A stretch of 61,872 bases of DNA from Tissierellales bacterium (GTDB lineage: Bacteria > Bacillota > Clostridia > Tissierellales > JAOAQY01). A model generated the notes under the pieces. The model was given only the letters and a program-made list of their open reading frames with translations. It was not told the DNA's origin and made no database searches. The position numbers and the translations under genes are program-made. Below, one piece after another: positions 1 through 61,872 of this stretch (positions within the stretch are counted from its first letter, which is position 1; each line of letters opens with the position of its first letter). The DNA lies in assembly GCA_025210965.1 (NCBI GenBank), contig JAOAQY010000213.1, positions 1 through 61,872 on the forward strand. Direction: 5' to 3'.

Positions 1-69
1 ATCACATGAAATCACTAGATAATCATCTTCTGAAAATGGAATACATGTCAAATCTCTTACTTTTATCAT
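1..69 (-). CDS. Partial gene start, possibly CblS-like (AIR synthase-related alpha-ribazole kinase)
   Basis: Only the first 23 codons are inside the window; the gene runs off its left edge. It starts at an ATG with AAAGGAG six bases upstream, and this RBS overlaps the last codons of the preceding S-component gene, so the two are translationally linked. The visible residues include RDLTCIPF and DYLVISCD. I recall similar openings in AIR-synthase-related (PurM-like) proteins that accompany alpha-ribazole transport genes, hence the CblS suggestion. That rests on very few residues plus position at the end of a cobalamin operon. Any other protein is possible. Confidence 0.4.
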   Translation of the reverse strand, partial: MIKVRDLTCIPFSEDDYLVISCD

Positions 70-72
70 GTA

Positions 73-564
73 TTACTCCTTTCTAGCTTTCTTTATTCCC
101 TCATACACTATAGATGCCAATATCACATTTACTGCTGCCGCTATTGTAAGAGGAACTATAAAAGCATAGAACATTGCCATTCCAGCAAACTCTGCACCTA
201 AAATGCTAGCTAATTGTGATGCAAGGAATGTGGCTACCGGACCATTTAATACTATTCCAAGCACTATTGCTACTACTTTATTTCCGTCTCTATATACCTT
301 TCCAAATATCGCTACAATTACCAACATTTCAACTGCTATAAGTAAATGCATCGGTAAACTTAGATAAAATCCAGCAAAACCTGCAGACATTAAATGTCCT
401 ATACATCCGATAATACCACCTGCAACAGGTCCTAGTATTATACTTCCTAAGAATGCCGGAAGTGCATCTAGTGCAATACTTCCATTAATTTTAATCACAG
501 CTCCAATCATCGAAAGTGCTATAAATACCGCCATTGTAACTAATTGTTTTGTCTTATTATTCAT
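73..564 (-). CDS. ECF transporter S component, probably CblT-type (alpha-ribazole uptake)
   Basis: This small membrane protein of 163 residues has about five to six hydrophobic segments and the layout of an energy-coupling-factor substrate-binding (S) subunit: LPAFLGSIILGPVAGGIIGCIGHL near residues 35-58 matches the glycine-rich helix typical of the family. S components bind a vitamin and dock on a shared EcfAAT module, which is not in this window. It is the penultimate gene of the cobalamin operon, starting 14 bases after cbiA, with an RBS (AAGGGG) close to the cbiA stop. The context suggests a corrinoid precursor; alpha-ribazole (CblT) is the best guess, cobinamide or cobalt less likely. 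The family is seen, the substrate is inferred. Confidence 0.7.
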   Translation of the reverse strand: MNNKTKQLVTMAVFIALSMIGAVIKINGSIALDALPAFLGSIILGPVAGGIIGCIGHLMSAGFAGFYLSLPMHLLIAVEMLVIVAIFGKVYRDGNKVVAIVLGIVLNGPVATFLASQLASILGAEFAGMAMFYAFIVPLTIAAAVNVILASIVYEGIKKARKE

Positions 565-577
565 AATTGAATTCCCC

Positions 578-1927
578 TTATAATTTTTCTAGTAACCATT
601 TTAAAACATTTAAATTGCTTCCAAAGTGTAAATGCGCATAACTTGCAAGCACATTTTCTTTAACAAATCCTTCATTCCACGTTTTAAATATTTTATTCTT
701 CCTATATTTTTTCATATCATAAAACGAAGACTCATCGAGTGATGGTTCTATTTTTGAATGATGAAATTCATGCGCTTTTATTACAAGTCCATTTTTCATA
801 TTAACCTCAGCATATCCAAAATTTTGAAGTTTATCAGTCATAAAACTATCTCTATTAAAAAATCCTACCATATCGAATTTTTCACCCTTACTATTTGTAA
901 TGGATTTTGTGAGATACATGAGTCCTCCACATTCTGCATATCCAAATACCCCTTCTTTAAAGGCTTTCTCTACGCTATTTCTCATAGATATATTTTGCTC
1001 TAACTCTTTTGCAAATATTTCTGGATAACCACCCCCTAAGTATATTCCATCAATATTTTCAGGCAAGATTTTATCATTTAATGGACTAAAAAATTTGATG
1101 TTTACACCTGTATGTTTTAATAAATCAAAATTAGACTCATAATAAAAATTAAAAGCTTCATCTTTAGCTACAGCTATTGTCTTTCCTTTAGCAATACCTT
1201 TTATTTGATTTATAGCTTCTGGCTCAATAACTTCTAGCAAAGGCTTGTTAAAATCCTCTATTATGGCATCTAAATCCACGCTAGATTCTATTCTATCAAT
1301 CAGCAATTGTACTTTACACTCTAGCTCACTGTCTTCTTCAGCTGGTACCAATCCTAAATGTCTCTCTTTTAATCCAAAATTATCGTCTTTTTTCAAATAT
1401 CCATAACATTTTAAGCCTGTGTAATTCTCAACTATTTCTTTCATGTAATTATAGTGCATTTCACTAGATAATCTATTTATTAAAACGCCAGCAATTCTGG
1501 TATTTTTCTCAAAATGTTTAAACCCATTTATCTCTGCAGCTAAGCTACGGCTTTTTCCTCTTCCATCTACTACTAAAATTACTGGTAGATTAAGCTTTTC
1601 AGACAAATCAGATGAGCTTCCTTCATTTGAATCTACTCCATGTCCATCAAATAATCCCATCACGCCTTCTATAACAGAAACATCTGAGTCTTTAGCAGCT
1701 TTTGAATAAACATATTTCAAGTACTCTGAATCTAACATCCATGTATCTAAATTATATGAAGCTCTATCGGTAACCTTCGCATGAAACATTGGATCAATAT
1801 AGTCTGGTCCTGCTTTAAATCCTTGGACTTCAATCCCTCTTTTATGAAGCGCTGCCATAATTCCTATTGTAAATGTGGTTTTCCCACTTCCACTATTCGT
1901 TCCAGCTAACATAAACTGACAAACCAT
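578..1927 (-). CDS. cbiA: Cobyrinate a,c-diamide synthase
   Basis: CbiA amidates the a and c side chains of cobyrinic acid with glutamine and ATP, making the corrin ring ready for adenosylation. The 449-residue protein opens with a P-loop-like AGTNSGSGKTT (dethiobiotin-synthetase-type ATP site) and ends with a type 1 glutamine amidotransferase domain: GGGYPE, then the nucleophile cysteine in YAECGGLMYL and a late histidine in SYAHLHFGS. The start is the ATG at 1927 because GGGAGGA lies seven bases upstream. A longer reading frame to 1987 would overlap cobC and lacks an RBS. It sits in the cobalamin operon after cobC. Confidence 0.95.
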   Translation of the reverse strand: MVCQFMLAGTNSGSGKTTFTIGIMAALHKRGIEVQGFKAGPDYIDPMFHAKVTDRASYNLDTWMLDSEYLKYVYSKAAKDSDVSVIEGVMGLFDGHGVDSNEGSSSDLSEKLNLPVILVVDGRGKSRSLAAEINGFKHFEKNTRIAGVLINRLSSEMHYNYMKEIVENYTGLKCYGYLKKDDNFGLKERHLGLVPAEEDSELECKVQLLIDRIESSVDLDAIIEDFNKPLLEVIEPEAINQIKGIAKGKTIAVAKDEAFNFYYESNFDLLKHTGVNIKFFSPLNDKILPENIDGIYLGGGYPEIFAKELEQNISMRNSVEKAFKEGVFGYAECGGLMYLTKSITNSKGEKFDMVGFFNRDSFMTDKLQNFGYAEVNMKNGLVIKAHEFHHSKIEPSLDESSFYDMKKYRKNKIFKTWNEGFVKENVLASYAHLHFGSNLNVLKWLLEKL

Positions 1928-1940
1928 ATACTGTCCTCCC

Positions 1941-2522
1941 CTAAGAATTAATCTGTATAAATTCATCCATCGCTGCATAATCTTCACTAAAGCTAATCTT
2001 TACATAAACTGCATTTTTTATGTTAAAATGCCATTTTGATTTTTCACCTAGCTCTAATAATTTTGCCATCATGGATCTTATTACCCCACCATGTGTCACT
2101 ACAAGTATTCTTTCATACTCTGACTTTAAACAGTCTAGTAAAAAACTATGCACTCTATCATCAAACATATTCATGGATTCACCATCCATTATAATGTAGT
2201 CTTTGTTTTGTTTAACCCACTCACTCCATATTTCAGGATACTTTGATTGAATTTGCTTATATGTCATACCTTCAAAACATCCAAAATTAAACTCTCTTAT
2301 TCTCTCATCAAACTCAGTTTCATCACTTAATGCGTTGCCTATAATTCTGGTGCGCTTAAGTGGGCTACTATAAATTTTGTCAAATTTTTCATTCTCAAGT
2401 TTATCAATCAATTTTTTTGTTTGAATCATTCCATTTTCGCTTAATTCTATATCTAGATGACCACAATATCTGTTCTCTAAATTTGCTGTAGTCTCTCCAT
2501 GTCTTACAAATACAAGCTCCAT
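1941..2522 (-). CDS. cobC: Alpha-ribazole phosphatase, histidine phosphatase family
   Basis: The protein removes the phosphate from alpha-ribazole-5'-phosphate (or adenosylcobalamin-phosphate) late in cobalamin assembly. The phosphohistidine motif VRHGETTAN is at the N-terminus and the second catalytic histidine is in VVTHGGVIRS. I chose the ATG at 2522 because the family starts directly before this motif (MELVFVRHG) and a GGGGG stretch lies upstream; the frame extends only six codons further. The first codons overlap the end of cobS. General histidine phosphatases look alike, so the CobC call leans on its place between cobS and cbiA. Confidence 0.85.
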   Translation of the reverse strand: MELVFVRHGETTANLENRYCGHLDIELSENGMIQTKKLIDKLENEKFDKIYSSPLKRTRIIGNALSDETEFDERIREFNFGCFEGMTYKQIQSKYPEIWSEWVKQNKDYIIMDGESMNMFDDRVHSFLLDCLKSEYERILVVTHGGVIRSMMAKLLELGEKSKWHFNIKNAVYVKISFSEDYAAMDEFIQINS

Positions 2523-3277
2523 CCAAATACCCCCATCCAAATGATTAGAATCATCATGTACAATACTTGGCTTATTTCAACACTATAACCCATTATATCT
2601 CCTGTAATTCCATCAATTTTTTTTATAATATCTCGAAGCTTAAAATGCATTATCCCAATTAATTGTATATAACTTAAGAATATTATTGCAAATAATATTT
2701 TATCAATCAAAATAGCTCCTACTAGAGCTATGGCACCAAATATTAAAACCCAATACATCCAGTGCTTCATATCTACATAATCAACTATCCCTTTTCCCAT
2801 ACCACCCTCTGATCTAGCATATTTTCCACTAGCTGCCGTCTGTAAAAGTGTAATTCTACCTACTAGCGGCACAAAGAGTATTCCTTGCCATCCTAGGTAA
2901 CCTGCTCCTATTATAAATCCTATGCACACAATTAAAAGTGCAAGCGCTCCAAATGTTCCTACTCTACTGTCTTTCATTATCTCAAGTATTTTTTCTTTTT
3001 TGCGGCTACTGTACAATCCATCTGCTGAATCGACTAAACCATCTATGTGCAGGCCTCCTGTGATCACCAAATACGTCAAAAAAATCAAAAATCCCAACAC
3101 AATACTAGGTAAATATGGCCTTAGCAAATAGCTTTCTATAGCAAGTACTGAGCCTATTAATAATCCTATAATCGGTGCATATAGTATTCCTCTTACAAAA
3201 TCTTTCTCATTAAATTCTCCAATCTGCGGTAGTGGAATTCTAGTTAGAAATGTTACCATCATAACAAGTGATTTCAT
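2504..3277 (-). CDS. cobS: Adenosylcobinamide-GDP ribazoletransferase (cobalamin synthase)
   Basis: CobS is a membrane enzyme that joins adenosylcobinamide-GDP with alpha-ribazole or its phosphate, the last assembly step. The 257-residue sequence is largely hydrophobic with six to seven membrane segments. It carries the family signature GGLHIDGLVDSADGL at about residues 73-87, with the acidic residues thought to bind magnesium, and begins with the typical FLTRIPLP motif. It follows cobU by 13 bases. Length and motifs match the family fully. Confidence 0.95.
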   Translation of the reverse strand: MKSLVMMVTFLTRIPLPQIGEFNEKDFVRGILYAPIIGLLIGSVLAIESYLLRPYLPSIVLGFLIFLTYLVITGGLHIDGLVDSADGLYSSRKKEKILEIMKDSRVGTFGALALLIVCIGFIIGAGYLGWQGILFVPLVGRITLLQTAASGKYARSEGGMGKGIVDYVDMKHWMYWVLIFGAIALVGAILIDKILFAIIFLSYIQLIGIMHFKLRDIIKKIDGITGDIMGYSVEISQVLYMMILIIWMGVFGWSLYL

Positions 3278-3290
3278 AAAAACACCTCTC

Positions 3291-3833
3291 TTATTTTATT
3301 TTTACAGGTATTCCCGAGACCAACAAGTAAACATCATCTGCTCTCGCCGCTATATTTTGATTTATTCTTCCTGCTATGTCTCTAAATATATTTCCCATTC
3401 TATAAGGTGGTACTACTCCCATTCCAATTTCATTTGTAACTATATACAAATTTTGACTTCCAAAATAGTTCAGTAAATCTTCAACTTGCATTTTGATTCT
3501 ATTCTCTATTTCATCTATTGTCTCATGACTGCATGTATCATAATCAACTTTCTCATCAAGCATTAAATTGCTAACCATTATAGTCATACAATCCAAAAGA
3601 ACAGCATCGTATTGTTTCTCTTCTAAATCTTTAAAATCTCTGTATCTTTCAAGAGTCTCCCACTCACTCGGTCTTTGAGCCCTATGCTTTTTAATTCTAT
3701 CTTTCATTCCAGAATCAAATGCTATAGCAGTGGCTACATATAATATATTATCGCCTTCTTTTTTTATTAGTTCTTCAGCATATGAACTTTTACCGCTCCT
3801 TGCGCCTCCTGTTAACAAAACTAATTTTGACAT
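3291..3833 (-). CDS. cobU: Adenosylcobinamide kinase / guanylyltransferase
   Basis: CobU phosphorylates the aminopropanol hydroxyl of adenosylcobinamide and then transfers GMP to it, giving adenosylcobinamide-GDP for CobS. The P-loop TGGARSGKSSYAE stands at residues 8-20, and the sequence keeps the family segments RAQRPSEWETLE and VTNEIGMGVVP. The start was set to the ATG at 3833, six codons inside the open frame, because GGAGGAG lies just upstream. It slightly overlaps the 3' end of cobD. The short length of 180 residues is normal. Confidence 0.95.
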   Translation of the reverse strand: MSKLVLLTGGARSGKSSYAEELIKKEGDNILYVATAIAFDSGMKDRIKKHRAQRPSEWETLERYRDFKDLEEKQYDAVLLDCMTIMVSNLMLDEKVDYDTCSHETIDEIENRIKMQVEDLLNYFGSQNLYIVTNEIGMGVVPPYRMGNIFRDIAGRINQNIAARADDVYLLVSGIPVKIK

Positions 3834-4876
3834 TTTAACTCCTCCATACACTCTCTAATAGCTTTAATAAGTCCTTTATTCTCGCTCTCTGTTCTTATTG
3901 CTATCCTAAAGAAACTTTCATCTAAACCAAAAAATTCCTCACAAGTTCTTATATAATAGCCCTTTTCAAGTAATGCTTTTTGAAATTCAATTGAAGTATT
4001 GTGTTTCATCTTCCCAAACAAAAAATTAGTTTCAGTTTCAAATATTTCAAATTCATCAAATTTGACTAATTCCCCAAGCACCATATTTTTTTGTGATTTT
4101 ATCTGCTCTTTTGTATTTTTTCCAAATGCTTCAAGCGTTTCAATTTCTTCTAACAAACTAAGTGCAAATGTGTTCAATGTCCACGGTTCTTTGTTTACAT
4201 ACAGCTTTTCTATGCACTCTTCATTTGATGCGCCATATCCGAGTCGAAGACCTGGCACTCCATAGATTTTAGTCATGGAATGAAGTATAAACACTTTGTC
4301 CAAATCACCATTATTTAAAAAACTCTCGCTATCACTAAATTCTATAAACGATTCATCCAAAAACAACCATATGTTTCTCTCTTTTAGCTTATTTATAAGT
4401 ATTTTCAATGTTTCTATTTCTATACCTTTTCCGGTTGGATTATTCGGTCTACAAATCACTACAACATCGTAATTATCCTCGTATAATAGACTTATAAGGT
4501 TTTCTATACTAATTTCATATTTTTCATTCAATAAATATTTTCTGCAAACTTCTGTACCTGCCAATTTAAAAGCTCTTCTGTATTCGCTAAATGTAGGCTC
4601 TACAATCAATGCTCTGCTAAACTTCATCGTTCTAGCAAATAAATATATTAATTCTGTAGCCCCATTCCCAAGTATCATATTTTTCGACTCTAATCCAATG
4701 TGATCCGCCAATAACTTTGCAGCTTTTTTTCCGTCTACTTCTGGATAATTACCAAGCACATCTATTTTTCTATAAATTAAATTCCTTATCTCGCTTGGCA
4801 ATTTAAATGGATTTATATTTATACTATGATCTTTGATATGTTCAGATTCTCCAGTATATCCTCCGTGTTTATTCAA
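3821..4876 (-). CDS. cobD: L-threonine-O-3-phosphate decarboxylase (PLP aminotransferase fold)
   Basis: CobD makes (R)-1-amino-2-propanol phosphate, the linker joined to the corrin ring by CbiB. The fold-type I aminotransferase landmarks are present: LGNGATELIYLF near residue 70, RPNNPTGKG near residue 148, LFLDESFIEF near residue 171, and SMTKIYGVPGLRLGYG with the PLP lysine near residue 202. The N-terminal HGGYTGE is typical of CobD rather than of the related histidinol-phosphate aminotransferase HisC, and its position between cbiB and cobU supports this. Confidence 0.93.
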   Translation of the reverse strand: MNKHGGYTGESEHIKDHSININPFKLPSEIRNLIYRKIDVLGNYPEVDGKKAAKLLADHIGLESKNMILGNGATELIYLFARTMKFSRALIVEPTFSEYRRAFKLAGTEVCRKYLLNEKYEISIENLISLLYEDNYDVVVICRPNNPTGKGIEIETLKILINKLKERNIWLFLDESFIEFSDSESFLNNGDLDKVFILHSMTKIYGVPGLRLGYGASNEECIEKLYVNKEPWTLNTFALSLLEEIETLEAFGKNTKEQIKSQKNMVLGELVKFDEFEIFETETNFLFGKMKHNTSIEFQKALLEKGYYIRTCEEFFGLDESFFRIAIRTESENKGLIKAIRECMEELKCQN

Positions 4877-5840
4877 ATAAAATCACTCCTAATAAAAATA
4901 TCACAAATACAGCTTCTGAAATGTATATCAATTGGCAAGTTTGTACTATATGTTTTTTTTCAAGCTCTACATTTGCATCGCCTATGGTCGGTTTTTCAAC
5001 TACTTCTCCAAAATAAACATTATTACCTCCAAGCTGTATTTTAAGTAAACCAGCAACACTAGCCTCTGGATATCCACAGTTTGGACTTTTGTGATTTCTT
5101 CTGTCCCTTTTTAGTACCCTTATTCCTTGTTTCATGTCTCTGCTACAAAGCCCACCAGCTATAATTATAGCTATGCTTCCAATTCTTGCTGGTAGGTAGT
5201 TTGCAATATCATCAAGTTTTGCAGCACAAAATCCTATATCTCCATATTTCTCATTTTTATATCCAATCATGGAATCCATAGTATTTATCATTTTATACAC
5301 CAGTATAAATACCACACCTTGACCAAATACGCTTCCTACAACAAAGAAAAAAATTGGAGCTAATATTCCATCAATTATGTTTTCAGCAGCAGTTTCAACG
5401 CTAGCTCTTATTATTTCATTCTCCGATAACTCACTTGTATCTCTTCCAACTAGATAACCTATTTTCCTTCTTGTTTCGGATATACTCTCTTTACTGTCAA
5501 GTGAGTTGTATATTTTCATAACCTCATCTCTAAGACATTTTGCAGCTAGACTTGAGTATATTAAATAAAGACTTATTGCATAATACAAATACAGATTTAT
5601 TTTAAGTGAAACCAATAGTAAAATACTTGATAATGCTACGACAATTCCAATCGCAAGCACCACTAATAAAATGCCCCCTAATTTTAGTCTATTCGGCATG
5701 TATCTTCTTATCTTATTTTCTAAAAACTTTATCCACTTTCCCATATAAACAACTGGATGCGGCCAGCTTTGAGGATCTCCAAGTAACAAATCTATATTTA
5801 TTGCCAAAACTAAAAATAATAAACTCATCCTAATAGTCAT
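4869..5840 (-). CDS. cbiB: Adenosylcobinamide-phosphate synthase
   Basis: CbiB is a membrane protein that attaches aminopropanol (phosphate) to adenosylcobyric acid. The 323-residue sequence shows several hydrophobic helices and the family motifs LLGDPQSWPHPVVYMGKWI near the start, VGRDTSELSENEIIRASVETAAENIIDGILAP split over residues about 125-160, and RNHKSPNCGYPEA. It overlaps cobD by eight bases and cbiP by eleven, so it is translated as part of one operon. Confidence 0.95.
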   Translation of the reverse strand: MTIRMSLLFLVLAINIDLLLGDPQSWPHPVVYMGKWIKFLENKIRRYMPNRLKLGGILLVVLAIGIVVALSSILLLVSLKINLYLYYAISLYLIYSSLAAKCLRDEVMKIYNSLDSKESISETRRKIGYLVGRDTSELSENEIIRASVETAAENIIDGILAPIFFFVVGSVFGQGVVFILVYKMINTMDSMIGYKNEKYGDIGFCAAKLDDIANYLPARIGSIAIIIAGGLCSRDMKQGIRVLKRDRRNHKSPNCGYPEASVAGLLKIQLGGNNVYFGEVVEKPTIGDANVELEKKHIVQTCQLIYISEAVFVIFLLGVILFE

Positions 5841-7326
5841 CTCTAGTCTCCATTATTGCTATCAATCTATCTATATCTAATGAATTCGCAACACTCTCTG
5901 CCAATTTATCGTATTCTCTATCTTTCATTTCTGAGTATGATAAACTTTCCATTTCGCAGCTTAATTTTTTTTCTGAAAGCAACTCTCTGAGTAATATTTT
6001 TCTAAACTCATCGTTTTCAAAAATACCATGTAAATACGTTCCTATTATCTTCCCATCTACACTTATCGCTCCATCGTCCCTTCCATCTGAGAGTTTTGCA
6101 AAAGCTTTCTCTTCTCCTAATATCTCTGTTTCTCCCATGTGAATTTCATATCCACTTACTTTAGTTCCCGCTAAGCTCATTATTCCGTCTTCAAGCAAGG
6201 TTCCTATTAAATTTCTAGTAGTTTTTAACGGTTTCATATGTGTTCTTGTCTTCAAAAGCCCAAGTCCATTTATAGAATCGATTTTAGATTCCACATTTTG
6301 ATTATCTTCTATTTTTTCTCCTAATATCTGGAATCCACCGCATATTCCAATAATTCGTTTCTTATCCCTTGCAAATCTATATATTTTTTGATCTAACCCA
6401 CTCTCATGTACATATTGCATATCTTTAAGTGTATTCTTGCTTCCCGGAATAATTAAAACATCTAAATCCGAAATATCATCTTTGTGTGTAATATAATTTA
6501 GACTCACAGAAGTCTCCATTTCGAGTGGTGTAAAATCAGTAAAGTTTGATATATAGGGGAGCTTAACAACTCCTATTCGTATCAATCCATCAGCTTTTTT
6601 CGTAAATCTATCAGTTACACTATCTTCATCATCTATTTGATATGAACCATATGGAATAACTCCTAGACATGGTATTGGTATCAAATCTTCTAACATTTTG
6701 ATTCCTGGATCTAGTATTTCCTTTTTGCCTCTAAATTTATTTATTATAAATCCTTTTACTCTTTTCTTTTCTGCTTCATCTAACAGCATATATGTTCCAT
6801 AAAGTGAAGCAAATACACCGCCTCTATCTATATCTCCTATAAGTATCACTGGAGCATCTACCATTTCTGCCATTCCCATATTAACAATGTCATTTTGTTT
6901 TAAATTAATTTCTGCTGGGCTCCCAGCTCCCTCTATCAATATATAGTCTGCCTTTTCCGCAAGTTTATTGTATGCCTTCATAATCTCTGGTCTAAACTCC
7001 TGCTTAAGTGCCATATAATTACTTGCATCTAAATTAGCATATACTTTACCCATTAAAATAACCTGACTTCCGATATCACTTGTAGGCTTTAATAATATTG
7101 GGTTCATTGCAACCTCTGGTTTCACCCTAGCTGCTTCCGCCTGAACTACTTGAGCTCTACCCATTTCAAATCCTTCATCTGTTATATATGAATTAAGTGC
7201 CATATTTTGAGATTTAAAAGGATAAACTCTATATCCTCTATCATTTAATATTCTGCCAACTGCAGCTGTTATAAGACTTTTCCCAACAGAAGATCCTGTT
7301 CCTTGAAACATTATATTTTTCGCCAT
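5830..7326 (-). CDS. cbiP: Cobyric acid synthase
   Basis: CbiP (CobQ) amidates the b, d, e and g side chains of adenosylcobyrinate diamide. The 498-residue protein has the N-terminal ATP-site MFQGTGSSVGKSLI and the C-terminal glutamine amidotransferase domain with the nucleophile cysteine in GICGGFQILG (about residue 329) and the later YEIHMGET and TYLHGIF motifs. It is the first gene of the cobalamin operon, preceded by a GAGGAG RBS, leader terminator, cobalamin riboswitch and promoter. Corrin-ring genes are not in the window, so ring synthesis must be encoded elsewhere or corrinoids are salvaged. Confidence 0.96.
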   Translation of the reverse strand: MAKNIMFQGTGSSVGKSLITAAVGRILNDRGYRVYPFKSQNMALNSYITDEGFEMGRAQVVQAEAARVKPEVAMNPILLKPTSDIGSQVILMGKVYANLDASNYMALKQEFRPEIMKAYNKLAEKADYILIEGAGSPAEINLKQNDIVNMGMAEMVDAPVILIGDIDRGGVFASLYGTYMLLDEAEKKRVKGFIINKFRGKKEILDPGIKMLEDLIPIPCLGVIPYGSYQIDDEDSVTDRFTKKADGLIRIGVVKLPYISNFTDFTPLEMETSVSLNYITHKDDISDLDVLIIPGSKNTLKDMQYVHESGLDQKIYRFARDKKRIIGICGGFQILGEKIEDNQNVESKIDSINGLGLLKTRTHMKPLKTTRNLIGTLLEDGIMSLAGTKVSGYEIHMGETEILGEEKAFAKLSDGRDDGAISVDGKIIGTYLHGIFENDEFRKILLRELLSEKKLSCEMESLSYSEMKDREYDKLAESVANSLDIDRLIAIMETRDDY

Positions 7327-7360
7327 ATTATCTCCTCATTTACTTTGTGATTTTATGCAT

Positions 7361-7391
7361 AAAAAAAGCACCCTACAGTAAGTAAAGGCGC
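7361..7391 (-). terminator. Riboswitch-controlled intrinsic terminator of the cobalamin operon leader
   Basis: On the minus strand GCGCC and GGGTGC pair around a short loop and are followed by seven T residues, 35 bases before the cbiP start. Its position directly after the aptamer fits transcription attenuation: cobalamin binding would let this hairpin form. The exact competing helix was not computed. Confidence 0.75.
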
Positions 7392-7399
7392 ACAATCAT

Positions 7400-7537
7400 G
7401 TTCGCAAACATCATCTACACATTACGTCCTGCCCTCCGCGGCTGTAATCTCTATAAATTAGGCTGTTTTCTGGCTCATCGATAAAACGACTCACAGTAGC
7501 GGGGGCTGCAGAGGATTTACACCTCTTTACCATTTAA
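7400..7537 (-). ncRNA. Cobalamin riboswitch aptamer
   Basis: The minus strand carries the conserved order of the cobalamin aptamer: GGTGTAAATCCTCTGCAG, then CCCCCGCTACTGTGA, then GAGCCAGAAAACAGCC (the B12-box region), with a later GCGGAGGGCAGGACG segment. It lies between a consensus promoter and the first gene of a cobalamin synthesis operon, so it should lower cbiP-to-S-component expression when adenosylcobalamin is abundant. Boundaries are approximate. Confidence 0.93.
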
Positions 7538-7610
7538 CTTCTAATCAATTATATTAATAAAATGATTTACTATTAGAAGACCTATTTTTTTATTAAACTA
7601 ATTCTCTCTT

Positions 7611-7639
7611 ATTATATTTTATTACACTCAAGCTGTCAA
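7611..7639 (-). promoter_or_regulatory. Sigma-A-type promoter of the cobalamin operon
   Basis: On the minus strand a perfect TTGACA (7634-7639) and a perfect TATAAT (7611-7616) are separated by 17 bases. Transcription would start near 7604, about 65 bases before the conserved riboswitch core. Confidence 0.88.
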
Positions 7640-7809
7640 TCTATGCATTTTATGGCGTTACAAATACGCTTTAATCAAAAAAATTATATATAAAAATTAT
7701 TTTTATACAATTAATTGGGTATATACACTTTATAACTTCATAAAAGTGGACGATATTATTAGTACAAAACCACATATGCACCAATTTCATTTACAAAGGA
7801 GGGATTTTT
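7640..7809. other. AT-rich intergenic region with an imperfect dyad
   Basis: Between the divergent cob promoter and the orphan gene at 7810, the sequence is very AT-rich. The clearest structure is an imperfect inverted repeat at 7726-7748 (CACTTTAT and ATAAAAGTG around six bases). It could be an operator or a 5' leader hairpin. No convincing -35/-10 pair was found for the plus-strand gene. Confidence 0.35.
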
Positions 7810-8046
7810 ATGATTATCAATGAAAATGGTCGAATCGAAAAAGTCGGTGCTATTTTAATGCTTAGTGGTTATTTTGTATTAGAACCAGAACAGTTTTTAA
7901 GAGTTACAAAAGATGGCCACTTGGAATTATGGGAAGGTAAAGAAGACTATCTTAAATCAAAATCTTATAACAAATGTAAACGCATCGGTTATTGGCAACT
8001 TGATCATATAGTTGCATTGGTTGAAACGCAGCACTATCTACAATAA
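7810..8046 (+). CDS. Short protein of unknown function
   Basis: The 78-residue frame is preceded by a strong AAAGGAGGG RBS nine bases upstream of its ATG and ends just before an intrinsic terminator, so it is very probably a real monocistronic gene. I do not recognise a family. The protein is soluble and mixed in charge, with a hydrophobic stretch VGAILMLSGYFVLEPEQFL at residues 12-30, a central charged part and a C-terminus containing GYWQLDHIVALVETQ. There are no cysteine pairs, membrane segments or signal peptide. Its neighbours (cobalamin operon on the other strand, psuG convergent) give no functional hint. Confidence 0.75.
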   Translation: MIINENGRIEKVGAILMLSGYFVLEPEQFLRVTKDGHLELWEGKEDYLKSKSYNKCKRIGYWQLDHIVALVETQHYLQ

Positions 8047-8094
8047 GTTTAGAAAGGAAGTCGTTTTAAATGACTACAGATTGTGTTAATACTT

Positions 8095-8140
8095 AAGCAG
8101 CGCCTAAGCTCAAATGAGATTAGACGCTGCTTTTGTATTT
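8095..8140 (+). terminator. Intrinsic terminator, possibly shared
   Basis: AAGCAGCG pairs with CGCTGCTT, with CTAA/TTAG extending the stem, followed by TTTTGTATTTT on the plus strand. It closes the orphan gene's unit. It also lies 20 bases after the psuG stop on the other strand, though without a good T run there. Confidence 0.8.
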
Positions 8141-8156
8141 TGATATTTTACTTTAA

Positions 8157-9074
8157 TTAAGCTAATTCTGCTAATTTCACTGCTGTTTGAGCTCCAATTT
8201 TTGCATTGTTAAATACAAGCTCAATATTTGTTTCCAAACTCTTACCTGCAGTAATTTCTTTTACTTTAGCAAGCAAGAATGGTGTACTTTCTTTACCCTT
8301 GATACCCTTCTGCTCTGCTTCTGCAACTGCATCATTTATAGCTTTTGTTATAACATCATAGTCCATTTGATACGCTTCTGGAACTGGATTTGCTACTACA
8401 ACTCCACCTTTAAGATTCATATCCCACTTAGCTTTAAGTGCTAATGCAAGTTCATCTGGGCTATCAACTCTATAGTCAACTCCAAATCCACTTTTTCTAG
8501 TATAGAATGCTGGCAATTCATCTGTTCCAAAACCAACTACTGGAACTCCTTGTGTTTCTAAATATTCAAGAGTAAGTCCAATATCTAGTATAGATTTTGC
8601 TCCTGCGCAAACTACTGCAACATCTGTGTTAGCTAGCTCCATAAGGTCTGCTGATATGTCAAATGTTTCCTGAGCGCCTCTATGAACTCCGCCTATTCCG
8701 CCTGTTGCAAAAACTTTGATTCCGGCCATATTTGCTAAAATCATAGTAGATGCAACTGTAGTCGCTCCATTTAATTTTTTAGCTACTATAAATGGTAAAT
8801 CTCTTCTACTAGCTTTTATTACATCTGTACTTTTCCCAAGTCTCTCAACTTCTTCTTCCGTTAAACCAACTTTCAATACTCCATCTAATATCGCTATTGT
8901 AGCTGGAATTGCTCCATTTTCTCTAACTATTTCTTCAACTTTTAATGCAGTTTCGACATTTTGTGGATATGGCATTCCATGTGAAATGATAGTAGATTCT
9001 AGTGCAACTACAGCCTTTCCTGCTTCTAAAGCTTCTTTTACTTCTGGTTTAATTTCTAAGTATTTTTCTAACAT
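8157..9074 (-). CDS. psuG: Pseudouridine-5'-phosphate glycosidase
   Basis: PsuG splits the C-C glycosidic bond of pseudouridine 5'-phosphate, giving uracil and ribose 5-phosphate, and so recycles RNA-derived pseudouridine. The 305-residue sequence has the family hallmarks [16 protein letters not shown] near the N-terminus, [14 protein letters not shown] and [22 protein letters not shown] in the centre, and [16 protein letters not shown] near residue 227. It overlaps the end of the kinase gene, with AAAGGAG upstream, so the two are co-translated as a complete pseudouridine degradation pair. Confidence 0.95.
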
Positions 9075-10162
9075 AAATCATACTCCTTTAATATATTATT
9101 TATTGTTTCCAGTGAAATATTTGGATTGATTGTTTCTTTATGTCTTAAAGCTACCATGGATGCTCCCATAGCATGCTTTGTACGCTTATTAATTGCATAA
9201 TTATTTAAATGTCCATAAACTAATCCTGCTATAAATGCATCACCTGCACCTGTAGCATTTACTATATCTATTTTAGGTGATCTCAGCCATGCACTTTCAT
9301 TTCCATCAGTATAGTAGACTCCTTCATCTCCTAAACTTATATAGACATTCTTAACTCCTTTAGCTAATAATTTCTCTCCTATTAGTTTTAAACTATTTTC
9401 ATCACTTACCTTTATTCCTGTAAGAAGCTCTGCTTCTATTCTATTTGGCTTTATCGCATGGAATCTGCCAATTAAATCAAGTACTTTTTTTGCCTTTGCT
9501 GATGAAACTGTATCGAGATAAATAGGTATATGTGTATAAGTATTCAATATATACTCAATAGTCTCTCTAGGTATATTAGTATCTAGTACTATTAACTTCG
9601 CGTGTTGTATAACGCTATGTTTTTTCTTTATCAAGTCTACCGTCATTCTGTCAAACAATGACATATGAGCTATAGCTACATCCATGTCTTTTTCGCCGTC
9701 TAATATCGATAAATATGTCGATGTACTAGCATCATTAAATATTGTAGTCGCAGACATGTCTATGCCAGCTTCAATACAATCATTCATTAATTTTTGACCA
9801 TATGGGTCATCTCCAAGTGCTGTTATAAGTTTTACATCTGCACCCATTCTTGTAATATTTTCTGCTATGTTTCTTCCTACCCCTCCAGCAGACATCGTTA
9901 CCTCTCCTGGGTTTGAGTCATTTCTAACCAATGATGAATATGGAACTCCCTGTATATCTATATTCGCTCCACCTATCACAACTACATACTCGTCTTCTTT
10001 TAATACATATCCCTTACCTAGTATATAACCTTTTTTAATCAAATTTGTTATATGAACTGCTACAGATGAACGGGTTATTCCCAAACACTCTGATAAATCT
10101 TTTTGAGAAATAAGCGGATCTCTTTTTAGCAATTCTAGTATTTCCTCTTCTCTTTTCGTCAC
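9068..10162 (-). CDS. psuK: PfkB-family pseudouridine kinase with N-terminal winged-helix domain
   Basis: The C-terminal 300 residues form a PfkB/ribokinase-type sugar kinase: [12 protein letters not shown] at about residue 61, [18 protein letters not shown], and the catalytic anion-hole motif [13 protein letters not shown] near residue 309. Residues 1-55 form a winged helix ([35 protein letters not shown]), as in DNA-binding kinases of this group. The adjacent psuG makes pseudouridine the most likely substrate. The start is a GTG with GAGGTGAT just upstream. The DNA-binding domain suggests that the enzyme also regulates its own operon. Confidence 0.88.
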
Positions 10163-10189
10163 ATCATCACCTCAACATTTGCTTACTTC

Positions 10190-10205
10190 TTAAGCAATAG
10201 CTTAA
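10190..10205. promoter_or_regulatory. Palindrome downstream of the psuK promoter (candidate operator)
   Basis: TTAAGC and GCTTAA form a perfect six-base dyad with a four-base spacer, immediately downstream of the -10 box. Its place between promoter and psuK start makes it a candidate site for the winged-helix domain of the PsuK protein itself. Confidence 0.5.
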
Positions 10206-10209
10206 ATAT

Positions 10210-10238
10210 AGAATAGCATGTTTTCATTAAAGATTCAA
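10210..10238 (-). promoter_or_regulatory. Promoter of psuK-psuG
   Basis: The minus strand has TTGAAT (10233-10238), a 17-base spacer and TATTCT (10210-10215). The start codon of psuK is about 48 bases further on. Confidence 0.65.
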
Positions 10239-10272
10239 TACCTTTTTTCAAAAAATTTTTTTAAATTTTCTA

Positions 10273-10301
10273 TTGACTTTTACTCGTTATGTACGTATAA
10301 T
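10273..10301 (+). promoter_or_regulatory. Promoter of the metNIQ operon
   Basis: TTGACT (10273-10278), 17 bases, then a perfect TATAAT (10296-10301) lie about 30 bases upstream of the SAM aptamer. Confidence 0.88.
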
Positions 10302-10331
10302 TAATTTTATTACAAAAACAAAATACGAATG

Positions 10332-10440
10332 CTCTTATCAAGAGTGGCTGAGGGACTGGCCCTATGACGCCCAGCAACCAGTATCTCCATTAAGATACAT
10401 GGTGCTAAATCCTGCGGTAAATTTACCGGAAGATGAGAGA
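10332..10440 (+). ncRNA. SAM-I (S-box) riboswitch
   Basis: The conserved S-box sequence runs from CTCTTATCAAGAGTGGCTGA through GGGACTGGCCCTATGA and GCCCAGCAACC to CCGGAAGATGAGAG, whose end pairs with the start (P1). It precedes a methionine importer operon, so SAM should switch the operon off. A terminator follows at 10473. Confidence 0.97.
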
Positions 10441-10472
10441 GGTCTCTTTTTTATACTCAAAATTTAAAAATC

Positions 10473-10505
10473 AAGGTCCTCCTAGTCTTTAGGAGGACCT
10501 TTTTT
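10473..10505 (+). terminator. SAM riboswitch terminator
   Basis: AAGGTCCTCCTA pairs with TAGGAGGACCTT and is followed by a T run, 22 bases before the metN start codon. This is the expression platform of the S-box leader. Confidence 0.93.
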
Positions 10506-10526
10506 CGAGCATATTTGGAGGTTATT

Positions 10527-11333
10527 ATGATTAAACTAAATAATTTGAGTAAGACTTTTATAACAAAAGACTCTTCATTCAAAGCGTTAGATGGTGTTTC
10601 ATTAGAAATTAATTCTGGAGACATTTTTGGCATTATCGGACTTAGTGGTGCTGGGAAATCAACTCTAATAAGGCTACTAAATAGATTAGAAGAACCTGAT
10701 TGCGGCGAAATATATTTTGATTCTACTAATGTATTGACCCTTTCAAATAAAGAGCTTAGATCATTTAGACAAAAGCATAGCATGATATTTCAAGGATTCA
10801 ACCTACTAAGTTCGCGAACAGTCGCTGGAAACATTGGTTTTCCCCTCGAAATTTTAGGATGGTCTAAAAAAGACATCAATTCTCGAGTTGATGAACTCTT
10901 AGAATTAGTTGAATTAAGTGATAAAAAGCTATCATATCCATCTCAACTAAGTGGTGGTCAAAAGCAGAGGGTTGCAATAGCTAGAGCTCTCGCAAACAAT
11001 CCAAAGGTTTTGCTTTGTGACGAAGCCACTTCTGCTTTAGATCCACAGACTACGCACTCCATATTGTCTCTTTTAAGAGAATTACAAAAGAAATTCAATC
11101 TTACAATAGTAATGATTACTCACCAAATGGAAGTAGTCAAGGAAATATGCGATAGGGTAGCTATAATTGAATCTGGAAAAATAATTGAGGAAAATTCTGT
11201 AGAGGAAATTTTCTCAAATCCTAAATCTAAAACAGGCAAAAATTTTGTAAGTGCTATTAAAGGACATTTTCCAAATAGCAATAAAATTTCAAATGTAATA
11301 CCACTAAAACAGGAGGTTAGTTTACATGGATAA
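10527..11333 (+). CDS. metN: Methionine ABC transporter ATP-binding protein, lacking the C-terminal regulatory domain
   Basis: MetN drives methionine import with MetI and MetQ. The ABC domain is complete: Walker [10 protein letters not shown] (about residue 38), Q-loop, signature LSGGQKQR, Walker [13 protein letters not shown] and a switch histidine in MITHQ. The start is the ATG at 10527, five bases after GGAGG. With 268 residues it is much shorter than the usual MetN of about 340: it stops soon after the ABC domain, so the C-terminal NIL/ACT-like domain that mediates feedback inhibition by methionine in E. coli is missing. metI starts before metN ends, so there is no room for a frameshifted remnant. 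Confidence 0.93.
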
Positions 11334-11979
11334 TATATTAGAACTTTTAGGCGGACCACTTTTAGAAACACTTTATATGGTTTTCGCTTCATCATTTTTT
11401 GCATTAATCGTTGGCCTTCCACTAGGTATAATACTTTATATTACCGGAAATCCCCAACTCATGCCAAATAAGTATATAAATCAAACATTAGGTGGAATTG
11501 TTAATATATTTAGATCCTTCCCATTTATCGTTCTAATGATTTTATTGTTACCACTTTCTAGAATTGTTATAGGTACTAGTATAGGTACTAGTGCTAGTAT
11601 TTTACCTTTGTCAATTGCAGCTGCACCTTTCATTGCCAGAGTGGTTGAAAATGCATTATTGGAAATCGACTGTGGAATAATAGAAGCTGCTAGATCTATG
11701 GGAAGTTCGCTATTTCAAATTATATTAAAGGTTCTCTTGCCAGAATCACTTCCATCACTTGTAAATGGCATGATTCTTACTATAATAAATCTAATAGGTT
11801 ATTCTGCAATGGCCGGTGCAATCGGTGGTGGTGGTCTAGGAGATCTTGCTATTCGCTATGGTTATTATCGTTTTCAAACCGACACAATGCTTGCAGCAAT
11901 AATTGTAATAATAATTTTAGTTCAAAGTATTCAATTTTTTGGCAATCGCTTAGTTTCTAAACTCATGTTGTATCGCTAA
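11326..11979 (+). CDS. metI: Methionine ABC transporter permease
   Basis: MetI is the membrane channel subunit. The 217 residues contain five hydrophobic segments and the EAA coupling motif [22 protein letters not shown] at about residues 119-140, which contacts MetN. The family landmarks [15 protein letters not shown] and [18 protein letters not shown] are present. The gene overlaps metN by eight bases and has an AGGAGG RBS inside the metN end. Confidence 0.96.
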
Positions 11980-12021
11980 ATAATTAAAATAAAATAATAA
12001 TATATACTCAGGAGGTTTTTT

Positions 12022-12825
12022 ATGAAAAAGAAAATTTTAGTTGGAAGTTTATTTTTAGTATTGTTTGCACTTTTAGTTGGCTGTGGTTCAAAATCAGAAG
12101 AAAAAAAATTGACTATTGGGGCTACTCCAGTACCACATGCGGAATTATTAAATTTAATTAAAGACGATTTAGCAAAAGAAGGGATTACCCTTGAAGTAAA
12201 AGAATTTACAGATTATGTACAACCTAATATAGCTGTATCAAATGGTGATTTAGATGCAAACTTCTTTCAGCATCTTCCATATTTAGAGAATTTCTGTAAA
12301 GAACAAAATATAGAATTAGCCAGTATTGCTACTATACACGTAGAACCACTAGGTCTTTTTTCTAAAAAGTACACTAGCTTAGATCAATTACCAGATGGCG
12401 CTAGAATTGCAGTTCCTAATGATCCTACAAATGAAGGACGTGCACTTTTACTTCTTCAAGCACATGATTTGATTACTTTATCTGAAACAGCAAGTCTTGA
12501 GGGTACGGTAAATGATATCACTTCTAACCCTAGAAATTTTGAATTTTCTGAGTTAGAAGCTGCTCAACTACCTAGGATATTAGATGATTTTGATGGAGCT
12601 ATTATAAATGGTAATTATGCTCTTGAAGCAGACTTATCTCCTGCTGAAGATGCTCTCTTAGTTGAAGGTGCTGAATCTCCATATGCAAATATAATCGCTG
12701 TAAAAAAAGGTGATGAAAAAAGAGAAGATTTAGCTAAATTAGTAGAAGTTCTTCAATCTGAAAAGGTAGAAAAATATATACTTGATAATTACAAAGGCGG
12801 AGTTTTACCTGCATTTTCGAAATAA
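12022..12825 (+). CDS. metQ: Methionine-binding lipoprotein
   Basis: MetQ is the lipid-anchored substrate-binding protein of the importer. A signal peptide ends in the lipobox LLVGC with the acylated cysteine at residue 21. The mature part shows the NlpA family sequences TIGATPVPHAELL, QPNIAVSNGDLDANFFQHLPYLE and IAVPNDPTNEGRALLLL. It follows metI by 42 bases with AGGAGG upstream, and the operon ends at the terminator just downstream. Confidence 0.96.
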   Translation: MKKKILVGSLFLVLFALLVGCGSKSEEKKLTIGATPVPHAELLNLIKDDLAKEGITLEVKEFTDYVQPNIAVSNGDLDANFFQHLPYLENFCKEQNIELASIATIHVEPLGLFSKKYTSLDQLPDGARIAVPNDPTNEGRALLLLQAHDLITLSETASLEGTVNDITSNPRNFEFSELEAAQLPRILDDFDGAIINGNYALEADLSPAEDALLVEGAESPYANIIAVKKGDEKREDLAKLVEVLQSEKVEKYILDNYKGGVLPAFSK

Positions 12826-12841
12826 GAATTAATTTATATTA

Positions 12842-12893
12842 AAAGGGCTTGTATCAAAATCGATTTATTTATCAATTTTGATACAAGCCCTTT
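12842..12893. terminator. Bidirectional terminator between metQ and the HAD-like gene
   Basis: A 17-bp stem, from AAAGGGCTTGTATCAAAAT to its inverse at 12875-12893, serves convergent metQ (plus) and the minus-strand gene ending at 12897. T residues follow on both strands. Confidence 0.85.
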
Positions 12894-12896
12894 ACT

Positions 12897-13367
12897 TTAA
12901 CCTCTAAGCGTAGCTACTAATCTATTCGTCTTTAATAATAGTTTTAGAGCCTCTTCTCTGTTTCCGATTATTATGTCACTATTTAGCATAGCTTCTCTAG
13001 CACAGCCCTCTTCACCCATAACACAGATTGAAAGTGCTGCTTCCTCTAGCATTTTTATATCTATTCTTCCATTTCCAATAGCTACTGTATTTTCCCAACC
13101 CAATTTTTCAATTAAGTCAAACTTTTCTTTGCTGCCATTTTCTTTAGATGTCACTATAACTTCAGCAGGCTCATCTTCAAATAGCGATCGTACATTTCCA
13201 TTTGTATCTGCCGATATTACATAAACATCTAATTTAAGACTCAGCAATCTGAGATCCTCTAATATCTCATCTTCTACTTTTCCATCTTTGGCAATTGTTC
13301 CATTAAAATCCAAAACCAAATTCTCTAATTTGTAGGTTCTATAACCTGGTACTGTAATTTCCAACAT
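12897..13367 (-). CDS. HAD-superfamily protein of the soluble P-type ATPase-like group (COG4087)
   Basis: The 156-residue protein contains the HAD motif I as LVLDFNGTIAKDG with the nucleophile aspartate at residue 20, a threonine/serine motif in YVISADT, and motif IV in VAIGNGRIDIKMLEEAALSI. It resembles the stand-alone P-domain-like proteins named soluble P-type ATPases. The residue two after the nucleophile is asparagine rather than the general-acid aspartate of ordinary HAD phosphatases, so turnover may be slow or different. The substrate is unknown. It is 27 bases downstream of ndk and likely co-transcribed. Confidence 0.8.
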   Translation of the reverse strand: MLEITVPGYRTYKLENLVLDFNGTIAKDGKVEDEILEDLRLLSLKLDVYVISADTNGNVRSLFEDEPAEVIVTSKENGSKEKFDLIEKLGWENTVAIGNGRIDIKMLEEAALSICVMGEEGCAREAMLNSDIIIGNREEALKLLLKTNRLVATLRG

Positions 13368-13394
13368 AACTTCTCGGTCTCCTAACTTTACTTC

Positions 13395-13805
13395 TTAATG
13401 TTTTTCGGGAAACCAAATCCTAATCTCCCGCTGTGCTGCTTCTCCACTATCTGATGCATGAACTATATTTCTAGTCGTACTATTTGCGAAATCACCTCTT
13501 ATAGTCCCTGGCAATGCTACTTTAAAGTTTTTATCCCCATTCATATTCCTTATAACTTCAATCGCCTCATTACCCTCAACTATCATAACAAAAACAGGGC
13601 CTTCCATAAAGTAATTCACCAATTCTTCGAAAAACGGTTTTCCGCTGTGTTCCTCATAATGTAATTCAACGATGGAACGATCAGGAGAAACAACCTTGCA
13701 ACTTTTTATTTCAAATTTTCTTTTTTCATAGCGAGATATTACCTCTCCTACTAATCCTCTTTTTACACCATCAGGTTTTATAATTACCAAGGTTTGTTCT
13801 TTCAT
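13395..13805 (-). CDS. ndk: Nucleoside-diphosphate kinase
   Basis: Ndk equilibrates nucleoside tri- and diphosphates through a phosphohistidine. The catalytic histidine is residue 116 in NIVHASDS, and the substrate-binding segments VIIKPDGVKRGLVGE and LPGTIRGDFA are intact. The ATG at 13805 was preferred to the GTG three codons upstream because AAAGGAGG stands eight bases before it, while the GTG overlaps that RBS. The length of 136 residues is normal. Confidence 0.96.
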   Translation of the reverse strand: MKEQTLVIIKPDGVKRGLVGEVISRYEKRKFEIKSCKVVSPDRSIVELHYEEHSGKPFFEELVNYFMEGPVFVMIVEGNEAIEVIRNMNGDKNFKVALPGTIRGDFANSTTRNIVHASDSGEAAQREIRIWFPEKH

Positions 13806-13869
13806 ATCGGCCACCTCCTTTAGTCTATAGTCTTATGTTTAGATACCCATTTTATTTAATTTCAAGCTT

Positions 13870-15225
13870 TTATTCTCCAGCAACTACCAAATTTCCAACT
13901 GCTATTGAAGGTGTTCCAATATATGAACCCCCAGATGGCATTCCGAATTCTAAATCATTTCCAATGCACTTTATATTTTTTAATATATCATAGAAATTTC
14001 CAGCAATAGTTATTTGATCTACTGGGTATTCTATCTTACCATCTTTGAAGTAATATCCTTCAGCTAATAGAGAAAACTGTCCTGACAATGCATTTACACC
14101 AGAATGTAATCCTGATAAATCCGAAATCAAAAGACCCTCTCCAATCTCTTGCATCATATCTTCTCTAGTTTTTTCGCCTTTTTCTATATATAAATTCGAC
14201 GGACTAATTCCAAGAGTTCCTTTGTAAGAGCTCTTATGTGCATGCCCTGTTGATCTTATTCCATCTTTTTTAGCTGTTTTTAAATTGTGGAAATACGTTT
14301 TCAATTGTCCGTTTTCTATAATTTTTTGAGGTCTAGTAGCAACTCCCTCGCTATCATAACCTCTACTTGCTAAACCTACTTCTAAATGCGGATTATCTAT
14401 TAAGTTGAACTCGCTTACCGCTATTTGCTCTCCTAATTTCCCTTTTAATGCAGACAAATCTTTTTGTACACTTTCCGCTGAAAAATTTGATAGAAATGTT
14501 GAAAATAAATCACCCATAGCATCATATCTGAGTATTATTTCATAATTTCCAGTCTTAACCGGTTTAGCTCCTAATTTAGACAATCCCTCATCAACTATTT
14601 TCTTAGCTAATTCTTCGTAGTCAAATTTGCTGAAATCATTTCCAATTTGATGATTTCCTGCTGTTTTCGTGCTTCCATTTTCTTCAAATACCGCTGAAGC
14701 ATAAACATAGGCCATATTACCTCTATCATTCAAACTCAAATTCTTCGTGTTAGTTATACTAGTTTTTGCCTTTCCCTCTCCGTAGATTGCTTGATTAACT
14801 TTCTGCACTCTAGAATCCATAGACTTAATTGTTTTTTCTAAGTTTTTTACAAATTCTATTTTATCAAGTTGGTCAATTTCATCTAGATTAGAATTATAAT
14901 TATCTATAATCTTATATTCCTTATCTCCTGCATATATTTCATATTCATCATCACTATCTATAATCATAGCATTTTCTTGGACTGCCTTTGCTAATTCAAG
15001 TAAATCTTCTTCTTCTAATTTTTCTGCATAGGCATAACCCATTTTACCGTCGTATTTTCCTCTAATTGATACTCCAAACTCTTCTGAAAGACTATATTTA
15101 TCTATTTCACCTTCGTAGATTTTAACCGAAAAATTATCGCTTTCCTGTACATATATTTCCACGTCTTCTAAACCCAATTCATAGGCTTCTCGAAATAGTT
15201 TTTCAATGGTATTATTATCTATCAT
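13870..15225 (-). CDS. pmbA: PmbA/TldE family protein (non-catalytic partner of TldD)
   Basis: TldD and PmbA form a heterodimeric metalloprotease that trims unfolded peptides in other bacteria; the PmbA subunit lacks the zinc site. This 451-residue protein has the family segments DVEIYVQESDNFSVKIYEGEID, SSYKGTLGISPSNLYIEKGE and LSGLHSGVNALSGQFSLLAEGYY and no HEXXXH motif. The start codon pair GTG-ATG overlaps the tldD stop, and I took the ATG. Directly downstream of tldD, the pair is an operon. Confidence 0.92.
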   Translation of the reverse strand: MIDNNTIEKLFREAYELGLEDVEIYVQESDNFSVKIYEGEIDKYSLSEEFGVSIRGKYDGKMGYAYAEKLEEEDLLELAKAVQENAMIIDSDDEYEIYAGDKEYKIIDNYNSNLDEIDQLDKIEFVKNLEKTIKSMDSRVQKVNQAIYGEGKAKTSITNTKNLSLNDRGNMAYVYASAVFEENGSTKTAGNHQIGNDFSKFDYEELAKKIVDEGLSKLGAKPVKTGNYEIILRYDAMGDLFSTFLSNFSAESVQKDLSALKGKLGEQIAVSEFNLIDNPHLEVGLASRGYDSEGVATRPQKIIENGQLKTYFHNLKTAKKDGIRSTGHAHKSSYKGTLGISPSNLYIEKGEKTREDMMQEIGEGLLISDLSGLHSGVNALSGQFSLLAEGYYFKDGKIEYPVDQITIAGNFYDILKNIKCIGNDLEFGMPSGGSYIGTPSIAVGNLVVAGE

Positions 15226-15227
15226 CA

Positions 15228-16619
15228 CTACTCACCCTTTCTTCCACCAACTGTTATATTTTGAACTCTAATTGTCGGTTGTCCAACATTAACAGGCAAC
15301 GAGCCACTAACAGAACCACACATACCTTGTCCGTGTTCTAAATCACTACTTACTTTATCGATATTTTTAAGTACTTCACTTCCTGTTCCGATAAGAGTAG
15401 CACCTCTAACAGGCTTAGTAATCTTTCCATTCTCTATCATATAACCTTCCATTACTGCAAAATTAAAATCACCAGTAGCTGGATTTACAGAACCACCGCC
15501 CATATATTTTGCATATATTCCACTCTCTGTGCTAGAAATCATTTCTTCTATTGAATCTTTTCCTGGAGCTATAAATGTATTTGTCATCCTAGATGTAGGT
15601 GCATATTTATAAGATTGTCTTCTAGAAGAACCTGTTGGGTCCATTTTCATACGCCTTCCATTTAATTTATCAATTAAATATCCTTTTAATACACCATTTT
15701 CTATAAGTATATTTTTTTTACAGAATTCACCTTCATCATCTATATTTTGAGAACCCCATGCATTTGTAATAGTTCCATCATCTATAGCACTTACACAATC
15801 AGCTGCTATTTTCTCTCCTAGCTTATCTGAAAATACGGAAACACCCTTTGCCACCGATGTCGCCTCTAAACTATGTCCGCATGCCTCGTGGAATATTACT
15901 CCACCAAATTCATTGTTTATTATAACTGGCATTTTTCCACTCGGACATTCTTCTGCATTTAGCATTGTAACTGCTATTCTTGCAGATTCTCTTGCATAGT
16001 CTTCTATATTTATATCATCATAAAATTCAAATCCCTTATGAGCTCCTGGTCCATAAAATCCAGTTTGCATTTCTCCATCTTTTGATGCCACAGACTGCAT
16101 CGCCATTCTAGTTCTAATTCTCTGATCTTCAATCCATTTTCCTTCGGTATTTGCAATCAAAACATTTTGTTTTGAATCTTGATATCTTATCATAGCTTGA
16201 GTGATAGAATCATCGTAAGAATTTATTGTCTCATGCGCTCTTCTCATAAGTTCTACCTTTTGCATTTTGGCTATTGTCTCCGGCAATACTTTAACTTCAT
16301 GTCTATTTGAATACTCTACTCTATTGAGCTTTATATCACCATTTATACTTACATCTGCCATCAATGCTTTTGATGCGTTTTGAGCCATTTTTATCAGGTG
16401 ATTTTCCTCTTTTTGACTAGTGTAAACATATATGCTTTTAAATCCATTAAAAATTCTAAGTCCTATACCAAAGTCTTTTCCAGATAAGGCATTTTCAACC
16501 TTACCACCTAACATAACTATACCTGTCGCTGTCTTTTGCTCTACAAACAATTCTGCAAAATCCCCGCCATAAGCAACTGCAGCTTCAAGTACTCTTCTTA
16601 CAGTCTCTTGATTTAACAT
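15228..16619 (-). CDS. tldD: TldD metalloprotease subunit
   Basis: This is the catalytic half of the TldD/PmbA protease. The zinc-binding HEACGH lies at residues 244-249 (HEXXXH), in the conserved frame GGVIFHEACGHSLEAT. Further family segments are GVSVFSDKLGE, DPTGSSRRQSYKYAPTSRMTNTF and YMGGGSVNPATGDFNFAV. An AGGAGG RBS lies eight bases upstream of the ATG. The gene follows the CYTH gene and precedes pmbA. Confidence 0.94.
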   Translation of the reverse strand: MLNQETVRRVLEAAVAYGGDFAELFVEQKTATGIVMLGGKVENALSGKDFGIGLRIFNGFKSIYVYTSQKEENHLIKMAQNASKALMADVSINGDIKLNRVEYSNRHEVKVLPETIAKMQKVELMRRAHETINSYDDSITQAMIRYQDSKQNVLIANTEGKWIEDQRIRTRMAMQSVASKDGEMQTGFYGPGAHKGFEFYDDINIEDYARESARIAVTMLNAEECPSGKMPVIINNEFGGVIFHEACGHSLEATSVAKGVSVFSDKLGEKIAADCVSAIDDGTITNAWGSQNIDDEGEFCKKNILIENGVLKGYLIDKLNGRRMKMDPTGSSRRQSYKYAPTSRMTNTFIAPGKDSIEEMISSTESGIYAKYMGGGSVNPATGDFNFAVMEGYMIENGKITKPVRGATLIGTGSEVLKNIDKVSSDLEHGQGMCGSVSGSLPVNVGQPTIRVQNITVGGRKGE

Positions 16620-16631
16620 TTTCCCAGCCTC

Positions 16632-17180
16632 CTATTTCAAATTCTTTTCTTTTCTCAATGTATTTATAGATTTCGTAGTTAATTGCGACTCATTTAAATC
16701 TAAAAGTCTAACTGCTCTTTCTAAATCTTCATTTTTGCAAACTTCTATCTCCATATATGGATCTGGATATGTTTTATCATCCCAAATATCAATTTCAAAT
16801 AATATCTCTTCAAATCTATAAGATACTCTTTTCTTCTCTCCACGGTGTAATACTTCTATTCCAACGGCTTTCATTATTTCCACCATAACTTCAGGCTTTT
16901 CTATTCTAGTCTCTATTTCTTCATGTACTCTACTAGTTTCATCTACACACAATTTCTTCTTCAGTGTAAATTCATGGTACTCCTCATTCGAAATTAAATC
17001 TTCAACCGATCTAACTCTCAAATATCCATCTATTCCATTTTTACTTAGACAATCATCTGTATCAAAAACAATATTTTGTTGAATTTCCTCTTTGACTTTT
17101 ATTGCACCAATCTCTAAAAGTTTCTCTTTAATTTCTTCTACATCAATATTCAATACTTTAATTTCTATCTCTCTAGACAT
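16632..17180 (-). CDS. CYTH domain protein (triphosphate tunnel metalloenzyme family)
   Basis: The N-terminal EIEIK (ExExK) at residues 4-8 marks the CYTH/triphosphate tunnel fold, which includes class IV adenylate cyclases, thiamine triphosphatases and inorganic triphosphatases. Basic residues follow in DGYLRVRS and a paired EFTLKKK, with the acidic EIDIWDD and YMEIEV in the C-terminal half, as expected for the tunnel. At 182 residues it has the size of CyaB/ThTPase-like members. Substrate cannot be told from sequence. It overlaps the upstream phosphoesterase gene by eight bases. Confidence 0.85.
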   Translation of the reverse strand: MSREIEIKVLNIDVEEIKEKLLEIGAIKVKEEIQQNIVFDTDDCLSKNGIDGYLRVRSVEDLISNEEYHEFTLKKKLCVDETSRVHEEIETRIEKPEVMVEIMKAVGIEVLHRGEKKRVSYRFEEILFEIDIWDDKTYPDPYMEIEVCKNEDLERAVRLLDLNESQLTTKSINTLRKEKNLK

Positions 17181-17868
17181 GGGCTTCCCTCAATTCTTTT
17201 AATTCAAAATTAATATAATCACAAGATACACAATAAAACTGAATACCTCCGTAATTTCCCTCTATAACATATTGATGTCCATCTCCATGTAAATGTCCAT
17301 ACAAGCACAAGTCCACACCATATTCCTCCATAAGATTAGAAAATTCATTAAATTCTCCATTGAATCTAAATGGAGGATAGTGAATCATGACTATCTTGTA
17401 TTCTACATCTTTTATTTGTTCTAGTGACAATCTCAAACGGCTTACTTCTCTCATATATATTTTTTCATCATGGATATCGAAATCCTCGTTATCTCTATCA
17501 GTCCAACCTCGAGCACCTGCAATTCCAATTCCACCTATATCATATCCTGTATTGTGTATATATTCTATACTTTCAAAACCTAATTTTCTGAGCTTAGATA
17601 TAGATTCCCACCAATAGTCATGATTTCCCTTGCTTATAAATTTTCTGCCTGGAAGAGCATCTATTTTCGCCAAATCTTCTGTAGCTTGCTCTATCCGCAT
17701 AGCCCATGAGATATCTCCTGGTAGTAAGACAACATCGTCCTTTCCTACCTGATTTCTCCAATTCTCAAATATCTTTTCTTCGTGATTTTTCCAACCTTCT
17801 CCGAAGATATCCATTGGTTTTTCTTTTTTGTGATCCATATGCAAGTCGCCTATGGCAAAAATCTTCAT
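17173..17868 (-). CDS. Calcineurin-like metallophosphoesterase
   Basis: All five metal-binding blocks are visible: GDLHMDH (residues 7-13), PGDISWAM, GNHDYWW, MIHYPP and GHLHGDGH. The protein has 231 residues, no signal peptide and no extra domain, so it is a cytosolic phosphohydrolase. The specific substrate is unknown. It is translationally coupled to the CYTH protein downstream, and both may act on phosphate compounds; that link is inference. The RBS GAGGG is close to the ATG. Confidence 0.88.
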   Translation of the reverse strand: MKIFAIGDLHMDHKKEKPMDIFGEGWKNHEEKIFENWRNQVGKDDVVLLPGDISWAMRIEQATEDLAKIDALPGRKFISKGNHDYWWESISKLRKLGFESIEYIHNTGYDIGGIGIAGARGWTDRDNEDFDIHDEKIYMREVSRLRLSLEQIKDVEYKIVMIHYPPFRFNGEFNEFSNLMEEYGVDLCLYGHLHGDGHQYVIEGNYGGIQFYCVSCDYINFELKELREAHV

Positions 17869-17893
17869 ACTTCATCCCTCTTTTACTTTTCTA

Positions 17894-19972
17894 CTATTCT
17901 ATATTTATCCAATTATAATCTAGTTCTAATTCCTCAAGTATTTGTCGTTCTCTTTTAGAACAAGTAAATACTATTATTTGATCGTCATCATTTCGATTTA
18001 ACTCTTTAAATGTACTTTTCAATCTATTATCATCGTATTTAACAAAAGCCTCATCAATAATCATAGGGTAAGTTTCTTTATATGTCATAATAGACCTTAA
18101 GCTGAGCCTAATTGCAAGAAAAATTTGAGCCCTAGTTCCTGCACTCAGCTCATTTATATTCCACACTCTTTCTGAATTAGATTCTTTAAGCTCTATATCT
18201 CCAGAATCATTTATAAATAGAGTTTCATATTTTCCCTCAGTAAGAGAAAAAATCAATTCATTATACAATTTTTGGTAATCTTCAGATTCAAGCTGATTTT
18301 CAGATTCTCTCAACTTTTCAAGCAAAGCTGATGCATTTTTGTGAGCTTTGATTTCAAAATTCAAAAGCTTACGCCTCTTCTCATAATAATCTATATCTGT
18401 CTGAATGTCTACTAGACTTCTTTTCCCTTCATAACTTCCCTTTAATAATCCTTCTGTATAATCCAATTCTCTTTTAACTTCATCTAGAGCTTTTTTCAAT
18501 ATATCAATATCTAATAAATCACACTCTTCGTCAAATAAATCCAGTACAATAGCCTCTTTTTCATTATAGTTGAAGTTAGATAATTCATCACTCCATCGTG
18601 AAATCAAAACTTCATCTTCACATTTTTGATTGAATAATTGATAATACGTCTGTTTCTTTTCCAATCCATTTCTATATTCTTTCGAATTTGTACAACCAAC
18701 TTCATTGCAAAAAGATTTTAGCTTCTTTTCAATTTTACTTTGTATTTCTACTACATCACTGAGTTTAACTTTTATTTCGTTTATTCTAGACATTTTGTAT
18801 TTTTGATTTTGTTTCGTTTTGAATAATCCTAAATATCCAACTAAGATTCCACTCATAAATATGACTAAACCAATTAAAATACTAAAACTACTAAAATTTT
18901 TTATCCACGAAAATACACCTGCACCTGTAACAGTTAATATTCCAATTAACATAGCTAATAATTTTTTTGTTTTCATTTCTTTTAATATATAATTTAATTC
19001 TTCAAAATACTTTTTATCTTCTTTTCGAATTTCATTAACTTGATTTTTAATTCCACTCAGCTGCATTTCAAGTTCTTGTAAACTTGCATACTCTCTTTCT
19101 GAAAAACTTTTATATGGGAAATAATATTCTAACTCTTTTTGTAATGATTCGAAATCATTTTTCTTTATTCTAAATTTTTTATATTTCTCGTATTTTTTCT
19201 TTAACTCTATTTTTCTTCTGATATCTAATTCTTCTTCTAATTGCTTCTCTAAATTCTTTTTTTGTTTTCTATAATTTTCTCCACTTTCTATAAGCACGCT
19301 AAGTTGCTCTTCAAGCTCTAATATATCCTTTTTCTCAGATTCCAATTGTTCCAATTTATGAACTGTTTTTCCATATTCAGACGTCTTTTTTCTTCCTTCA
19401 CTTCCTATTTTAGAACACTCATTATCTATCCAATTTATCGCTTTATTAAATATAGCACTACTCATTTTTCTGTCGTTTCCTCTTATGAGTTCTTTCTCTA
19501 TTTGAGTATAGTATGATTTTTCTATCAGTGGATGATTTTGAGTCAAATAAACTGTATTCAAAAAGTTTCTATAGCTAATTCCAAGCCAATTACTTAAATC
19601 AGATACCTTATAGACATTGTCAAATGGCAACGTTTGAGTTAAATCTATTTTTTGATCATAGTCATAAAAAACCAAAGTCTCTCTATTAGAAAAATTTCTA
19701 TCTATCCTATACGTTTTCCTTCCCTTGCTTATAAATAATTCTCCACCATAATCTAAATATTTTTTTGGTTTATATAAGTCATATTCCAAATTATATTTTC
19801 TAATTTTAGCCTGTTCTCTGTGAAATCCAAATAGCATAGCTTCTATAAATCTATGTATCGTAGTTTTCCCCGATTCATTGTTGCCGTAAATAACGTTAAT
19901 CCCAGATTTTAATTCTATATCTTTGTTTCTAAGCTTTCCAAAATTTCGAATGAGTATTTTATCTATCTTCAC
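17894..19972 (-). CDS. YhaN/SbcC-like ATPase with membrane hairpin inside the coiled coil
   Basis: The protein resembles SMC/Rad50-type ATPases: Walker A GNNESGKTTIHRF at residues 30-42, long charged coiled-coil segments, and at the C-terminus the signature ELSAGTRAQIFLAIRLSL and Walker B YPMIIDEAFVKYDD. Between the coils, near residues 336-380, two hydrophobic helices form a probable membrane hairpin, which is typical of the YhaN branch and absent from SbcC. The start is a GTG four bases after the stop of the YhaO-like gene, with GGAGGG in the coding end of that gene. It should work with its neighbour as a nuclease complex, perhaps at the membrane. Confidence 0.85.
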   Translation of the reverse strand: MKIDKILIRNFGKLRNKDIELKSGINVIYGNNESGKTTIHRFIEAMLFGFHREQAKIRKYNLEYDLYKPKKYLDYGGELFISKGRKTYRIDRNFSNRETLVFYDYDQKIDLTQTLPFDNVYKVSDLSNWLGISYRNFLNTVYLTQNHPLIEKSYYTQIEKELIRGNDRKMSSAIFNKAINWIDNECSKIGSEGRKKTSEYGKTVHKLEQLESEKKDILELEEQLSVLIESGENYRKQKKNLEKQLEEELDIRRKIELKKKYEKYKKFRIKKNDFESLQKELEYYFPYKSFSEREYASLQELEMQLSGIKNQVNEIRKEDKKYFEELNYILKEMKTKKLLAMLIGILTVTGAGVFSWIKNFSSFSILIGLVIFMSGILVGYLGLFKTKQNQKYKMSRINEIKVKLSDVVEIQSKIEKKLKSFCNEVGCTNSKEYRNGLEKKQTYYQLFNQKCEDEVLISRWSDELSNFNYNEKEAIVLDLFDEECDLLDIDILKKALDEVKRELDYTEGLLKGSYEGKRSLVDIQTDIDYYEKRRKLLNFEIKAHKNASALLEKLRESENQLESEDYQKLYNELIFSLTEGKYETLFINDSGDIELKESNSERVWNINELSAGTRAQIFLAIRLSLRSIMTYKETYPMIIDEAFVKYDDNRLKSTFKELNRNDDDQIIVFTCSKRERQILEELELDYNWINIE

Positions 19973-19975
19973 CCT

Positions 19976-21028
19976 CTACGCCCTCCCTGTCTTTATCAAA
20001 GCTGTCAACACTATTTCTTCTATACGCTTTTTCATCTCTGGAGAGTAAGTCTCTTTGCTAAGTTCTTTCTGTACCTTTTCAAAGATTGGGTTGTCACAAT
20101 CTAATATTTCAGTCACTCCAATAGCTTTATTTTCAAATTCAACCTTATAGAAATATTTCTCTAAATTACCTTTTATTGTTTCTGCACAAGTACTTTTGAG
20201 TACTCCTTTAAATCGAATCCTATATATATCTTCTCTACTACCTATATCATTCATCATTTTTCTACAATTTTCTTCTATTTGATCTATTTTTTCATCTCTA
20301 TCGACAATTAATTCTATTGTATTGAAATTTCGCTTTGCAAACTCTACAAATTCGACCTTTATCGCCTCATCATTAGCATCTAATACCACCATTCCATGTT
20401 TTTCATTGTTTGCAAATTTCATTGGCTCTAATGATCCTGGATATGAGTATTTATTTTGAATTTCTGGTTTGTGTATATGCCCTAAGGCTAAATAGTCAAA
20501 TCCTAAATTCAAATATTTTTCGACATCAATAGCAAAATAGTCTGATTTTAAATCTTTGATATCTCCATGTAGCATAAGTATATTTGTTTTGCTATTATCT
20601 AAATCAAATTCAAAAATTTTCTCATTTTTCCAAAGCTTTTGTCTCCAACTTAATCCATATATTTCTATATTTTCAACAATTGCTTTATCATTTTCATCTA
20701 TCAATATATTGACATTTTCAGGCCAAGTTATCCTAGTGTACCACGATTGTTCATTGAGTGGGTCATGATTTCCAGCAATAATGTATATATTTATTTCAGC
20801 ATACATCTCTATAATGCTTACTATTCTTTTTATCTCTTTATAAGTACAGGTATCATCTTCATAAAAATCGCCACTTATAAGTACATGATAAATTCCTTTA
20901 TCTCTGCCATATCTCAAAACATTTTCAAATGTTTCAAAAAGTTCTTCTCTTCTTAAGTGGTTATAGTTGTGATCATTAGTATTAAAACATCTACCTAAAT
21001 GTAAATCTGCAATGTGTATTAATTTCAT
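19976..21028 (-). CDS. YhaO/SbcD-like DNA repair exonuclease subunit
   Basis: The N-terminal 200 residues are a Mre11/SbcD-type phosphoesterase: HIADLHLGR (residues 5-13), ISGDFYEDD, IAGNHDPL, LMLHGDIK and ALGHIHKPE. The C-terminal part (about residues 230-350) resembles the accessory region of YhaO. It probably forms a Rad50/Mre11-like complex with the ATPase encoded directly downstream. A GGAGGTG RBS lies seven bases before the ATG. Confidence 0.87.
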   Translation of the reverse strand: MKLIHIADLHLGRCFNTNDHNYNHLRREELFETFENVLRYGRDKGIYHVLISGDFYEDDTCTYKEIKRIVSIIEMYAEINIYIIAGNHDPLNEQSWYTRITWPENVNILIDENDKAIVENIEIYGLSWRQKLWKNEKIFEFDLDNSKTNILMLHGDIKDLKSDYFAIDVEKYLNLGFDYLALGHIHKPEIQNKYSYPGSLEPMKFANNEKHGMVVLDANDEAIKVEFVEFAKRNFNTIELIVDRDEKIDQIEENCRKMMNDIGSREDIYRIRFKGVLKSTCAETIKGNLEKYFYKVEFENKAIGVTEILDCDNPIFEKVQKELSKETYSPEMKKRIEEIVLTALIKTGRA

Positions 21029-21108
21029 TTCAAAGCACCTCCATACACGAACATATATTCGATATCATACCACATCCATCGCGGTTTATCAATGTTCTTA
21101 AGGATTTG

Positions 21109-21585
21109 CTATTTCTTTATTACAAATGAACCCCTTTTAGCATTCAGTACTTTTTCTAGTTTGCTCGGAGACATGTATATCTGCTTTCCTCTCTCTCCTG
21201 CGCTAAAATATATATTTTCTAATTCAAACATACTCTCTTCCAAATATGTTTTATATTGTTTTTTCATGCCTAATGGTGAAACGCCACCTCGTATATATCC
21301 AGTTAAACCTAGTAGTTCTTTCATTTTTATCATCTCTATTTTTTTATGCCCCGATGTCTTTGCAAGTGCTTTTAAATCTATTTCCTCTGCTCCTGGTATA
21401 CAAGCTATCAATATATCTCCGTTTTTTGCTCTTAAAACCAGAGTTTTATAAACCAATTTCACGTCAACACCTAGCATTTTTGCTGCATGTGTTGCACTTA
21501 AATCAGCTTCGTCAACTTTATATTCTGTTGTTTTATACTCTACTTTTTTTTGGTCTAATAACCTCATAGCATTTGTTTTTTTCAT
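21109..21585 (-). CDS. ybaK: Cys-tRNA(Pro)/Cys-tRNA(Cys) deacylase, YbaK/EbsC family
   Basis: YbaK hydrolyses cysteine wrongly attached to proline tRNA. The 158-residue protein shows the family order HAAKMLGVDVKLVYKTLVLR, VPGAEEIDL-type segment IPGAEEIDLKALAK, and GYIRGGVSPLGMKKQYKTYLEES, where the glycine-glycine-serine-proline loop carries the catalytic lysine region. I used the ATG at 21585 because GGGAGTG is upstream and family members begin KTNAMRLLD. The open frame continues seven codons further without an RBS. Confidence 0.92.
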   Translation of the reverse strand: MKKTNAMRLLDQKKVEYKTTEYKVDEADLSATHAAKMLGVDVKLVYKTLVLRAKNGDILIACIPGAEEIDLKALAKTSGHKKIEMIKMKELLGLTGYIRGGVSPLGMKKQYKTYLEESMFELENIYFSAGERGKQIYMSPSKLEKVLNAKRGSFVIKK

Positions 21586-21653
21586 AAATATCACTCCCAA
21601 TAACATTATCTTACAAAAATAGCACCTTGTCCATTATGCGATATTAAACGTAC

Positions 21654-21701
21654 AAAAAAGATTGTTCTAAAATAGTTTCATCAATCCATTTTAAAACAAT
21701 C
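21654..21701 (-). terminator. cheB terminator
   Basis: On the minus strand GATTGTTTTAAAAT pairs with ATTTTAGAACAATC (one mismatch-like pair) and is followed by TTTTTT, 13 bases after the cheB stop. Confidence 0.85.
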
Positions 21702-21713
21702 CCTCACAATACT

Positions 21714-22742
21714 TTATTTATTTTTGCACTTATCTATTATTATTTTGTGCATACCCGAAAGATTACTTACCTTTTCAACCCCTCCTATGTCGTATGCAAC
21801 CTTTGGCATCCCATACACTATAGAGCTTTTTTCATCTTGACCAATTGTATAAGCCCCATTGTTTCTCATCTCCAACAATCCAGATGCACCATCTCTTCCC
21901 ATTCCTGTAAGTATTACTCCTATTGCCTTTGAACCCACTCTATCTGCTACTGATTGAAATAAAATATCTACCGATGGACAATGACCATTTACCTTTCCAC
22001 CTCTTTCAAGCTCAACGTAAAAATTATTGCCTCGTCTCACAACTTTCATATGCTGATCCCCTCCAGGAGCTATCAGCACTTTTCCACGTTCTATTTTATC
22101 TCCATGCTGAGCTTCTTTTACATAAACTAGGCAGCATCTATTTAGACGATCCGCATACATCTTTGTAAAACCAGCTGGCATATGCTGTACTATAACCGTA
22201 CCGGGTATATCCTTTGGAAAATACTTTATTAAATCATAAGTAGCCTCCGTCCCACCAGTGGAAGCTCCTATGGCTATTATTTTTTCCGTTTTCGCCCCTC
22301 CAATAGATGCCGGTACGATTTTTTCATAACTAGTTTTATGCTGAGATACTTTAGAAACAGATGCAATTTTTATCTTAACAATCAATTCATTAATCATAGA
22401 CATTATTTCACCATTTCCTCTCGCCTTGGTAACAAAATCCACTGCCCCAGCATCTAAAGCATCAAAGACATTTTCACTAACTGCACTTACAACAACTACT
22501 GGCATAGGATATTGCGGCATTAATTTTTTCAAAAAGTCTATACCATTCATCCTTGGCATCTCTACATCTAATGTCATTACATCCGGTCTATGTTTTATTA
22601 TCATATCTCTTGCTTCATATGGATTAGACGCTGTCCCAACAATCTCTATCCCAGAATCTTGTTTTAAACCATCCTCTAATGTCTTTCTAAACACAATGGA
22701 ATCGTCTACTATAAGCGTTTTTATTTTTTTTCTCTTCTGCAT
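21714..22742 (-). CDS. cheB: Chemotaxis protein-glutamate methylesterase/glutaminase
   Basis: CheB demethylates and deamidates chemoreceptors when phosphorylated. The receiver domain carries the phospho-acceptor aspartate 59 in MTLDVEMPRMNG. The methylesterase domain has the catalytic serine 161 in IGASTGGTEA, histidine 187 in VQHMPAGFT and an aspartate in ILTGMGRDGASG. The gene stands alone, without cheR or receptor genes nearby, and 35 kb from the cheA-cheW-cheY group in this window. Its own terminator follows. Confidence 0.95.
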   Translation of the reverse strand: MQKRKKIKTLIVDDSIVFRKTLEDGLKQDSGIEIVGTASNPYEARDMIIKHRPDVMTLDVEMPRMNGIDFLKKLMPQYPMPVVVVSAVSENVFDALDAGAVDFVTKARGNGEIMSMINELIVKIKIASVSKVSQHKTSYEKIVPASIGGAKTEKIIAIGASTGGTEATYDLIKYFPKDIPGTVIVQHMPAGFTKMYADRLNRCCLVYVKEAQHGDKIERGKVLIAPGGDQHMKVVRRGNNFYVELERGGKVNGHCPSVDILFQSVADRVGSKAIGVILTGMGRDGASGLLEMRNNGAYTIGQDEKSSIVYGMPKVAYDIGGVEKVSNLSGMHKIIIDKCKNK

Positions 22743-22800
22743 ATAATCATCTCCAATTATGTCTTTATTTTATTCATATGTATTTTTACAATTTCTATAA

Positions 22801-22828
22801 CTATATACCCGATTATGGGTATATATAG
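22801..22828. repeat. Strong palindrome in the cheB-degV intergenic region
   Basis: CTATATACCC and GGGTATATATAG flank a six-base GATTAT spacer. It lies about 60 bases upstream of cheB and 155 upstream of degV, which are divergent, so it may be an operator or a leader hairpin for cheB. Confidence 0.45.
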
Positions 22829-22983
22829 CTTAATTATAAAAAATTTTTATAATTTTTTTGAATTTAATTCATGACAAAGCTATTGCATCTATATCTACAA
22901 ATATAATACAATAGTGTTCTAGAGAGCTTTATCCGAAAAAACGTATCCGTTTTTCATAAAATTATTGAAAGGAAGTGTTTTCT

Positions 22984-23811
22984 ATGTCAAAAATCGTAAT
23001 TGTTACTGATTCTACATCATGTATGACACGCGATTATGTTGAAAACAATGATATAAAAGTAATGCCTATATTAGTCGACTTTGATGGGACTGTTATTCGT
23101 GAAGGATTTCAAGGAGAATACGAAGAATCTTATAGATTGCTAGAAATTTGTAAAGATTTCCCTAAAACTTCTCAGCCACCTATTGGAGAGTTTGAAGAAG
23201 TATTTAAATCTGCTATAAATTCTGGAAATGATGTCATTGCTATAATGGTATCTTCTAAAACTAGTGGAACTTATAATACAGCGCTTATGGCCGCACATAT
23301 GGTTGGTTCTGATAGCATATCCGTAATAGATTCTCAAACGTCTGGACCAAATCTAAGAGTATTAGTAGAAAGAGCAAATGAACTTGCTAACGATGGTAAA
23401 TCTAGAGATGAAATAGTAAAAATTATAGAAAAAGAAAAAAAACACATGAGTGTTAACATGACATTTGAAACTCTCGACTATATAGAAAAAGCAGGTAGGC
23501 TGTCTCACAGTAAAAAAGTCATAGTTAATATGTTAAACATAAAACCAATAGTTGGAGTAGTTGATGGAACTATACAAATAGTTGGTCGATCTAGAGGAAA
23601 AAATAAAGCTATAAAACAAATGATTGACAATATTCATCCAGATGCTAAAATCATTCATATTGCTTATATTCTAAATAGAGACGAGGCACAAAAACTCGGA
23701 GATATGGTTGCAAAGAAACACCCTGATGCAGTTATAGAATTAAGTGAAATCGGACCATCTTTAGGTACAATGTTTGGACCTAGGGCCCTTGGCATTTTAT
23801 GTAGTTGGTAA
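22984..23811 (+). CDS. DegV family fatty-acid-binding protein
   Basis: DegV proteins bind fatty acids; in Firmicutes such proteins (FakB) present fatty acids to the kinase FakA. The 275-residue sequence begins KIVIVTDSTSCMT, and shows TSQPPIGEFEEVF, VSSKTSGTYNTA and ETLDYIEKAGRLSHSKK, all typical. The ATG at 22984 is used because AAAGGAAG stands upstream; a GTG three codons earlier is unlikely. No fakA is nearby, so the physiological partner is unknown. A short hairpin (22935-22955) lies just before the RBS. Confidence 0.9.
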   Translation: MSKIVIVTDSTSCMTRDYVENNDIKVMPILVDFDGTVIREGFQGEYEESYRLLEICKDFPKTSQPPIGEFEEVFKSAINSGNDVIAIMVSSKTSGTYNTALMAAHMVGSDSISVIDSQTSGPNLRVLVERANELANDGKSRDEIVKIIEKEKKHMSVNMTFETLDYIEKAGRLSHSKKVIVNMLNIKPIVGVVDGTIQIVGRSRGKNKAIKQMIDNIHPDAKIIHIAYILNRDEAQKLGDMVAKKHPDAVIELSEIGPSLGTMFGPRALGILCSW

Positions 23812-23821
23812 ATATATTTAT

Positions 23822-23873
23822 AAAAATCCCATGTGAAACATTCTATTTTAGAATATTTCACATGGGATTTTTT
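23822..23873. terminator. Bidirectional terminator between degV gene and hydrolase gene
   Basis: AAAAATCCCATGTGAAA pairs with TTTCACATGGGATTTTT, extended by ATTC/GAAT, with T runs on both strands. It serves two convergent genes. Confidence 0.9.
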
Positions 23874-24792
23874 ACAAGTGTTCCTCTATCCAATTAATTA
23901 TATCTTCATATACTTCATTTTTATTCAGCTCATTTATTAATTCATGGCGAGCGCCTTCATAAAATTTATATCTTACATCTTTTATTCCACACTTTGAATA
24001 ACTCAGATATGTTTGAAGAACTCCTTTTTTATATTCTCCAACAGGATCCATGCTTCCAGAAATCAAAAATATAGGCAAATTTTTTGGTATCTTTTTAATT
24101 TCTCTTCGTTTCGATATATTTATAAGCCCCCCTAATAAATCCGCATAAAATTGATTTGTACATACAAAGCCACATAGTGGGTCTTCTATGTATTTTTGAA
24201 CTTCATTTTCATCTCTTGAAAGCCAATCAAATTCAGTTTTATTATCCTTACATCTATTGTTGTAGTTTCCAAAAGCCATGTCATTAAGTTTTGGACTTAA
24301 TGTATCCACTCCATATTTTTTACCGTTATTTTCTGCAATCTTTTTACCTATAACACCTTTAATTCCAGGCTTTCCTGCTGTTCCTGAAAGTATTACCCCT
24401 TTAATTTCTGCGCCATACTCTTGTATATATGCCCTTGATAAAAAAGAACCCATACTATGCCCAAATAAAAATATAGGTACATTTCCTTCTCTACGTTTTA
24501 TTTCTTTAGTAAGTGCATATATATCATCTCTAACTTTTTCCCATCCACTTTCATACGCAAAGAAACCAAGTTTTTCATTAGCTGATTTACCATGCCCTCT
24601 ATGATCATGTGCATAAACACTAAATCCTTTTGAATTTAAAAATTTTGCAAAGTTCTCATATCTTTTCTTATGCTCTGCCATACCGTGAGAAATTTGCAAT
24701 ATACCGCGTGGATTTTCAACTGTCCAGCAAATACAATCTAATTCTCTGTTATTTTCTCGTTTTAACTTAAAACCATATCCTTTTGACATCAA
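23872..24792 (-). CDS. Alpha/beta hydrolase, lysophospholipase/monoacylglycerol lipase-like
   Basis: The 306-residue protein is of the serine aminopeptidase S33/lysophospholipase (PldB) type: LQISHGMAEHKKRYENFA with the oxyanion HG, YAHDHRGHGKS, the nucleophile serine in LFGHSMGSFLSRAY, an aspartate in LISGSMDPVGEY and a late histidine in GARHELINE. There is no signal peptide, so it is cytosolic. It likely cleaves monoacylglycerols or lysophospholipids; the exact substrate is inferred. Its stop overlaps the shared terminator. Confidence 0.88.
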   Translation of the reverse strand: MMSKGYGFKLKRENNRELDCICWTVENPRGILQISHGMAEHKKRYENFAKFLNSKGFSVYAHDHRGHGKSANEKLGFFAYESGWEKVRDDIYALTKEIKRREGNVPIFLFGHSMGSFLSRAYIQEYGAEIKGVILSGTAGKPGIKGVIGKKIAENNGKKYGVDTLSPKLNDMAFGNYNNRCKDNKTEFDWLSRDENEVQKYIEDPLCGFVCTNQFYADLLGGLINISKRREIKKIPKNLPIFLISGSMDPVGEYKKGVLQTYLSYSKCGIKDVRYKFYEGARHELINELNKNEVYEDIINWIEEHL

Positions 24793-24856
24793 AACCCCTC
24801 CCCTAACTATTATTCTATCATATTTCTATATATTTTCATCCTCTACAATTCAGTAC

Positions 24857-24884
24857 TTGTCATTATTTCTCCATATGGTATAAT
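24857..24884 (+). promoter_or_regulatory. Promoter of the SEC-C gene
   Basis: TTGTCA (24857-24862) and a perfect TATAAT (24879-24884) are 16 bases apart, 39 bases upstream of the ATG. Confidence 0.7.
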
Positions 24885-24923
24885 AATAAAGTCTATATTA
24901 ATGTTTAGAAAGGATGAATTATA

Positions 24924-25424
24924 ATGGCATTATATCAACAATGGAATGATCAATTCCACACAGATATGACTAGAGAAGAATATGAATCATTTTGGAATAA
25001 ATATATACCAAAGGAAACAAAGGTTTATGAACATATTTTATCAAATCCAAAAGAAAAATTAAGTGGTGATATCAAAACTTTGAGTGAAAAATTTGAGATG
25101 TCTGCTGTAGAATTTGCAGGTTTCTTAGACGGAATCAATACAAGTCTTGAGTCTGAACTTGATTTAGATTCTTTATCTGAAGAATCTAATGTAGAGTTAG
25201 ATGTGAATTTAGCTAATTTATACTACAACATGCTTGATAACAAAGCAGAGTGGCTTTATACTCTTCCTATGTGGGATGAATTATTAAGTGAATCAGAAAA
25301 GAATGACATTGCTAAAAAGCAACGTAAATCTAAGACTATAGTTAAAGAGCCTAAGATTGGTAGAAATGAGCCATGCCCATGTGGTAGCGGTAAAAAATAC
25401 AAAAAGTGCTGTGGCAAAAACTAA
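24924..25424 (+). CDS. SEC-C metal-binding domain protein
   Basis: The last 22 residues, [20 protein letters not shown], are the zinc-binding SEC-C motif (CXCX8CC) found at the end of SecA and in many small proteins. The preceding 140 residues are acidic and mostly helical and match a common clostridial SEC-C protein of unknown role; I see no catalytic motif. The gene is monocistronic with its own promoter and terminator. The zinc motif suggests contact with SecB-like chaperones or ribosomes, but that is only an analogy. Confidence 0.85.
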
Positions 25425-25430
25425 ATTCAA

Positions 25431-25471
25431 AAAAATACCAGTAGAATTGATTATTCTACTGGTTCTTTTTT
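25431..25471. terminator. Bidirectional terminator after the SEC-C gene
   Basis: ACCAGTAGAAT pairs with ATTCTACTGGT. TTCTTTTTT follows on plus, and a T-rich stretch on minus for the gene ending at 25474. Confidence 0.85.
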
Positions 25472-25473
25472 GC

Positions 25474-25737
25474 TTAAAATTCCATTATGCCAGTTTTAAC
25501 ATCTGGTATAGCTGCTAATTTATCCTCTAATTCCTGAACTTTATCATCACTATTAGGTATAAACTCTAGTATTATAAGACCTTTAGAACTGCAAGCATTA
25601 TTGCTAGCTTCATGCAAACCTAGTCTAGTTTTGACATAGCATCCGTACTCTGTCAGTAATTTTTGAACTTCTAACGCTTCTTTTTCTCTGTGACCAACTG
25701 ATATACCCATTATAATTTTTTCTTTAAATTGTTCCAT
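25474..25737 (-). CDS. TM1266-type iron-only hydrogenase system putative regulator
   Basis: The 87-residue protein has an ACT-like ferredoxin fold pattern: IIMGISVGHREKEALEVQKLLTEYGCYVKTR with a second half GLIILEFIPNSDDKVQELEDKLAAIPDVK. This order is known from the small proteins near [FeFe]-hydrogenase maturation genes (TM1266 family). No hydrogenase genes are in the window. The ATG at 25737 follows AAAGGGGAG; the longer frame would need a TTG start. It lies downstream of birA with a 74-base gap. Confidence 0.75.
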   Translation of the reverse strand: MEQFKEKIIMGISVGHREKEALEVQKLLTEYGCYVKTRLGLHEASNNACSSKGLIILEFIPNSDDKVQELEDKLAAIPDVKTGIMEF

Positions 25738-25810
25738 TAACCTCTCCCCTTTCAATTGTAAACACTATAAATTTATTTCGCTATTTATTTTTTACCCTCA
25801 TATATCTTGA

Positions 25811-26806
25811 TTATTCACTGTAACCATATAATCCCCTTACGCTAACTTCTCCAGATATTACTTTTTCTAATTTACCTTCAATTTCAACTATCAAAGCCCC
25901 GTTATTGTCTATTCCAACAGCCACTCCTTTTCTCTCTTTATTATGTTTTATAATTCTAACCGTTTTGCCTATAAGTACCGAATTGGCTCTACAAACGTCT
26001 AAATACTTTTCGTGGTCATGAGCGACAAAATATTTATAGTACTTCTCTATGCTGTTTAACACTTCTCCTACTAACTCTTGTCTATTCATTTTTTGACCAT
26101 TTTCCATATAGATAGATGTTGCTTTATCCAATAATTCTTCCGGAAAATCATTTTTTTCCAAATTAACATTCATTCCGATTCCAAGTATTATATAGTTAAG
26201 CCTTTCTATAGTTCCCGTCATTTCTGTGAGTATACCACAAATCTTCTTCCCATTTATCACTATATCATTAGGCCATTTTATTTGTGCTTCAATTCCAAAT
26301 TTAGCTAATGCCTCTATAAGTGCTGCCGCAGCTAATTGTGTAAGCTGTGGAACTTCTCTCGGTTCAACATCTGGTCTAAGTACTATTGACATCCATATTC
26401 CAGTCTTTTTAGGCGATTGCCAAGTTCTTCCAAGGCGACCTTTGCCTTCAGTTTGCTCTTCTGCTATTACAATCCATCCTTCACCGGAATTTTTATCAGC
26501 TAATTTCTTTGCCTCCACATTAGTCGATCCTACAGAATCATAATAATAAATTTTATTTCCAATGAACTCTGTATCCAAATATGGAGATATCAGTCCATAA
26601 TTCAAGCAATCTTTTTGATGTTCCTCTAATTGAACTAATTTATAACCTTTGTGTTTGATTGATTCTATCTGAAAACCCTCTTTTTTTAGGTTTTGAATAT
26701 GCTTCCAAACTGCATTTCGTGATACTCCCAATTTTTCACTCATCTCTTGACCTGAAATATAATCGTTTTCATTTTTTATCAAGAACTCTAAAATTTTCTG
26801 TTTCAT
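25811..26806 (-). CDS. birA: Bifunctional biotin operon repressor / biotin-protein ligase
   Basis: BirA activates biotin with ATP and attaches it to biotin-dependent carboxylases; the form with an HTH domain also represses biotin genes. Residues 1-60 form the winged helix (EKLGVSRNAVWKHIQNLKKEGF). The ligase domain has YYDSVGSTNVEAK, the biotinyl-AMP loop EEQTEGKGRLGRTWQSP, and KWPNDIVINGKKICGIL. The ATG at 26806 is preceded by AAGGGGAG. No biotin genes are nearby. Confidence 0.95.
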   Translation of the reverse strand: MKQKILEFLIKNENDYISGQEMSEKLGVSRNAVWKHIQNLKKEGFQIESIKHKGYKLVQLEEHQKDCLNYGLISPYLDTEFIGNKIYYYDSVGSTNVEAKKLADKNSGEGWIVIAEEQTEGKGRLGRTWQSPKKTGIWMSIVLRPDVEPREVPQLTQLAAAALIEALAKFGIEAQIKWPNDIVINGKKICGILTEMTGTIERLNYIILGIGMNVNLEKNDFPEELLDKATSIYMENGQKMNRQELVGEVLNSIEKYYKYFVAHDHEKYLDVCRANSVLIGKTVRIIKHNKERKGVAVGIDNNGALIVEIEGKLEKVISGEVSVRGLYGYSE

Positions 26807-26965
26807 ATATTCACTCCCCTTCACACTCTATTAACATATTAACCCTATTATATAAATTAGTAAAGTAGCTTTAATTTAGAATACTATGAATTATCCCATT
26901 CATAAACACTCTATGCTATACTAATATTGTAAAATCAAATTTGATAAATTTCGAGGAGGCTTAAT

Positions 26966-27649
26966 ATGCAATCAAAAATACTTATAGTAGAAGATGATCC
27001 TAATATCGCATCTCTTATAGAACTCTATTTACAAAAAGAAGGCTATAAAACACAAATTTCATACAATGGACGCGAAGCACTTTCTGCATTTACTGAATTC
27101 AATCCTGATCTCATGCTTCTAGACATCATGCTACCCGAGATGAATGGATACGATATATGTAGGGAAATAAGAAAACAAAGCAATGTTCCTATAATAATGT
27201 TAACTGCAAAAACAGAAACCTTTGACAAGGTTTTAGGATTAGAATTAGGTGCCGACGATTATATAGTAAAACCATTTGAACCTAAAGAACTCTTAGCTAG
27301 AGTCAAAGCTGTTATGAGAAGATATAACATACCCGTTGATCAAAAACAGTCAAACGAAATAATATATACTAATTTAAAAATAAATCCAGATGACTATAGT
27401 CTAGTTTACAGAGGTGAATTGATGGAAATTCCACCAAAAGAGTTTGAGTTGTTAACATTCCTTGCCAAAAATCCCAATCAAGTCTTTACTAGAGAACAAT
27501 TACTAGACCATGTTTGGGGTTATGATTATTACGGTGAGACTAGAACCGTTGACGTTCATATTAAAAGGCTTAGAGAAAAGTTTTCTGATGAAAATGATTG
27601 GCAAATAAAAACAGTTTGGAGTGTTGGGTATAAATTCACTACAAACTAA
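26966..27649 (+). CDS. OmpR-family response regulator, CssR-like
   Basis: The receiver domain has the acidic pair EDD at residues 9-11, phospho-acceptor aspartate 53 in LMLLDIMLPEMNG and the lysine of YIVKPF. The C-terminal winged helix (about residues 130-226) ends with the usual RTVDVHIKRLREKF. It sits 11 bases upstream of a histidine kinase gene and, together with the following htrA, matches the arrangement of the Bacillus CssRS secretion-stress system; the functional equivalence is inferred. An AGGAGG RBS is present. Confidence 0.9.
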   Translation: MQSKILIVEDDPNIASLIELYLQKEGYKTQISYNGREALSAFTEFNPDLMLLDIMLPEMNGYDICREIRKQSNVPIIMLTAKTETFDKVLGLELGADDYIVKPFEPKELLARVKAVMRRYNIPVDQKQSNEIIYTNLKINPDDYSLVYRGELMEIPPKEFELLTFLAKNPNQVFTREQLLDHVWGYDYYGETRTVDVHIKRLREKFSDENDWQIKTVWSVGYKFTTN

Positions 27650-27660
27650 GGAGGAGGATT

Positions 27661-29142
27661 ATGGTTCAGCGTTCTATTTTTACCCGAATGTTTAAAATTT
27701 TTATGTCAATCACAACCTTGAGTGTTGTAGGATTAGCTTTCATTTTAAACGGGTATCTAAATACTTATTTTATAAATCAAAGAGAGGAAACTCTTTTAGA
27801 GCAATGTGTTTTGATTCAAGAACAATATACCTTGTTTCAGGAACAATACGATCTTCATGGCAAATCGCCTGCAACTACTGCATTTCAAAGTAATTTTATA
27901 AAAGAGTTATCTGCTCTAGATAAATATTTAAAAGCAAGAATTTTGCTAATTGATAAAACTGGATTAATTCTCATAGACTCTAAAGATGCAGATTCATCTA
28001 TACTCAGAACAAGCGTCAAGTACAGAGAATTGACTTCTGTTTTCAAGGGTGATATTGTGACTATAAAAGACTACAACAATCCTTATTTTGACGAACCTAT
28101 TTTATTGATAGGTTATCCAATAAAATCATCGGATAATGTTGTATCTGCACTATTTGTTCACTCACCACTACCTGAGATAACAAAAACATCGCATGAAATA
28201 TTTAGTATAAGTTTGTTTGTTATATTGTCTATATTCCTTATAGCTTCAATAGCTATATTGATTATGGGTTCTAGGTTTAAGTACGAGTTTTATAGAATAA
28301 TTAGAGCCTTAAAAAATATCGCAAAAGGTGATTTTTCAGAACGAATATTGACCAATAGGCAAGACGAGTTAGCAGAAATTGCACATCATATAAATTATAT
28401 GGCAAATGAATTAGATACTATAGAGTCAAGCAGACGTACATTTATATCAAATATATCACATGACTTGAGATCTCCTCTCACTTCAATTTCTGGATACTCT
28501 CAGGCAATACTCGACCATACTATACCTGTTGAATCTCAAGATCGATATCTTAGAATAATAAATAGTGAAAGTTTGAGGTTAAAAAATTTAGCTAATAGTT
28601 TAATAAGTCTTACAAAATTCGAGTCATTTGAAATACTAGAGAAAAAGGCTTTTGATATCAATCAGTTACTTCTGTCTACTTTAGATAGTTTTGAAAACCG
28701 AATAGAAGAAAAGAACTTGCACGTTGACATACAGCTTACTGATAAACCACTAGACGCGCTCGGAGCTCCTGATCAGATTGAGCGTGTAATTTACAACCTA
28801 ATAGATAATGCTATCAAATTTTCACCTAACGATGGCCTGTTTAAAATATCTATAGTTGCTGAAAAAAAACATTTTTTAGTTTCAATTTGCAATGAGGGCC
28901 CTACTATAGATACTGAAGAGCTAAATCAAATTTGGAATAGATTTTATAAATCGGACTCTTCTAGAGGCAAAAACAACAATGGTTACGGTTTGGGTCTGGC
29001 AATTGTAAGAGAAATTATTCTAAATCATAAAGAACAAATTTTCGTTGAAAGCTGTAGTGAGCATGGAACTAGCTTCTCGTTCACGCTAGAACATCAAGCT
29101 AGAAAGGTTGAAAAATCAAGTACTTTACTCTCTAAAAACTAA
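27661..29142 (+). CDS. Membrane sensor histidine kinase, CssS-like
   Basis: The 493-residue kinase has membrane helices at about residues 10-31 and 176-200 around a 145-residue extracellular sensor domain, then a HAMP domain, the phospho-acceptor histidine 267 in FISNISHDLRSPLTSISGY, and an ATPase domain with NLIDNAIKFSPN and GYGLGLAIVREI. It is the partner of the response regulator encoded upstream. The signal is unknown; the neighbouring htrA suggests misfolded exported protein. Confidence 0.92.
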   Translation: MVQRSIFTRMFKIFMSITTLSVVGLAFILNGYLNTYFINQREETLLEQCVLIQEQYTLFQEQYDLHGKSPATTAFQSNFIKELSALDKYLKARILLIDKTGLILIDSKDADSSILRTSVKYRELTSVFKGDIVTIKDYNNPYFDEPILLIGYPIKSSDNVVSALFVHSPLPEITKTSHEIFSISLFVILSIFLIASIAILIMGSRFKYEFYRIIRALKNIAKGDFSERILTNRQDELAEIAHHINYMANELDTIESSRRTFISNISHDLRSPLTSISGYSQAILDHTIPVESQDRYLRIINSESLRLKNLANSLISLTKFESFEILEKKAFDINQLLLSTLDSFENRIEEKNLHVDIQLTDKPLDALGAPDQIERVIYNLIDNAIKFSPNDGLFKISIVAEKKHFLVSICNEGPTIDTEELNQIWNRFYKSDSSRGKNNNGYGLGLAIVREIILNHKEQIFVESCSEHGTSFSFTLEHQARKVEKSSTLLSKN

Positions 29143-29238
29143 ATAGCAACTACTAAAAAGTACTTTTTAACATTTTGTTCATATCTATGTCATTTCACAT
29201 TAACACTTAATTTTTAGACTATATGTATGAAGTAATTG

Positions 29239-29260
29239 AGTGAATTTATTAAAATTCACT
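29239..29260. promoter_or_regulatory. Perfect inverted repeat upstream of htrA
   Basis: AGTGAATTT and AAATTCACT form a perfect nine-base dyad with a four-base spacer, 35 bases before the htrA start codon. It may be an operator for the adjacent response regulator or a 5' leader hairpin. Confidence 0.5.
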
Positions 29261-29294
29261 ATTTAATCTTATATTCTTTGAAGGAGGTATTTAT

Positions 29295-30509
29295 ATGAGC
29301 GAAGACTTTAACTCAGACAATAATTTTAAGGAAAATGAAGCGCAAAATCCGAATGTTAGAATCTGGTCTGAACCTGCAAAAAAATCTAGATTATCATTTC
29401 CTAAAATACTTGTTTTAGGCGTGGTTTGTTCTGCTACGGCAGGTTCTTTCATTGGAGTTGGGTATAATATCGCTTCATCATATATTCCCAAAACACAAAC
29501 AGTAGTTGCACAAACTATACCTGCAAATAATGTGCAGAATATATCGTTTACATCTACCGATTCTCCAATAACTAAAATCTATGAAGATGTAAATCCATCC
29601 ATAGTATCGATAACTAACAAATTTACAACTGAAGATTTTTTCATGAGAGAAATAGTACAGGAAGGTCAAGGCTCTGGTATTATATTCAATACATCTGATG
29701 ACGAACTTCTAATAGTTACTAACTACCATGTAGTACAAGGCGCTAATAACTTGACTATTCACTTCTCATCAGGAGAAACGGCTGAAGCCTCGATTGTCGG
29801 TGGTGATGCTCAAACTGATTTAGCCGTAGTAAAGGTACCTAAAGAAAACTTAGATGAAACATTTTTCAAAACTCTAAAACCTGCTACATTTGGCAGCTCT
29901 GATAATTTAAAAATTGGAGAACCTGCTATAGCCATAGGCTCTCCTGTAAATTACGAAAATAGTGCTACCGTTGGAGTCATATCTGGATTAAATAGGAAGC
30001 TAAATCTTTCAGGTAGGAACTTAACTCTTATACAAACCGATGCTGCTATAAATCCTGGTAATAGTGGCGGTGCTCTATTGAATATTGCTGGTGAAGTTAT
30101 TGGAATCAATACAGTAAAAATTGCAGATACTGAAGTTGAAGGTATTGGTTTTGCTATTCCAATTACAGATGCTATGCCTATAATAGATGATCTTGTAAAC
30201 AATGGACACGTAGAGCGACCTTATCTTGGTATAGCTGGTAAAAATGTAACAGATGAGTTATCTGATCTTTATGAACTCCCTGTTGGAGTATTTGTTCAGT
30301 ATGTATATGAAAATAGTCCTGCTGACAAAGCTGGTCTAGAACCTAAAGATATAATAGTCGAGTTTGATGGTTTAAAATTACCTACAATGACTGACATAAA
30401 AAATAATATAAAATCACACGAAGTGGGCGATGAAGTAAAACTAGTAATAATAAGAGATAACAAAAGAATAGAATTTAAGGCAACATTAGATACAATTAAA
30501 AGCAATTAA
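29295..30509 (+). CDS. htrA: HtrA/DegP-type membrane-anchored serine protease with one PDZ domain
   Basis: The protein has a cytosolic tail, one membrane segment near residues 37-60 and an extracellular S1C protease domain with histidine 145 (VTNYHVV), aspartate 175 (TDLAVV) and serine 257 (NPGNSGGALL), followed by one PDZ domain (about residues 300-400). It degrades or refolds damaged exported proteins. The gene is downstream of the CssRS-like pair, with a 152-base gap that holds an inverted repeat, so it probably has its own, stress-regulated promoter. An AAGGAGG RBS is present. Confidence 0.94.
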   Translation: MSEDFNSDNNFKENEAQNPNVRIWSEPAKKSRLSFPKILVLGVVCSATAGSFIGVGYNIASSYIPKTQTVVAQTIPANNVQNISFTSTDSPITKIYEDVNPSIVSITNKFTTEDFFMREIVQEGQGSGIIFNTSDDELLIVTNYHVVQGANNLTIHFSSGETAEASIVGGDAQTDLAVVKVPKENLDETFFKTLKPATFGSSDNLKIGEPAIAIGSPVNYENSATVGVISGLNRKLNLSGRNLTLIQTDAAINPGNSGGALLNIAGEVIGINTVKIADTEVEGIGFAIPITDAMPIIDDLVNNGHVERPYLGIAGKNVTDELSDLYELPVGVFVQYVYENSPADKAGLEPKDIIVEFDGLKLPTMTDIKNNIKSHEVGDEVKLVIIRDNKRIEFKATLDTIKSN

Positions 30510-30521
30510 ATACTGTAATAG

Positions 30522-30566
30522 AAGAGGCTGATTGATCAATATTTATTTTGAAGCAGCCTCTTTTTA
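30522..30566 (+). terminator. htrA terminator
   Basis: AAGAGGCTG pairs with CAGCCTCTT across a 23-base loop region and is followed by TTTATTATTTT. Confidence 0.8.
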
Positions 30567-30650
30567 TTATTTTAATTTATCATCTATGCTATAATGGGTA
30601 TATCCATAATACAGAGTGTTTGAGTATATAACGCACAAAGGAGTTTTGAT

Positions 30651-31652
30651 ATGGCTATAGATCCTAAAATAATAAACATGTACAATAATTTAATAGATGA
30701 AATAAGTATATTTGTAAAATCTGATCAAAATCTTTCGTTTGATTTAAATTCAAAGTTGACCGTAAACGATTATATTACTATTGATAAACGAATTAATCGA
30801 AATGCTGTCATAAAAACTGATCCTATAGATTTGCTTTATAAAAATGAAATTAAAGAAACTAAAAAAACGTTTGAAAATGTCAAAAATGGTCAATCATTAG
30901 ATATTTCTTCGATTGAATCATTTATAGATACTGCGCTTCCGGATATTACTGGAAATAACAATATTTTATCTAGAATTAGACAATTAAAAGAAGACGACGA
31001 TTATACTTATAGACACTCTTTAAACGTCTCAATACTAGCTACTAATATTGGCAAGTGGCTCGGTTATTCAGCTAAGCAATTAAAAGAACTTGGCACGGCC
31101 GCACTTCTTTTTGACATTGGCAAATTGACTATACCATCTGAAATTTTAAATAGACCTCACAAAGTTACATCTAAGGAATCAAAAATTATACAACAACATA
31201 CTGTGACAGGCTACAATATGTTAAAGCTATTAAACTTACCAGATAGCATACTATTAGCTGTACTTCAGCATCATGAGAATATGGACGGCTCGGGATATCC
31301 GCTAGGTGTCTCTGGCGACAAAATTCATGAGTTTGCAAAAATCATACATATATGTGATATGTATGATGCTATGACTACTGACCGCATCTACGCTCCTAAA
31401 AAATCGCCTTTTGAAGTTGCTGATTTAATTAGGATAGAAAGTGGTTCTAAACTTGATCCAGGTATAGCGTATATCTTTTTGAATAATATCGCTGAATTCT
31501 ACTCTGGTTCAAAAGTAATACTAAATAACGGGCAAACTGGTACTATAAGACATATTAATCCTTTAAATCCAACATCTATTACGCTTCAAATAGGTGAGAA
31601 ATTTTTAGATTTGAGTAAGTCACCACAATTAAAAATTGTTGATTTCATCTAA
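30651..31652 (+). CDS. HD-GYP domain protein with altered HD motif
   Basis: The protein resembles cyclic-di-GMP phosphodiesterases of the HD-GYP class in its second half: histidine 122 (YRHSLNVSILA), FDIGKLTIP at residues 154-162, QQH (183), LQHHENMDGSGYP (206-217) and the later CDMYDAMTTDR. In the canonical motif HDxGK the first histidine ligates metal; here residue 154 is phenylalanine (codon TTT), while aspartate 155 and lysine 158 remain. Activity may thus be lost or changed. The N-terminal 100 residues are helical and unrecognised. A TATAAT box lies at 30590-30595, without a clear -35. Confidence 0.85.
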   Translation: MAIDPKIINMYNNLIDEISIFVKSDQNLSFDLNSKLTVNDYITIDKRINRNAVIKTDPIDLLYKNEIKETKKTFENVKNGQSLDISSIESFIDTALPDITGNNNILSRIRQLKEDDDYTYRHSLNVSILATNIGKWLGYSAKQLKELGTAALLFDIGKLTIPSEILNRPHKVTSKESKIIQQHTVTGYNMLKLLNLPDSILLAVLQHHENMDGSGYPLGVSGDKIHEFAKIIHICDMYDAMTTDRIYAPKKSPFEVADLIRIESGSKLDPGIAYIFLNNIAEFYSGSKVILNNGQTGTIRHINPLNPTSITLQIGEKFLDLSKSPQLKIVDFI

Positions 31653-31691
31653 AAAAGTACAATTAGCAATCTCGCTAATTGTACTTTTTTT
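31652..31691. terminator. Bidirectional terminator between the HD-GYP and DUF4380-like genes
   Basis: AAGTACAATTAGC pairs with GCTAATTGTACTT around AATCTC; T runs on both strands serve the convergent genes. Confidence 0.9.
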
Positions 31692-32571
31692 AAATTTCAT
31701 CTACATAATCTATCCATCTATCTATTCTATCAAATGTTTTTTTAAACCATTCCCAAACTTCACTATATTCAAAACTAGACTTTGAAGCTAAATTTTCAAG
31801 TGGCGATAATGTCTCTAGTTCTAATATTTCTCTTCTAGTAAAGCACTCAACGTTGCATCCACTATCTGGGTATGTTTTGTTTTCAAATTCAAAACGCTTC
31901 ACAAAACTATAATCTTCAAATCTATACCCAACCCAATTTCGATTGCTCATTACTCCTAATTTAAATGCATTGTTATCATCTGGTATACTTTGTATTTCTA
32001 CGTGATTCTCTCCCCAATGCAGTCTCTTGTCATTTGGCCTTGAATATTTCCAAAGTAGCAACTTGTTATTTGGTGCATATCCTGTATCATCATCATTTAA
32101 GGGGATTATAACCCTACCTCTAGGTCTCATCATAGATATCGGCCATATCGAAACTTCTATTGGCCATAAATGATCATTATACAATGTGTGACTTATTTTA
32201 AATTTTCGATTGGATAATTCTTCTATTTTTATTGTCTTTTTCAATCTATTTTGAACGTCTAAATCCTGAAATAGTTTGATATACTTGTCTCCGAACTCAT
32301 AACTTATTCTCTGATTATCAGGCTGATATGTTCTAGGATACGACTCTGGACTATGCCAGAATCTATGACCACCTTTTAAACAAAATTCTCCCGCTTCTGT
32401 TTCAAATTTTTCAAGTTCAGGCGATATGTCATCACAAAATAAATTGTTCATCTCGTCACCAAACCAAATTATCCTAAGACCACACTCAATAGTTACTATT
32501 ATTGTCGTCTCAGAATTCTTTATTTTGATGCATTTGCCCCATTTTGGGTGATTAATTTCATTTGAAATCAT
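31690..32571 (-). CDS. DUF4380-like protein, probably galactose-mutarotase fold
   Basis: The 293-residue protein is rich in beta strands. It contains GLRIIWFG, CLKGGHRFWHSPESYPRTYQPDN at residues 64-86, EVSIWPISMMRPRGRVIIPL and LELETLSPL, which I associate with DUF4380 proteins, a group with a mutarotase-like (sugar-binding) fold. No reaction is established. It begins four bases after the fbp stop, so it is co-transcribed with fructose-bisphosphatase, which makes a role in sugar metabolism plausible. There is no signal peptide. Confidence 0.7.
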   Translation of the reverse strand: MISNEINHPKWGKCIKIKNSETTIIVTIECGLRIIWFGDEMNNLFCDDISPELEKFETEAGEFCLKGGHRFWHSPESYPRTYQPDNQRISYEFGDKYIKLFQDLDVQNRLKKTIKIEELSNRKFKISHTLYNDHLWPIEVSIWPISMMRPRGRVIIPLNDDDTGYAPNNKLLLWKYSRPNDKRLHWGENHVEIQSIPDDNNAFKLGVMSNRNWVGYRFEDYSFVKRFEFENKTYPDSGCNVECFTRREILELETLSPLENLASKSSFEYSEVWEWFKKTFDRIDRWIDYVDEI

Positions 32572-32575
32572 TATC

Positions 32576-34579
32576 TTACTCCAATCTAATTTTTTTTATA
32601 GCCTTCCCAAGATTATTTTCTTTTATGAGCCCCAATCGGTATGCTGAAAGCAATCTTTCAAGTGATTCTATTTGACTCAATAACGCTACTCCAGTATCTG
32701 TATCCTCTACTTTTTTTCTATTATTTGTTTTTTCCAGTACTATAATTGTTGACAAGATGTCTTTTTCTTTCAATATAGCTGCTTCTGTCGATTCAAAAGG
32801 TTCGTGAGAAGCTAAGCGCAAGCCGTATGAATTATAAATCAAAGTATATCCAGCTATCCCAGTAGTTTCGTGATAAGCTTTTGCAAATCCACCATCTATA
32901 ACCAATAATTTTCCATCTGCCTTTATAGGACTCTCACCATTTTTGGTTTTTACAGGAACATGTCCATTAATTATGTGTGATTTCTCTGCATCTAACCCAA
33001 AAGCTTCAAGTATTTTATTGCAATAATTCTTGTCATCTCTATACTTATAAAATGGATCCTTGTTTTCTTTGTGAGTAGCTTTATCCTTTATAAAATACCT
33101 CTCGAAAGTTGTCATTTGATCCTTGCCAAATAGTGGTGATTTAGGTCCACTCCATAAGTACCACATAACGTCTGCTCCAAATTCATTTTTTCCATCAAAA
33201 TAAAACGATCTTGCCATCCTATCAAATTTATCAAATAGATTTCTGCCTTTGTACGTATCCCTTCCTATCTGCAACAATTCAAATTCGCCATCATCTGAGG
33301 ATGGTACGCAACCGTGAAATAAGAGATTGCTGTTGTATTTCAAATATAAGCTTCCCTTTGTATACATAAAAGCAACGTGTCTTTCCAATTTCTCACTGTG
33401 TACAAATGAATTCACAAGTTTTTTTACAAGCTTATCCTCTTCTTCACTTAGTTTATAAGGCTCCTTCGGATCAATAGTAGGGAAGTTTTTATCTATCAAA
33501 TCATATGTTTTCCCTTTTATTCCTATTGTTCCTTTTTCATAATCAATCTTATCCAATAATAGTCTACTCTCCATCGCGTAGCTAGGACTCTTCTTTATTA
33601 TTTGTCCCTCTAATTTAAATTGTATAACAGCTATTGCCTTATGCATTTTTGCTATGACCTCTAAGTCACGATTTCCAAAATCGCATTTTTCGGGAAATTT
33701 TTCTCTGAAAACATCGCACTTATCGTCTCCATAATACTCAAGTGCAAATGTAGCTAATGGCAATAAATTTATGCCATATCCATTTTCAATAGTTTCTAAA
33801 TTTGCATATCTAGTTGCTATCCTTATCACATTAGCTATACAAGCTTTAGAACCACCAGCGGCTCCCATCCAAAGAATATCATGGTTTCCCCATTGTATAT
33901 CTAAAGAATGATAATCGTATAGTTCATCCATTATTAAATGAGCACCTGGCCCTCTATCATAAATATCTCCTATCAAATGCAATCTATCTATGGCAAATCT
34001 TTGTATCAGTTTACATAGCGCTATTATAAATTCATCTGCCCTATCAATTTCTATTATGGTGTGTATTATTTCATTGTAATAATCATGTTTATTATATATT
34101 TTTTCTTGCTCGTGCAATAGTTCTTCGATTATATAAGCAAAATCGTCCGGAAGTGCCTTTCTAACCTTAGATCTGGTATACTTAGATGATGTGGCTCTGC
34201 AAACTTCTATAAGCCTGTAGAGCATAATTCTATACCAATCTGAAATATGTTTTTCTCTTTTTTTAACTAGTTCTAGTTTTTTCTCCGGATAATAGATCAA
34301 AGTTGCTAAATTTTTCTTTTCACTTGATCTTACCGTATTTCCAAAAATATCATCAATCTTAATCTTAAGAACTCCAGATGCATTTCTCATAACATGGGTA
34401 AATGATTCATATTCTCCATGGACATCTGTTATAAAATGTTCTGTTCCCTTTGGTAAATTCAAAATAGCCTGAAGATTTATAATCTCTGAAGAAACTTCTG
34501 AAATAGTAGGAAATTGATTAGACAATAATTTTAAATACTTCAAATGTTCTTCCAATTCTTCTACGCAATATTTTTTCAT
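32576..34579 (-). CDS. fbp: Fructose-1,6-bisphosphatase, class III
   Basis: This Firmicutes-type gluconeogenic enzyme converts fructose 1,6-bisphosphate to fructose 6-phosphate and is unrelated to class I enzymes. The 667-residue length is typical. Metal-site motifs of its phosphoesterase fold are [37 protein letters not shown] and [14 protein letters not shown]. The C-terminal segment [22 protein letters not shown] is also characteristic. Confidence 0.96.
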
Positions 34580-34631
34580 TTTTTCACCTCGTTATATGCT
34601 TAATGCCCCCGATAAACTTAGTATAACATGA

Positions 34632-34667
34632 TTAAAGCCAAAAGTTATATACAACTTTTGGCTTTCT
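34632..34667. terminator. hup terminator
   Basis: AAAGCCAAAAGT and its inverse surround a short ATATA loop. On the minus strand it follows the HU gene by 14 bases and ends in TTTAATC. It also lies upstream of fbp. Confidence 0.75.
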
Positions 34668-34678
34668 ATAATACACTT

Positions 34679-34957
34679 TTATTTATTTACCTTTTCTTTA
34701 AGTGTTTTGCCTGCTTTAAATACTGGCGCTTTAGATGCTGGAATTTTAATTTTCTTTTTAGGATCTCTTGGGTTTCTACCTTCTCTAGCTTTACGGTCTC
34801 TAACCTCAAAAGTACCAAAGCCAACTAACTGAACTTTCTCACCATCAACAAGTGCTTCTTCAACACTTTCCATAAATGCCTTTAGAGCTACCTCAGAATT
34901 TTTTTTAGTAAGACCACTCTTTTCGGCAATTGCAGCGATTAATTCGCCCTTATTCAT
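34679..34957 (-). CDS. hup: HU-family nucleoid DNA-binding protein
   Basis: The 92-residue protein is a standard HU: MNKGELIAAIAEKSGLTKK for the helical base, LVGFGTFEVRDRKAREGRNPRDP for the DNA-binding arm, and FKAGKTLKEKVN at the end. It bends and packs DNA as a dimer. Good RBS (GGAGGAG) upstream. Its own terminator separates it from fbp. Confidence 0.96.
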   Translation of the reverse strand: MNKGELIAAIAEKSGLTKKNSEVALKAFMESVEEALVDGEKVQLVGFGTFEVRDRKAREGRNPRDPKKKIKIPASKAPVFKAGKTLKEKVNK

Positions 34958-35092
34958 ACAATCTCCTCCTTCTCTTTTAAGAACCCCAAAATAATAGGGA
35001 TTTCTCTAGCTCTTGAATAGTTCTACAAAAGATAGCGAAATCCTTTTTATTTTTTGGATTTTTTTGATTTTTAAGATTTTTTACACATTTCA

Positions 35093-35965
35093 CTAGATTT
35101 TGTCCAATATTTCGGTCTTTTTAGTCTTAAATTCATCTTCAGTCAGAACTCCTGCTTTTCTCAATTTATCTAATTTCATAAGTGTGTCATAAAAATCGTT
35201 GCTTTCTTTTAAATTTTCCTCTAAATCTTCCGTATCAAAATCATTTAATTTATTCTCGATAAAATCATACCAATAGTCTGCTTCTTTCTTTATTTCCATG
35301 TAAATATCAGATTCTTTTTTTATTTCTGACCCTGGTTTATTGAAAAAATCAATATAGAATACTGGTCTAGTCCAACTGTTTACAACTATTTTGAGTCCCA
35401 ATTGGTATGCAACATCAATTCCCTTCTCTTTTGTAACTGGGAACCCTAAGAAATCTTCAATTTCTCCATAATGAATTTCTTTCAAAAGTTTTTCATTTTC
35501 AATGTATTGACGTCTCTTCGAATTTATTTTATGTCCATTTTCTAAAAGTTCTACTTCTAAAATATTATCAAATAAAAATACATCATAATCAAAAAGATAC
35601 TTTATATGATTTACAATATATGCTCTTTGCTCTTCTTCAACTTGTTTTTTTGCCTCTATAATACTGAGCCCATCATTTTTTACCCTTTTATTTATCTCTT
35701 CTAACTTCTCATCATCACTTAATATGGCTTCTCTATACCTAAAAAAAGCTATTTTTTTGCTATTTTCATCAATTACAATTCCATCCTGTCTAACGCGATT
35801 TATATATTTATTCGTAATAGTAAAATTTGGAATTGCATTTAAAAATGCATAATCTCCTTTTTCCATCTCTTTCATATAACAATCTACGCAAAGATGTTTG
35901 CCCTTTATAACATGAGTCGCCAACAATTTAATTTTTTTGTCACATAGTGCACATTTATTTGACAT
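35093..35965 (-). CDS. Protein with N-terminal zinc finger and C-terminal SHOCT domain
   Basis: Four cysteines at residues 5, 8, 26 and 29 (CALCDKK and CVDCY) form a treble-clef-like zinc site. The last 30 residues, LMKLDKLRKAGVLTEDEFKTKKTEIL, are a SHOCT motif, a short helical module thought to promote oligomerisation. The 230 residues between contain strands resembling a PH-like or DUF4428-type region (INSKRRQYIENEKLLKEIHYGEI), but no catalytic motif. There is no membrane segment. Function unknown. The gene is monocistronic between HU and the TetR gene. Confidence 0.75.
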   Translation of the reverse strand: MSNKCALCDKKIKLLATHVIKGKHLCVDCYMKEMEKGDYAFLNAIPNFTITNKYINRVRQDGIVIDENSKKIAFFRYREAILSDDEKLEEINKRVKNDGLSIIEAKKQVEEEQRAYIVNHIKYLFDYDVFLFDNILEVELLENGHKINSKRRQYIENEKLLKEIHYGEIEDFLGFPVTKEKGIDVAYQLGLKIVVNSWTRPVFYIDFFNKPGSEIKKESDIYMEIKKEADYWYDFIENKLNDFDTEDLEENLKESNDFYDTLMKLDKLRKAGVLTEDEFKTKKTEILDKI

Positions 35966-36036
35966 ATGAACACCTCCTCTTTTTCATTCTATACCCTTAG
36001 TAATTTATAATAACCTATAATATCCCTTTTTTACAT

Positions 36037-36075
36037 AAAAAAAGATGCTAATGTTTTCACATTGGCATCTTTTTA
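36037..36075. terminator. tetR-type gene terminator
   Basis: AAAAAGATGCTAATG pairs with CATTGGCATCTTTTT, 20 bases after the stop of the minus-strand regulator gene at 36096. Confidence 0.88.
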
Positions 36076-36095
36076 TGAACTGCCTACTGCAATAT

Positions 36096-36692
36096 TTAAA
36101 ATAGCATGTTTTTCACAAGTTTATTTAAAAACAGTAGATTTTTCTCTCTCTCTTCTGGAAATGCTACTATCAAGCTCCATATATCCATAAACAATATGCC
36201 TACAAATCTCACTTCCATTCCCTCATCTATATTTACTATTCCTATTTCATTCCACTCTTTTATTTGATTTTCTATCTGCAATAATAATTTTCTTCTAATT
36301 ACATTATCTGATTTTTCTTCTTCAAAATGCAAATCTTCTCTTAACTGCATTTCGAGTGCATTTGAATTTACAGTCAAATACTGTGAAATCATATGCTTTT
36401 TATCAAACATATCATCATAAATTTTTTCAAGGCTTTTTCTTACAAATTCTATCTCATGCCCTCTAACATAATTTATTCTTGCAACGTTTTTTATAGTTTC
36501 TTCCCAGCTGTTGTCAAATACCGCATTAAATATATCTTTTTTATTAGAATAGTAATTATAAAGTGTCCCAACTGCAATATTCGCATCTAATGCAATACTT
36601 TTCATGTCTACTTGATCATACTCTAAAGTTTCAAACCGTTTTGTAGCAGAATAAATAATTTTATCTTTAACATTCTTTATTATTTTTGGCAT
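36096..36692 (-). CDS. TetR/AcrR-family transcriptional regulator
   Basis: The N-terminal 50 residues form the TetR helix-turn-helix: KDKIIYSATKRFETLEYDQVDMKSIALDANIAVGTLYNYYSNKKDIFNAVF. The remaining 140 residues are helical and would hold the ligand pocket. The start at 36692 follows GGAGG; a longer frame needs a TTG start without RBS. It is divergent from the PspC-LiaF-like-cls genes 140 bases away, and may control them; that is inference. Confidence 0.88.
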   Translation of the reverse strand: MPKIIKNVKDKIIYSATKRFETLEYDQVDMKSIALDANIAVGTLYNYYSNKKDIFNAVFDNSWEETIKNVARINYVRGHEIEFVRKSLEKIYDDMFDKKHMISQYLTVNSNALEMQLREDLHFEEEKSDNVIRRKLLLQIENQIKEWNEIGIVNIDEGMEVRFVGILFMDIWSLIVAFPEEREKNLLFLNKLVKNMLF

Positions 36693-36833
36693 AGATCCTC
36701 CACTTTTTGAATTAAGTTCATAATCTTTCTTCAATTATATCAAATGATTTTTTTTAAATCAAATAGCTTTTGTATTTTTTCTTCTCTTCGGCTCTAATAC
36801 TATGTTATACTCTTTTTAGAGGGGGATTTATTT

Positions 36834-37256
36834 ATGAAAAAACTTTATCGCTCAACTAACACAAAAATAGTATCTGGAGTTTGTGGAGGTTTAGCCGAAT
36901 ATTTTGATTTAGACCCAACTTTAATTCGCATAATATGGGCTTTTTCGTCAATAGTATCTATTGCTATTGGAGTTATAGTTTATATAATATGTGCGATTAT
37001 AATACCATGCAATCCCAATTTAAGTTCGAAACCTAAAATTTCGCTAGAAAAGAAAAAAATTAGAAGAAAAAAAACTTTTAAAGCGAGCATTTCAAATTCT
37101 CGTTTTGCTTTCTTCTTGATTATTCTAGGAGGTATTCTTCTTCTAAATAATTATATTGATTTCAATCTATTGGACTTTGACTACTTATTTCCTCTAGGCT
37201 TAATAGCTTTAGGCTTAAATTTATTACTTAAGGATCGTGAATCTAATGAAAGTTAA
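36834..37256 (+). CDS. PspC domain membrane protein
   Basis: The first 60 residues are the PspC domain: KLYRSTNTKIVSGVCGGLAEYFDLDPTLIRIIWAFSSI followed by a membrane helix with IYIICAIIIP. A second pair of hydrophobic segments stands near residues 88-125 after a very basic linker (KKKIRRKKTFK). PspC proteins sense or relay membrane stress. A GAGGGGGA RBS lies upstream. It overlaps the next, LiaF-like gene, so the two are translated together. Confidence 0.9.
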   Translation: MKKLYRSTNTKIVSGVCGGLAEYFDLDPTLIRIIWAFSSIVSIAIGVIVYIICAIIIPCNPNLSSKPKISLEKKKIRRKKTFKASISNSRFAFFLIILGGILLLNNYIDFNLLDFDYLFPLGLIALGLNLLLKDRESNES

Positions 37257-38175
37257 ACAAAATCTAGGTATTTTTTGCATACTTGCGGGTTTGTATCTTA
37301 TGGTCGAACAATTTGGTCTATTGAGCTTTTCATTTTTATTTTTATTAGCAAAATTGTGGCCAGTTTTTTTAATTGTATCTGGTTTTCAAATTATATTTTC
37401 TGAAAATAAAAATACTAAATGGTATATTTTAATAAGTCTAATTATGGTATTTTTTGGTTATAGTTTCTACTTAGAATTGGGTACAGAACAAGTAGCATCT
37501 AAATCACAAGAAAGTATACAAAATAATTATACTGATGAAAGTAAAAATAAGGTTGTTGAAAAAGTTAATATTAAAAATACTACTAATCATACTACCGACT
37601 CCAACGAATATTATTCTCAAATATCTAAAATTAGTAGCGATATTGACAAATTAGAGCTTTCCATGAGTTTAAATTCTGCAATGCTAAGTCTATCTTCAAG
37701 TAATTCTAATTTGCTTTATGACTTACTTGCACCTAAGAATGTTAAATTGGACTCACTAGAAGCAAAAAATAGCACAAAGATAGCTTCATTAGCTGATTAT
37801 GGATCAAATGTAAAAGATTTTGTTCAGTTACATCTTTCGACTAAGGTAAAAATTGATCTTGATCTTAATTTGTCAGAAAATCAGAATCATAGTTTAGATT
37901 TTAAAAATCTAAATATAGATAATCTGGATATTACTACAAGCTCTTCAATTTTAAATATGGAGCTTTCTGATCAGAATCAAAATTTAGAAATAAATCTACA
38001 TGGATCAGATAATAGTATTCAACTTAATGTCCCTAGTGACTACACTTTGAATATTTATGGTGATTTAGATGATATTAATATAGCTGAAAACTCAAAAACT
38101 TTGGGATCAAATTCTGACAAAGAATTGAATATCACTTTGAATCTGGACTCTCAAACTAATGTTTATATCAAGTAG
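37246..38175 (+). CDS. LiaF-like membrane protein with extracellular beta-strand domain
   Basis: Residues 1-75 hold about three hydrophobic segments of the LiaF/LiaI transmembrane type (LGIFCILAGLYLMVEQFGLL, LWPVFLIVSGFQIIF). A long hydrophilic linker follows, then from about residue 125 a serine- and asparagine-rich domain with repeating short strands (LELSMSLNSAMLSLSS, LDITTSSSILNMELS, NLEINLHGSDNSIQLNV), like the C-terminal domains of LiaF/DUF4097 proteins. The start at 37246 lies within the end of the PspC gene, after a weak AAGGA. Role in envelope stress signalling is inferred. Confidence 0.75.
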   Translation: MKVKQNLGIFCILAGLYLMVEQFGLLSFSFLFLLAKLWPVFLIVSGFQIIFSENKNTKWYILISLIMVFFGYSFYLELGTEQVASKSQESIQNNYTDESKNKVVEKVNIKNTTNHTTDSNEYYSQISKISSDIDKLELSMSLNSAMLSLSSSNSNLLYDLLAPKNVKLDSLEAKNSTKIASLADYGSNVKDFVQLHLSTKVKIDLDLNLSENQNHSLDFKNLNIDNLDITTSSSILNMELSDQNQNLEINLHGSDNSIQLNVPSDYTLNIYGDLDDINIAENSKTLGSNSDKELNITLNLDSQTNVYIK

Positions 38176-38210
38176 CTTTTCATTTTAAGTAATCATCTAA
38201 GGAGGTCTAT

Positions 38211-39665
38211 ATGCACTTACTATTCAATATTACAGGTACATTTTCGGTTCTAATACTCATCAACATGGTTCTCGCCTTTACTCTTATTTTTTTAGAAAAA
38301 AGAAATCCATCTAGTGCATGGGCGTGGCTCATGGTACTTTTGTTTTTACCTGGAATAGGTTTTATTCTATATCTCTTAATAGGTCAAAATTTAAGTAAAT
38401 CTAAAATGTTTCAATTCAAAGCAGATGAAGATATAATGATGCGAAATTTACTTGATGAACAAAAAAATCAATTGCAAAATCAAACAATCCACTTTGATGA
38501 TTTGGCTCTACTCGACTATCGCTCAATGATGAGAATGTTGCTTGTGAATGACTATTCTTATATAACTCAAGATAATTCAGTAGAGATATTAACTGATGGA
38601 ATTCAGAAATTTGATTCATTGATAAATGATATAAGAAATGCAAATGATCACATTCATATGGTTTATTATATAATCAAAAATGATGAACTATCAAAACGAA
38701 TAGTACATGAACTTACTAAAAAAGCTCGCAAAGGAGTTCGTGTTCGATTCCTATACGATGCGTTAGGCGGCAGAACTTTGACAAAGAATTTTTTTAAAGA
38801 TCTTCGCGCTGCTGGTGGAGAAGTATCTGTATTTTTCCCATCCTTGCTAAGTTTAATCAATCCACGTATCAATTATAGAAATCACCGAAAAATCGCTATA
38901 ATTGACGGATTAGTTGGCTACATTGGTGGATACAATATAGGTAATGAGTACGTAGGCTCTAATAAAAAATTCGGTTATTGGAGAGACACTCATTTGAAAC
39001 TTTCTGGTAGCTCTGTTTATAGTCTTCAAATTCGTTTTTTACTTGATTGGCGATATTCAACTAATACGGATTTACCTATTCAGGATCACTTTTTCCCATC
39101 TCATAGTGGTTTTGGAAATAAAACTATACAAATAGTTTCAAGTGGACCAGACTCTAAATGGGAACAAATAAAAAATGGATATATAGCACTTATAAATAGC
39201 GCTAAAAATACCATTTACATACAGTCACCATATTTTATTCCAGATGATAGTGTACTAGAAGCCTTAAAAATAGCTTGTTTATCCGGTATTGATGTTCGTA
39301 TAATGATTCCAAATTTACCCGATCATCCTTTTGTTTATTGGGCAAATAGATCCTATATATGGGAGTTATTAGAAGCAGGAGCTCGCGCTTATGAATATAC
39401 TAATGGTTTCTTACATGCTAAAACTATAGTCGTTGATGGAAAAGTTTGTTCTGTTGGTACTGCTAATTGGGATGTTCGAAGTTTTAAACTCAATTTTGAG
39501 GTAAATGCTTTTGTATATGATTCATCTGTTTCTAAAGAAATGAATTCTATATTTGAAGAAGACTGTAAACTCTCAAACGAACTATTTTGGGAAGACTATC
39601 AAAATAGATCTATTAGACAAAAATTAAATGAATCTGTCAGCAGATTACTCTCTCCAATATTATAA
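38211..39665 (+). CDS. cls: Cardiolipin synthase (phospholipase D type)
   Basis: Cls joins two phosphatidylglycerols to cardiolipin. Two N-terminal membrane helices (residues 5-27 and 37-60) include the conserved NPSSAWAWLMVLLFLPGIGFILY. The two catalytic HKD motifs are HRKIAIIDG (about residue 225) and HAKTIVVDG (about residue 403). Length 484 residues is standard. It follows the LiaF-like gene with AAGGAGG upstream and ends at an intrinsic terminator. Confidence 0.95.
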   Translation: MHLLFNITGTFSVLILINMVLAFTLIFLEKRNPSSAWAWLMVLLFLPGIGFILYLLIGQNLSKSKMFQFKADEDIMMRNLLDEQKNQLQNQTIHFDDLALLDYRSMMRMLLVNDYSYITQDNSVEILTDGIQKFDSLINDIRNANDHIHMVYYIIKNDELSKRIVHELTKKARKGVRVRFLYDALGGRTLTKNFFKDLRAAGGEVSVFFPSLLSLINPRINYRNHRKIAIIDGLVGYIGGYNIGNEYVGSNKKFGYWRDTHLKLSGSSVYSLQIRFLLDWRYSTNTDLPIQDHFFPSHSGFGNKTIQIVSSGPDSKWEQIKNGYIALINSAKNTIYIQSPYFIPDDSVLEALKIACLSGIDVRIMIPNLPDHPFVYWANRSYIWELLEAGARAYEYTNGFLHAKTIVVDGKVCSVGTANWDVRSFKLNFEVNAFVYDSSVSKEMNSIFEEDCKLSNELFWEDYQNRSIRQKLNESVSRLLSPIL

Positions 39666-39697
39666 AAAGCTTACTCTTTAAAAAGAGTAAGCTTTTT
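39664..39697. terminator. Bidirectional terminator after cls
   Basis: AAAAAGCTTACTCTTT pairs with AAAGAGTAAGCTTTTT around a two-base loop region; it also serves the minus-strand gene ending at 39702. Confidence 0.9.
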
Positions 39698-39701
39698 CTT
39701 A

Positions 39702-40790
39702 TTATTCTAATCCATTTTTAAGTGTCTTAACAAAATCTTGTGCATTAACTGCCATTGTAGTTACTTCTAATGTTCCTCTATCTCTCAATTTGTTTAAGAT
39801 AAACTCTGAAGTATCAATAGCATAGATATATACTGGTCTGATTTCTCCATCTTTATCAATATAAGATGGTGTCATATTTCCAGATGCAATGGTGTGTAAT
39901 TGAGTTGCCAAGCAAATCAATGTCGTAGCTCTTCTTGTATGATATCTCATAGCATCTTGAGCTTCATAAACATTTGCATAAACTGGAGGCAATGGACCAT
40001 CATCTCTTATTGAACCAGCTAATACATAAGGCACTCCTGATTTTTCACAAGAATAAATGATACCATCTTGAATATTTTCATTTTCAATCAATGCTTTTAT
40101 AGAACCATGTTTTCTAGCAACATTTATAAGATCTAAGTGATTATAATGTCCCATTGGATATGGCTCTTGTGAATAAATATCTACTCCTAATGCAGTTTTT
40201 AAGTATCCACCTTCTAAGTCATGAGTAGCTAAAGCATTACCCGCCATAAGTGCACTTACATGTCCATTTTGAACTAACCAGCTAACAGCATCTCTAGCAC
40301 CTTTGTCAAATGATACAGCAGGTCCTAATACCCAAACAACATGTCCGTTATTTTTTTTTTCATATTTCAATAATTCTATTAATTCATCATAGTCTTTTGA
40401 AAATGATGTCTCACGGCTACGTCCTGTTCTAAATGCAAATACTTCACCATTTCCATCAGCTGATGTATTAAATCCATCTGCATAAACATAGATTCCTTGT
40501 GATGCATCTTCTGTTCTTCCAACTACAACCAAGTCACCTTTTTTTAAGTTTCTAAACTCTTTTGCTTCAACTCGGCCATTTTCAAATACTCCAACGCAAT
40601 CCATTCTTGATTCATGAGCTATGTACCATTTGCCCTCTATCTTAAAGTATTCTGGATAAATAGAAAGTGCATGATACTTTTCTGGTGCAACACCGTCTTT
40701 CTCAACAGCAACTAACTTACACTCAGGTGCATTTTTCAAAAATTCTTGCTCAAAATTCGGTTCTGTATACTTTGGCATTTTAAAACCCAT
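39702..40790 (-). CDS. TIGR00300-family protein (LOR/SDH conserved region; ornithine cyclodeaminase/ArgZ-like)
   Basis: The 362-residue protein contains the strongly conserved blocks VLGPAVSFDKGARDAVSWLV, VSALMAGNALATHDLEGGYL, YNHLDLINVARKHGSI and VLAGSIRDDGPLPPVY, which I associate with TIGR00300 proteins. Members include an archaeal NAD-dependent ornithine cyclodeaminase and the C-terminal part of cyanobacterial ArgZ/AgrE, so conversion of ornithine to proline is a plausible reaction, fitting amino-acid fermentation. The catalytic arginine-dihydrolase domain of ArgZ is absent. RBS AAGGGA lies eight bases before the ATG. Monocistronic. Confidence 0.72.
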   Translation of the reverse strand: MGFKMPKYTEPNFEQEFLKNAPECKLVAVEKDGVAPEKYHALSIYPEYFKIEGKWYIAHESRMDCVGVFENGRVEAKEFRNLKKGDLVVVGRTEDASQGIYVYADGFNTSADGNGEVFAFRTGRSRETSFSKDYDELIELLKYEKKNNGHVVWVLGPAVSFDKGARDAVSWLVQNGHVSALMAGNALATHDLEGGYLKTALGVDIYSQEPYPMGHYNHLDLINVARKHGSIKALIENENIQDGIIYSCEKSGVPYVLAGSIRDDGPLPPVYANVYEAQDAMRYHTRRATTLICLATQLHTIASGNMTPSYIDKDGEIRPVYIYAIDTSEFILNKLRDRGTLEVTTMAVNAQDFVKTLKNGLE

Positions 40791-40956
40791 CGAATCATTC
40801 CCTTCGTTTATGTTTTATCGTTCTCTTCCTAGATTATAACCCATTTCGATTTAAATGTCATAATTTTGTCAAAATTGTTATAAAAGGATACCGATTCCAT
40901 TACATTATACAACATAATAATTATACAATCAATGCATATTTATTATTTTACCAATT

Positions 40957-40989
40957 AAAAAACACACTTTTCATTAAAGTGTGTTTTTT
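40957..40989 (-). terminator. Terminator of the LiaRS-like module
   Basis: AAAAAACACACTTT pairs with AAAGTGTGTTTTTT around TCATT, nine bases after the PspC gene stop on the minus strand. Confidence 0.9.
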
Positions 40990-40997
40990 ATTCTTCA

Positions 40998-41300
40998 CTA
41001 ATCTTTTTTACTTAAATCTGGCCCACTATGATCTGACTTTTCTTCTGATTGATCTTGTTCGTCATCATGAATTGTATACTCTGGATTGTGGACATCTTTG
41101 CTCATTATATCTCTCTTTTCAGGCAATATAATCCACATCGCTATATAAGCAATGAGCCCTGTGCCATAAAATATTGCCCAAAGAGCCCAAATCACTCTTA
41201 TTATTGTCGGATCTATTTCAAAATACTCTGCAACGCCCTGACAAACACCACCAAGTTTAGCATACTCACTATTTCTATACAATCTTTTTTGTACTGCCAT
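40998..41300 (-). CDS. PspC domain protein with acidic tail
   Basis: Residues 1-62 form the PspC domain (RLYRNSEYAKLGGVCQGVAEYFEIDPTIIRVIWALWAI) and one membrane helix (YGTGLIAYIAMWIILP). The last 40 residues are strongly acidic and hydrophilic (DDEQDQSEEKSDHSGPD). The ATG at 41300 follows AAAGGTG. It is the last gene of the minus-strand stress module, 20 bases after the DUF4097-like lipoprotein, and parallels the plus-strand PspC gene at 36834. Confidence 0.9.
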   Translation of the reverse strand: MAVQKRLYRNSEYAKLGGVCQGVAEYFEIDPTIIRVIWALWAIFYGTGLIAYIAMWIILPEKRDIMSKDVHNPEYTIHDDEQDQSEEKSDHSGPDLSKKD

Positions 41301-41319
41301 CAAAATCACACCTTTCATT

Positions 41320-42192
41320 TTATTCTATAATTATATCTCCAACTGATGATTCTAATTTCAATTTATTCTTGCCTTCACCTACAATGCCTTTTACTTCATC
41401 GTCTTTCTTTTCAAATACTTCCGACAATATTCTATCAAATTGTACATCACCAACTGAAGCTTCAGCATCAATATTGAAATCAGCCTCATCATTATTTAAT
41501 TTAATTTTCAAATCTGATGTAGACACAGTGTAATCTAAATCATAATCAAATTTTACGTACTCAATAGTAACATCTCCAGTTGAGCTCTCTCCAATTATAT
41601 TACCTTCAACATTTTTAAAATCCACATCTCCAGTTGATGAATCGACTGAAATATTTTCAGATGACAAATTGTCAACAGCTATATCTCCCGTTGAACTTAT
41701 AAATTCTGTATTATTTGCTTCTAATTTCGATATATAAATATCTCCTGTGCTACTGTGGCTTTTAAAACTATCCGCTATTATATCTTCTGCATTAAAATCG
41801 CCTGTTGATAGCTCTATATCATATGATTTGTTGTAAGTTTTTGGCACACTAATCTTCAGTTTAGGTGATCTAGTAAATCCAACATTTATAATCAATCCTT
41901 CACTTTCTCTCTCTGCATTTATTCTCAAAACCTTTCCTTCTGAAACACTAAGTTTTGGACCCGAATCATACGTCTCTAGTTTTACTTCTACAAATTCACT
42001 ATCTACCCTCTCTAAATTCACATCAGTTATGGACGTATCTATTTCTATTTTTTCTACATTTGACAAATCTTCAATCTTTGCTTCTTGCACAATAAGTGAC
42101 TGCTCATTTTCTATTATTTTTATTTCACTACACGACGATAATGTCAGGACCATGAAAATAAATGCAACTATTTCTAAACCTCTATATTTCAT
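41320..42192 (-). CDS. DUF4097-like lipoprotein with SSTGD repeats
   Basis: A signal peptide ends in the lipobox TLSSC with cysteine 21, so the protein is lipid-anchored outside the membrane. The mature part is a beta-strand repeat domain in which short strands alternate with turns of the form SSTGD(I/V), seen at least five times between about residues 140 and 215, then SVGD turns near the end; this is the DUF4097 pattern. The ATG at 42192 follows GTAGGAGG. Probably a sensor or effector of envelope stress; no enzymatic motif. Confidence 0.85.
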   Translation of the reverse strand: MKYRGLEIVAFIFMVLTLSSCSEIKIIENEQSLIVQEAKIEDLSNVEKIEIDTSITDVNLERVDSEFVEVKLETYDSGPKLSVSEGKVLRINAERESEGLIINVGFTRSPKLKISVPKTYNKSYDIELSTGDFNAEDIIADSFKSHSSTGDIYISKLEANNTEFISSTGDIAVDNLSSENISVDSSTGDVDFKNVEGNIIGESSTGDVTIEYVKFDYDLDYTVSTSDLKIKLNNDEADFNIDAEASVGDVQFDRILSEVFEKKDDEVKGIVGEGKNKLKLESSVGDIIIE

Positions 42193-42202
42193 ATTTTGCC
42201 TC

Positions 42203-42721
42203 CTACCTTTTTTTGTTATTATAGTTCTGCCATATAATAAGTACTCCTGCAATTATGAGTCCAATTGGCCAAACATTATTTACCAAAATTACTGTAGCTT
42301 CCCATTCAAGTACAGATACACTAAAAACAAATGCTCCAAATATACACAATATTACACCTACCCTAAATGCCCAACTCGGAACATAATATCCCCTCTTAGA
42401 TGTCCGTCCACTACTTATAAAATGAATAGCTAAAAAACTCAAACCTAAAAATTCGAAAAATAGCACGCCATCCAGAATTCCTAGATCTACAACATCCTCA
42501 AGCATAGCGTATAGTGAAATTGATGTAATTATACTTCCAGCAACTAGTAAAGCATTTTTTCTATTAGTGTAATCGCTTCCTGATACTAAATATCCAACTA
42601 AAAACATTGCCGCCACAGCTAACCCACCTGAGCCATCTGGCATATTTATATACCTAGATATAAGCATGGAACATCCAAGAAGAATTAATATCGCAGCAAA
42701 AAAATTTTTATTATTATTCAT
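42203..42721 (-). CDS. LiaI/LiaF-TM-like membrane protein
   Basis: The 172-residue protein consists of about five hydrophobic segments with short polar loops, ending in WPIGLIIAGVLIIWQNYNNKKR, a sequence typical of the LiaF transmembrane domain. The start at 42721 follows AAAGGTGGGA. It heads the second effector unit (with the DUF4097-like and PspC genes), behind a promoter carrying the 27-bp element. Confidence 0.8.
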   Translation of the reverse strand: MNNNKNFFAAILILLGCSMLISRYINMPDGSGGLAVAAMFLVGYLVSGSDYTNRKNALLVAGSIITSISLYAMLEDVVDLGILDGVLFFEFLGLSFLAIHFISSGRTSKRGYYVPSWAFRVGVILCIFGAFVFSVSVLEWEATVILVNNVWPIGLIIAGVLIIWQNYNNKKR

Positions 42722-42759
42722 ATTTGTTCCCACCTTTCTTTTGTTCTCTTTATATTTAA

Positions 42760-42800
42760 ATTATAACTCTCAAACAAGTCATATGATAAGTTACTGAAGT
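42760..42800 (-). promoter_or_regulatory. Promoter with 27-bp conserved element, copy A
   Basis: The minus strand has a conserved element at 42774-42800 with the core ATCATATGACT, then 11 bases, then a perfect TATAAT (42760-42765). A normal -35 hexamer is missing; the element occupies its place, as expected for activator-dependent promoters. It drives the gene starting at 42721. Copy B is at 44143-44183. Confidence 0.65.
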
Positions 42801-42815
42801 CACTAAATTATAAAA

Positions 42816-42856
42816 GTGCAACAAACAAATACTTCTAAGTATTGTGTTTATTGCAC
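42816..42856 (-). terminator. Long hairpin between the two effector units
   Basis: GTGCAA/TTGCAC and AATACTT/AAGTATT arms form a nearly continuous stem of about 19 pairs. On the minus strand TTTTATAATTT follows. It ends the unit 44118-42873, or attenuates read-through into the next. Confidence 0.65.
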
Positions 42857-42872
42857 TCTCAAAAATAAATCT

Positions 42873-43373
42873 TTATGCTTTCCTGCTATTTTGAGCAAGT
42901 ATAAGTAACCCTGCAACTATCAAAACTACTGGGAATATCCATTTGAGTTTTAGAATATGAAGTATTGACCATCCCCAAAAAAATGTTGTATATGAACTTA
43001 TGGCTACAATAGTCAATATTCCAATTGGTATCAGCAAGCCGCTATCTCTTTTATCAAAAATGTATAATTGTAACAATCCAAATGCTACTGCTAAAAGATA
43101 TACCGGCCAAGTATATTTTGTATAACCCCAATTTGTCATAATTTCAAATAAAAACAACAATCCCAGTATAGTAAGTATTCCTCCAGGAACCAGCACTCCT
43201 GGATTTTTCCTAGTTGAGAAATAGGAAATCTCAAATATCAGTCCTGGTATTAGTAAAAACAATGGCCATAATTGACCAATATTAGGTAGTTCAATACTAG
43301 TATACCTTTCCAATAGCACTACAATTCCAATAATTATAAATAGTATTCCCCAAAAACTATTCGTTTTTTTCAC
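42873..43373 (-). CDS. LiaI/LiaF-TM-like membrane protein
   Basis: The 166-residue protein has about six hydrophobic segments in two similar halves: FWGILFIIIGIVVLLERY with LWPLFLLIPGL early, and WIFPVVLIVAGLLILAQNSRKA at the end. This is the pattern of LiaI/LiaF transmembrane domains without the extracellular part. It starts 13 bases after the lipoprotein gene upstream, with an AGGGGAGGG-like RBS close to the start, so the two form one unit. Confidence 0.8.
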   Translation of the reverse strand: MKKTNSFWGILFIIIGIVVLLERYTSIELPNIGQLWPLFLLIPGLIFEISYFSTRKNPGVLVPGGILTILGLLFLFEIMTNWGYTKYTWPVYLLAVAFGLLQLYIFDKRDSGLLIPIGILTIVAISSYTTFFWGWSILHILKLKWIFPVVLIVAGLLILAQNSRKA

Positions 43374-43386
43374 AATTATCCCTCCC

Positions 43387-44118
43387 CTAGTCTTCTACCA
43401 ATAACTCTATTTGACCAATTCCTGCTGCTATATCTAATTCCACTACATAATCGGATGTTTGAAATGAATTGTTATAATAAATATCGTTTTTCATCAATAT
43501 ATTTTTACCCGAAACAGCTTTCAAACCTCCATTAATTTTAACTTTTACACCAATATCTTTTGGCAATAGCACCTTGAGTTTACCAACGCCTCCATCAATA
43601 TGAATATCTAAATCTTTGCCATAATTTTTTCTAAGATTTAATGTGACGTCACCAACACCCATTTGTAAATTAAGATTTTTTAGATTCACCTCTCTAAAAT
43701 CAAGTTCTCCTTCACCTATCCCCAAATCTAAATCCAAACTAACGGGTTTTATTTTAGACAATTCTAATTTCCAATTGTATTTGTAGTTATTTAGACTGTT
43801 TAAATTCACACTCGGATTTTTCATATCTACATTTTGTATTCTGCCAACTCTACTATTGTCTATTTGAGGCTCCCATGCTTCATTACTATATTCAAATTGT
43901 GCATCTACAAGTTTTTCTGATCCACCTTTTATTGAAAATTCTCCAATTCCCAATACACAATCTATATTTAGCTCATCCACGTCCTCTTGATCTTCTAACT
44001 CATAAGTTTTTTCATAACCTGATTCATTAACAATCTCACTACCATTATCTAAATATATGGTACATCCACTAAGTGTAATTGAAATCGTCATTAACAAAAC
44101 CATAACATATTGTTTCAT
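43387..44118 (-). CDS. Lipoprotein with toast_rack/LiaF-like beta domain
   Basis: A signal peptide with lipobox TLSGC (cysteine 19) anchors it to the outer face of the membrane. The mature 225 residues form strands separated by glycine-rich turns: VLGIGEFSIKGG, DLGIGEGELDF, QMGVGDVTLNL, GGVGKLKVLLP and AAGIGQIELL. This corresponds to the toast_rack/LiaF C-terminal type. It heads the first effector unit of the LiaRS-like module, behind the element copy B. Its role as a stress sensor or effector is inferred. Confidence 0.8.
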   Translation of the reverse strand: MKQYVMVLLMTISITLSGCTIYLDNGSEIVNESGYEKTYELEDQEDVDELNIDCVLGIGEFSIKGGSEKLVDAQFEYSNEAWEPQIDNSRVGRIQNVDMKNPSVNLNSLNNYKYNWKLELSKIKPVSLDLDLGIGEGELDFREVNLKNLNLQMGVGDVTLNLRKNYGKDLDIHIDGGVGKLKVLLPKDIGVKVKINGGLKAVSGKNILMKNDIYYNNSFQTSDYVVELDIAAGIGQIELLVED

Positions 44119-44142
44119 CTAGTTCCCCCCTCTTCTAGATAT

Positions 44143-44183
44143 AGTATATGCTAATTACTAGTCATATGATTAGTTACCAAAGT
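44143..44183 (-). promoter_or_regulatory. Promoter with 27-bp conserved element, copy B
   Basis: On the minus strand the element at 44157-44183 (core ATCATATGACT) is followed after 11 bases by TATACT (44143-44148). It agrees with copy A at 23 of 27 positions and in spacing. It lies between the response regulator gene and the lipoprotein gene starting at 44118. Confidence 0.65.
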
Positions 44184-44190
44184 AATAATG

Positions 44191-44853
44191 TTAGTTACTA
44201 TCGTCTAGAAGAGATTGTATAAGCAATACAACTTTCGTTCTATCATTAGTCCCAAGTTTGCTGTAAATTGTACTTATATAGTTTTTCACAGTACCTTCAC
44301 TTATAAACAGCTCTTTTGCAATCTGTTTATTCGTAAGCCCTTTTGATAATTTTTTTGCAATCTCAAGTTCTCTTTGCGAAAAATTTTCTAAAGCAATATC
44401 ATTTATATTTTCTATATTATTATTAACATCTTCTTGTTCTCTCAATTTTACAGCTAGTTTTCTTGCAATTTTTGCAGGCAACATTATTTCACCTTTATAT
44501 CCCGCTCTAATATAATCTATTAACTGATCCGCAGCTATATCTTTCAATAAATAGCCATCTGCACCATGAGCTAATGCCTCTATTATATATTCTTCATCGT
44601 CAAATGTAGTTAACATAAGTATAGATACATCCTCGTCAACTTTTTTTATTGCTTTTACACTCTCAACCCCATTCATTATAGGCATCCTTATATCCATCAA
44701 TATAACATCTGGGTTTATTTTATCATTTAGTTTAACTGCCTCTTCACCATCTTCAGCAAGTGCTACTACATCTATGTCCTCTTCTAATTCAATTATTGTT
44801 TTCAATCCATCTCTCATGAGTGTTTGATCATCTACTATCATAAGTTTAATCAT
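44191..44853 (-). CDS. NarL/LiaR-like response regulator
   Basis: The receiver domain has DD at residues 8-9, phospho-acceptor aspartate 54 in VILMDIRMPIMNG, and a lysine in YLLKDI. The C-terminal LuxR-type helix-turn-helix is LSKGLTNKQIAKELFISEGTVKNYISTIYSKLG. The ATG at 44853 is eight bases after GGGGG and overlaps the kinase stop region. It is likely activated by the kinase encoded upstream, and likely binds the element found twice downstream. Confidence 0.93.
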   Translation of the reverse strand: MIKLMIVDDQTLMRDGLKTIIELEEDIDVVALAEDGEEAVKLNDKINPDVILMDIRMPIMNGVESVKAIKKVDEDVSILMLTTFDDEEYIIEALAHGADGYLLKDIAADQLIDYIRAGYKGEIMLPAKIARKLAVKLREQEDVNNNIENINDIALENFSQRELEIAKKLSKGLTNKQIAKELFISEGTVKNYISTIYSKLGTNDRTKVVLLIQSLLDDSN

Positions 44854-46054
44854 CTTCATTTCCCCCGTTATCATATGGAATTTCTATTTCTATGCAAAAT
44901 CCATTTTCTATTTCTGTTTTAATTTCAATATTACCGTCAAGCTTCTCTACCCGCTCCTTCATAGAACTTAAGCCAAATCCATCTACTATATGATTTGCTC
45001 CCCGGCCATTGTCACATAATCTAAAATATATATCGTCATTCATTTTACATATATCAACCTTAAAATAGTCTGCTCTTCCGTGCTTTATTCCATTCGTGAG
45101 CCCTTCTTGCAAAAATCTATAAATTGCTTTTCCTATAATTTCAGGTATTTCAAGCTGTTCTTCAATATTACATTCTATTTGTACATCTGTGTGCTTTATA
45201 GTGTCTTCTATTAAAGAATAAATTGATGGCAAAATGTCCAATACATCCCCACCTTTTTTTAGAACTCTAACCGAAGTTCTTATACTATTTAATCCATTTC
45301 TAACCTGCTGCTGTGCTAGTTCTAACTTTTCTCTTGAAAGATCATCATTTCTACCGATAAGCCTTTTACCAGCCTCTATCTCAACCAAAACAGTAGTCAA
45401 AGTATGTCCTACCGTATCATGTATCTCTCGTGCAATACGATTTCGCTCCTCTATTACTGTCATTTCCTCAAGTTCTTCCGAACTGTGTTTTAATTTTTCA
45501 TAGGCTGTTGATAATTCACTTGTCTTTGCATCAAGTTCTTCCATGGTTTTTTGCAAAGTTCGCCTTTGATCAATTTGATACCTCGCTACATAAAAAATTC
45601 CATAAAATAAGACAAAATTTATAACCTCTTTCCACATATCAAATAAATAATGATTTATATCTGGATATCCTAACTTAACATAAATAGAAAATGCATATGT
45701 CAAAAAGCTCAAAGTAGCAACCATAAAACTATAATTAGATGAATGAACTAATATGGCATCGCCTATTAAAACAAATAGGTATACATATGTTATATCGGTA
45801 TTATCTTGCAATAATATCCAATAAACAATCGCTAAATCAAAGAAAATCATTATTTTGCTAAATTGCTCGTATTTTTTATCTGTATAAATAATAAACAATC
45901 TTGTTGTTATTGATGCTAAAAAAATAGATGTAAGTGCAACAAGTTGATAAATATTTCCCGGATTGCTAAGCATAGCATATAAAAATGGTATCATGATAGA
46001 TGTATAAACGATTATCGAAAATATTTTTTGAGTTTGTCTATCTAATTTTTCCAA
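44846..46054 (-). CDS. LiaS/NarX-type sensor histidine kinase (HisKA_3)
   Basis: The N-terminal 155 residues hold about five to six membrane segments with almost no extracellular loop, as in intramembrane-sensing kinases. A coiled coil (165-205) leads to histidine 212 in ERNRIAREIHDTVGHTL, the HisKA_3 dimerisation domain, and an ATPase domain with QEGLTNGIKHGRA and DNGRGAN. It is the first gene of the module. Intramembrane sensing plus LiaF-like partners suggest response to cell-wall or membrane damage. Confidence 0.92.
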   Translation of the reverse strand: MEKLDRQTQKIFSIIVYTSIMIPFLYAMLSNPGNIYQLVALTSIFLASITTRLFIIYTDKKYEQFSKIMIFFDLAIVYWILLQDNTDITYVYLFVLIGDAILVHSSNYSFMVATLSFLTYAFSIYVKLGYPDINHYLFDMWKEVINFVLFYGIFYVARYQIDQRRTLQKTMEELDAKTSELSTAYEKLKHSSEELEEMTVIEERNRIAREIHDTVGHTLTTVLVEIEAGKRLIGRNDDLSREKLELAQQQVRNGLNSIRTSVRVLKKGGDVLDILPSIYSLIEDTIKHTDVQIECNIEEQLEIPEIIGKAIYRFLQEGLTNGIKHGRADYFKVDICKMNDDIYFRLCDNGRGANHIVDGFGLSSMKERVEKLDGNIEIKTEIENGFCIEIEIPYDNGGNEDD

Positions 46055-46141
46055 TCGATCACTCCTTTATAATTGCATTTATACCCCTTTTATTATACTA
46101 TAGATATACAAAAAGTTATATGTTTTACGAAAGGAGTTATT

Positions 46142-46702
46142 ATGCCTAATTTATACATTGTTCGTCACGGTCAAACTGACTATAATGTTGAAAAACGAAT
46201 TCAAGGAATTTTAGATATTCCTTTGAATGAAAATGGTAAATCTCAAGCTCTAGAAACTGCTAATATACTCAAAGACTATTCATTTGATGTTATTTTGGTC
46301 TCTCCTCTAAAAAGAGCTTTTGAAACTGCATCCATAATACAAAATCATCTCAATCACGAAAGTAATTTAATTGTAATCGATGATTTTAGAGAAATTTCAC
46401 GAGGAGACTTAAATGGAACTCTTTTGCATCACGCACGCGAGAGTTATCCCAAATTATTTGAAGATTCTTCAGAAAGTTATTTTATGAGACCTCCAAATGG
46501 TGAGTCAATAGATGACTTCAAAAAAATAGTTCACTCTGCTTTAGATTCCGTACTACAAAATTATAACAATAAGAATATTCTTTTAGTCACTCATGGTGTT
46601 ACTGCCAGTTTAATTCACCGATATTTCGAAGAATATCCCAATGAATATTTTTTCGAATATATACCAAGGAATTGTGAAATAAGACATTACGAATTTAATT
46701 AG
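46142..46702 (+). CDS. Histidine phosphatase family protein (phosphoglycerate mutase-like)
   Basis: The phosphohistidine motif YIVRHGQTDYNVEKRIQG is at the N-terminus and the second catalytic histidine in LLVTHGVTASLI. The 186-residue length fits small phosphatases of the CobC/GpmB group; the substrate is unknown, and it is not near cobalamin genes. The ATG at 46142 follows AAAGGAG; the frame is open 23 codons upstream but without RBS. Divergent from the histidine kinase gene. Confidence 0.88.
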   Translation: MPNLYIVRHGQTDYNVEKRIQGILDIPLNENGKSQALETANILKDYSFDVILVSPLKRAFETASIIQNHLNHESNLIVIDDFREISRGDLNGTLLHHARESYPKLFEDSSESYFMRPPNGESIDDFKKIVHSALDSVLQNYNNKNILLVTHGVTASLIHRYFEEYPNEYFFEYIPRNCEIRHYEFN

Positions 46703-46712
46703 TTTTTCAAAA

Positions 46713-46758
46713 TACAAGAGTTGCTTCGATTTTAATCTCGAAACAACTCTTGCTTTTT
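46713..46758. terminator. Bidirectional terminator between phosphatase and ABC exporter genes
   Basis: CAAGAGTTG/CAACTCTTG and TTCGA/TCGAA arms form the stem; both strands have T-rich flanks, serving convergent genes. Confidence 0.85.
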
Positions 46759-46762
46759 ATAT

Positions 46763-48502
46763 TTACATAACTATATCATCAGGTATATAACCTTTAAATT
46801 GCATGTTATACAGTTTAGAATAAATACCTTTTTGCTTTAACAAACTTTCGTGATTCCCTTTTTCTTTTATCCCTTGTGCATCTATAACCACTATTTCATC
46901 TGCATTTTTTATCGTAGATAATCTATGTGCTATTACCAATGTCGTTCTACCCTCTGACAATTCTTCTAATGATTCTTGTATCAATCTCTCCGTTGTATTA
47001 TCTAGGGCTGATGTAGCCTCATCTAATATCAGTATTGGAGGATTTTTTAAAAACACTCTAGCAATTGATAATCTTTGCTTTTGACCACCTGATAGTCTAA
47101 TTCCTCTTTCACCTATATCTGTATCATAGCCTTCTGGTAGGCCAATTATAAAATCGTGTATATTTGCTTTTTTAGCCGCTTCAATTATGCTTTCATCACT
47201 TGATTCTAAGTTTCCATAGCTTATATTTTCTTTAATAGTGCCTGCAAACAAAAATACATCTTGAGATACAAGTCCTATTTTCTTTCTTAGAGAATACACA
47301 TCAATATCTTGAATATTTTTACCATCAATTCTCAAATTTCCGGCTTCTATATCGTAAAATCTAGGTATCAAATGGCATATAGTTGTTTTACCGCCTCCAG
47401 ATGGTCCAACTAGAGCGAGTGTTTTTCCAGCTTCTATATTTAAATTTATGCCATCTAATATTTTCTCATGTTCATCATAAGAAAAACTTACATCCTCAAA
47501 TTCTATATCACCTTTAACTTCATCTAGTTTTAGCGCATTTTCTTTAGATATTATTTTAGGCTTGACTGACATTACCTCTAAAAATCGTTTAAAACCAGCC
47601 ATGCCTTGCTCATATTGCTGGGTAAATTGCATTAATTTGTGTATAGGTTTCAAAAAGTAATTCACATATAAAATATATGCTGTCAATTGTCCAACATCTA
47701 TTCTATTAAGATAAACAAAATAACCACCAGCAATAAGTGCTAGTAAATTTAATATATTAGATAAAAACATTACTCCTGAAGTCAATTGTCCCATATTCTT
47801 AAATGCTCTTTTTCGTGCAAGTGAAAATTTCTCATTGTTCTCATCAAATTTTGACTTTTCAAATTTTTCATTTGCAAACGCTTTAGTAACTCTGATTCCA
47901 GACAAACTATCCTCTAACTGCGAATTCACTTTAGAAATATTCTTCTTCTCTCTCATAAATGCTTTTGAAAGTCTCTTTCTCATATAGATTCCAAAAAATA
48001 CAATTATTGGCACTAATGAAAATATTATAAGTGTAAGAGGAATATTCATTTGTATAAGCATAATAAAAGAACCAATTAACATCACTAGAGAAATAAATAA
48101 ATCTTCTGGTCCATGATGTGCTAATTCCGATATTTCTCTTAAATCATTTACTATTCTTGACATCAAATCTCCAGTTCTATAACTGTCAAAATACCTAAGC
48201 GAAAGATTTTGAACATGAGCGAAAATATCTCTTCTCATATCTTGCTCTATCCTTACTCCCACAACATGTCCCCAATAATCTACTATATACTGACAAACCG
48301 CTCTAACTAAAAATAGTCCTAACAATATTACTCCCAAATTTAGTATACTCTGCAATTCTTTATTTGGTATATACTCATTTATCATGGTAGCTGTAGCAAT
48401 AGGAAACACTAAGTCTATACCTGAAATCATAAATGCACAAATTAAATCAATAAAAAATAGCGTTTTGTGTGGTTTGTAATAAGATATAAATTTTTTAATC
48501 AT
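46763..48502 (-). CDS. ABC exporter with fused membrane and ATP-binding domains
   Basis: Residues 1-310 have six membrane helices; the ATPase domain has Walker A GPSGGGKTT, signature [15 protein letters not shown], Walker [13 protein letters not shown] and a switch histidine in VIAHRLSTI. It is a half-size exporter that works as a dimer, alone (homodimer) since no second gene is adjacent. Substrate (lipid, peptide or drug) is unknown. The ATG at 48502 was chosen over one two codons upstream, which touches the GAGGGGGA RBS. Confidence 0.93.
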   Translation of the reverse strand: MIKKFISYYKPHKTLFFIDLICAFMISGIDLVFPIATATMINEYIPNKELQSILNLGVILLGLFLVRAVCQYIVDYWGHVVGVRIEQDMRRDIFAHVQNLSLRYFDSYRTGDLMSRIVNDLREISELAHHGPEDLFISLVMLIGSFIMLIQMNIPLTLIIFSLVPIIVFFGIYMRKRLSKAFMREKKNISKVNSQLEDSLSGIRVTKAFANEKFEKSKFDENNEKFSLARKRAFKNMGQLTSGVMFLSNILNLLALIAGGYFVYLNRIDVGQLTAYILYVNYFLKPIHKLMQFTQQYEQGMAGFKRFLEVMSVKPKIISKENALKLDEVKGDIEFEDVSFSYDEHEKILDGINLNIEAGKTLALVGPSGGGKTTICHLIPRFYDIEAGNLRIDGKNIQDIDVYSLRKKIGLVSQDVFLFAGTIKENISYGNLESSDESIIEAAKKANIHDFIIGLPEGYDTDIGERGIRLSGGQKQRLSIARVFLKNPPILILDEATSALDNTTERLIQESLEELSEGRTTLVIAHRLSTIKNADEIVVIDAQGIKEKGNHESLLKQKGIYSKLYNMQFKGYIPDDIVM

Positions 48503-48535
48503 AATCATTCCCCCTCAGAATTATATTTCAAGCCC

Positions 48536-48573
48536 CTCAAAAAAGTAAAACTCTAAGTATTACAACTTAGAGT
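48536..48573 (-). terminator. Terminator overlapping the PHP gene stop
   Basis: ACTCTAAGT and ACTTAGAGT (minus strand) enclose a short loop and are followed by TTTTACTTTTTT. The stop codon of the PHP gene lies within the stem. Confidence 0.85.
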
Positions 48574-49355
48574 GCAACGAATCTTACTTTTCTATTTTCA
48601 AAGGTAGCTATATTACAATATCCCAATTCTAACAATAATTTTTTCACATCACTATACCCGTGAAGTATGTCATTTATATTATGTGAATCACTTCCAAATG
48701 TTATAATCTCACCACCAAGTTTTTTGTATCTCTCAAGTAAATCTCTAGTTGGATTTATATCATTACAATATGAATACCTCAATCCACCCGTATTAATTTC
48801 TATCCCTTTACCATCTTGTATGATAAGTTTTAATATTGCATCAACTATTTCATAATGTCTATCAAAAGAAAAATCTCTAAGTGGCTCATGGTATCTCTTT
48901 ATAACATCTAAATGTCCTACGACATCGTAGTTTTTGTATATTTTGATGCATCCATACAAATTTTCAAAATACGCTGTCACAACTTCATCCCAATTTCTAG
49001 AACCCACAAAGGCCTTTTCATGTATGCCAAATCCTTCTGCACTATGAACAGATCCTAGCACAAAGTCAAAATTACCTCTTTCAACAAAATCGTTTAATCT
49101 ATCCAAATTATCTAGCTGTAGTCCTAGTTCTGCTCCGCTCTTTATTGTCAATTCAGGATATTTCTTTCTCAAATCGCTTATAGTTTCTTTGTAATCTCCT
49201 ATATCGAAAATTTCATCTCCATATGGCGAACTTAACTCCACATGATCAGTTATGCAAATTTCTTTTGCATTTTTTTCTATAGCAGATTTTATCATTTCCT
49301 CTAATGAGTTTGCTCCATCAGGTGAAAACTTAGAATGCATATGATAATCGTACAT
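48567..49355 (-). CDS. PHP-domain phosphatase, histidinol-phosphatase (HisJ/HisK)-like
   Basis: The PHP metal motifs are in order: DYHMHSKFSPDG (residues 3-14), ITDHVEL, GAELGLQ, GSVHS, HLDVIKRY and FGSDSH. Length of 262 residues fits histidinol-phosphate phosphatases of Firmicutes, but no histidine genes are nearby, so another phosphoester is possible. I set the start at the ATG at 49355, where family members begin and GAGAGGAG is upstream; the open frame runs on to 49511 but that part has no family resemblance. Confidence 0.85.
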   Translation of the reverse strand: MYDYHMHSKFSPDGANSLEEMIKSAIEKNAKEICITDHVELSSPYGDEIFDIGDYKETISDLRKKYPELTIKSGAELGLQLDNLDRLNDFVERGNFDFVLGSVHSAEGFGIHEKAFVGSRNWDEVVTAYFENLYGCIKIYKNYDVVGHLDVIKRYHEPLRDFSFDRHYEIVDAILKLIIQDGKGIEINTGGLRYSYCNDINPTRDLLERYKKLGGEIITFGSDSHNINDILHGYSDVKKLLLELGYCNIATFENRKVRFVAL

Positions 49356-49518
49356 AATATACTTACTCCTCTCAAGGTTTTTTTCTATTAAAATCATTCT
49401 ATACATTTTTGGCGATAAGTATAGTTCTTTCAAATCTAATTCTACATCACAATTAATATTCTGTAAATGTAAAGTACACTTTAATAGTTCTGTACACAAT
49501 ATAGTTTGCAAATTTTAT

Positions 49519-49547
49519 TTGACATTTGCTTCTTAATGTGTTAGATT
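49519..49547 (+). promoter_or_regulatory. Promoter of pyrBI
   Basis: A perfect TTGACA (49519-49524) and TAGATT (49542-49547) are 17 bases apart, about 20 bases before the attenuator RNA. Confidence 0.72.
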
Positions 49548-49565
49548 ATGAACAAAGAAATCTTT

Positions 49566-49683
49566 AATTAGATCCGAGAGATCTAGAAGGTGATTATAAA
49601 AAGTCCTATGTTTATTAGGTCTTTGTTTGTGCATGTCTTCGTGCGTTAATCATCCTTCTCAAAGATTTTGGGAAGGTTTTTTT
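49566..49683 (+). promoter_or_regulatory. PyrR-type transcription attenuator of pyrBI
   Basis: The leader begins with CTTTAATTAGATCCGAGAGA, close to the known PyrR-binding loop. AGAAGGTGATTA (49585-49596) can pair with TAATCATCCTTCT (49647-49659) as an antiterminator, and this excludes the terminator stem CCTTCTCAAA/TTTGGGAAGG (49654-49676) followed by seven T residues. The first hairpin (TAGATC/GATCTA) would block the antiterminator. All three parts are visible in the sequence. Confidence 0.85.
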
Positions 49684-49801
49684 ATTGAGTTTTATAGCTC
49701 AAATAAAATTTAAACTAAAAAAACCCTTTAATCTAGTACTGTGAGACTAGAAAGGAGCTATGACTCCTAAAACGAAGTAAAATTTCAAAGGAGGCTTTTA
49801 A
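49684..49801 (+). other. Rest of the pyrB leader with two small hairpins
   Basis: After the terminator, CTAGT/ACTAG and AGGAG/CTCCT form two small hairpins at about 49734-49776, before the AAAGGAGG RBS of pyrB. Their role is unclear. Confidence 0.35.
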
Positions 49802-50728
49802 ATGAACTTAAAAGGAAAACATCTTATCGATCCAAGTAATTTAACAATTGAAGAATTGGATCAAATATTTACAGTTGCACAAGATATGGAAAAAAATCCT
49901 ACAAAATACATGGATTTATGTAAAGGAAAAATTTTAGCAACGTTATTTTTCGAACCTAGTACTAGAACTCGCCTTAGCTTTGAGTCAGCTATGCTAAGAT
50001 TAGGTGGTAATATTCTTGGCTTTTCAGATGCTAGCTCTAGCTCTACAAAAAAAGGTGAAAGTGTAATGGATACTGTACGAGTAGTTGGCGGTTATTCTGA
50101 TGTAATTGTCATGAGACATCCTAGAGAAGGTGCTCCTAAATTATCATCTGCATATAGCAGCGTACCTCTAATAAATGGAGGAGATGGCGGTCATCAGCAT
50201 CCTACTCAGACTTTGACTGATCTTTTGACTATAAAAAATCTTCGAGGAGATATTTCTAATCTTAAAGTTGCATTCTGTGGCGATTTGAAATATGGGCGTA
50301 CAGTTCACTCTCTTATAAAAACTCTTTCTAGATATCCTGGCATGTCTTTTTATCTTATATCTCCACCTCAATTACAACTTCCAGTTTATATAAAAGAATA
50401 CTTAAAAGAAAAATATGACATTGATGTACATGAAACAACTGATTTAGAATCATGTATTGATGAAATTGATATTCTTTACATGACTAGAATCCAAAAAGAA
50501 CGTTTCTTCAATGAAGAAGATTATGTAAAATTAAAAAATTCTTATATACTAACTCTAGACAAAATAGAACCTGCAAAAAAAGATTTATTGATAATGCATC
50601 CACTACCAAGGGTAAACGAAATAAGCTATGAAGTAGATTCTGATCCTAGAGCAGTTTACTTTAAACAAGCTGATTATGGAGTATTCGTTCGCATGTCACT
50701 TATTGCACATTTATTGGGGGTGTTATAA
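49802..50728 (+). CDS. pyrB: Aspartate carbamoyltransferase catalytic subunit
   Basis: PyrB makes carbamoyl aspartate from carbamoyl phosphate and aspartate in pyrimidine synthesis. The carbamoyl-phosphate loop [15 protein letters not shown] lies near residue 50, with [29 protein letters not shown] and [10 protein letters not shown] further on. Length 308 residues is standard. The gene is controlled by the attenuator upstream and is followed two bases later by pyrI. Confidence 0.97.
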
Positions 50729-50729
50729 T

Positions 50730-51161
50730 ATGTTATCAGTAGCTGGTATTGAACAAGGAATCGTTATAGATCATATTAAGGCAGGTAATGGCCTAAAAAT
50801 TATAGAAAAATTAGGACTTGGAAGTGTTGATTTTCCAGTAGTTCTTCTCATGAATGTCGACAGTGACAAATTGGATAAAAAAGACATTATAAAAATAGAA
50901 AATGCATTTGAATTAGATCTTACCATGCTAGGATTAATTGATCCTGATTTAACTGTAAATATTATAGAAAATGGAATGAAGGTAAAAAAATATAAACTTT
51001 CTACACCACTACACATAAAGGGACTATTCGACTGTCAAAACCCTAGGTGTATAACAAATCACGATATATACGCAGAACCAACTTTTACATTAGTAGATGC
51101 AAAAACACTAAAATACAAGTGCAACTTCTGTGAAGATTTCACTTATTATAAATACAAATAA
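50730..51161 (+). CDS. pyrI: Aspartate carbamoyltransferase regulatory subunit
   Basis: PyrI binds nucleotides and controls PyrB. The N-terminal allosteric domain contains IEQGIVIDHIKAGNGLKI, and the C-terminal zinc domain has the four cysteines in DCQNPRCITN and YKCNFCE. The ATG at 50730 follows GGGGGTG in the pyrB end. It ends the operon at the terminator. Confidence 0.96.
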   Translation: MLSVAGIEQGIVIDHIKAGNGLKIIEKLGLGSVDFPVVLLMNVDSDKLDKKDIIKIENAFELDLTMLGLIDPDLTVNIIENGMKVKKYKLSTPLHIKGLFDCQNPRCITNHDIYAEPTFTLVDAKTLKYKCNFCEDFTYYKYK

Positions 51162-51173
51162 AATTTTTATTAT

Positions 51174-51207
51174 AAAAAAAGCCTGAATTATGAAATTCAG
51201 GCTTTTT
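51174..51207 (+). terminator. pyrBI terminator
   Basis: AAAGCCTGAAT pairs with ATTCAGGCTTT, followed by further T residues, 13 bases after the pyrI stop. Confidence 0.9.
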
Positions 51208-51263
51208 CATTATTATTAATAAATATTTGTAAACTTGAAATCAATAGCTAAGTCTATATTATT

Positions 51264-52907
51264 CTATTTTATAATCGACCAAATATCAGTTGTTTCTAAA
51301 CCTTTTTTCCAAAATGCTCCACCAACTAAATTATACTTATCTACCAAATTCATCTTTAAATTTATAGACTTACCATCTTCTATCCATATTTTTTTATGGC
51401 TTGTACCTTCATCATACTCAACAAAATATTGTTGTTCATCATCAAGCCATTTCGGCTCTAAGTTCTTTTTACTTACAATTGATTTTAAATACTTCATGGA
51501 TATCGCCTTTGAATTTAAAACTTTTCCATTTTTTTCTGTCCAAATTCTCATGTAAAACGGAATTCCTAACATTAATTTTTCTGCTGGAACTTCTTTTAGC
51601 GTCTCCTCAATATTATGCTTTACCCACGGATATGAAGCTACACTACCACTTTTAGGACTTGATGCCCAGTGCTCATCATAAGCCATCAAAGTACAATAAT
51701 CAACTATTTTAGCTAATTTATCTCGCTCATAGCATAGAGACCAATTCGGACTTCCTTTTGGAACACTTATCGCTATAGATGTAACTAAGTTTTGTTCTTT
51801 CAATGCCTTATTAAACTCTTCTACAAAATTAGTGAATTTGGATCTGTCTTCATAATAAATATTTTCAAAGTCTATGTTTATACCATCTAAATCATAAACA
51901 GACGAATAATTTACCATCAGTTTTATAAAATTTTCTCTTGCTCTTTCGTCGTTTAAAAATCTTCTTGTAAGCTTATTGTCGAATGAATTGTCTACAAGTG
52001 CCCACACTTTATAACCTTTTTTATGTGCTAGTTCAACATAATTCTTATCAGCATTATTCACCACGTATCCTCTATCATTTGCCAGTGAAAACCAAGTTGG
52101 AGCAAATACCGATAATGAATCTATTTTTTCATCTGCATCTAAATTATACTTTTCTCTACCAATTTGATGCCAGATTAAATTAAAATTTTCATTAACAAAA
52201 TTCTCTCTTATTTCATTTATTTTTCTTTCATCATTTTTACTTATAAACTGCTCATAAGTATTTCTCTTTACATATCCTATGATTCCCTCTTCAGTCATAA
52301 TTTTAGACCAGTTTCCACATCTCTCTATGACCTCGAATATTTCTCCAGCCTTCAATTTTCTATAATTTTTATGAAAATATGATGCCCTAGGTCTAATATA
52401 TGTGTTTCTAAGTACTTTTCCACTAACCAATTCAATATAATCCTTATAAATCGAAATACTACTAGTCTCAAAATCATCATATATTCTAATTCCCAAAAGA
52501 ATTTTATAGTTAGTTAAATCTAAATAATTTTTTCCATTTATATTTTCCATAACCAAATTCATAGTTAAATTTTCTGTATATCTTTGGTCTAGATATTCAT
52601 TTTCTAGCAAATACGGTGCCTTTTTATAAACTAAATACATTCTTTTGCTAGTACTGTCAATCCACGAACCTTTGTATCCGTGCTTTAATAATTCCTTTCC
52701 ATGAATTAGCAAATGACCATTTTCATCTATTACAACACTATCACTTATGTCTTTGTCATCCCAATAAATTTTTTTATTACCTATGTTTTCATTATTTCTA
52801 GTAGTGTGAGTATCTACACTTGCAAATACCTGATACAGTATTATTGCCAATATCAGAATGCCTGCACCAATCAAACTCGCTACTATAATTATTGTTTTAT
52901 TCTTCAT
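51264..52907 (-). CDS. Membrane-anchored family 18 glycosyl hydrolase with SH3-like domain
   Basis: One N-terminal membrane helix (residues 5-28) anchors or exports the protein. Residues 40-160 resemble a copper-amine-oxidase-like/stalk region. An SH3-like domain follows (about 165-215: VLRNTYIRPRASYFHKNYRKLKAGE, WSKIMTEEGIIGYV). The GH18 barrel begins near residue 240 and contains the catalytic DGINIDFE (DxxDxE) near residues 341-348. Such proteins (YaaH/YdhD/SleL-like) act on peptidoglycan in spore or cell-wall remodelling; the specific role is inferred. Confidence 0.87.
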   Translation of the reverse strand: MKNKTIIIVASLIGAGILILAIILYQVFASVDTHTTRNNENIGNKKIYWDDKDISDSVVIDENGHLLIHGKELLKHGYKGSWIDSTSKRMYLVYKKAPYLLENEYLDQRYTENLTMNLVMENINGKNYLDLTNYKILLGIRIYDDFETSSISIYKDYIELVSGKVLRNTYIRPRASYFHKNYRKLKAGEIFEVIERCGNWSKIMTEEGIIGYVKRNTYEQFISKNDERKINEIRENFVNENFNLIWHQIGREKYNLDADEKIDSLSVFAPTWFSLANDRGYVVNNADKNYVELAHKKGYKVWALVDNSFDNKLTRRFLNDERARENFIKLMVNYSSVYDLDGINIDFENIYYEDRSKFTNFVEEFNKALKEQNLVTSIAISVPKGSPNWSLCYERDKLAKIVDYCTLMAYDEHWASSPKSGSVASYPWVKHNIEETLKEVPAEKLMLGIPFYMRIWTEKNGKVLNSKAISMKYLKSIVSKKNLEPKWLDDEQQYFVEYDEGTSHKKIWIEDGKSINLKMNLVDKYNLVGGAFWKKGLETTDIWSIIK

Positions 52908-52966
52908 TCATTCTCCCTTCATTATTCATAATAGGACAAAAATGTATCTTTCAACTAAGTGGTTTA

Positions 52967-52995
52967 AAAAAAGCCCTTTTAAGATAAGGGCTTTT
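52967..52995 (-). terminator. Terminator overlapping the end of the iron-sulfur gene
   Basis: AAAGCCCTT and AAGGGCTTT enclose a short loop, followed on the minus strand by TTTTTTT. The stop codon of the gene ending at 52979 is inside the stem. Confidence 0.85.
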
Positions 52996-53833
52996 TCAAT
53001 TTCTTTAAATTAGTAGTTATAGCTTTGGTAGGACATGCGCTAATACATTCTCCGCATCTAATACATTCACTATGATTAGGGGTTTTGCTTGGATCTACAT
53101 CCATTTTACAAGTTCTAGAACATTTTCCGCAATTTATACACAGTTCATCATTTACTTCTAATTTGTAGAAGCTAATTTTGTTAAACAGTGCATAAAATGC
53201 TCCTAGCGGACAAATCACTTTACAAAATGGTCTGTAGAAAAATATAGATGAAAGTATGAATGCTCCCACTAAAAACAATTTCCAATTAAACAGCCATCCC
53301 ACAGATTGCTGTAACCCTGGATTTGATGAGACTAATACAATACCGCCTTCAAGAGTTCCAGCTGGGCACAAGTACTTACAAAAATAAGGATCACCCATAC
53401 CCAAATCATTTGTAAGAAGTATAGGAAATAATATTACAAAAAATATCAATATCAAATACTTTGTAAACTTCAGTATTTTGGGTACCTTAAACTTTGGAGT
53501 AGGTATTTTATAAAGCATATCTTGAATAAATCCAAATGGACATAAAATGCCACAAATCAGCCTCCCCAAAAGAATACCCATCAGCATCATAAAACCAATC
53601 ACGTAAAATGAAAATTTATATCTCATATTTCCCATGACCGCTTGAAGTGAACCTATAGGACACCCTAGTCTTGCACCAGGGCAAGAATAGCAATTCAAAA
53701 AAGGAGCGCATACCGCTTTTGATTTTCCTTTGTAAATTGTTGCATTTACAAATCCTTCGAAATATGAATTACTTCCTATAGCCGTTAATATTTGGATGAT
53801 TCGGCGTCTCACGCCTCTACTTAAATTAACCAA
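52979..53833 (-). CDS. NapH/NosR-type membrane iron-sulfur protein
   Basis: The 284-residue protein has about four to five membrane segments and many cysteine motifs: CAPFLNCYSCPGARLGCPIGS, CGILCPFGF, CKYLCPAG and CKVICPLGAFY, then two 4Fe-4S ferredoxin motifs CINCGKCSRTCKM and CIRCGECISACP. It should pass electrons across or at the membrane. The start is a TTG at 53833 that overlaps the end of the small CXXC gene upstream; no ATG exists before residue 68. It is translationally coupled to that gene. The redox partner is unknown. Confidence 0.88.
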   Translation of the reverse strand: MVNLSRGVRRRIIQILTAIGSNSYFEGFVNATIYKGKSKAVCAPFLNCYSCPGARLGCPIGSLQAVMGNMRYKFSFYVIGFMMLMGILLGRLICGILCPFGFIQDMLYKIPTPKFKVPKILKFTKYLILIFFVILFPILLTNDLGMGDPYFCKYLCPAGTLEGGIVLVSSNPGLQQSVGWLFNWKLFLVGAFILSSIFFYRPFCKVICPLGAFYALFNKISFYKLEVNDELCINCGKCSRTCKMDVDPSKTPNHSECIRCGECISACPTKAITTNLKKLKKPLS

Positions 53834-53957
53834 TTCCTATACACTCCAAACATATATTTATTGCTTTATTGAGTACTACGGCTCCTTCGCCTCTACTAAT
53901 TCCATAAAAAATCATTCCGCAACTAGTTGCTAAAACCAACCACTTCAATTTATTCAT
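53826..53957 (-). CDS. Small CXXC membrane protein (CD1871A-like)
   Basis: This 43-residue gene is too short for usual gene finders but well supported: AAAGGAGTG precedes its ATG, and its end overlaps the start of the iron-sulfur gene by eight bases. Residues 1-20 are hydrophobic (WLVLATSCGMIFYGISRG), then KAINICLECIGIG at the end carries the CLEC (CXXC) motif. I recall a clostridial CXXC family (CD1871A) of this size and ending, found beside 4Fe-4S membrane proteins. A redox-active thiol or metal role is likely, but not proven. Confidence 0.82.
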   Translation of the reverse strand: MNKLKWLVLATSCGMIFYGISRGEGAVVLNKAINICLECIGIG

Positions 53958-54036
53958 AAAATTCACTCCTTTAAACTATATTCTACGCTATTATGGTAAA
54001 ATATAGCTTAAATAAAAGTAACAATCTAATTACAAT

Positions 54037-54741
54037 CTAGATGGCTTTCAATTTCGTAATTGAAATTTTTCCATTTCTAATTGCAACCGAATCATGATGC
54101 TCATCTTCTGAGTCATCCTTCAATATTCCCTCATAATAATAATGCTTTATTCCATCTTCTTCACACGCTACTTGATTCAATTGATTATCATAAGACCTAT
54201 TTCCAACTTTGGTCTCTACCCAATCGAGATTTTCTTTAATAGGACTAGGCATATTGTAATTTACAAAATAGCCATCATGGTTTTCTTCGAGATAATTTTG
54301 TGCAAACTCTATCGTATAATCAGCACAAAGTTCTAATTCCTCGGTACTTGGATGCATTTGATCATATGACGATGCCATAGATTTGATTCCTTTCATATGC
54401 GCAAGTCGTGCAGCTGCAACAGTGCCTGAATACAATGTCTCATAGCCTAGATTCGAACCCATGTTTATGCCACTTATAACTAAATCTAAAGACTCATTTT
54501 TGAATAACTTTTCAATGCAAAAATGAATACAATCACAAGGTGTTCCATCTACCCAGTAAGTTTTTTCATCTAATTTTTTGACCTTAACTCCGTCATGCAA
54601 AGATATGGCCATGCTAACTGCACTTTTGTTCTCCTTAGGGGCAACAATAAACACTTCATGCCCCCTATTTTCTAATCTCTCTCTCATCATTTCTAAAGCT
54701 GGTGAAGATATGCCATCATCATTTGTCAATAAAATACGCAT
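54037..54741 (-). CDS. surE: 5'/3'-nucleotidase SurE
   Basis: SurE is a metal-dependent phosphatase for nucleoside monophosphates and short polyphosphates. The acid motif ILLTNDDGISSPAL opens the protein, and VSGINMGSNLGYETLYSGTVAAA and GTPCDCIHF follow, all typical. The ATG at 54741 was preferred to the TTG two codons upstream. GAGGGAG lies before it. It follows pepD by 24 bases and is probably in one transcript. Confidence 0.94.
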   Translation of the reverse strand: MRILLTNDDGISSPALEMMRERLENRGHEVFIVAPKENKSAVSMAISLHDGVKVKKLDEKTYWVDGTPCDCIHFCIEKLFKNESLDLVISGINMGSNLGYETLYSGTVAAARLAHMKGIKSMASSYDQMHPSTEELELCADYTIEFAQNYLEENHDGYFVNYNMPSPIKENLDWVETKVGNRSYDNQLNQVACEEDGIKHYYYEGILKDDSEDEHHDSVAIRNGKISITKLKAI

Positions 54742-54765
54742 TCGCAAATTCTCTCCCTCTTGTCC

Positions 54766-56196
54766 TTATTTGATTTTACTCAAAACTTCTAATAAATAAT
54801 CGTAAACTTTATTTGCTGATTCTATTTCTATTCTTTCATTAACTGTATGTGCATCATGTATATTCGGCCCTATAGAAATGGCATCTAAATCATCTATTTT
54901 AGCATCAAACATTCCGCATTCGAGTCCTGCATGTATTGCTTCGATTTGAGGTTTTTCCCCATATTTATTTTCGTATACATTTATCATTAAATCTCTGATA
55001 TATGAACTCTCTTTATACTGCCAAGCTGGATACGGGCTTTGTATATCTATACTCCCACCCATTACATCAGAAACCATATCTATCCTAGTAACGACTTCAT
55101 CCCTTAGTGTTTCAACAGAACTTCTAACCGATATCATACAGTCTATACTTTTCCCATTAGTTTCTACTATTGCAAAATTACAAGAACTCTCAACTAGTCC
55201 TTCTATATCCATGCTCATAGTTTGAACTCCATGTGGCAATAAATTAAATAATACTATAGCTTTCTTAGCCGATTCATCATCTAATACCTTTTCCACTGGT
55301 TTACTCAAACATTTATATGAAATGTCTAATTTAGGTTCTGACACTTTAAATTCATTCTTATAAATACCTTTAAATGTACTTATTAAATCAACAAGTTTTC
55401 CTTCTTCTTCACTTGGAATTGATACAATTGCAATCGTTTCTCCTGGTATTACATTTGGCTTTGTACCACCATTTATTTCACTCAGTTCCATACTCATTTT
55501 GCTGCCTATTCCCTCTAATAACCTTCCCATTAATTTATTAGAGTTAGCTCTGCCCTTATCTATATCTGCACCTGAGTGCCCTCCATAAAGTCCTTTTATC
55601 TTAATTCTATAAGACTTATAATTATCTTTTAAATTATCCCATTTTATTGGTAATTTTAAACCTATTTCAACTCCACCTGCACTACTTACTAAAAAAATGC
55701 CCTCTTCTTCTGAGTCCAAGTTTATTAAAATTTTGCCATCAAGATATTTTGGGTCTAAATTTTCAGCACCACCCATTGTAGTCTCTTCCTCCGAAGTAAG
55801 TAGTACTTCCAATCTAGGATGTTTCAATTTATCATTTGATAATATAGCTAAACAATACGCTATAGCAATGCCATTATCCGCACCTAAACTAGTTTGATTT
55901 CCACTAATATATCCTGATTCTTCTACTAGCTCTATACCTTCCTTTTCAAAATCATGCGAACTTTTAGCTGTTTTTACACAAACCATGTCTGTGTGACCTT
56001 GAAGTATAATTGTCTTAGAGTTTTCATAACCTGCACTTGCTTCTTTTTTTATTATCACATTTTTGTACTCATCTTTGTGATATTCCAGATTATGCTTTGC
56101 GGCAAATTCTTCCAAGTATTTGCATATTCCATCTTCATTTCCTGATTCTCTAGGTATTTCTGATATCTCTTTGAAGTATTTTAAAATTTCAGTCAT
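54766..56196 (-). CDS. pepD: Aminoacyl-histidine dipeptidase (Xaa-His dipeptidase, M20)
   Basis: PepD splits dipeptides, often with C-terminal histidine, using two metals. The M20 motifs are in order: ILQGHTDMVC (about residue 66), LGADNGIAIAYCLAI, LLTSEEETTMGG, INLDSEEEG and a late HAGLECGMFDAK, with the last metal histidine in GPNIHDAHTVNERI. Length 476 residues is normal. There is no signal peptide. AGGAGG RBS and a promoter lie upstream. Confidence 0.95.
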   Translation of the reverse strand: MTEILKYFKEISEIPRESGNEDGICKYLEEFAAKHNLEYHKDEYKNVIIKKEASAGYENSKTIILQGHTDMVCVKTAKSSHDFEKEGIELVEESGYISGNQTSLGADNGIAIAYCLAILSNDKLKHPRLEVLLTSEEETTMGGAENLDPKYLDGKILINLDSEEEGIFLVSSAGGVEIGLKLPIKWDNLKDNYKSYRIKIKGLYGGHSGADIDKGRANSNKLMGRLLEGIGSKMSMELSEINGGTKPNVIPGETIAIVSIPSEEEGKLVDLISTFKGIYKNEFKVSEPKLDISYKCLSKPVEKVLDDESAKKAIVLFNLLPHGVQTMSMDIEGLVESSCNFAIVETNGKSIDCMISVRSSVETLRDEVVTRIDMVSDVMGGSIDIQSPYPAWQYKESSYIRDLMINVYENKYGEKPQIEAIHAGLECGMFDAKIDDLDAISIGPNIHDAHTVNERIEIESANKVYDYLLEVLSKIK

Positions 56197-56235
56197 TTCT
56201 TTTCCTCCTCAGTCGCTATATCTTTTTACAAAATT

Positions 56236-56263
56236 ATTATATCACGTTTATTTACTTTTCCAA
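56236..56263 (-). promoter_or_regulatory. Promoter of pepD-surE
   Basis: On the minus strand TTGGAA (56258-56263), 16 bases and a perfect TATAAT (56236-56241) precede pepD by 40 bases, just after the cheY terminator. Confidence 0.65.
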
Positions 56264-56268
56264 ACCAT

Positions 56269-56312
56269 CAAAAACGCTGAAATTTATGTTTTCAATAAAT
56301 TTCAGCGTTTCA
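56269..56312 (-). terminator. Terminator of the cheW-cheA-cheY operon
   Basis: AAACGCTGAAATTTAT pairs with ATAAATTTCAGCGTTT around TGAAAAC (minus strand) and is followed by more T residues, directly after the cheY stop. Confidence 0.9.
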
Positions 56313-56708
56313 TTAGTTAATCAACTTAAGTTTTTTCATAACTGCAACTAGCTTTTCAGTATTAATTGGTTTAGCTGCATATGCTTCTGATCCAGCTTCA
56401 AACGCAGCATTTATCTCTTTTGTGTAATTCAATGCTGTAGTCATAATGATTCTAGCTCGATTTTCTTTAGGGATATTTCTCTCTTTTTCCAATTGTCTTA
56501 TCGTTTTCAACGCCTTCAAACCATCTACTTCTGGCATCATAATATCCAAACAGATCAAATTATATGGTTTTCCTTCGTCAAGCGCCATTAAAAAAGCTTC
56601 TATTGCTTCCATACCATCTACTGTAACGTCACACTCTCCATAATCAGATAGAAATTTATACAAGAATTTTCGGCTAACATATTCGTCTTCTGCTATCAAT
56701 ATCTTCAT
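56313..56708 (-). CDS. CheY-like single-domain response regulator
   Basis: The 131-residue receiver has the acidic residues ED at 7-9, the phospho-acceptor aspartate 55 in LICLDIMMPEVDG, a threonine in IIMTTALN and the lysine of YAAKPI. No output domain. It is 13 bases downstream of cheA and is therefore probably its phosphorylation target; CheY or a related role. Confidence 0.9.
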   Translation of the reverse strand: MKILIAEDEYVSRKFLYKFLSDYGECDVTVDGMEAIEAFLMALDEGKPYNLICLDIMMPEVDGLKALKTIRQLEKERNIPKENRARIIMTTALNYTKEINAAFEAGSEAYAAKPINTEKLVAVMKKLKLIN

Positions 56709-56721
56709 AAGTCTTCCCCCT

Positions 56722-58848
56722 TTACATATTAATTACACCAGATGGGTCTAATATCAAACTAATGCTTCCATCGCCAAGTAATGCTCCCCCTGATATCCCC
56801 TCTACTTTTTGCATATAGGAAGATAAACTCTTTACAACTACTTGTTGTTGCCCAACAATCTCATCAACAAAAAGACATACTGTTTTATCTTCATGTTCTG
56901 TCATTACTATTATTCCCTCAATAACATTTATTAAACAATCTTTTATGTTAAATTTTTCATGCACTCTTTTTACTGGGAAAGCCTCTCCTCTCACCAATAT
57001 CATTTCTTGACCATCAGGTTCTACTAAATAATCTTTTTTATTAGGTCTAAATGATTCTTTTATAGATGCAATCGGAAGTATAAATTTCGAGTCTCCAACT
57101 CTCAATACCATGCCATCTATTATTGCCAATGTAAGAGGAATCTTAATAGACATCTCGCTTCCCTTCCCTAGTTCGGAATCTATAATTATTGAGCCACCTA
57201 TTTTTTCTAAGTTTTTAACAACAACATCCATTCCAACACCTCTGCCCGAAAACTCGGTTACTTCAGTATTAGTAGAAAATCCTGGCTGCAATATAAAATT
57301 AAATATCTCTTTGTCACTATAATTTTCTTCTGGCAGATCAGCTAGCCCTCTATCTACTGCTTTGTTATATATCGCCGTTCTGTCAAGACCTTTACCATCA
57401 TCTTTCACTATTATCCAAACATATCCTCCAGAATGTTTAGCTTCTAATGTTACCGTTCCTCTTTCATCTTTTCCTTCAGCATCTCTCTCTTCTGGCATCT
57501 CTATTCCATGATCTACTGAATTTCTAATCAGATGCATCAATGGATCTGATATATGCTCAATAACATTTTTATCAACTTCTGTATCTTGCCCTATTATATT
57601 CAACGCTGCTTTTTTCTCTGTTTTTTTGCAAATATCCCTCACTATTCTATTCATTTTCTGGAATGTTGGTCCTAGAGGTACCATTCTTATGCTCATGACT
57701 ATATCCTGTAAATCAACTATATTTTTCCTATGCTGCCTAGCTGCTTTATAAAAATCATCTAATTCCACATCTCTCAACTCAGAATTATTTGTTACCATGG
57801 ATTCCGAAACAACTAGTTCTCCAACTAAATCCATAAGTGCATCTAATTTATCTACCCCAACGCTTATATACGCTTGTTTCTTTTTGTTTTGAGATGTACT
57901 CTTCTTATCAGATTCTATCTTTTTACTTGATTTTTTCTCAACTTTTGGCAATTTTTTCTCTTGATTTTCCTCATGTTCTTGAGCTTTTTTAGTTTTCTCA
58001 ACTATAGCTTGAGTGGCTTTTTTCTGACTTGATCCCGTTTCAAATTCTTCTAACCAATTTTCATACTCTCCATCTTCTAAAACTGAATAATCAACTTTAG
58101 CTGCAAATGGAATATGATCTGCAAAATTTTTTATATTTTCTACACTTTCTTTCGTTCTAAAAACTATTTGGAAACCATTTTTTACTATTTCGTCTATAGC
58201 CGCAACATCCACTATATCTTCTGGTTTGTGGACAATATCATAAGCTTTTTCTTTTAGATTATGTACTGCTGTAAATGCACGTATATTTTCCATTTGACAA
58301 TCTTCTTGAAAAGATATTCGCATATAATAAGCTCTTTCACTCTCACCTGTATAAACTTTTTGAGAATCCAATGAACTTATATAATATTTTTGATCTTCAT
58401 CATTTGTTTTTTCTTCCTTTTGATCTCCTTCTTCTATATCATTCATAAATTTGAGCGATGACATAAATGTCTTTACATCCTCAATTTTTCCTTTAGCATC
58501 TCCATCAACCACTTGTCCCTCTTGTATTTTTTCTAATTCTTGCTTTGTAAAATCAACTAATTCTAATACCATATCAGTAACTTTAGAATAATTTACATTC
58601 TCAGGTTTTTCCTTTCTAAAAAAATCGAATAAATCTTCTATACTATGAGCATAATTCCCAATGTCTTCAAACATCATCATCATAGAATTTCCTTTTATAG
58701 TATGCATGATTCTAAATATTTCATCTATATAAGTTTCTAAACTACTCTTTTCTTCAGCATCTATTATAATATTCTCTAATTCGTCAATTAATTGATTTGT
58801 TTCTAAACAATACATTTCCAACATAGGTTCATTTGAATAACTCGACAT
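56722..58848 (-). CDS. cheA: Chemotaxis histidine kinase CheA
   Basis: The 708-residue kinase has the HPt domain with histidine 49 in IMHTIKGNSMMM, a variable middle (about 170-330) rich in charged residues and probably including a P2-like CheY-binding domain, then dimerisation (VDKLDALMDLVGELVVSES), the ATPase domain with HLIRNSVDHGIEMPEER and GRGVGMDVV, and a CheW-like C-terminal domain. It is 16 bases downstream of cheW. No receptor or flagellar gene is near. Confidence 0.95.
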   Translation of the reverse strand: MSSYSNEPMLEMYCLETNQLIDELENIIIDAEEKSSLETYIDEIFRIMHTIKGNSMMMMFEDIGNYAHSIEDLFDFFRKEKPENVNYSKVTDMVLELVDFTKQELEKIQEGQVVDGDAKGKIEDVKTFMSSLKFMNDIEEGDQKEEKTNDEDQKYYISSLDSQKVYTGESERAYYMRISFQEDCQMENIRAFTAVHNLKEKAYDIVHKPEDIVDVAAIDEIVKNGFQIVFRTKESVENIKNFADHIPFAAKVDYSVLEDGEYENWLEEFETGSSQKKATQAIVEKTKKAQEHEENQEKKLPKVEKKSSKKIESDKKSTSQNKKKQAYISVGVDKLDALMDLVGELVVSESMVTNNSELRDVELDDFYKAARQHRKNIVDLQDIVMSIRMVPLGPTFQKMNRIVRDICKKTEKKAALNIIGQDTEVDKNVIEHISDPLMHLIRNSVDHGIEMPEERDAEGKDERGTVTLEAKHSGGYVWIIVKDDGKGLDRTAIYNKAVDRGLADLPEENYSDKEIFNFILQPGFSTNTEVTEFSGRGVGMDVVVKNLEKIGGSIIIDSELGKGSEMSIKIPLTLAIIDGMVLRVGDSKFILPIASIKESFRPNKKDYLVEPDGQEMILVRGEAFPVKRVHEKFNIKDCLINVIEGIIVMTEHEDKTVCLFVDEIVGQQQVVVKSLSSYMQKVEGISGGALLGDGSISLILDPSGVINM

Positions 58849-58864
58849 TCTATCACCTCTTTCT

Positions 58865-59398
58865 CTAATCCACAGACTTTAATAAACCATCAAAATCTTC
58901 AGGTCTAATTATCTTTTCACAATCCAAAAGCACTATCACCTTGCCATCTTCTCTTCCTATACCCTCTGTATATTTCGCTTTTATGTCATTATGTCCTTGT
59001 GGTGGCAAAGATATTTGGTCATCTTTTAGATTTAGTACTTCAACAACTCTATCTACTATAACCCCTACTGCTAAATCATCTATGTTTACAACAACTATAC
59101 AAGTTCTATCGTCATATTCTCTAAGTTCTTTTCCGAATCTTTTTCTAATGTCTATAGTTGGTATAATTTTGCCTCTAAGATTTATAACCCCTTCTATATA
59201 CTCCAATTGGTTTGGTACGTGAGTTATTTGCTGTATTCCTATAATTTCTCGAACAAATTCAATCTTTATTCCATAGTATTCTTCATCGACAGAGAATGTT
59301 AAGTACTTACAACCTGTTTCATCCATTTTTTCCGCCGCTTCCGCTGACAATATCTCTAATTGATCTAATGCCTCTTGTCGATTCATTCTCTCTTCCAT
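58865..59398 (-). CDS. cheW: Chemotaxis coupling protein CheW
   Basis: CheW connects receptors with CheA. The CheW fold is complete: YLTFSVDEEYYGIKIEFVREIIGIQQITHVPNQLEYIEGVINLRGKIIPTID is split over residues 42-93, then VGVIVDRVVEVL. A 40-residue N-terminal extension is charged and helical. AGGAGGAGG seven bases upstream supports the first ATG. First gene of the operon. Confidence 0.94.
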   Translation of the reverse strand: MEERMNRQEALDQLEILSAEAAEKMDETGCKYLTFSVDEEYYGIKIEFVREIIGIQQITHVPNQLEYIEGVINLRGKIIPTIDIRKRFGKELREYDDRTCIVVVNIDDLAVGVIVDRVVEVLNLKDDQISLPPQGHNDIKAKYTEGIGREDGKVIVLLDCEKIIRPEDFDGLLKSVD

Positions 59399-59457
59399 AA
59401 ATTAACCTCCTCCTATACCATCTTCCCATGCCCACTACTAATTTACCCATAAATGAA

Positions 59458-59495
59458 AAAAAAAATCTCTAAACTAAATAGTTTAAAGATTTTAT
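59458..59495 (-). terminator. Lipoprotein gene terminator
   Basis: AAATCT-TTAAACT and AGTTTA-AGATTT arms form the hairpin, followed on the minus strand by a run of about ten T residues, 12 bases after the lipoprotein gene stop. Confidence 0.88.
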
Positions 59496-59506
59496 ACTTT
59501 AATAGA

Positions 59507-60073
59507 TTACTCTTTCGTATCATCTGTTTCGGCTTTAATTCCTACACTCGAATACAAACCGCCCGTTATTTTATTTTTAAAATCATAATTTGGCTTAATT
59601 TTCCACTTATCATCTTCTTTAACCAATTCAACGTCTAATTCAGCTTCCACATATCCTACTTCTAATAAAAACTTTTCATACAAATTTTTTAGCTCTGCTT
59701 CTATATCAAATCCTGATTTTGACTCTTTAAGTGAAAGTCTAAAAATCTCATCTATTAGCATCCCATTTGCTTTTGGCATATCTTTAACTTTTATTTTCAC
59801 CTTAGCTTTAGCGCTTTTGCTTTCAACGTCTACACCTGTAATTTCATATTCTAAATAAGTAAACGCTTCTGAAAATAAATCTAAATCTTTTTGTCCTAGT
59901 TCCATCAAGTTTTCATTTTCGATACCTGTCATATAACTCTCTGCCAACAAAATATCCCCTGTCTTATATGCATTTAAGCAATTCTCTACAGTTTTTTTTA
60001 CTTCACTATCAGCACACCCAACTAAACAAGCAAATAGCATAATCACTATCAAGATTTTAAATATTTTCTTCAT
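59507..60073 (-). CDS. Lipoprotein of unknown function
   Basis: A signal peptide with lipobox CLVGC (cysteine 20) marks a lipoprotein on the outer face of the membrane. The mature 168 residues alternate helices and strands (VKKTVENCLNAYKTGDILLAESYM, AKAKVKIKVKDM, VEAELDVELVKEDDKWKI), a pattern of small NTF2-like or DUF5105-like lipoproteins. I see no catalytic motif. It is monocistronic between NhaC and cheW. Confidence 0.75.
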   Translation of the reverse strand: MKKIFKILIVIMLFACLVGCADSEVKKTVENCLNAYKTGDILLAESYMTGIENENLMELGQKDLDLFSEAFTYLEYEITGVDVESKSAKAKVKIKVKDMPKANGMLIDEIFRLSLKESKSGFDIEAELKNLYEKFLLEVGYVEAELDVELVKEDDKWKIKPNYDFKNKITGGLYSSVGIKAETDDTKE

Positions 60074-60126
60074 CCCATATTCCTGCCTTTCAAGTACTAG
60101 TTTATTCCGTCTTTTATTTTAACACA

Positions 60127-60171
60127 AAACCCCGTGCATTCAAAAGAATATATTCTGAATACACAGGGTTT
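60127..60171 (-). terminator. nhaC gene terminator
   Basis: On the minus strand AAACCC-GTGTATTC pairs with GAATGCAC-GGGTTT across a 15-base loop, followed by TTGTGTT, shortly after the transporter stop. Confidence 0.8.
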
Positions 60172-60179
60172 AAATATTT

Positions 60180-61751
60180 CTAGGCAGTTTTAACGTTACT
60201 CTCGTCTATTGAAACTTCCTCAACATTGGTTTTTTTACCAAATATTCTTATCACTGCATAAAGTGCTACAAGTCCTAAACCTAAACTAATAAATGGATTA
60301 AGACCAAGCCCTGCTGGCACAAAACCAAATACAATTGAAACCAAACCTACCGTGACCGCATAAGGTAATTGTGTCTTAACATGAGCTACGTGATCACAAG
60401 CACTCGCCATAGATGACATTATGGTTGTATCTGATACTGGAGAACAATGATCTCCTAACACAGCTCCTGTCAAAACAGCTCCGATAGTAGGTACTATCAT
60501 TGGTACTCCACCCATTGTAAATGCAAGCTCTATTGCCAATGGCATAACTATAGAATTCGCACCCCAAGATGTTCCAGTAGCAAAAGCTATAACAGCTGGA
60601 ACCAAGAACATCAAAAGTGGCAATAAGCTAGCTGGTAAATTTATTTGCTGCGCTTGTGCAACTATAAACTTAGCTGTCCCTAAATCTTTATTTACTGCTC
60701 CTAGTGACCATGCTAGTGTAAGAATCATTGCTGCAACAGTCATTGATTTTACTCCAGATACCCACGCATCTACTAATTCTTTTACTGACAAAATTCTCTG
60801 TACTAATGTCATCAATCCAGCTACTATGATACCTGCAAATGATGCCCAAAGAAGTACTACACTTGCATCTGCATTACCGAATGCTTCTTGCAATCCTGCA
60901 CCTTCAAGACCTCCACCATTTACATATAATCCTGTTATAGTAACTACTATTACTGTTAAAATAGGTACTATTGCATTATACCATCTGTATTTTCCTGTTT
61001 CATTCTCAAAATCTTGTGCTTCATCTGAAACCATAGGAGTAGCACCATCTGCTAATACTTTTCCAGTTGATTTAGCTCTACGCTCTGCTTTAGCCATTGG
61101 TCCGAAATCTCTTCCAGTCCAAATGATCAAAAATACAAAAGCTAATCCCAATAAACTATAAAATCTATATGGAATAGTTTCTAAAAACACTCCGTATGCT
61201 TCCATATTAACTCCGACATTTGCAAGACCATCTTTTATAAGTCCTATTTCCATACCTACCCAAGTAGAAATAAGTGCTATACTAGAAACTGGAGCTGCTG
61301 TAGAATCAACTATATAAGCCAATTTTTCTCTTGGAACTTTCATTCTATCAGTAATTGGTCTCATTGTGTTTCCAACAATCAATGAATTTGCATAATCATC
61401 AAAGAATATTACAAACCCCATGGCCCATGTAGCTAAAAGTGATGATCTAGAATTTTTAGCTTTAGAAACGATTAAATTTCCAATTCCTCTTGTCCCACCA
61501 TTTCTGTTTAAAATTCCTATAAGTCCACCTATACTTAAACAAAATATAAGTATTGATATATTCCAACTATCATTTAGTGAACCTACAATATAATGATTAA
61601 GTGTCTGAGTAAAACCTGTTAATAAATTTCCTCCTAAAATAGTTGCTCCAATCAAAATTGCAACGAATAATGATAACAATACTTCTTGAGTAATAAGTGC
61701 TAAAACAATTGCAACTATCGGTGGTATAATTGATAACCATCCAAAATCCAT
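60180..61751 (-). CDS. NhaC-family Na+/H+ antiporter-like transporter
   Basis: The 523-residue protein has about eleven to twelve membrane helices. Family features include IFFDDYANSLIVGNTMRPITDRM near residue 117 and a late GAVLGDHCSPVSDTTIMSSMASACDH, the signature of NhaC transporters. Members exchange sodium and protons, and several clostridial relatives are controlled by amino acid riboswitches and may carry amino acids; the substrate is thus open. AGGAGGA RBS upstream. Its leader holds a possible attenuator. Confidence 0.9.
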   Translation of the reverse strand: MDFGWLSIIPPIVAIVLALITQEVLLSLFVAILIGATILGGNLLTGFTQTLNHYIVGSLNDSWNISILIFCLSIGGLIGILNRNGGTRGIGNLIVSKAKNSRSSLLATWAMGFVIFFDDYANSLIVGNTMRPITDRMKVPREKLAYIVDSTAAPVSSIALISTWVGMEIGLIKDGLANVGVNMEAYGVFLETIPYRFYSLLGLAFVFLIIWTGRDFGPMAKAERRAKSTGKVLADGATPMVSDEAQDFENETGKYRWYNAIVPILTVIVVTITGLYVNGGGLEGAGLQEAFGNADASVVLLWASFAGIIVAGLMTLVQRILSVKELVDAWVSGVKSMTVAAMILTLAWSLGAVNKDLGTAKFIVAQAQQINLPASLLPLLMFLVPAVIAFATGTSWGANSIVMPLAIELAFTMGGVPMIVPTIGAVLTGAVLGDHCSPVSDTTIMSSMASACDHVAHVKTQLPYAVTVGLVSIVFGFVPAGLGLNPFISLGLGLVALYAVIRIFGKKTNVEEVSIDESNVKTA

Positions 61752-61806
61752 AATACTTCCTCCTCTATTTTTGTAATCCCTATCTATCTCTCAGCATTTT
61801 TAGCAA

Positions 61807-61854
61807 TAAAAAAAAACAATAGACAATCACGCTATTGTTTATAATCAAACAATA
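61807..61854 (-). promoter_or_regulatory. Attenuator-like leader of the NhaC gene
   Basis: On the minus strand TATTGTTT and AAACAATA can pair (61833-61854), or AACAATAG and CTATTGTT with a following run of nine T residues (61815-61839 plus 61807-61814). The two hairpins share bases and exclude each other, as in riboswitch platforms. Any aptamer would lie beyond 61872. Confidence 0.6.
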
Positions 61855-61872
61855 CCTATCTTGTCCCTACTC

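Follow-up and report, generated by a model that had tools for sequence, protein, structure and literature searches.

The gene at positions 30651 to 31652 of the window (the whole 61,872-nucleotide stretch of DNA analysed here) encodes a true HD-GYP protein whose HD pair has phenylalanine for histidine, and this protein belongs to a clade of 26 proteins, here termed [FY]D-GYP, in which the position is always phenylalanine or tyrosine. On the evidence of the sequences, the aromatic residue is one inherited ancestral change and a kept trait. The clade is proposed to bind c-di-GMP over an incomplete metal centre and to cut it poorly or not at all, acting as a receptor, a reading to which we give about an even chance.

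The HD_5 (PF13487) match of the window protein reached 118.4 bits against a cut-off of 27.2, and TIGR00277 (NCBIfam, HDIG domain-containing metalloprotein) was matched at 36.7 bits, above its curated cut-off of 27.6, despite F154. The latter cut-off was missed by a paralogue on contig C86 of the same genome (25.2 bits) and by a related protein of genome G570 (18.7 bits). Where HD-GYP proteins have HDxGK, the window protein has FDIGK (F154-D155-I-G-K158), and the HD pair is not intact. The original prediction had placed FDIGK at residue 154 with the codon TTT, which was confirmed after the residue numbering had been checked. It had also listed H122, D155, H183, H207/H208 and the GYP loop as kept, and this was borne out by alignment with the phosphodiesterase PmGH; D236 and K158, which it had omitted, are kept as well. 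The features of the coding sequence, placed by this alignment except where another basis is given, are as follows:

30651..31652, + strand: coding sequence of the [FY]D-GYP protein P0001, 333 aa (ORF and HD_5 match)
31014..31016, + strand: H122, metal ligand equivalent to PmGH H189, kept
31110..31112, + strand: F154 (codon TTT), replacing the HD histidine, PmGH H221 (PmGH alignment and sequence)
31113..31115, + strand: D155, metal ligand equivalent to PmGH D222, kept
31122..31124, + strand: K158, equivalent to PmGH K225, kept
31197..31199, + strand: H183, metal ligand equivalent to PmGH H250, kept
31269..31274, + strand: H207-H208, metal ligands equivalent to PmGH H276 and H277, kept
31293..31301, + strand: GYP loop, residues 215-217, kept
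31356..31358, + strand: D236, metal ligand equivalent to PmGH D305, kept
31383..31394, + strand: R245-xx-A248, guanine-contact motif Rxx(K/R) without its second residue

All six remaining ligands of H...HD...H...HH...D, the motif that passages of a review give for HD-GYP proteins (PMC8177086), are thus present, and GYP sits between the double histidine and the last aspartate, as membership of the family requires. Residue 209, next to H207-H208, is glutamate (E209, numbering checked). Further PmGH equivalents are Y118 for E185, D116 for D183, R245 for R314 and A248 for K317, the last two belonging to Rxx(K/R), which is described as a guanine-contact motif in the part of the source used (PMC10882959). 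With Y118-T119-Y120, the window protein falls into the Y/F subgroup of Bellini et al., for which the passages used expect a dinuclear centre when tyrosine or phenylalanine stands at PmGH E185 in clusters such as Y-T-Y or F-T-F (PMC4159591). It lies outside their trinuclear E/D-T-G subgroup, having Y118 and no glutamate or aspartate at the E185 position.

The clade was delimited in an alignment of 66 ORFs from chosen loci that matched the window protein with phmmer at E 1e-45. Residue 154 was phenylalanine in 20 rows, tyrosine in six, histidine in 39 and isoleucine in one, encoded by TTT (15), TTC (5), TAT (5), TAC (1), CAT (32), CAC (7) and ATA (1); the mixed codons for F and Y suggest that the aromatic side chain is held while the codon drifts. 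When column 154 was omitted, a maximum-likelihood tree placed exactly the 26 F/Y rows on one side of a branch (99/94), which was recovered in 100% of 200 bootstrap trees, and none of 500 label shuffles scored as low. The branch stood at 100/98 in a tree from which the C86 paralogue and six other rows were left out. Within the clade, the window protein branches first, the C86 paralogue next (100/98 for the remaining 25) and then 24 proteins of family f98, the family of G570 (94/40, weak). The end branch of the window protein is long (1.17) and is the deepest of the clade, so that its placement on this side of the tree is firmer than its exact depth. The tree is unrooted; of its five outermost rows, four have H and the fifth has I, which makes a single change from histidine to an aromatic residue the shortest account. 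An earlier tree, built without the sister family f98, had joined the two FD proteins of the window's genome at 91/88 and was replaced by the 66-row trees.

According to the original prediction, histidine in the orthologues would point to a sequencing error at residue 154. Most of the wider relatives do have histidine, but its own clade has F or Y. Sequencing error as the cause of F154 was excluded, as the paralogue in the same genome has F, and 24 genomes of family f98 have F or Y, encoded by TTT, TTC, TAT or TAC. A change from histidine (CAT or CAC) to phenylalanine also takes two base changes, so that a single miscalled base is no explanation.

The genome of the window comprises 243 contigs (95.79% complete, 1.02% contamination), with the window on contig C213. 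All of its 21 HD_5 matches were read. The HD pair is present in 18, and one further protein shows HN; FD occurs in the remaining two, the window protein and the paralogue (G000:C86:24390-25283), whose sequences are 45% identical over 277 residues. Four of the 18 proteins with the HD pair depart elsewhere, one each with N236, GFP, GYM and M158. The genome also has 32 GGDEF, 11 EAL and 3 PilZ matches; together with the 18 HD-pair proteins, these counts suggest that c-di-GMP is probably made and that an extra non-cutting binder could be afforded. Adjoining the paralogue is a 472-aa ORF (L072:4445-5863, - strand), in which near-copies of NKMMTPEEIAALVEQE recur several times and for which Pfam gave only a weak match; we take these repeats to resemble the N-terminal peptide of flagellar switch proteins.

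In an even sample of 391 genomes, taken from a larger group of the class, the motif pattern with TTT for F, which misses TTC and TAY codons, was found at three places in two genomes (controls, 0): the window gene, the C86 paralogue and a gene of G570, which belongs to another order. Searched against 148 genomes of the order of G570, the G570 protein gave 25 matches at E 1e-70; the 14 in its own family f98 all have F or Y, and the six that were read (L140-L145) of the 11 outside f98 all have H. At E 1e-90, a single match was obtained in 24 of the 41 genomes of f98 and no match in the other 17. In the window's order, 30 of 249 genomes matched at E 1e-60, the window's own among them, and histidine is kept at all 29 loci read, one in each of the other 29 genomes. 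A clade profile applied to 398 genomes sampled from the phylum, with the best four candidates scored per genome, found only the window's genome at E 1e-90; the other genome searches scored the best five or eight. Since the genomes were sampled and few candidates were scored in each, further clade members may exist.

Beyond residue 154, the clade (n = 26) keeps H122, D155, H183, H207 and D236 in 26/26 members and H208 in 25/26, the exception being a glutamine in L155 (HQ), and all six ligands occur together in 25. D116, K158, D239, the GYP loop and Y118 are each present in 26/26. The 39 rows with histidine also have the six ligands (39/39), but hold D116 (30/39), K158 (36/39) and D239 (26/39), equivalent to PmGH D183, K225 and D308, less strictly than the clade. 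Rxx(K/R) at R245 is found in 21/26 clade members, with A248 in the window protein, and in 30/39 H rows, which are themselves of the Y/F type at the PmGH E185 position (38 Y, one F). dN/dS could be measured in seven of 13 clade pairs, the other six being saturated, and was 0.007-0.126, values that are rough because dS exceeded 1 in several pairs; among the H rows, four pairs had ratios of 0.013-0.109. By these ratios, close pairs of the sister proteins are under strong purifying selection, no close relative of the window protein itself having been found.

The window protein also differs from its sisters. The linker motif LTG[ED][GF][ND] is present in the 25 other clade members and in 0/39 H rows, and R125, Q185, R219 and M233 are found in 25/25 of these sisters; the window protein lacks the motif and all four residues. 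Residue 233, three before the ligand D236, is A or S in 39/39 H rows, M in the 25 sisters and H in the window protein. It was considered as a relocated ligand and rejected, as H or M also occurs at this position in 8 of the 100 proteins with H154 intact in a set of 113. Elsewhere in this 113-protein survey, L026 (I) and L043 (A) were the two single proteins that had lost the histidine and kept the six ligands.

Other departures were noted among the relatives. Nine mostly betaproteobacterial proteins (L057, L060-L063, L065, L066, L070 and L071) have MN for HD and keep the other five ligands. The loci L045-L054 (Aquitalea and Aeromonas) carry adjacent HD-GYP gene pairs, and at five Aeromonas loci (L048, L049 and L051-L053) one gene of the pair encodes HNIGL and its neighbour HDIGK. 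Three proteins of family f18 (L024, L113 and L117) keep the HD pair and have M for the lysine of HDxGK.

The original prediction had found no match for the N-terminal 100 residues. This holds for the first part, as residues 1-60 alone gave only 5 bits, whereas the second part matches a linker of the family:

30810..30983, + strand: residues 54-111, helical linker common to the family (hhalign 97.7%; helices in the model)

With hmmsearch, 53 bits were obtained over residues 7-111. Modelled with AlphaFold2, the window protein has a mean pLDDT of 83.1 and a pTM of 0.79, with residues 1-53 under 50. The model of the G570 protein (pLDDT 86.7, pTM 0.69) has an extra N-terminal module of about 60 residues that is absent from the window copy, and its residues 101-122, which include much of the LTGEGN linker, have a pLDDT below 50. 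PF11871 (DUF3391) scored 19.7 bits in the G570 protein, under its cut-off of 27.8, and the module was therefore left without a name. A hidden N-terminus 5' of the ATG of the window gene was considered and rejected: the frame is open for just nine codons (342 aa in total) and the preceding HtrA-like gene lies 141 bases away, so that the module appears to be absent rather than hidden. PDB structures were searched with the window model by Foldseek and VIA-align and with the G570 model by VIA-align; the fold matches of the window model include PA4781 (Z 19.9, rmsd 3.8 over 189 residues).

Three features flank the window gene:

30515..30570, + strand: hairpin with a T tract, between the HtrA-like gene and the [FY]D-GYP gene (fold -19.8 kcal/mol, z -4.7)
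30637..30643, + strand: AAAGGAG, Shine-Dalgarno-like, 7 bases 5' of the ATG (read from the sequence)
31651..31690, + strand: strong terminator-like hairpin with a T tract, between the [FY]D-GYP gene and its convergent neighbour (fold -20.2 kcal/mol, z -10.1)

The hairpins on both sides suggest that the [FY]D-GYP gene may be transcribed alone, and neither of them was listed by a consensus terminator scan. Its 5' neighbours are genes for a response regulator with Trans_reg_C, a HAMP histidine kinase and a trypsin/PDZ (HtrA-like) protease. An operon with this two-component pair and the protease was rejected, as the first hairpin parts the HtrA-like gene from the [FY]D-GYP gene. Genes for regulators and kinases that fall into the same groups as the window's pair occur close to the clade gene in a few of 21 f98 regions compared, but the grouping is loose (BLAST 1e-10, single linkage), so that no inference on linkage to the clade gene is drawn. 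On the 3' side, a convergent 293-aa ORF (31690-32571, - strand) has no Pfam match at E 0.001, and the gene beyond it is a Firmicute-type fructose-bisphosphatase (1033.6 bits); this gene and the nearest named contigs indicate Bacillota, probably Clostridia, as the source. In f98, the clade gene has a conserved setting: a gene that we take to encode a tyrosyl-tRNA synthetase is kept near it in 18 of the 21 regions, and an unnamed gene lies 3' of it in 19. The G570 copy of this downstream gene (L124:11732-12544, + strand) has no Pfam match at E 0.001. Both of these neighbours are absent from the two regions compared in the window's genome.

The original prediction had offered inactivity, a different metal arrangement or a role as a cyclic-di-GMP receptor as outcomes, and this interpretation is partly borne out. 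If the clade consists of c-di-GMP receptors, the domain would still fold round a partly filled metal centre, in which the metal next to the GYP loop (G-site) could stay while the metal nearest the HD histidine would be lost or weakened. Such a pocket would bind c-di-GMP and cleave it slowly or never, and the protein could serve as a c-di-GMP receptor or adapter beside the many ordinary HD-GYP enzymes of the genome. Having lost the N-terminal module and one guanine contact, the window copy may be a further specialised, perhaps weaker-binding version. Hydrolysis is likely to have been lost in the clade, since in PmGH alanine at H221 essentially abolished it, as did alanine at D183 or K225, according to passages of that study (PMC4159591). 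The natural proteins with a broken HD pair, PA2572, VC1087, VCA0895 and DvhD, which do not hydrolyse c-di-GMP in the accounts cited below, also count for the receptor reading. Against it counts the stricter retention of D116, K158 and D239 in the clade than in the H rows, which is expected of a working active site, as does the fact that DvhD also lost the double histidine and showed no metal in its structure, whereas the clade keeps the other ligands. The case for c-di-GMP binding is weaker for the window copy in particular, which has A248 where PmGH has the guanine-contacting K317.

The same retention counts for the main alternative, that the clade members remain active phosphodiesterases whose metal centre, mono- or dinuclear, has been rearranged, the aromatic ring reshaping the pocket and tuning rate, metal choice or substrate; we regard this as possible, if on the unlikely side. 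The six ligands kept in 25 of 26 members, the three strictly held residues and the low dN/dS in the seven clade pairs all fit such an enzyme. With Y118, the centre is expected to be dinuclear, so that the H-site may matter less, and the loss of H in trinuclear PmGH to A may not predict the effect of a change to F in this group; one lost residue is tolerated by VCA0681, which, in the passages used, is active despite the absence of the D308 that PmGH needs (PMC4212101). However, 39 of the 40 other aligned relatives keep the histidine and are themselves of the Y/F type, which suggests that it is needed there, and the H221A result and several characterised natural variants of the HD pair, inactive in the accounts available, speak against activity. 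It also seems rather doubtful that the [FY]D-GYP proteins form a subfamily with a working metal centre without the naming histidine, given to slow or altered-substrate chemistry or to ligand sensing at the vacated coordination position.

Function through protein partners alone, with a structural metal site and no cyclic nucleotide bound, is improbable: it would agree with A248 in the window copy and with PA2572, whose YN-GYP domain acts in the cell although its hydrolysis was undetectable in the account used (PMC3411652), but the clade keeps Rxx(K/R) in 21 members and the GYP loop in all. Finally, the window copy might be a decaying paralogue without a job, F154 itself having been inherited. 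Its long branch and the absence of the N-terminal module, the linker motif and the K317 equivalent would fit decay, but the ORF is intact, a ribosome site and a terminator-like hairpin are present and the six ligands and GYP are kept, which makes this most improbable. A clade that has shed one ligand while the others stayed nearly fixed offers a natural test of which of the sites binds the nucleotide and which cuts it. An HD_5 match far above the cut-off does not show a phosphodiesterase, and genome counts of c-di-GMP-degrading enzymes may wrongly include this clade.

Degenerate HD-GYP proteins with broken HD pairs are already on record, and the literature on them is drawn on here from excerpts and abstracts. 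The best PDB sequence match to the window protein is PmGH (PDB 4mcw, E 3.1e-25), an active trinuclear phosphodiesterase, and its structure fits the window model with Z 20.6 and rmsd 2.9 over 185 residues. Like PmGH, the window protein keeps the six ligands and the equivalents of D183, K225, GYP and R314; unlike it, F154 replaces H221, Y118 replaces E185, A248 replaces K317 and no GAF domain was found. In PmGH, H221 lies beside the H-site and Y285 beside the G-site, according to passages in which not all ligands are assigned to a site, and bound c-di-GMP was observed only in a subunit retaining just the G-site iron (PMC4159591). DvhD of Desulfovibrio vulgaris (PDB 9rbz; Z 21.2, rmsd 3.3 over 189 residues) shares a broken HD pair with the window protein; it has SQ for HD and is described as a non-hydrolysing c-di-GMP receptor that binds without metal, its structure being metal-free (PMC13090378). 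DvhD lost both halves of HD and the double histidine, whereas the window protein keeps D155, H207 and H208. The top fold match is Bd1817 (PDB 3tmb; Z 23.3, rmsd 3.4 over 223 residues), dinuclear and inactive on c-di-GMP, which has lost the GYP tyrosine and has N for the last D (PMC8177086).

For PA2572 of Pseudomonas aeruginosa, YN-GYP, read from the motif name, also implies an aromatic residue at the HD histidine; PA2572 differs from the window protein in lacking the aspartate as well and in carrying a receiver domain. In the reports as excerpted, no hydrolysis was seen for the V. cholerae proteins VC1087 and VCA0895, which have a broken HD pair (PMC4212101), and three Leptospira proteins in which the HD histidine is among the altered residues are predicted to be inactive (PMC12943098). 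No FD form of HD-GYP was named in the titles and abstract beginnings searched, and the literal term 'FD-GYP' matched no paper. What appears to set the [FY]D-GYP proteins apart from the known broken HD pairs, judged from the aligned members, is that a single ligand is replaced, that its replacement is always aromatic and clade-wide, and that the rest of the site is nearly constant.

What the first reader, a model, noticed from the sequence alone, without database searches (positions are those of the whole stretch)
52979..53957. A 43-residue CXXC membrane peptide coupled to a NapH-like iron-sulfur protein
The tiny gene overlaps the start of the iron-sulfur gene, and its CLEC motif lies in a C-terminal end that would sit at the membrane surface. 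Such a pair could be a minimal transmembrane thiol or quinone redox unit. The iron-sulfur gene begins with TTG and depends on the upstream overlap, which ties their stoichiometry. The start of the iron-sulfur protein has no ATG alternative before residue 68.
Basis: partly seen in the sequence, partly recalled or inferred. Interest (0 to 1): 0.52.

Follow-up and report, generated by a model that had tools for sequence, protein, structure and literature searches.

The report
Iron-sulfur membrane thiol-reducing pair
A tiny membrane peptide with two cysteines and its iron-sulfur partner protein look like an electron relay that many oxygen-avoiding bacteria use, in place of the standard CcdA/DsbD protein, to keep proteins outside the cell membrane chemically reduced.

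Summary
The two genes are real. The 43-aa peptide belongs to a named but functionless family (NCBIfam NF040920, CD1871A_fam, 68.9 bits against a cut-off of 32). Its C-terminal CxxC is invariant in 61 of 61 loci. The NapH-like protein lies downstream of the peptide in 61 of 61 loci found with the peptide. In a search driven by the NapH-like protein alone, 65 of 68 genes have the peptide beside them. It is absent beside the window copy but present beside the genome's second copy. In 19 of the 48 the first active-site Cys codon is an in-frame TGA, so the protein is probably a selenoprotein. CcdA/DsbD is in 16 of 60 genomes with the module but 254 of 338 without, and was not found in the window genome. 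The NapH-like protein keeps all 12 NapH cysteines and adds six, all in loops predicted to face outside. Best reading: an Fe-S conduit plus dithiol peptide that reduces extracytoplasmic thioredoxins, working like CcdA without homology. No biochemistry exists.

The parts
53826..53957 (-). 43-aa CxxC membrane peptide (CD1871A family, NF040920): short N-terminus, one predicted transmembrane helix, C-terminal amphipathic stretch ending in C36-L-E-C39-I-G-I-G
   Evidence: NF040920 68.9 bits vs cut-off 32; CxxC 61 of 61
53966..53972 (-). ribosome-binding site AAAGGAG of the peptide gene, 8 nt before its ATG
   Evidence: read directly; consensus match, not tested
52979..53833 (-). NapH-like membrane Fe-S protein, 284 aa from TTG (or 277 aa from GTG at 53812): four predicted TM helices, Fer4_5 and two C-terminal [4Fe-4S] ferredoxin motifs, plus six extra cysteines in the two loops predicted to face outside
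   Evidence: AF2 model pLDDT 92.1
53826..53833 (-). 8-nt overlap of peptide stop and TTG start of the NapH-like gene
   Evidence: the same -8 TTG available in 18 of 61 loci
52968..52996 (.). palindrome with T-runs on both sides, terminator-like, overlapping the 3' end of the NapH-like gene; suggests a two-gene transcript
   Evidence: 2 found in the region, 0.5 expected in shuffles; called on the + strand, symmetric for the - strand by eye

Best explanation
The pair is a transmembrane electron conduit that delivers low-potential electrons from the cytoplasm to extracytoplasmic thiol-disulfide proteins; it does the job of CcdA/DsbD with different parts. Proposed path (inferred): reduced ferredoxin or a similar cytosolic donor -> the two C-terminal [4Fe-4S] clusters of the NapH-like protein -> the inner cysteine group C94/C98/C204/C208 -> an outer cysteine group (C42/43, C48, C51, C58, C152, C156; cluster or dithiol) -> the CxxC tail of the peptide -> the CxxC or UxxC of a TlpA/ResA-type thioredoxin, usually a lipoprotein -> substrates. 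Shown here: the parts, their conservation, their linkage, the thioredoxin partner, avoidance of CcdA, lack of quinone synthesis genes in most carriers. Inferred: topology, cluster content, electron order and direction. The window copy has no thioredoxin within 7 kb and would serve one encoded elsewhere, e.g. the 381-aa TlpA-domain protein beside the second peptide/NapH-like pair on contig C41.
For: Pairing: NapH-like gene downstream of the peptide in 61 of 61 loci found by peptide, all but L063 within about 0.8 kb. Found by NapH-like profile (E<=1e-45) in 398 genomes: peptide adjacent in 65 of 68 genes (combined with 19). Found by NapH-like alignment in named genomes: peptide within 0.4 kb upstream in 76 of the 80 best loci kept, elsewhere in the locus in 3, absent in 1. 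Thioredoxin: TlpA/ResA-like gene on the same strand in 48 of 61 (33 upstream, 15 downstream) and 73 of 80 (69 adjacent); representatives are PF00578 over cut-off. Redox activity: 19 of 48 carry one in-frame TGA exactly at the first active-site Cys (UxxC); SelB over cut-off in 18 of these 19 genomes vs 13 of 29 Cys-type genomes. CcdA replacement: PF02683 in 16 of 60 module genomes vs 254 of 338 others, Fisher p about 1e-12, or 19 of 63 vs 251 of 335 after adding three genomes whose peptide was found later; not found in the window genome. Around 20 chosen CcdA genes from related families a thioredoxin-like gene is adjacent in 18 and the peptide or NapH-like gene in 0. NapH comparison: all 12 NapH Fe-S cysteines kept and six added, all in loops A and C, which have low K+R density (0.71 and 0.55 per 10 residues vs 2.85 and 2.32 for the N-terminus and loop B). 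Peptide: N side more positive than C side in 44 of 61 loci, the reverse in 5.
Against: No experiment. 13 of 61 loci, the window among them, have no thioredoxin within about 7 kb. 16 of 60 module genomes also have CcdA. The CcdA statistic is not corrected for phylogeny. Three of 68 NapH-like genes and named locus L134 (which keeps an adjacent thioredoxin) have no peptide, so the peptide may not be strictly essential. The SECIS-like fold test was weak: mean z -0.63 for Sec-type vs -0.31 for Cys-type. Direction of electron flow is not shown.
Confidence: 0.6

Rival explanations
1. The pair runs the other way: TlpA-like protein and CxxC peptide take electrons from extracytoplasmic thiols (disulfide formation, DsbB/VKOR-like) and the Fe-S protein passes them to a cytosolic acceptor.
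For: CxxC relays work in both directions in known systems (recalled). Most carriers lack quinone synthesis genes, so a quinone-independent sink for oxidation would be needed.
Against: The thioredoxin partners are TlpA/ResA-like, a reductase type, not DsbA-like. Sec at the attacking position in 19 of 48 fits reduction better (inference). The pair avoids CcdA, a reductant exporter, and CcdA genes sit next to the same kind of thioredoxin.
Confidence: 0.13
2. Quinol-linked NapH-type electron transfer to an extracytoplasmic oxidoreductase, the peptide being a structural subunit and the CxxC a metal or cluster ligand.
For: The Fe-S protein is NapH-like (TIGR02163 65.5 bits). NapH-like proteins are used modularly with respiratory enzymes (PMC8238504, passages).
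Against: MenD over cut-off in 0 of 60 and strong MqnA/D in 13 of 60 module genomes; neither found in the window genome. TIGR02163 cut-off (213) not reached. No recurrent oxidoreductase other than the thioredoxin in the neighbourhoods.
Confidence: 0.12
3. The pair feeds a dedicated enzyme rather than a general thiol pool, with TlpA as an intermediate for one substrate (for example an extracytoplasmic peroxide or methionine-sulfoxide reductase).
For: CcdA is tied to MsrAB in Fusobacterium nucleatum (PMC9239216; only the search listing and start of abstract seen; the operon detail is recalled).
Against: No third conserved neighbour: two-component regulators (22-23 of 141 loci, often on the opposite strand) and an ABC ATPase (8) are the next most common clusters.
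Confidence: 0.1

Closest known systems
CD1871A family CXXC motif-containing protein (NCBIfam NF040920)
   Same: The window peptide is a member by curated score (68.9 vs 32).
   Different: The family has a name but no function in NCBIfam's title; no paper in the held library names CD1871A.
CcdA / DsbD transmembrane domain (PF02683) with TlpA/ResA
   Same: Proposed role, the thioredoxin partner next door, and phyletic avoidance.
   Different: No homology (PF02683 absent from the Pfam hits of the pair). CcdA moves electrons by intramembrane cysteine pairs from cytosolic thioredoxin (recalled); here Fe-S motifs lie on both faces plus a separate dithiol peptide.
NapH (E. coli b2204) and NosR/RdhC membrane modules
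   Same: Four-helix membrane module with CX3CP motifs and two C-terminal [4Fe-4S] motifs; all 12 of these cysteines align.
   Different: Six extra cysteines in the predicted outer loops absent from NapH; partner is a thioredoxin, not NapG/NapA; below the NapH model cut-offs.
NapH-like and DsbD flavinylation systems (PMC8238504, passages read)
   Same: Same theme: membrane Fe-S or DsbD protein hands electrons to an extracytosolic carrier; DUF4266 is likewise a small protein with a C-terminal CXC.
   Different: Those clusters were defined by ApbE/FMN-binding partners; no FMN-binding cluster stood out near these loci (judged by eye from representative sequences).
Sec-containing TlpA/ResA-like proteins
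   Same: The review's table lists a 'thiol-disulfide isomerase-like protein, cd02966, UxxC' and other Sec thioredoxin-fold families (PMC13188914, table passages).
   Different: None of the families hit reached its cut-off for the four Sec-type proteins scanned; no link to a NapH-like/CxxC pair appears in the passages read.

Membership tests
CD1871A family (NF040920) | Profile score over curated cut-off 32 bits | tested here: met
   68.9 bits, residues 6-43, full profile
CD1871A family (NF040920) | C-terminal CxxC | tested here: met
   C36/C39; invariant in 61 of 61
NapH/MauN (TIGR02163) and NapH equivalog (NF007013) | Score over curated cut-off (213.05; 234) | tested here: not met
   65.5 and 53.8 bits; related, not a member
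NapH | 12 Fe-S cysteines (two CX3CP, two CX2CX2CX3C) | tested here: met
   All 12 align to E. coli NapH
NapH | Gene partner NapG/NapA or quinol pool | tested here: not met
   No such gene among recurrent neighbours; no quinone synthesis genes found in the window genome
CcdA/DsbD (PF02683) | Homology of the membrane domain | tested here: not met
   No PF02683 hit for either protein nor anywhere in the draft genome
CcdA/DsbD as a function | Transfers electrons across the membrane to an extracytoplasmic thioredoxin | not testable with these tools
   Supported only indirectly
Selenoprotein (TlpA partners in 19 loci) | In-frame TGA at a catalytic Cys and SelB in the genome | tested here: met
   19 of 48 with TGA at that codon; SelB over cut-off in 18 of 19
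Selenoprotein (TlpA partners in 19 loci) | SECIS hairpin after the TGA | tested here: inconclusive
   Recurrent GCUGC-AGUU-GCAGC hairpin by eye, mean z only -0.63

The most novel reading that the evidence does not exclude
A second, Fe-S-wired class of transmembrane thiol reductant exporter, unrelated to CcdA/DsbD, in which a 43-residue dithiol peptide is the outer electron relay. It has replaced CcdA in many anaerobic bacterial lineages, and in some it drives a selenocysteine thioredoxin outside the cell. The six extra outer cysteines would hold an additional, outward-facing cluster that reduces a disulfide directly, as in ferredoxin:thioredoxin reductase.
Probability: 0.42. Interest if true: 0.8.

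Novelty: new variant of a known kind. Interest (0 to 1): 0.62.

Why it matters
How anaerobes without CcdA/DsbD move reducing power across the membrane to extracytoplasmic thioredoxins is open as far as my searches show. This gives a concrete, testable candidate present in about 15% of 398 sampled genomes of the phylum (60; 63 after closer inspection) and also in records labelled Treponema/Spirochaetia, Coriobacteriia, Collinsella and Synergistaceae. If right, it assigns a function to a nameless peptide family and to a generic '4Fe-4S binding protein', and explains why their TlpA neighbours are so often selenoproteins.

Tried and rejected
Quinone-linked function: looked for MenD and MqnA/D, mostly absent. 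Peptide-NapH fusions: none seen; in all 61 loci the peptide frame stops 3-5 residues after the CxxC. A solved structure of the membrane part: none, only ferredoxin-domain matches, and no Foldseek match at E<=0.001. SECIS by folding energy: inconclusive. A conserved substrate gene: none emerged from clustering all neighbours. Promoter calls near the genes: 5 found vs 5.8 expected, uninformative. A selenoprotein paper in J Bacteriol (recalled as the likely origin of neighbouring NCBIfam numbers) is not held. The neighbour survey under-counted the NapH-like gene (50 of 61) because its ORF picker preferred long opposite-strand frames, with a profile, gave 61 of 61.

Full report
WHAT IS THERE. On the minus strand of the window, 53957-53826 encodes a 43-residue peptide, MNKLKW...ICLECIGIG, with an AAAGGAG ribosome-binding site 8 nt before its ATG (read). 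Its stop overlaps by 8 nt a frame of 284 residues that begins with TTG at 53833 and ends at 52979. The peptide is a full-length member of NCBIfam NF040920, 'CD1871A family CXXC motif-containing protein' (68.9 bits, cut-off 32), and has no Pfam match. The large protein carries Fer4_5 and Fer4 domains and is NapH-like, but stays far below the NapH model cut-offs (65.5 of 213). The first ATG is residue 67, not 68, and a GTG at residue 8 (53812) is a rival start. The TTG at -8 recurs in 18 of 61 loci and is the only start found upstream in 8; it arises almost automatically from the conserved Ile-Gly-stop ending (ATTGGNTAA), so it is evidence for coupling but not proof.

THE PAIR IS A UNIT. Search by peptide family: 60 of 398 genomes of the phylum match (45 over the curated cut-off), and the window's own genome has two copies, on C213 (window) and C41. 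I took 61 loci (all 60 genomes, two from G000). A NapH-like profile built from them finds the partner downstream on the same strand in 61 of 61; all but L063 (about 2.3 kb) lie within about 0.8 kb, the next widest being L086 and L076. Because those loci were found through the peptide, I reversed the test. The NapH-like alignment A1 over the same 398 genomes at E<=1e-45 gave 68 genes in 64 genomes. The 61 loci plus four further genes (G036, G078, G114, a second one in G297) have the peptide next door, and three (a second gene in G015 and in G134, and the weaker G380) do not: 65 of 68. In 80 named loci (the best 80 kept of 561) fetched with the same alignment the peptide lies within 0.4 kb upstream in 76, elsewhere in the locus in 3 and is absent in 1, L134. 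These include Clostridium tetanomorphum, Peptoniphilus, Lachnospiraceae, Collinsella, Treponema, Spirochaetia and Synergistaceae.

THE THIRD PARTNER. A TlpA/ResA-type thioredoxin (PF00578 over cut-off in the representatives scanned) lies on the same strand in 48 of 61 loci, 33 upstream and 15 downstream, and in 73 of the 80 named loci, 69 of them adjacent. Many have a lipobox by eye. Clustering all neighbours of the 61 peptide-driven and the 80 named loci together shows no other widely conserved gene. The window copy is one of the 13 loci without it. The C41 copy has a 381-aa protein with a C-terminal TlpA domain ending directly before the peptide. In 19 of the 48 thioredoxins the reading frame holds a single TGA exactly at the first active-site cysteine (UPSC, URPC, USFC, UGYC and so on). 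SelB is over its cut-off in 18 of these 19 genomes, the miss being G168, against 13 of 29 with Cys-type (Fisher p 5e-4). A folding test for a SECIS was inconclusive. I take these as selenoproteins; Sec at the attacking position is a sign that the partner is a working reductase (inference).

CcdA AVOIDANCE. In the same 398 genomes DsbD_TM/CcdA (PF02683) is in 16 of 60 with the module and 254 of 338 without (Fisher p about 1e-12). With the three genomes added later it is 19 of 63 vs 251 of 335. The tally was made by hand from the two listings and counts one marginal hit (G061, E 9e-4) as present. It is not corrected for phylogeny. The own genome (95.8% complete) has no PF02683 hit. I then fetched the surroundings of 20 CcdA genes, chosen by me from families that also contain module carriers (17 from genomes without and 3 with the module: G088, G230, G078). 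A thioredoxin-like gene is adjacent on the same strand in 18 of 20, several of them weak profile matches, and the peptide and NapH-like gene are in none. So the pair stands where CcdA stands elsewhere.

ANATOMY OF THE FE-S PROTEIN. In 37 aligned sequences (37 of the 61) C48, C51, C58, C94, C98, C156, C204, C208 and eight ferredoxin cysteines are invariant; C152 is in 34 of 37; a further Cys within residues 40-45 (42 or 43) is present in all. Against E. coli NapH, all 12 of C94, C98, C204, C208 and the ferredoxin cysteines are shared, and C42, C48, C51, C58, C152 and C156 are absent from NapH. With four helices and the N-terminus inside, as the charge distribution suggests (K+R per 10 residues: N-terminus 2.85, loop A 0.71, loop B 2.32, loop C 0.55, after TM4 1.19), exactly those six lie in the two outside loops. 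No fold or sequence match covers the membrane part in the PDB. The peptide has one helix-length hydrophobic stretch, a Gly invariant in 61 of 61, Glu or Asp in 60 of 61, and ends 3-5 residues after the CxxC in all 61. The N side is more positive than the C side in 44 of 61, less in 5, which favours an outside tail but is not decisive.

DONOR. MenD is over its cut-off in 0 of 60 module genomes. MqnA/D has matches over cut-off in 17 genomes, 13 of them strong (over 150 bits) and 4 weak; the window genome has neither. So most carriers, as far as these two routes show, make no menaquinone, and a quinol donor is unlikely there; ferredoxin is the natural candidate (inference).

MECHANISM. I conclude that the pair works like CcdA/DsbD: it takes cytosolic low-potential electrons and passes them outward to thioredoxin-fold proteins, with the peptide's CxxC as last relay. 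Shown: parts, linkage, partner, avoidance, cysteine pattern. Not shown: topology, clusters, direction, contact. In the window the pair stands alone with a terminator-like palindrome at its end (52968-52996) and would act on a thioredoxin encoded elsewhere.

KNOWN OR NEW. The peptide family is named; no paper in the held library contains 'CD1871A'; none holds TlpA+NapH+CcdA or CcdA+4Fe-4S+TlpA+anaerob; other searches gave selenoproteome reviews, flavinylation and CcdA-Msr work. From passages: NapH-like proteins are used modularly with extracytosolic carriers, and a small CXC protein (DUF4266) accompanies DsbD and thioredoxin-like proteins (PMC8238504); the role of the CX3CP motifs is unsettled (PMC5928378, passages); Sec TlpA-like families are catalogued (PMC13188914, passages). 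Subscription papers are not held, so a description there cannot be excluded. I rate it a new variant of a known kind (transmembrane reductant export), not a categorically new thing.

Noticed in passing
L036, L044, L045, L047-L050, L053-L056, L058-L061, L063, L064, L066, L068 (19 loci); also L099, L130, L131: TlpA/ResA-like proteins with an in-frame TGA at the first active-site Cys (UxxC), which my standard ORF calling split into two short ORFs; none of four scanned reached a curated NCBIfam cut-off.
   Followed up: partly
L032 (G000:C41:1-6649): The same genome carries a second, diverged peptide/NapH-like pair (NapH-like proteins 54% identical) with a 381-aa protein whose C-terminal part is TlpA-like and whose N-terminal about 200 aa match nothing in Pfam.
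   Followed up: partly
L206 (G015), L207 (G134), L205 (G380): NapH-like relatives of about 220-320 bits with no CxxC peptide or thioredoxin nearby; possible peptide-independent branch.
   Followed up: no
L134: NapH-like gene with an adjacent thioredoxin-domain protein but no recognisable peptide: a natural test of whether the peptide can be dispensed with.
   Followed up: no
L063 (G015) between peptide and NapH-like gene: About 2.3 kb, including a 443-aa frame, separates peptide and NapH-like gene, whereas the same-genus genome G134 (L064) has 275 nt there.
   Followed up: no
L070, L072, L073, L075, L076, L081, L083, L086: A CLSCIGIQ subgroup of the peptide whose pairs have no thioredoxin within 7 kb and whose NapH-like proteins have Ser in place of C152 (three of them aligned, the rest by eye).
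   Followed up: no
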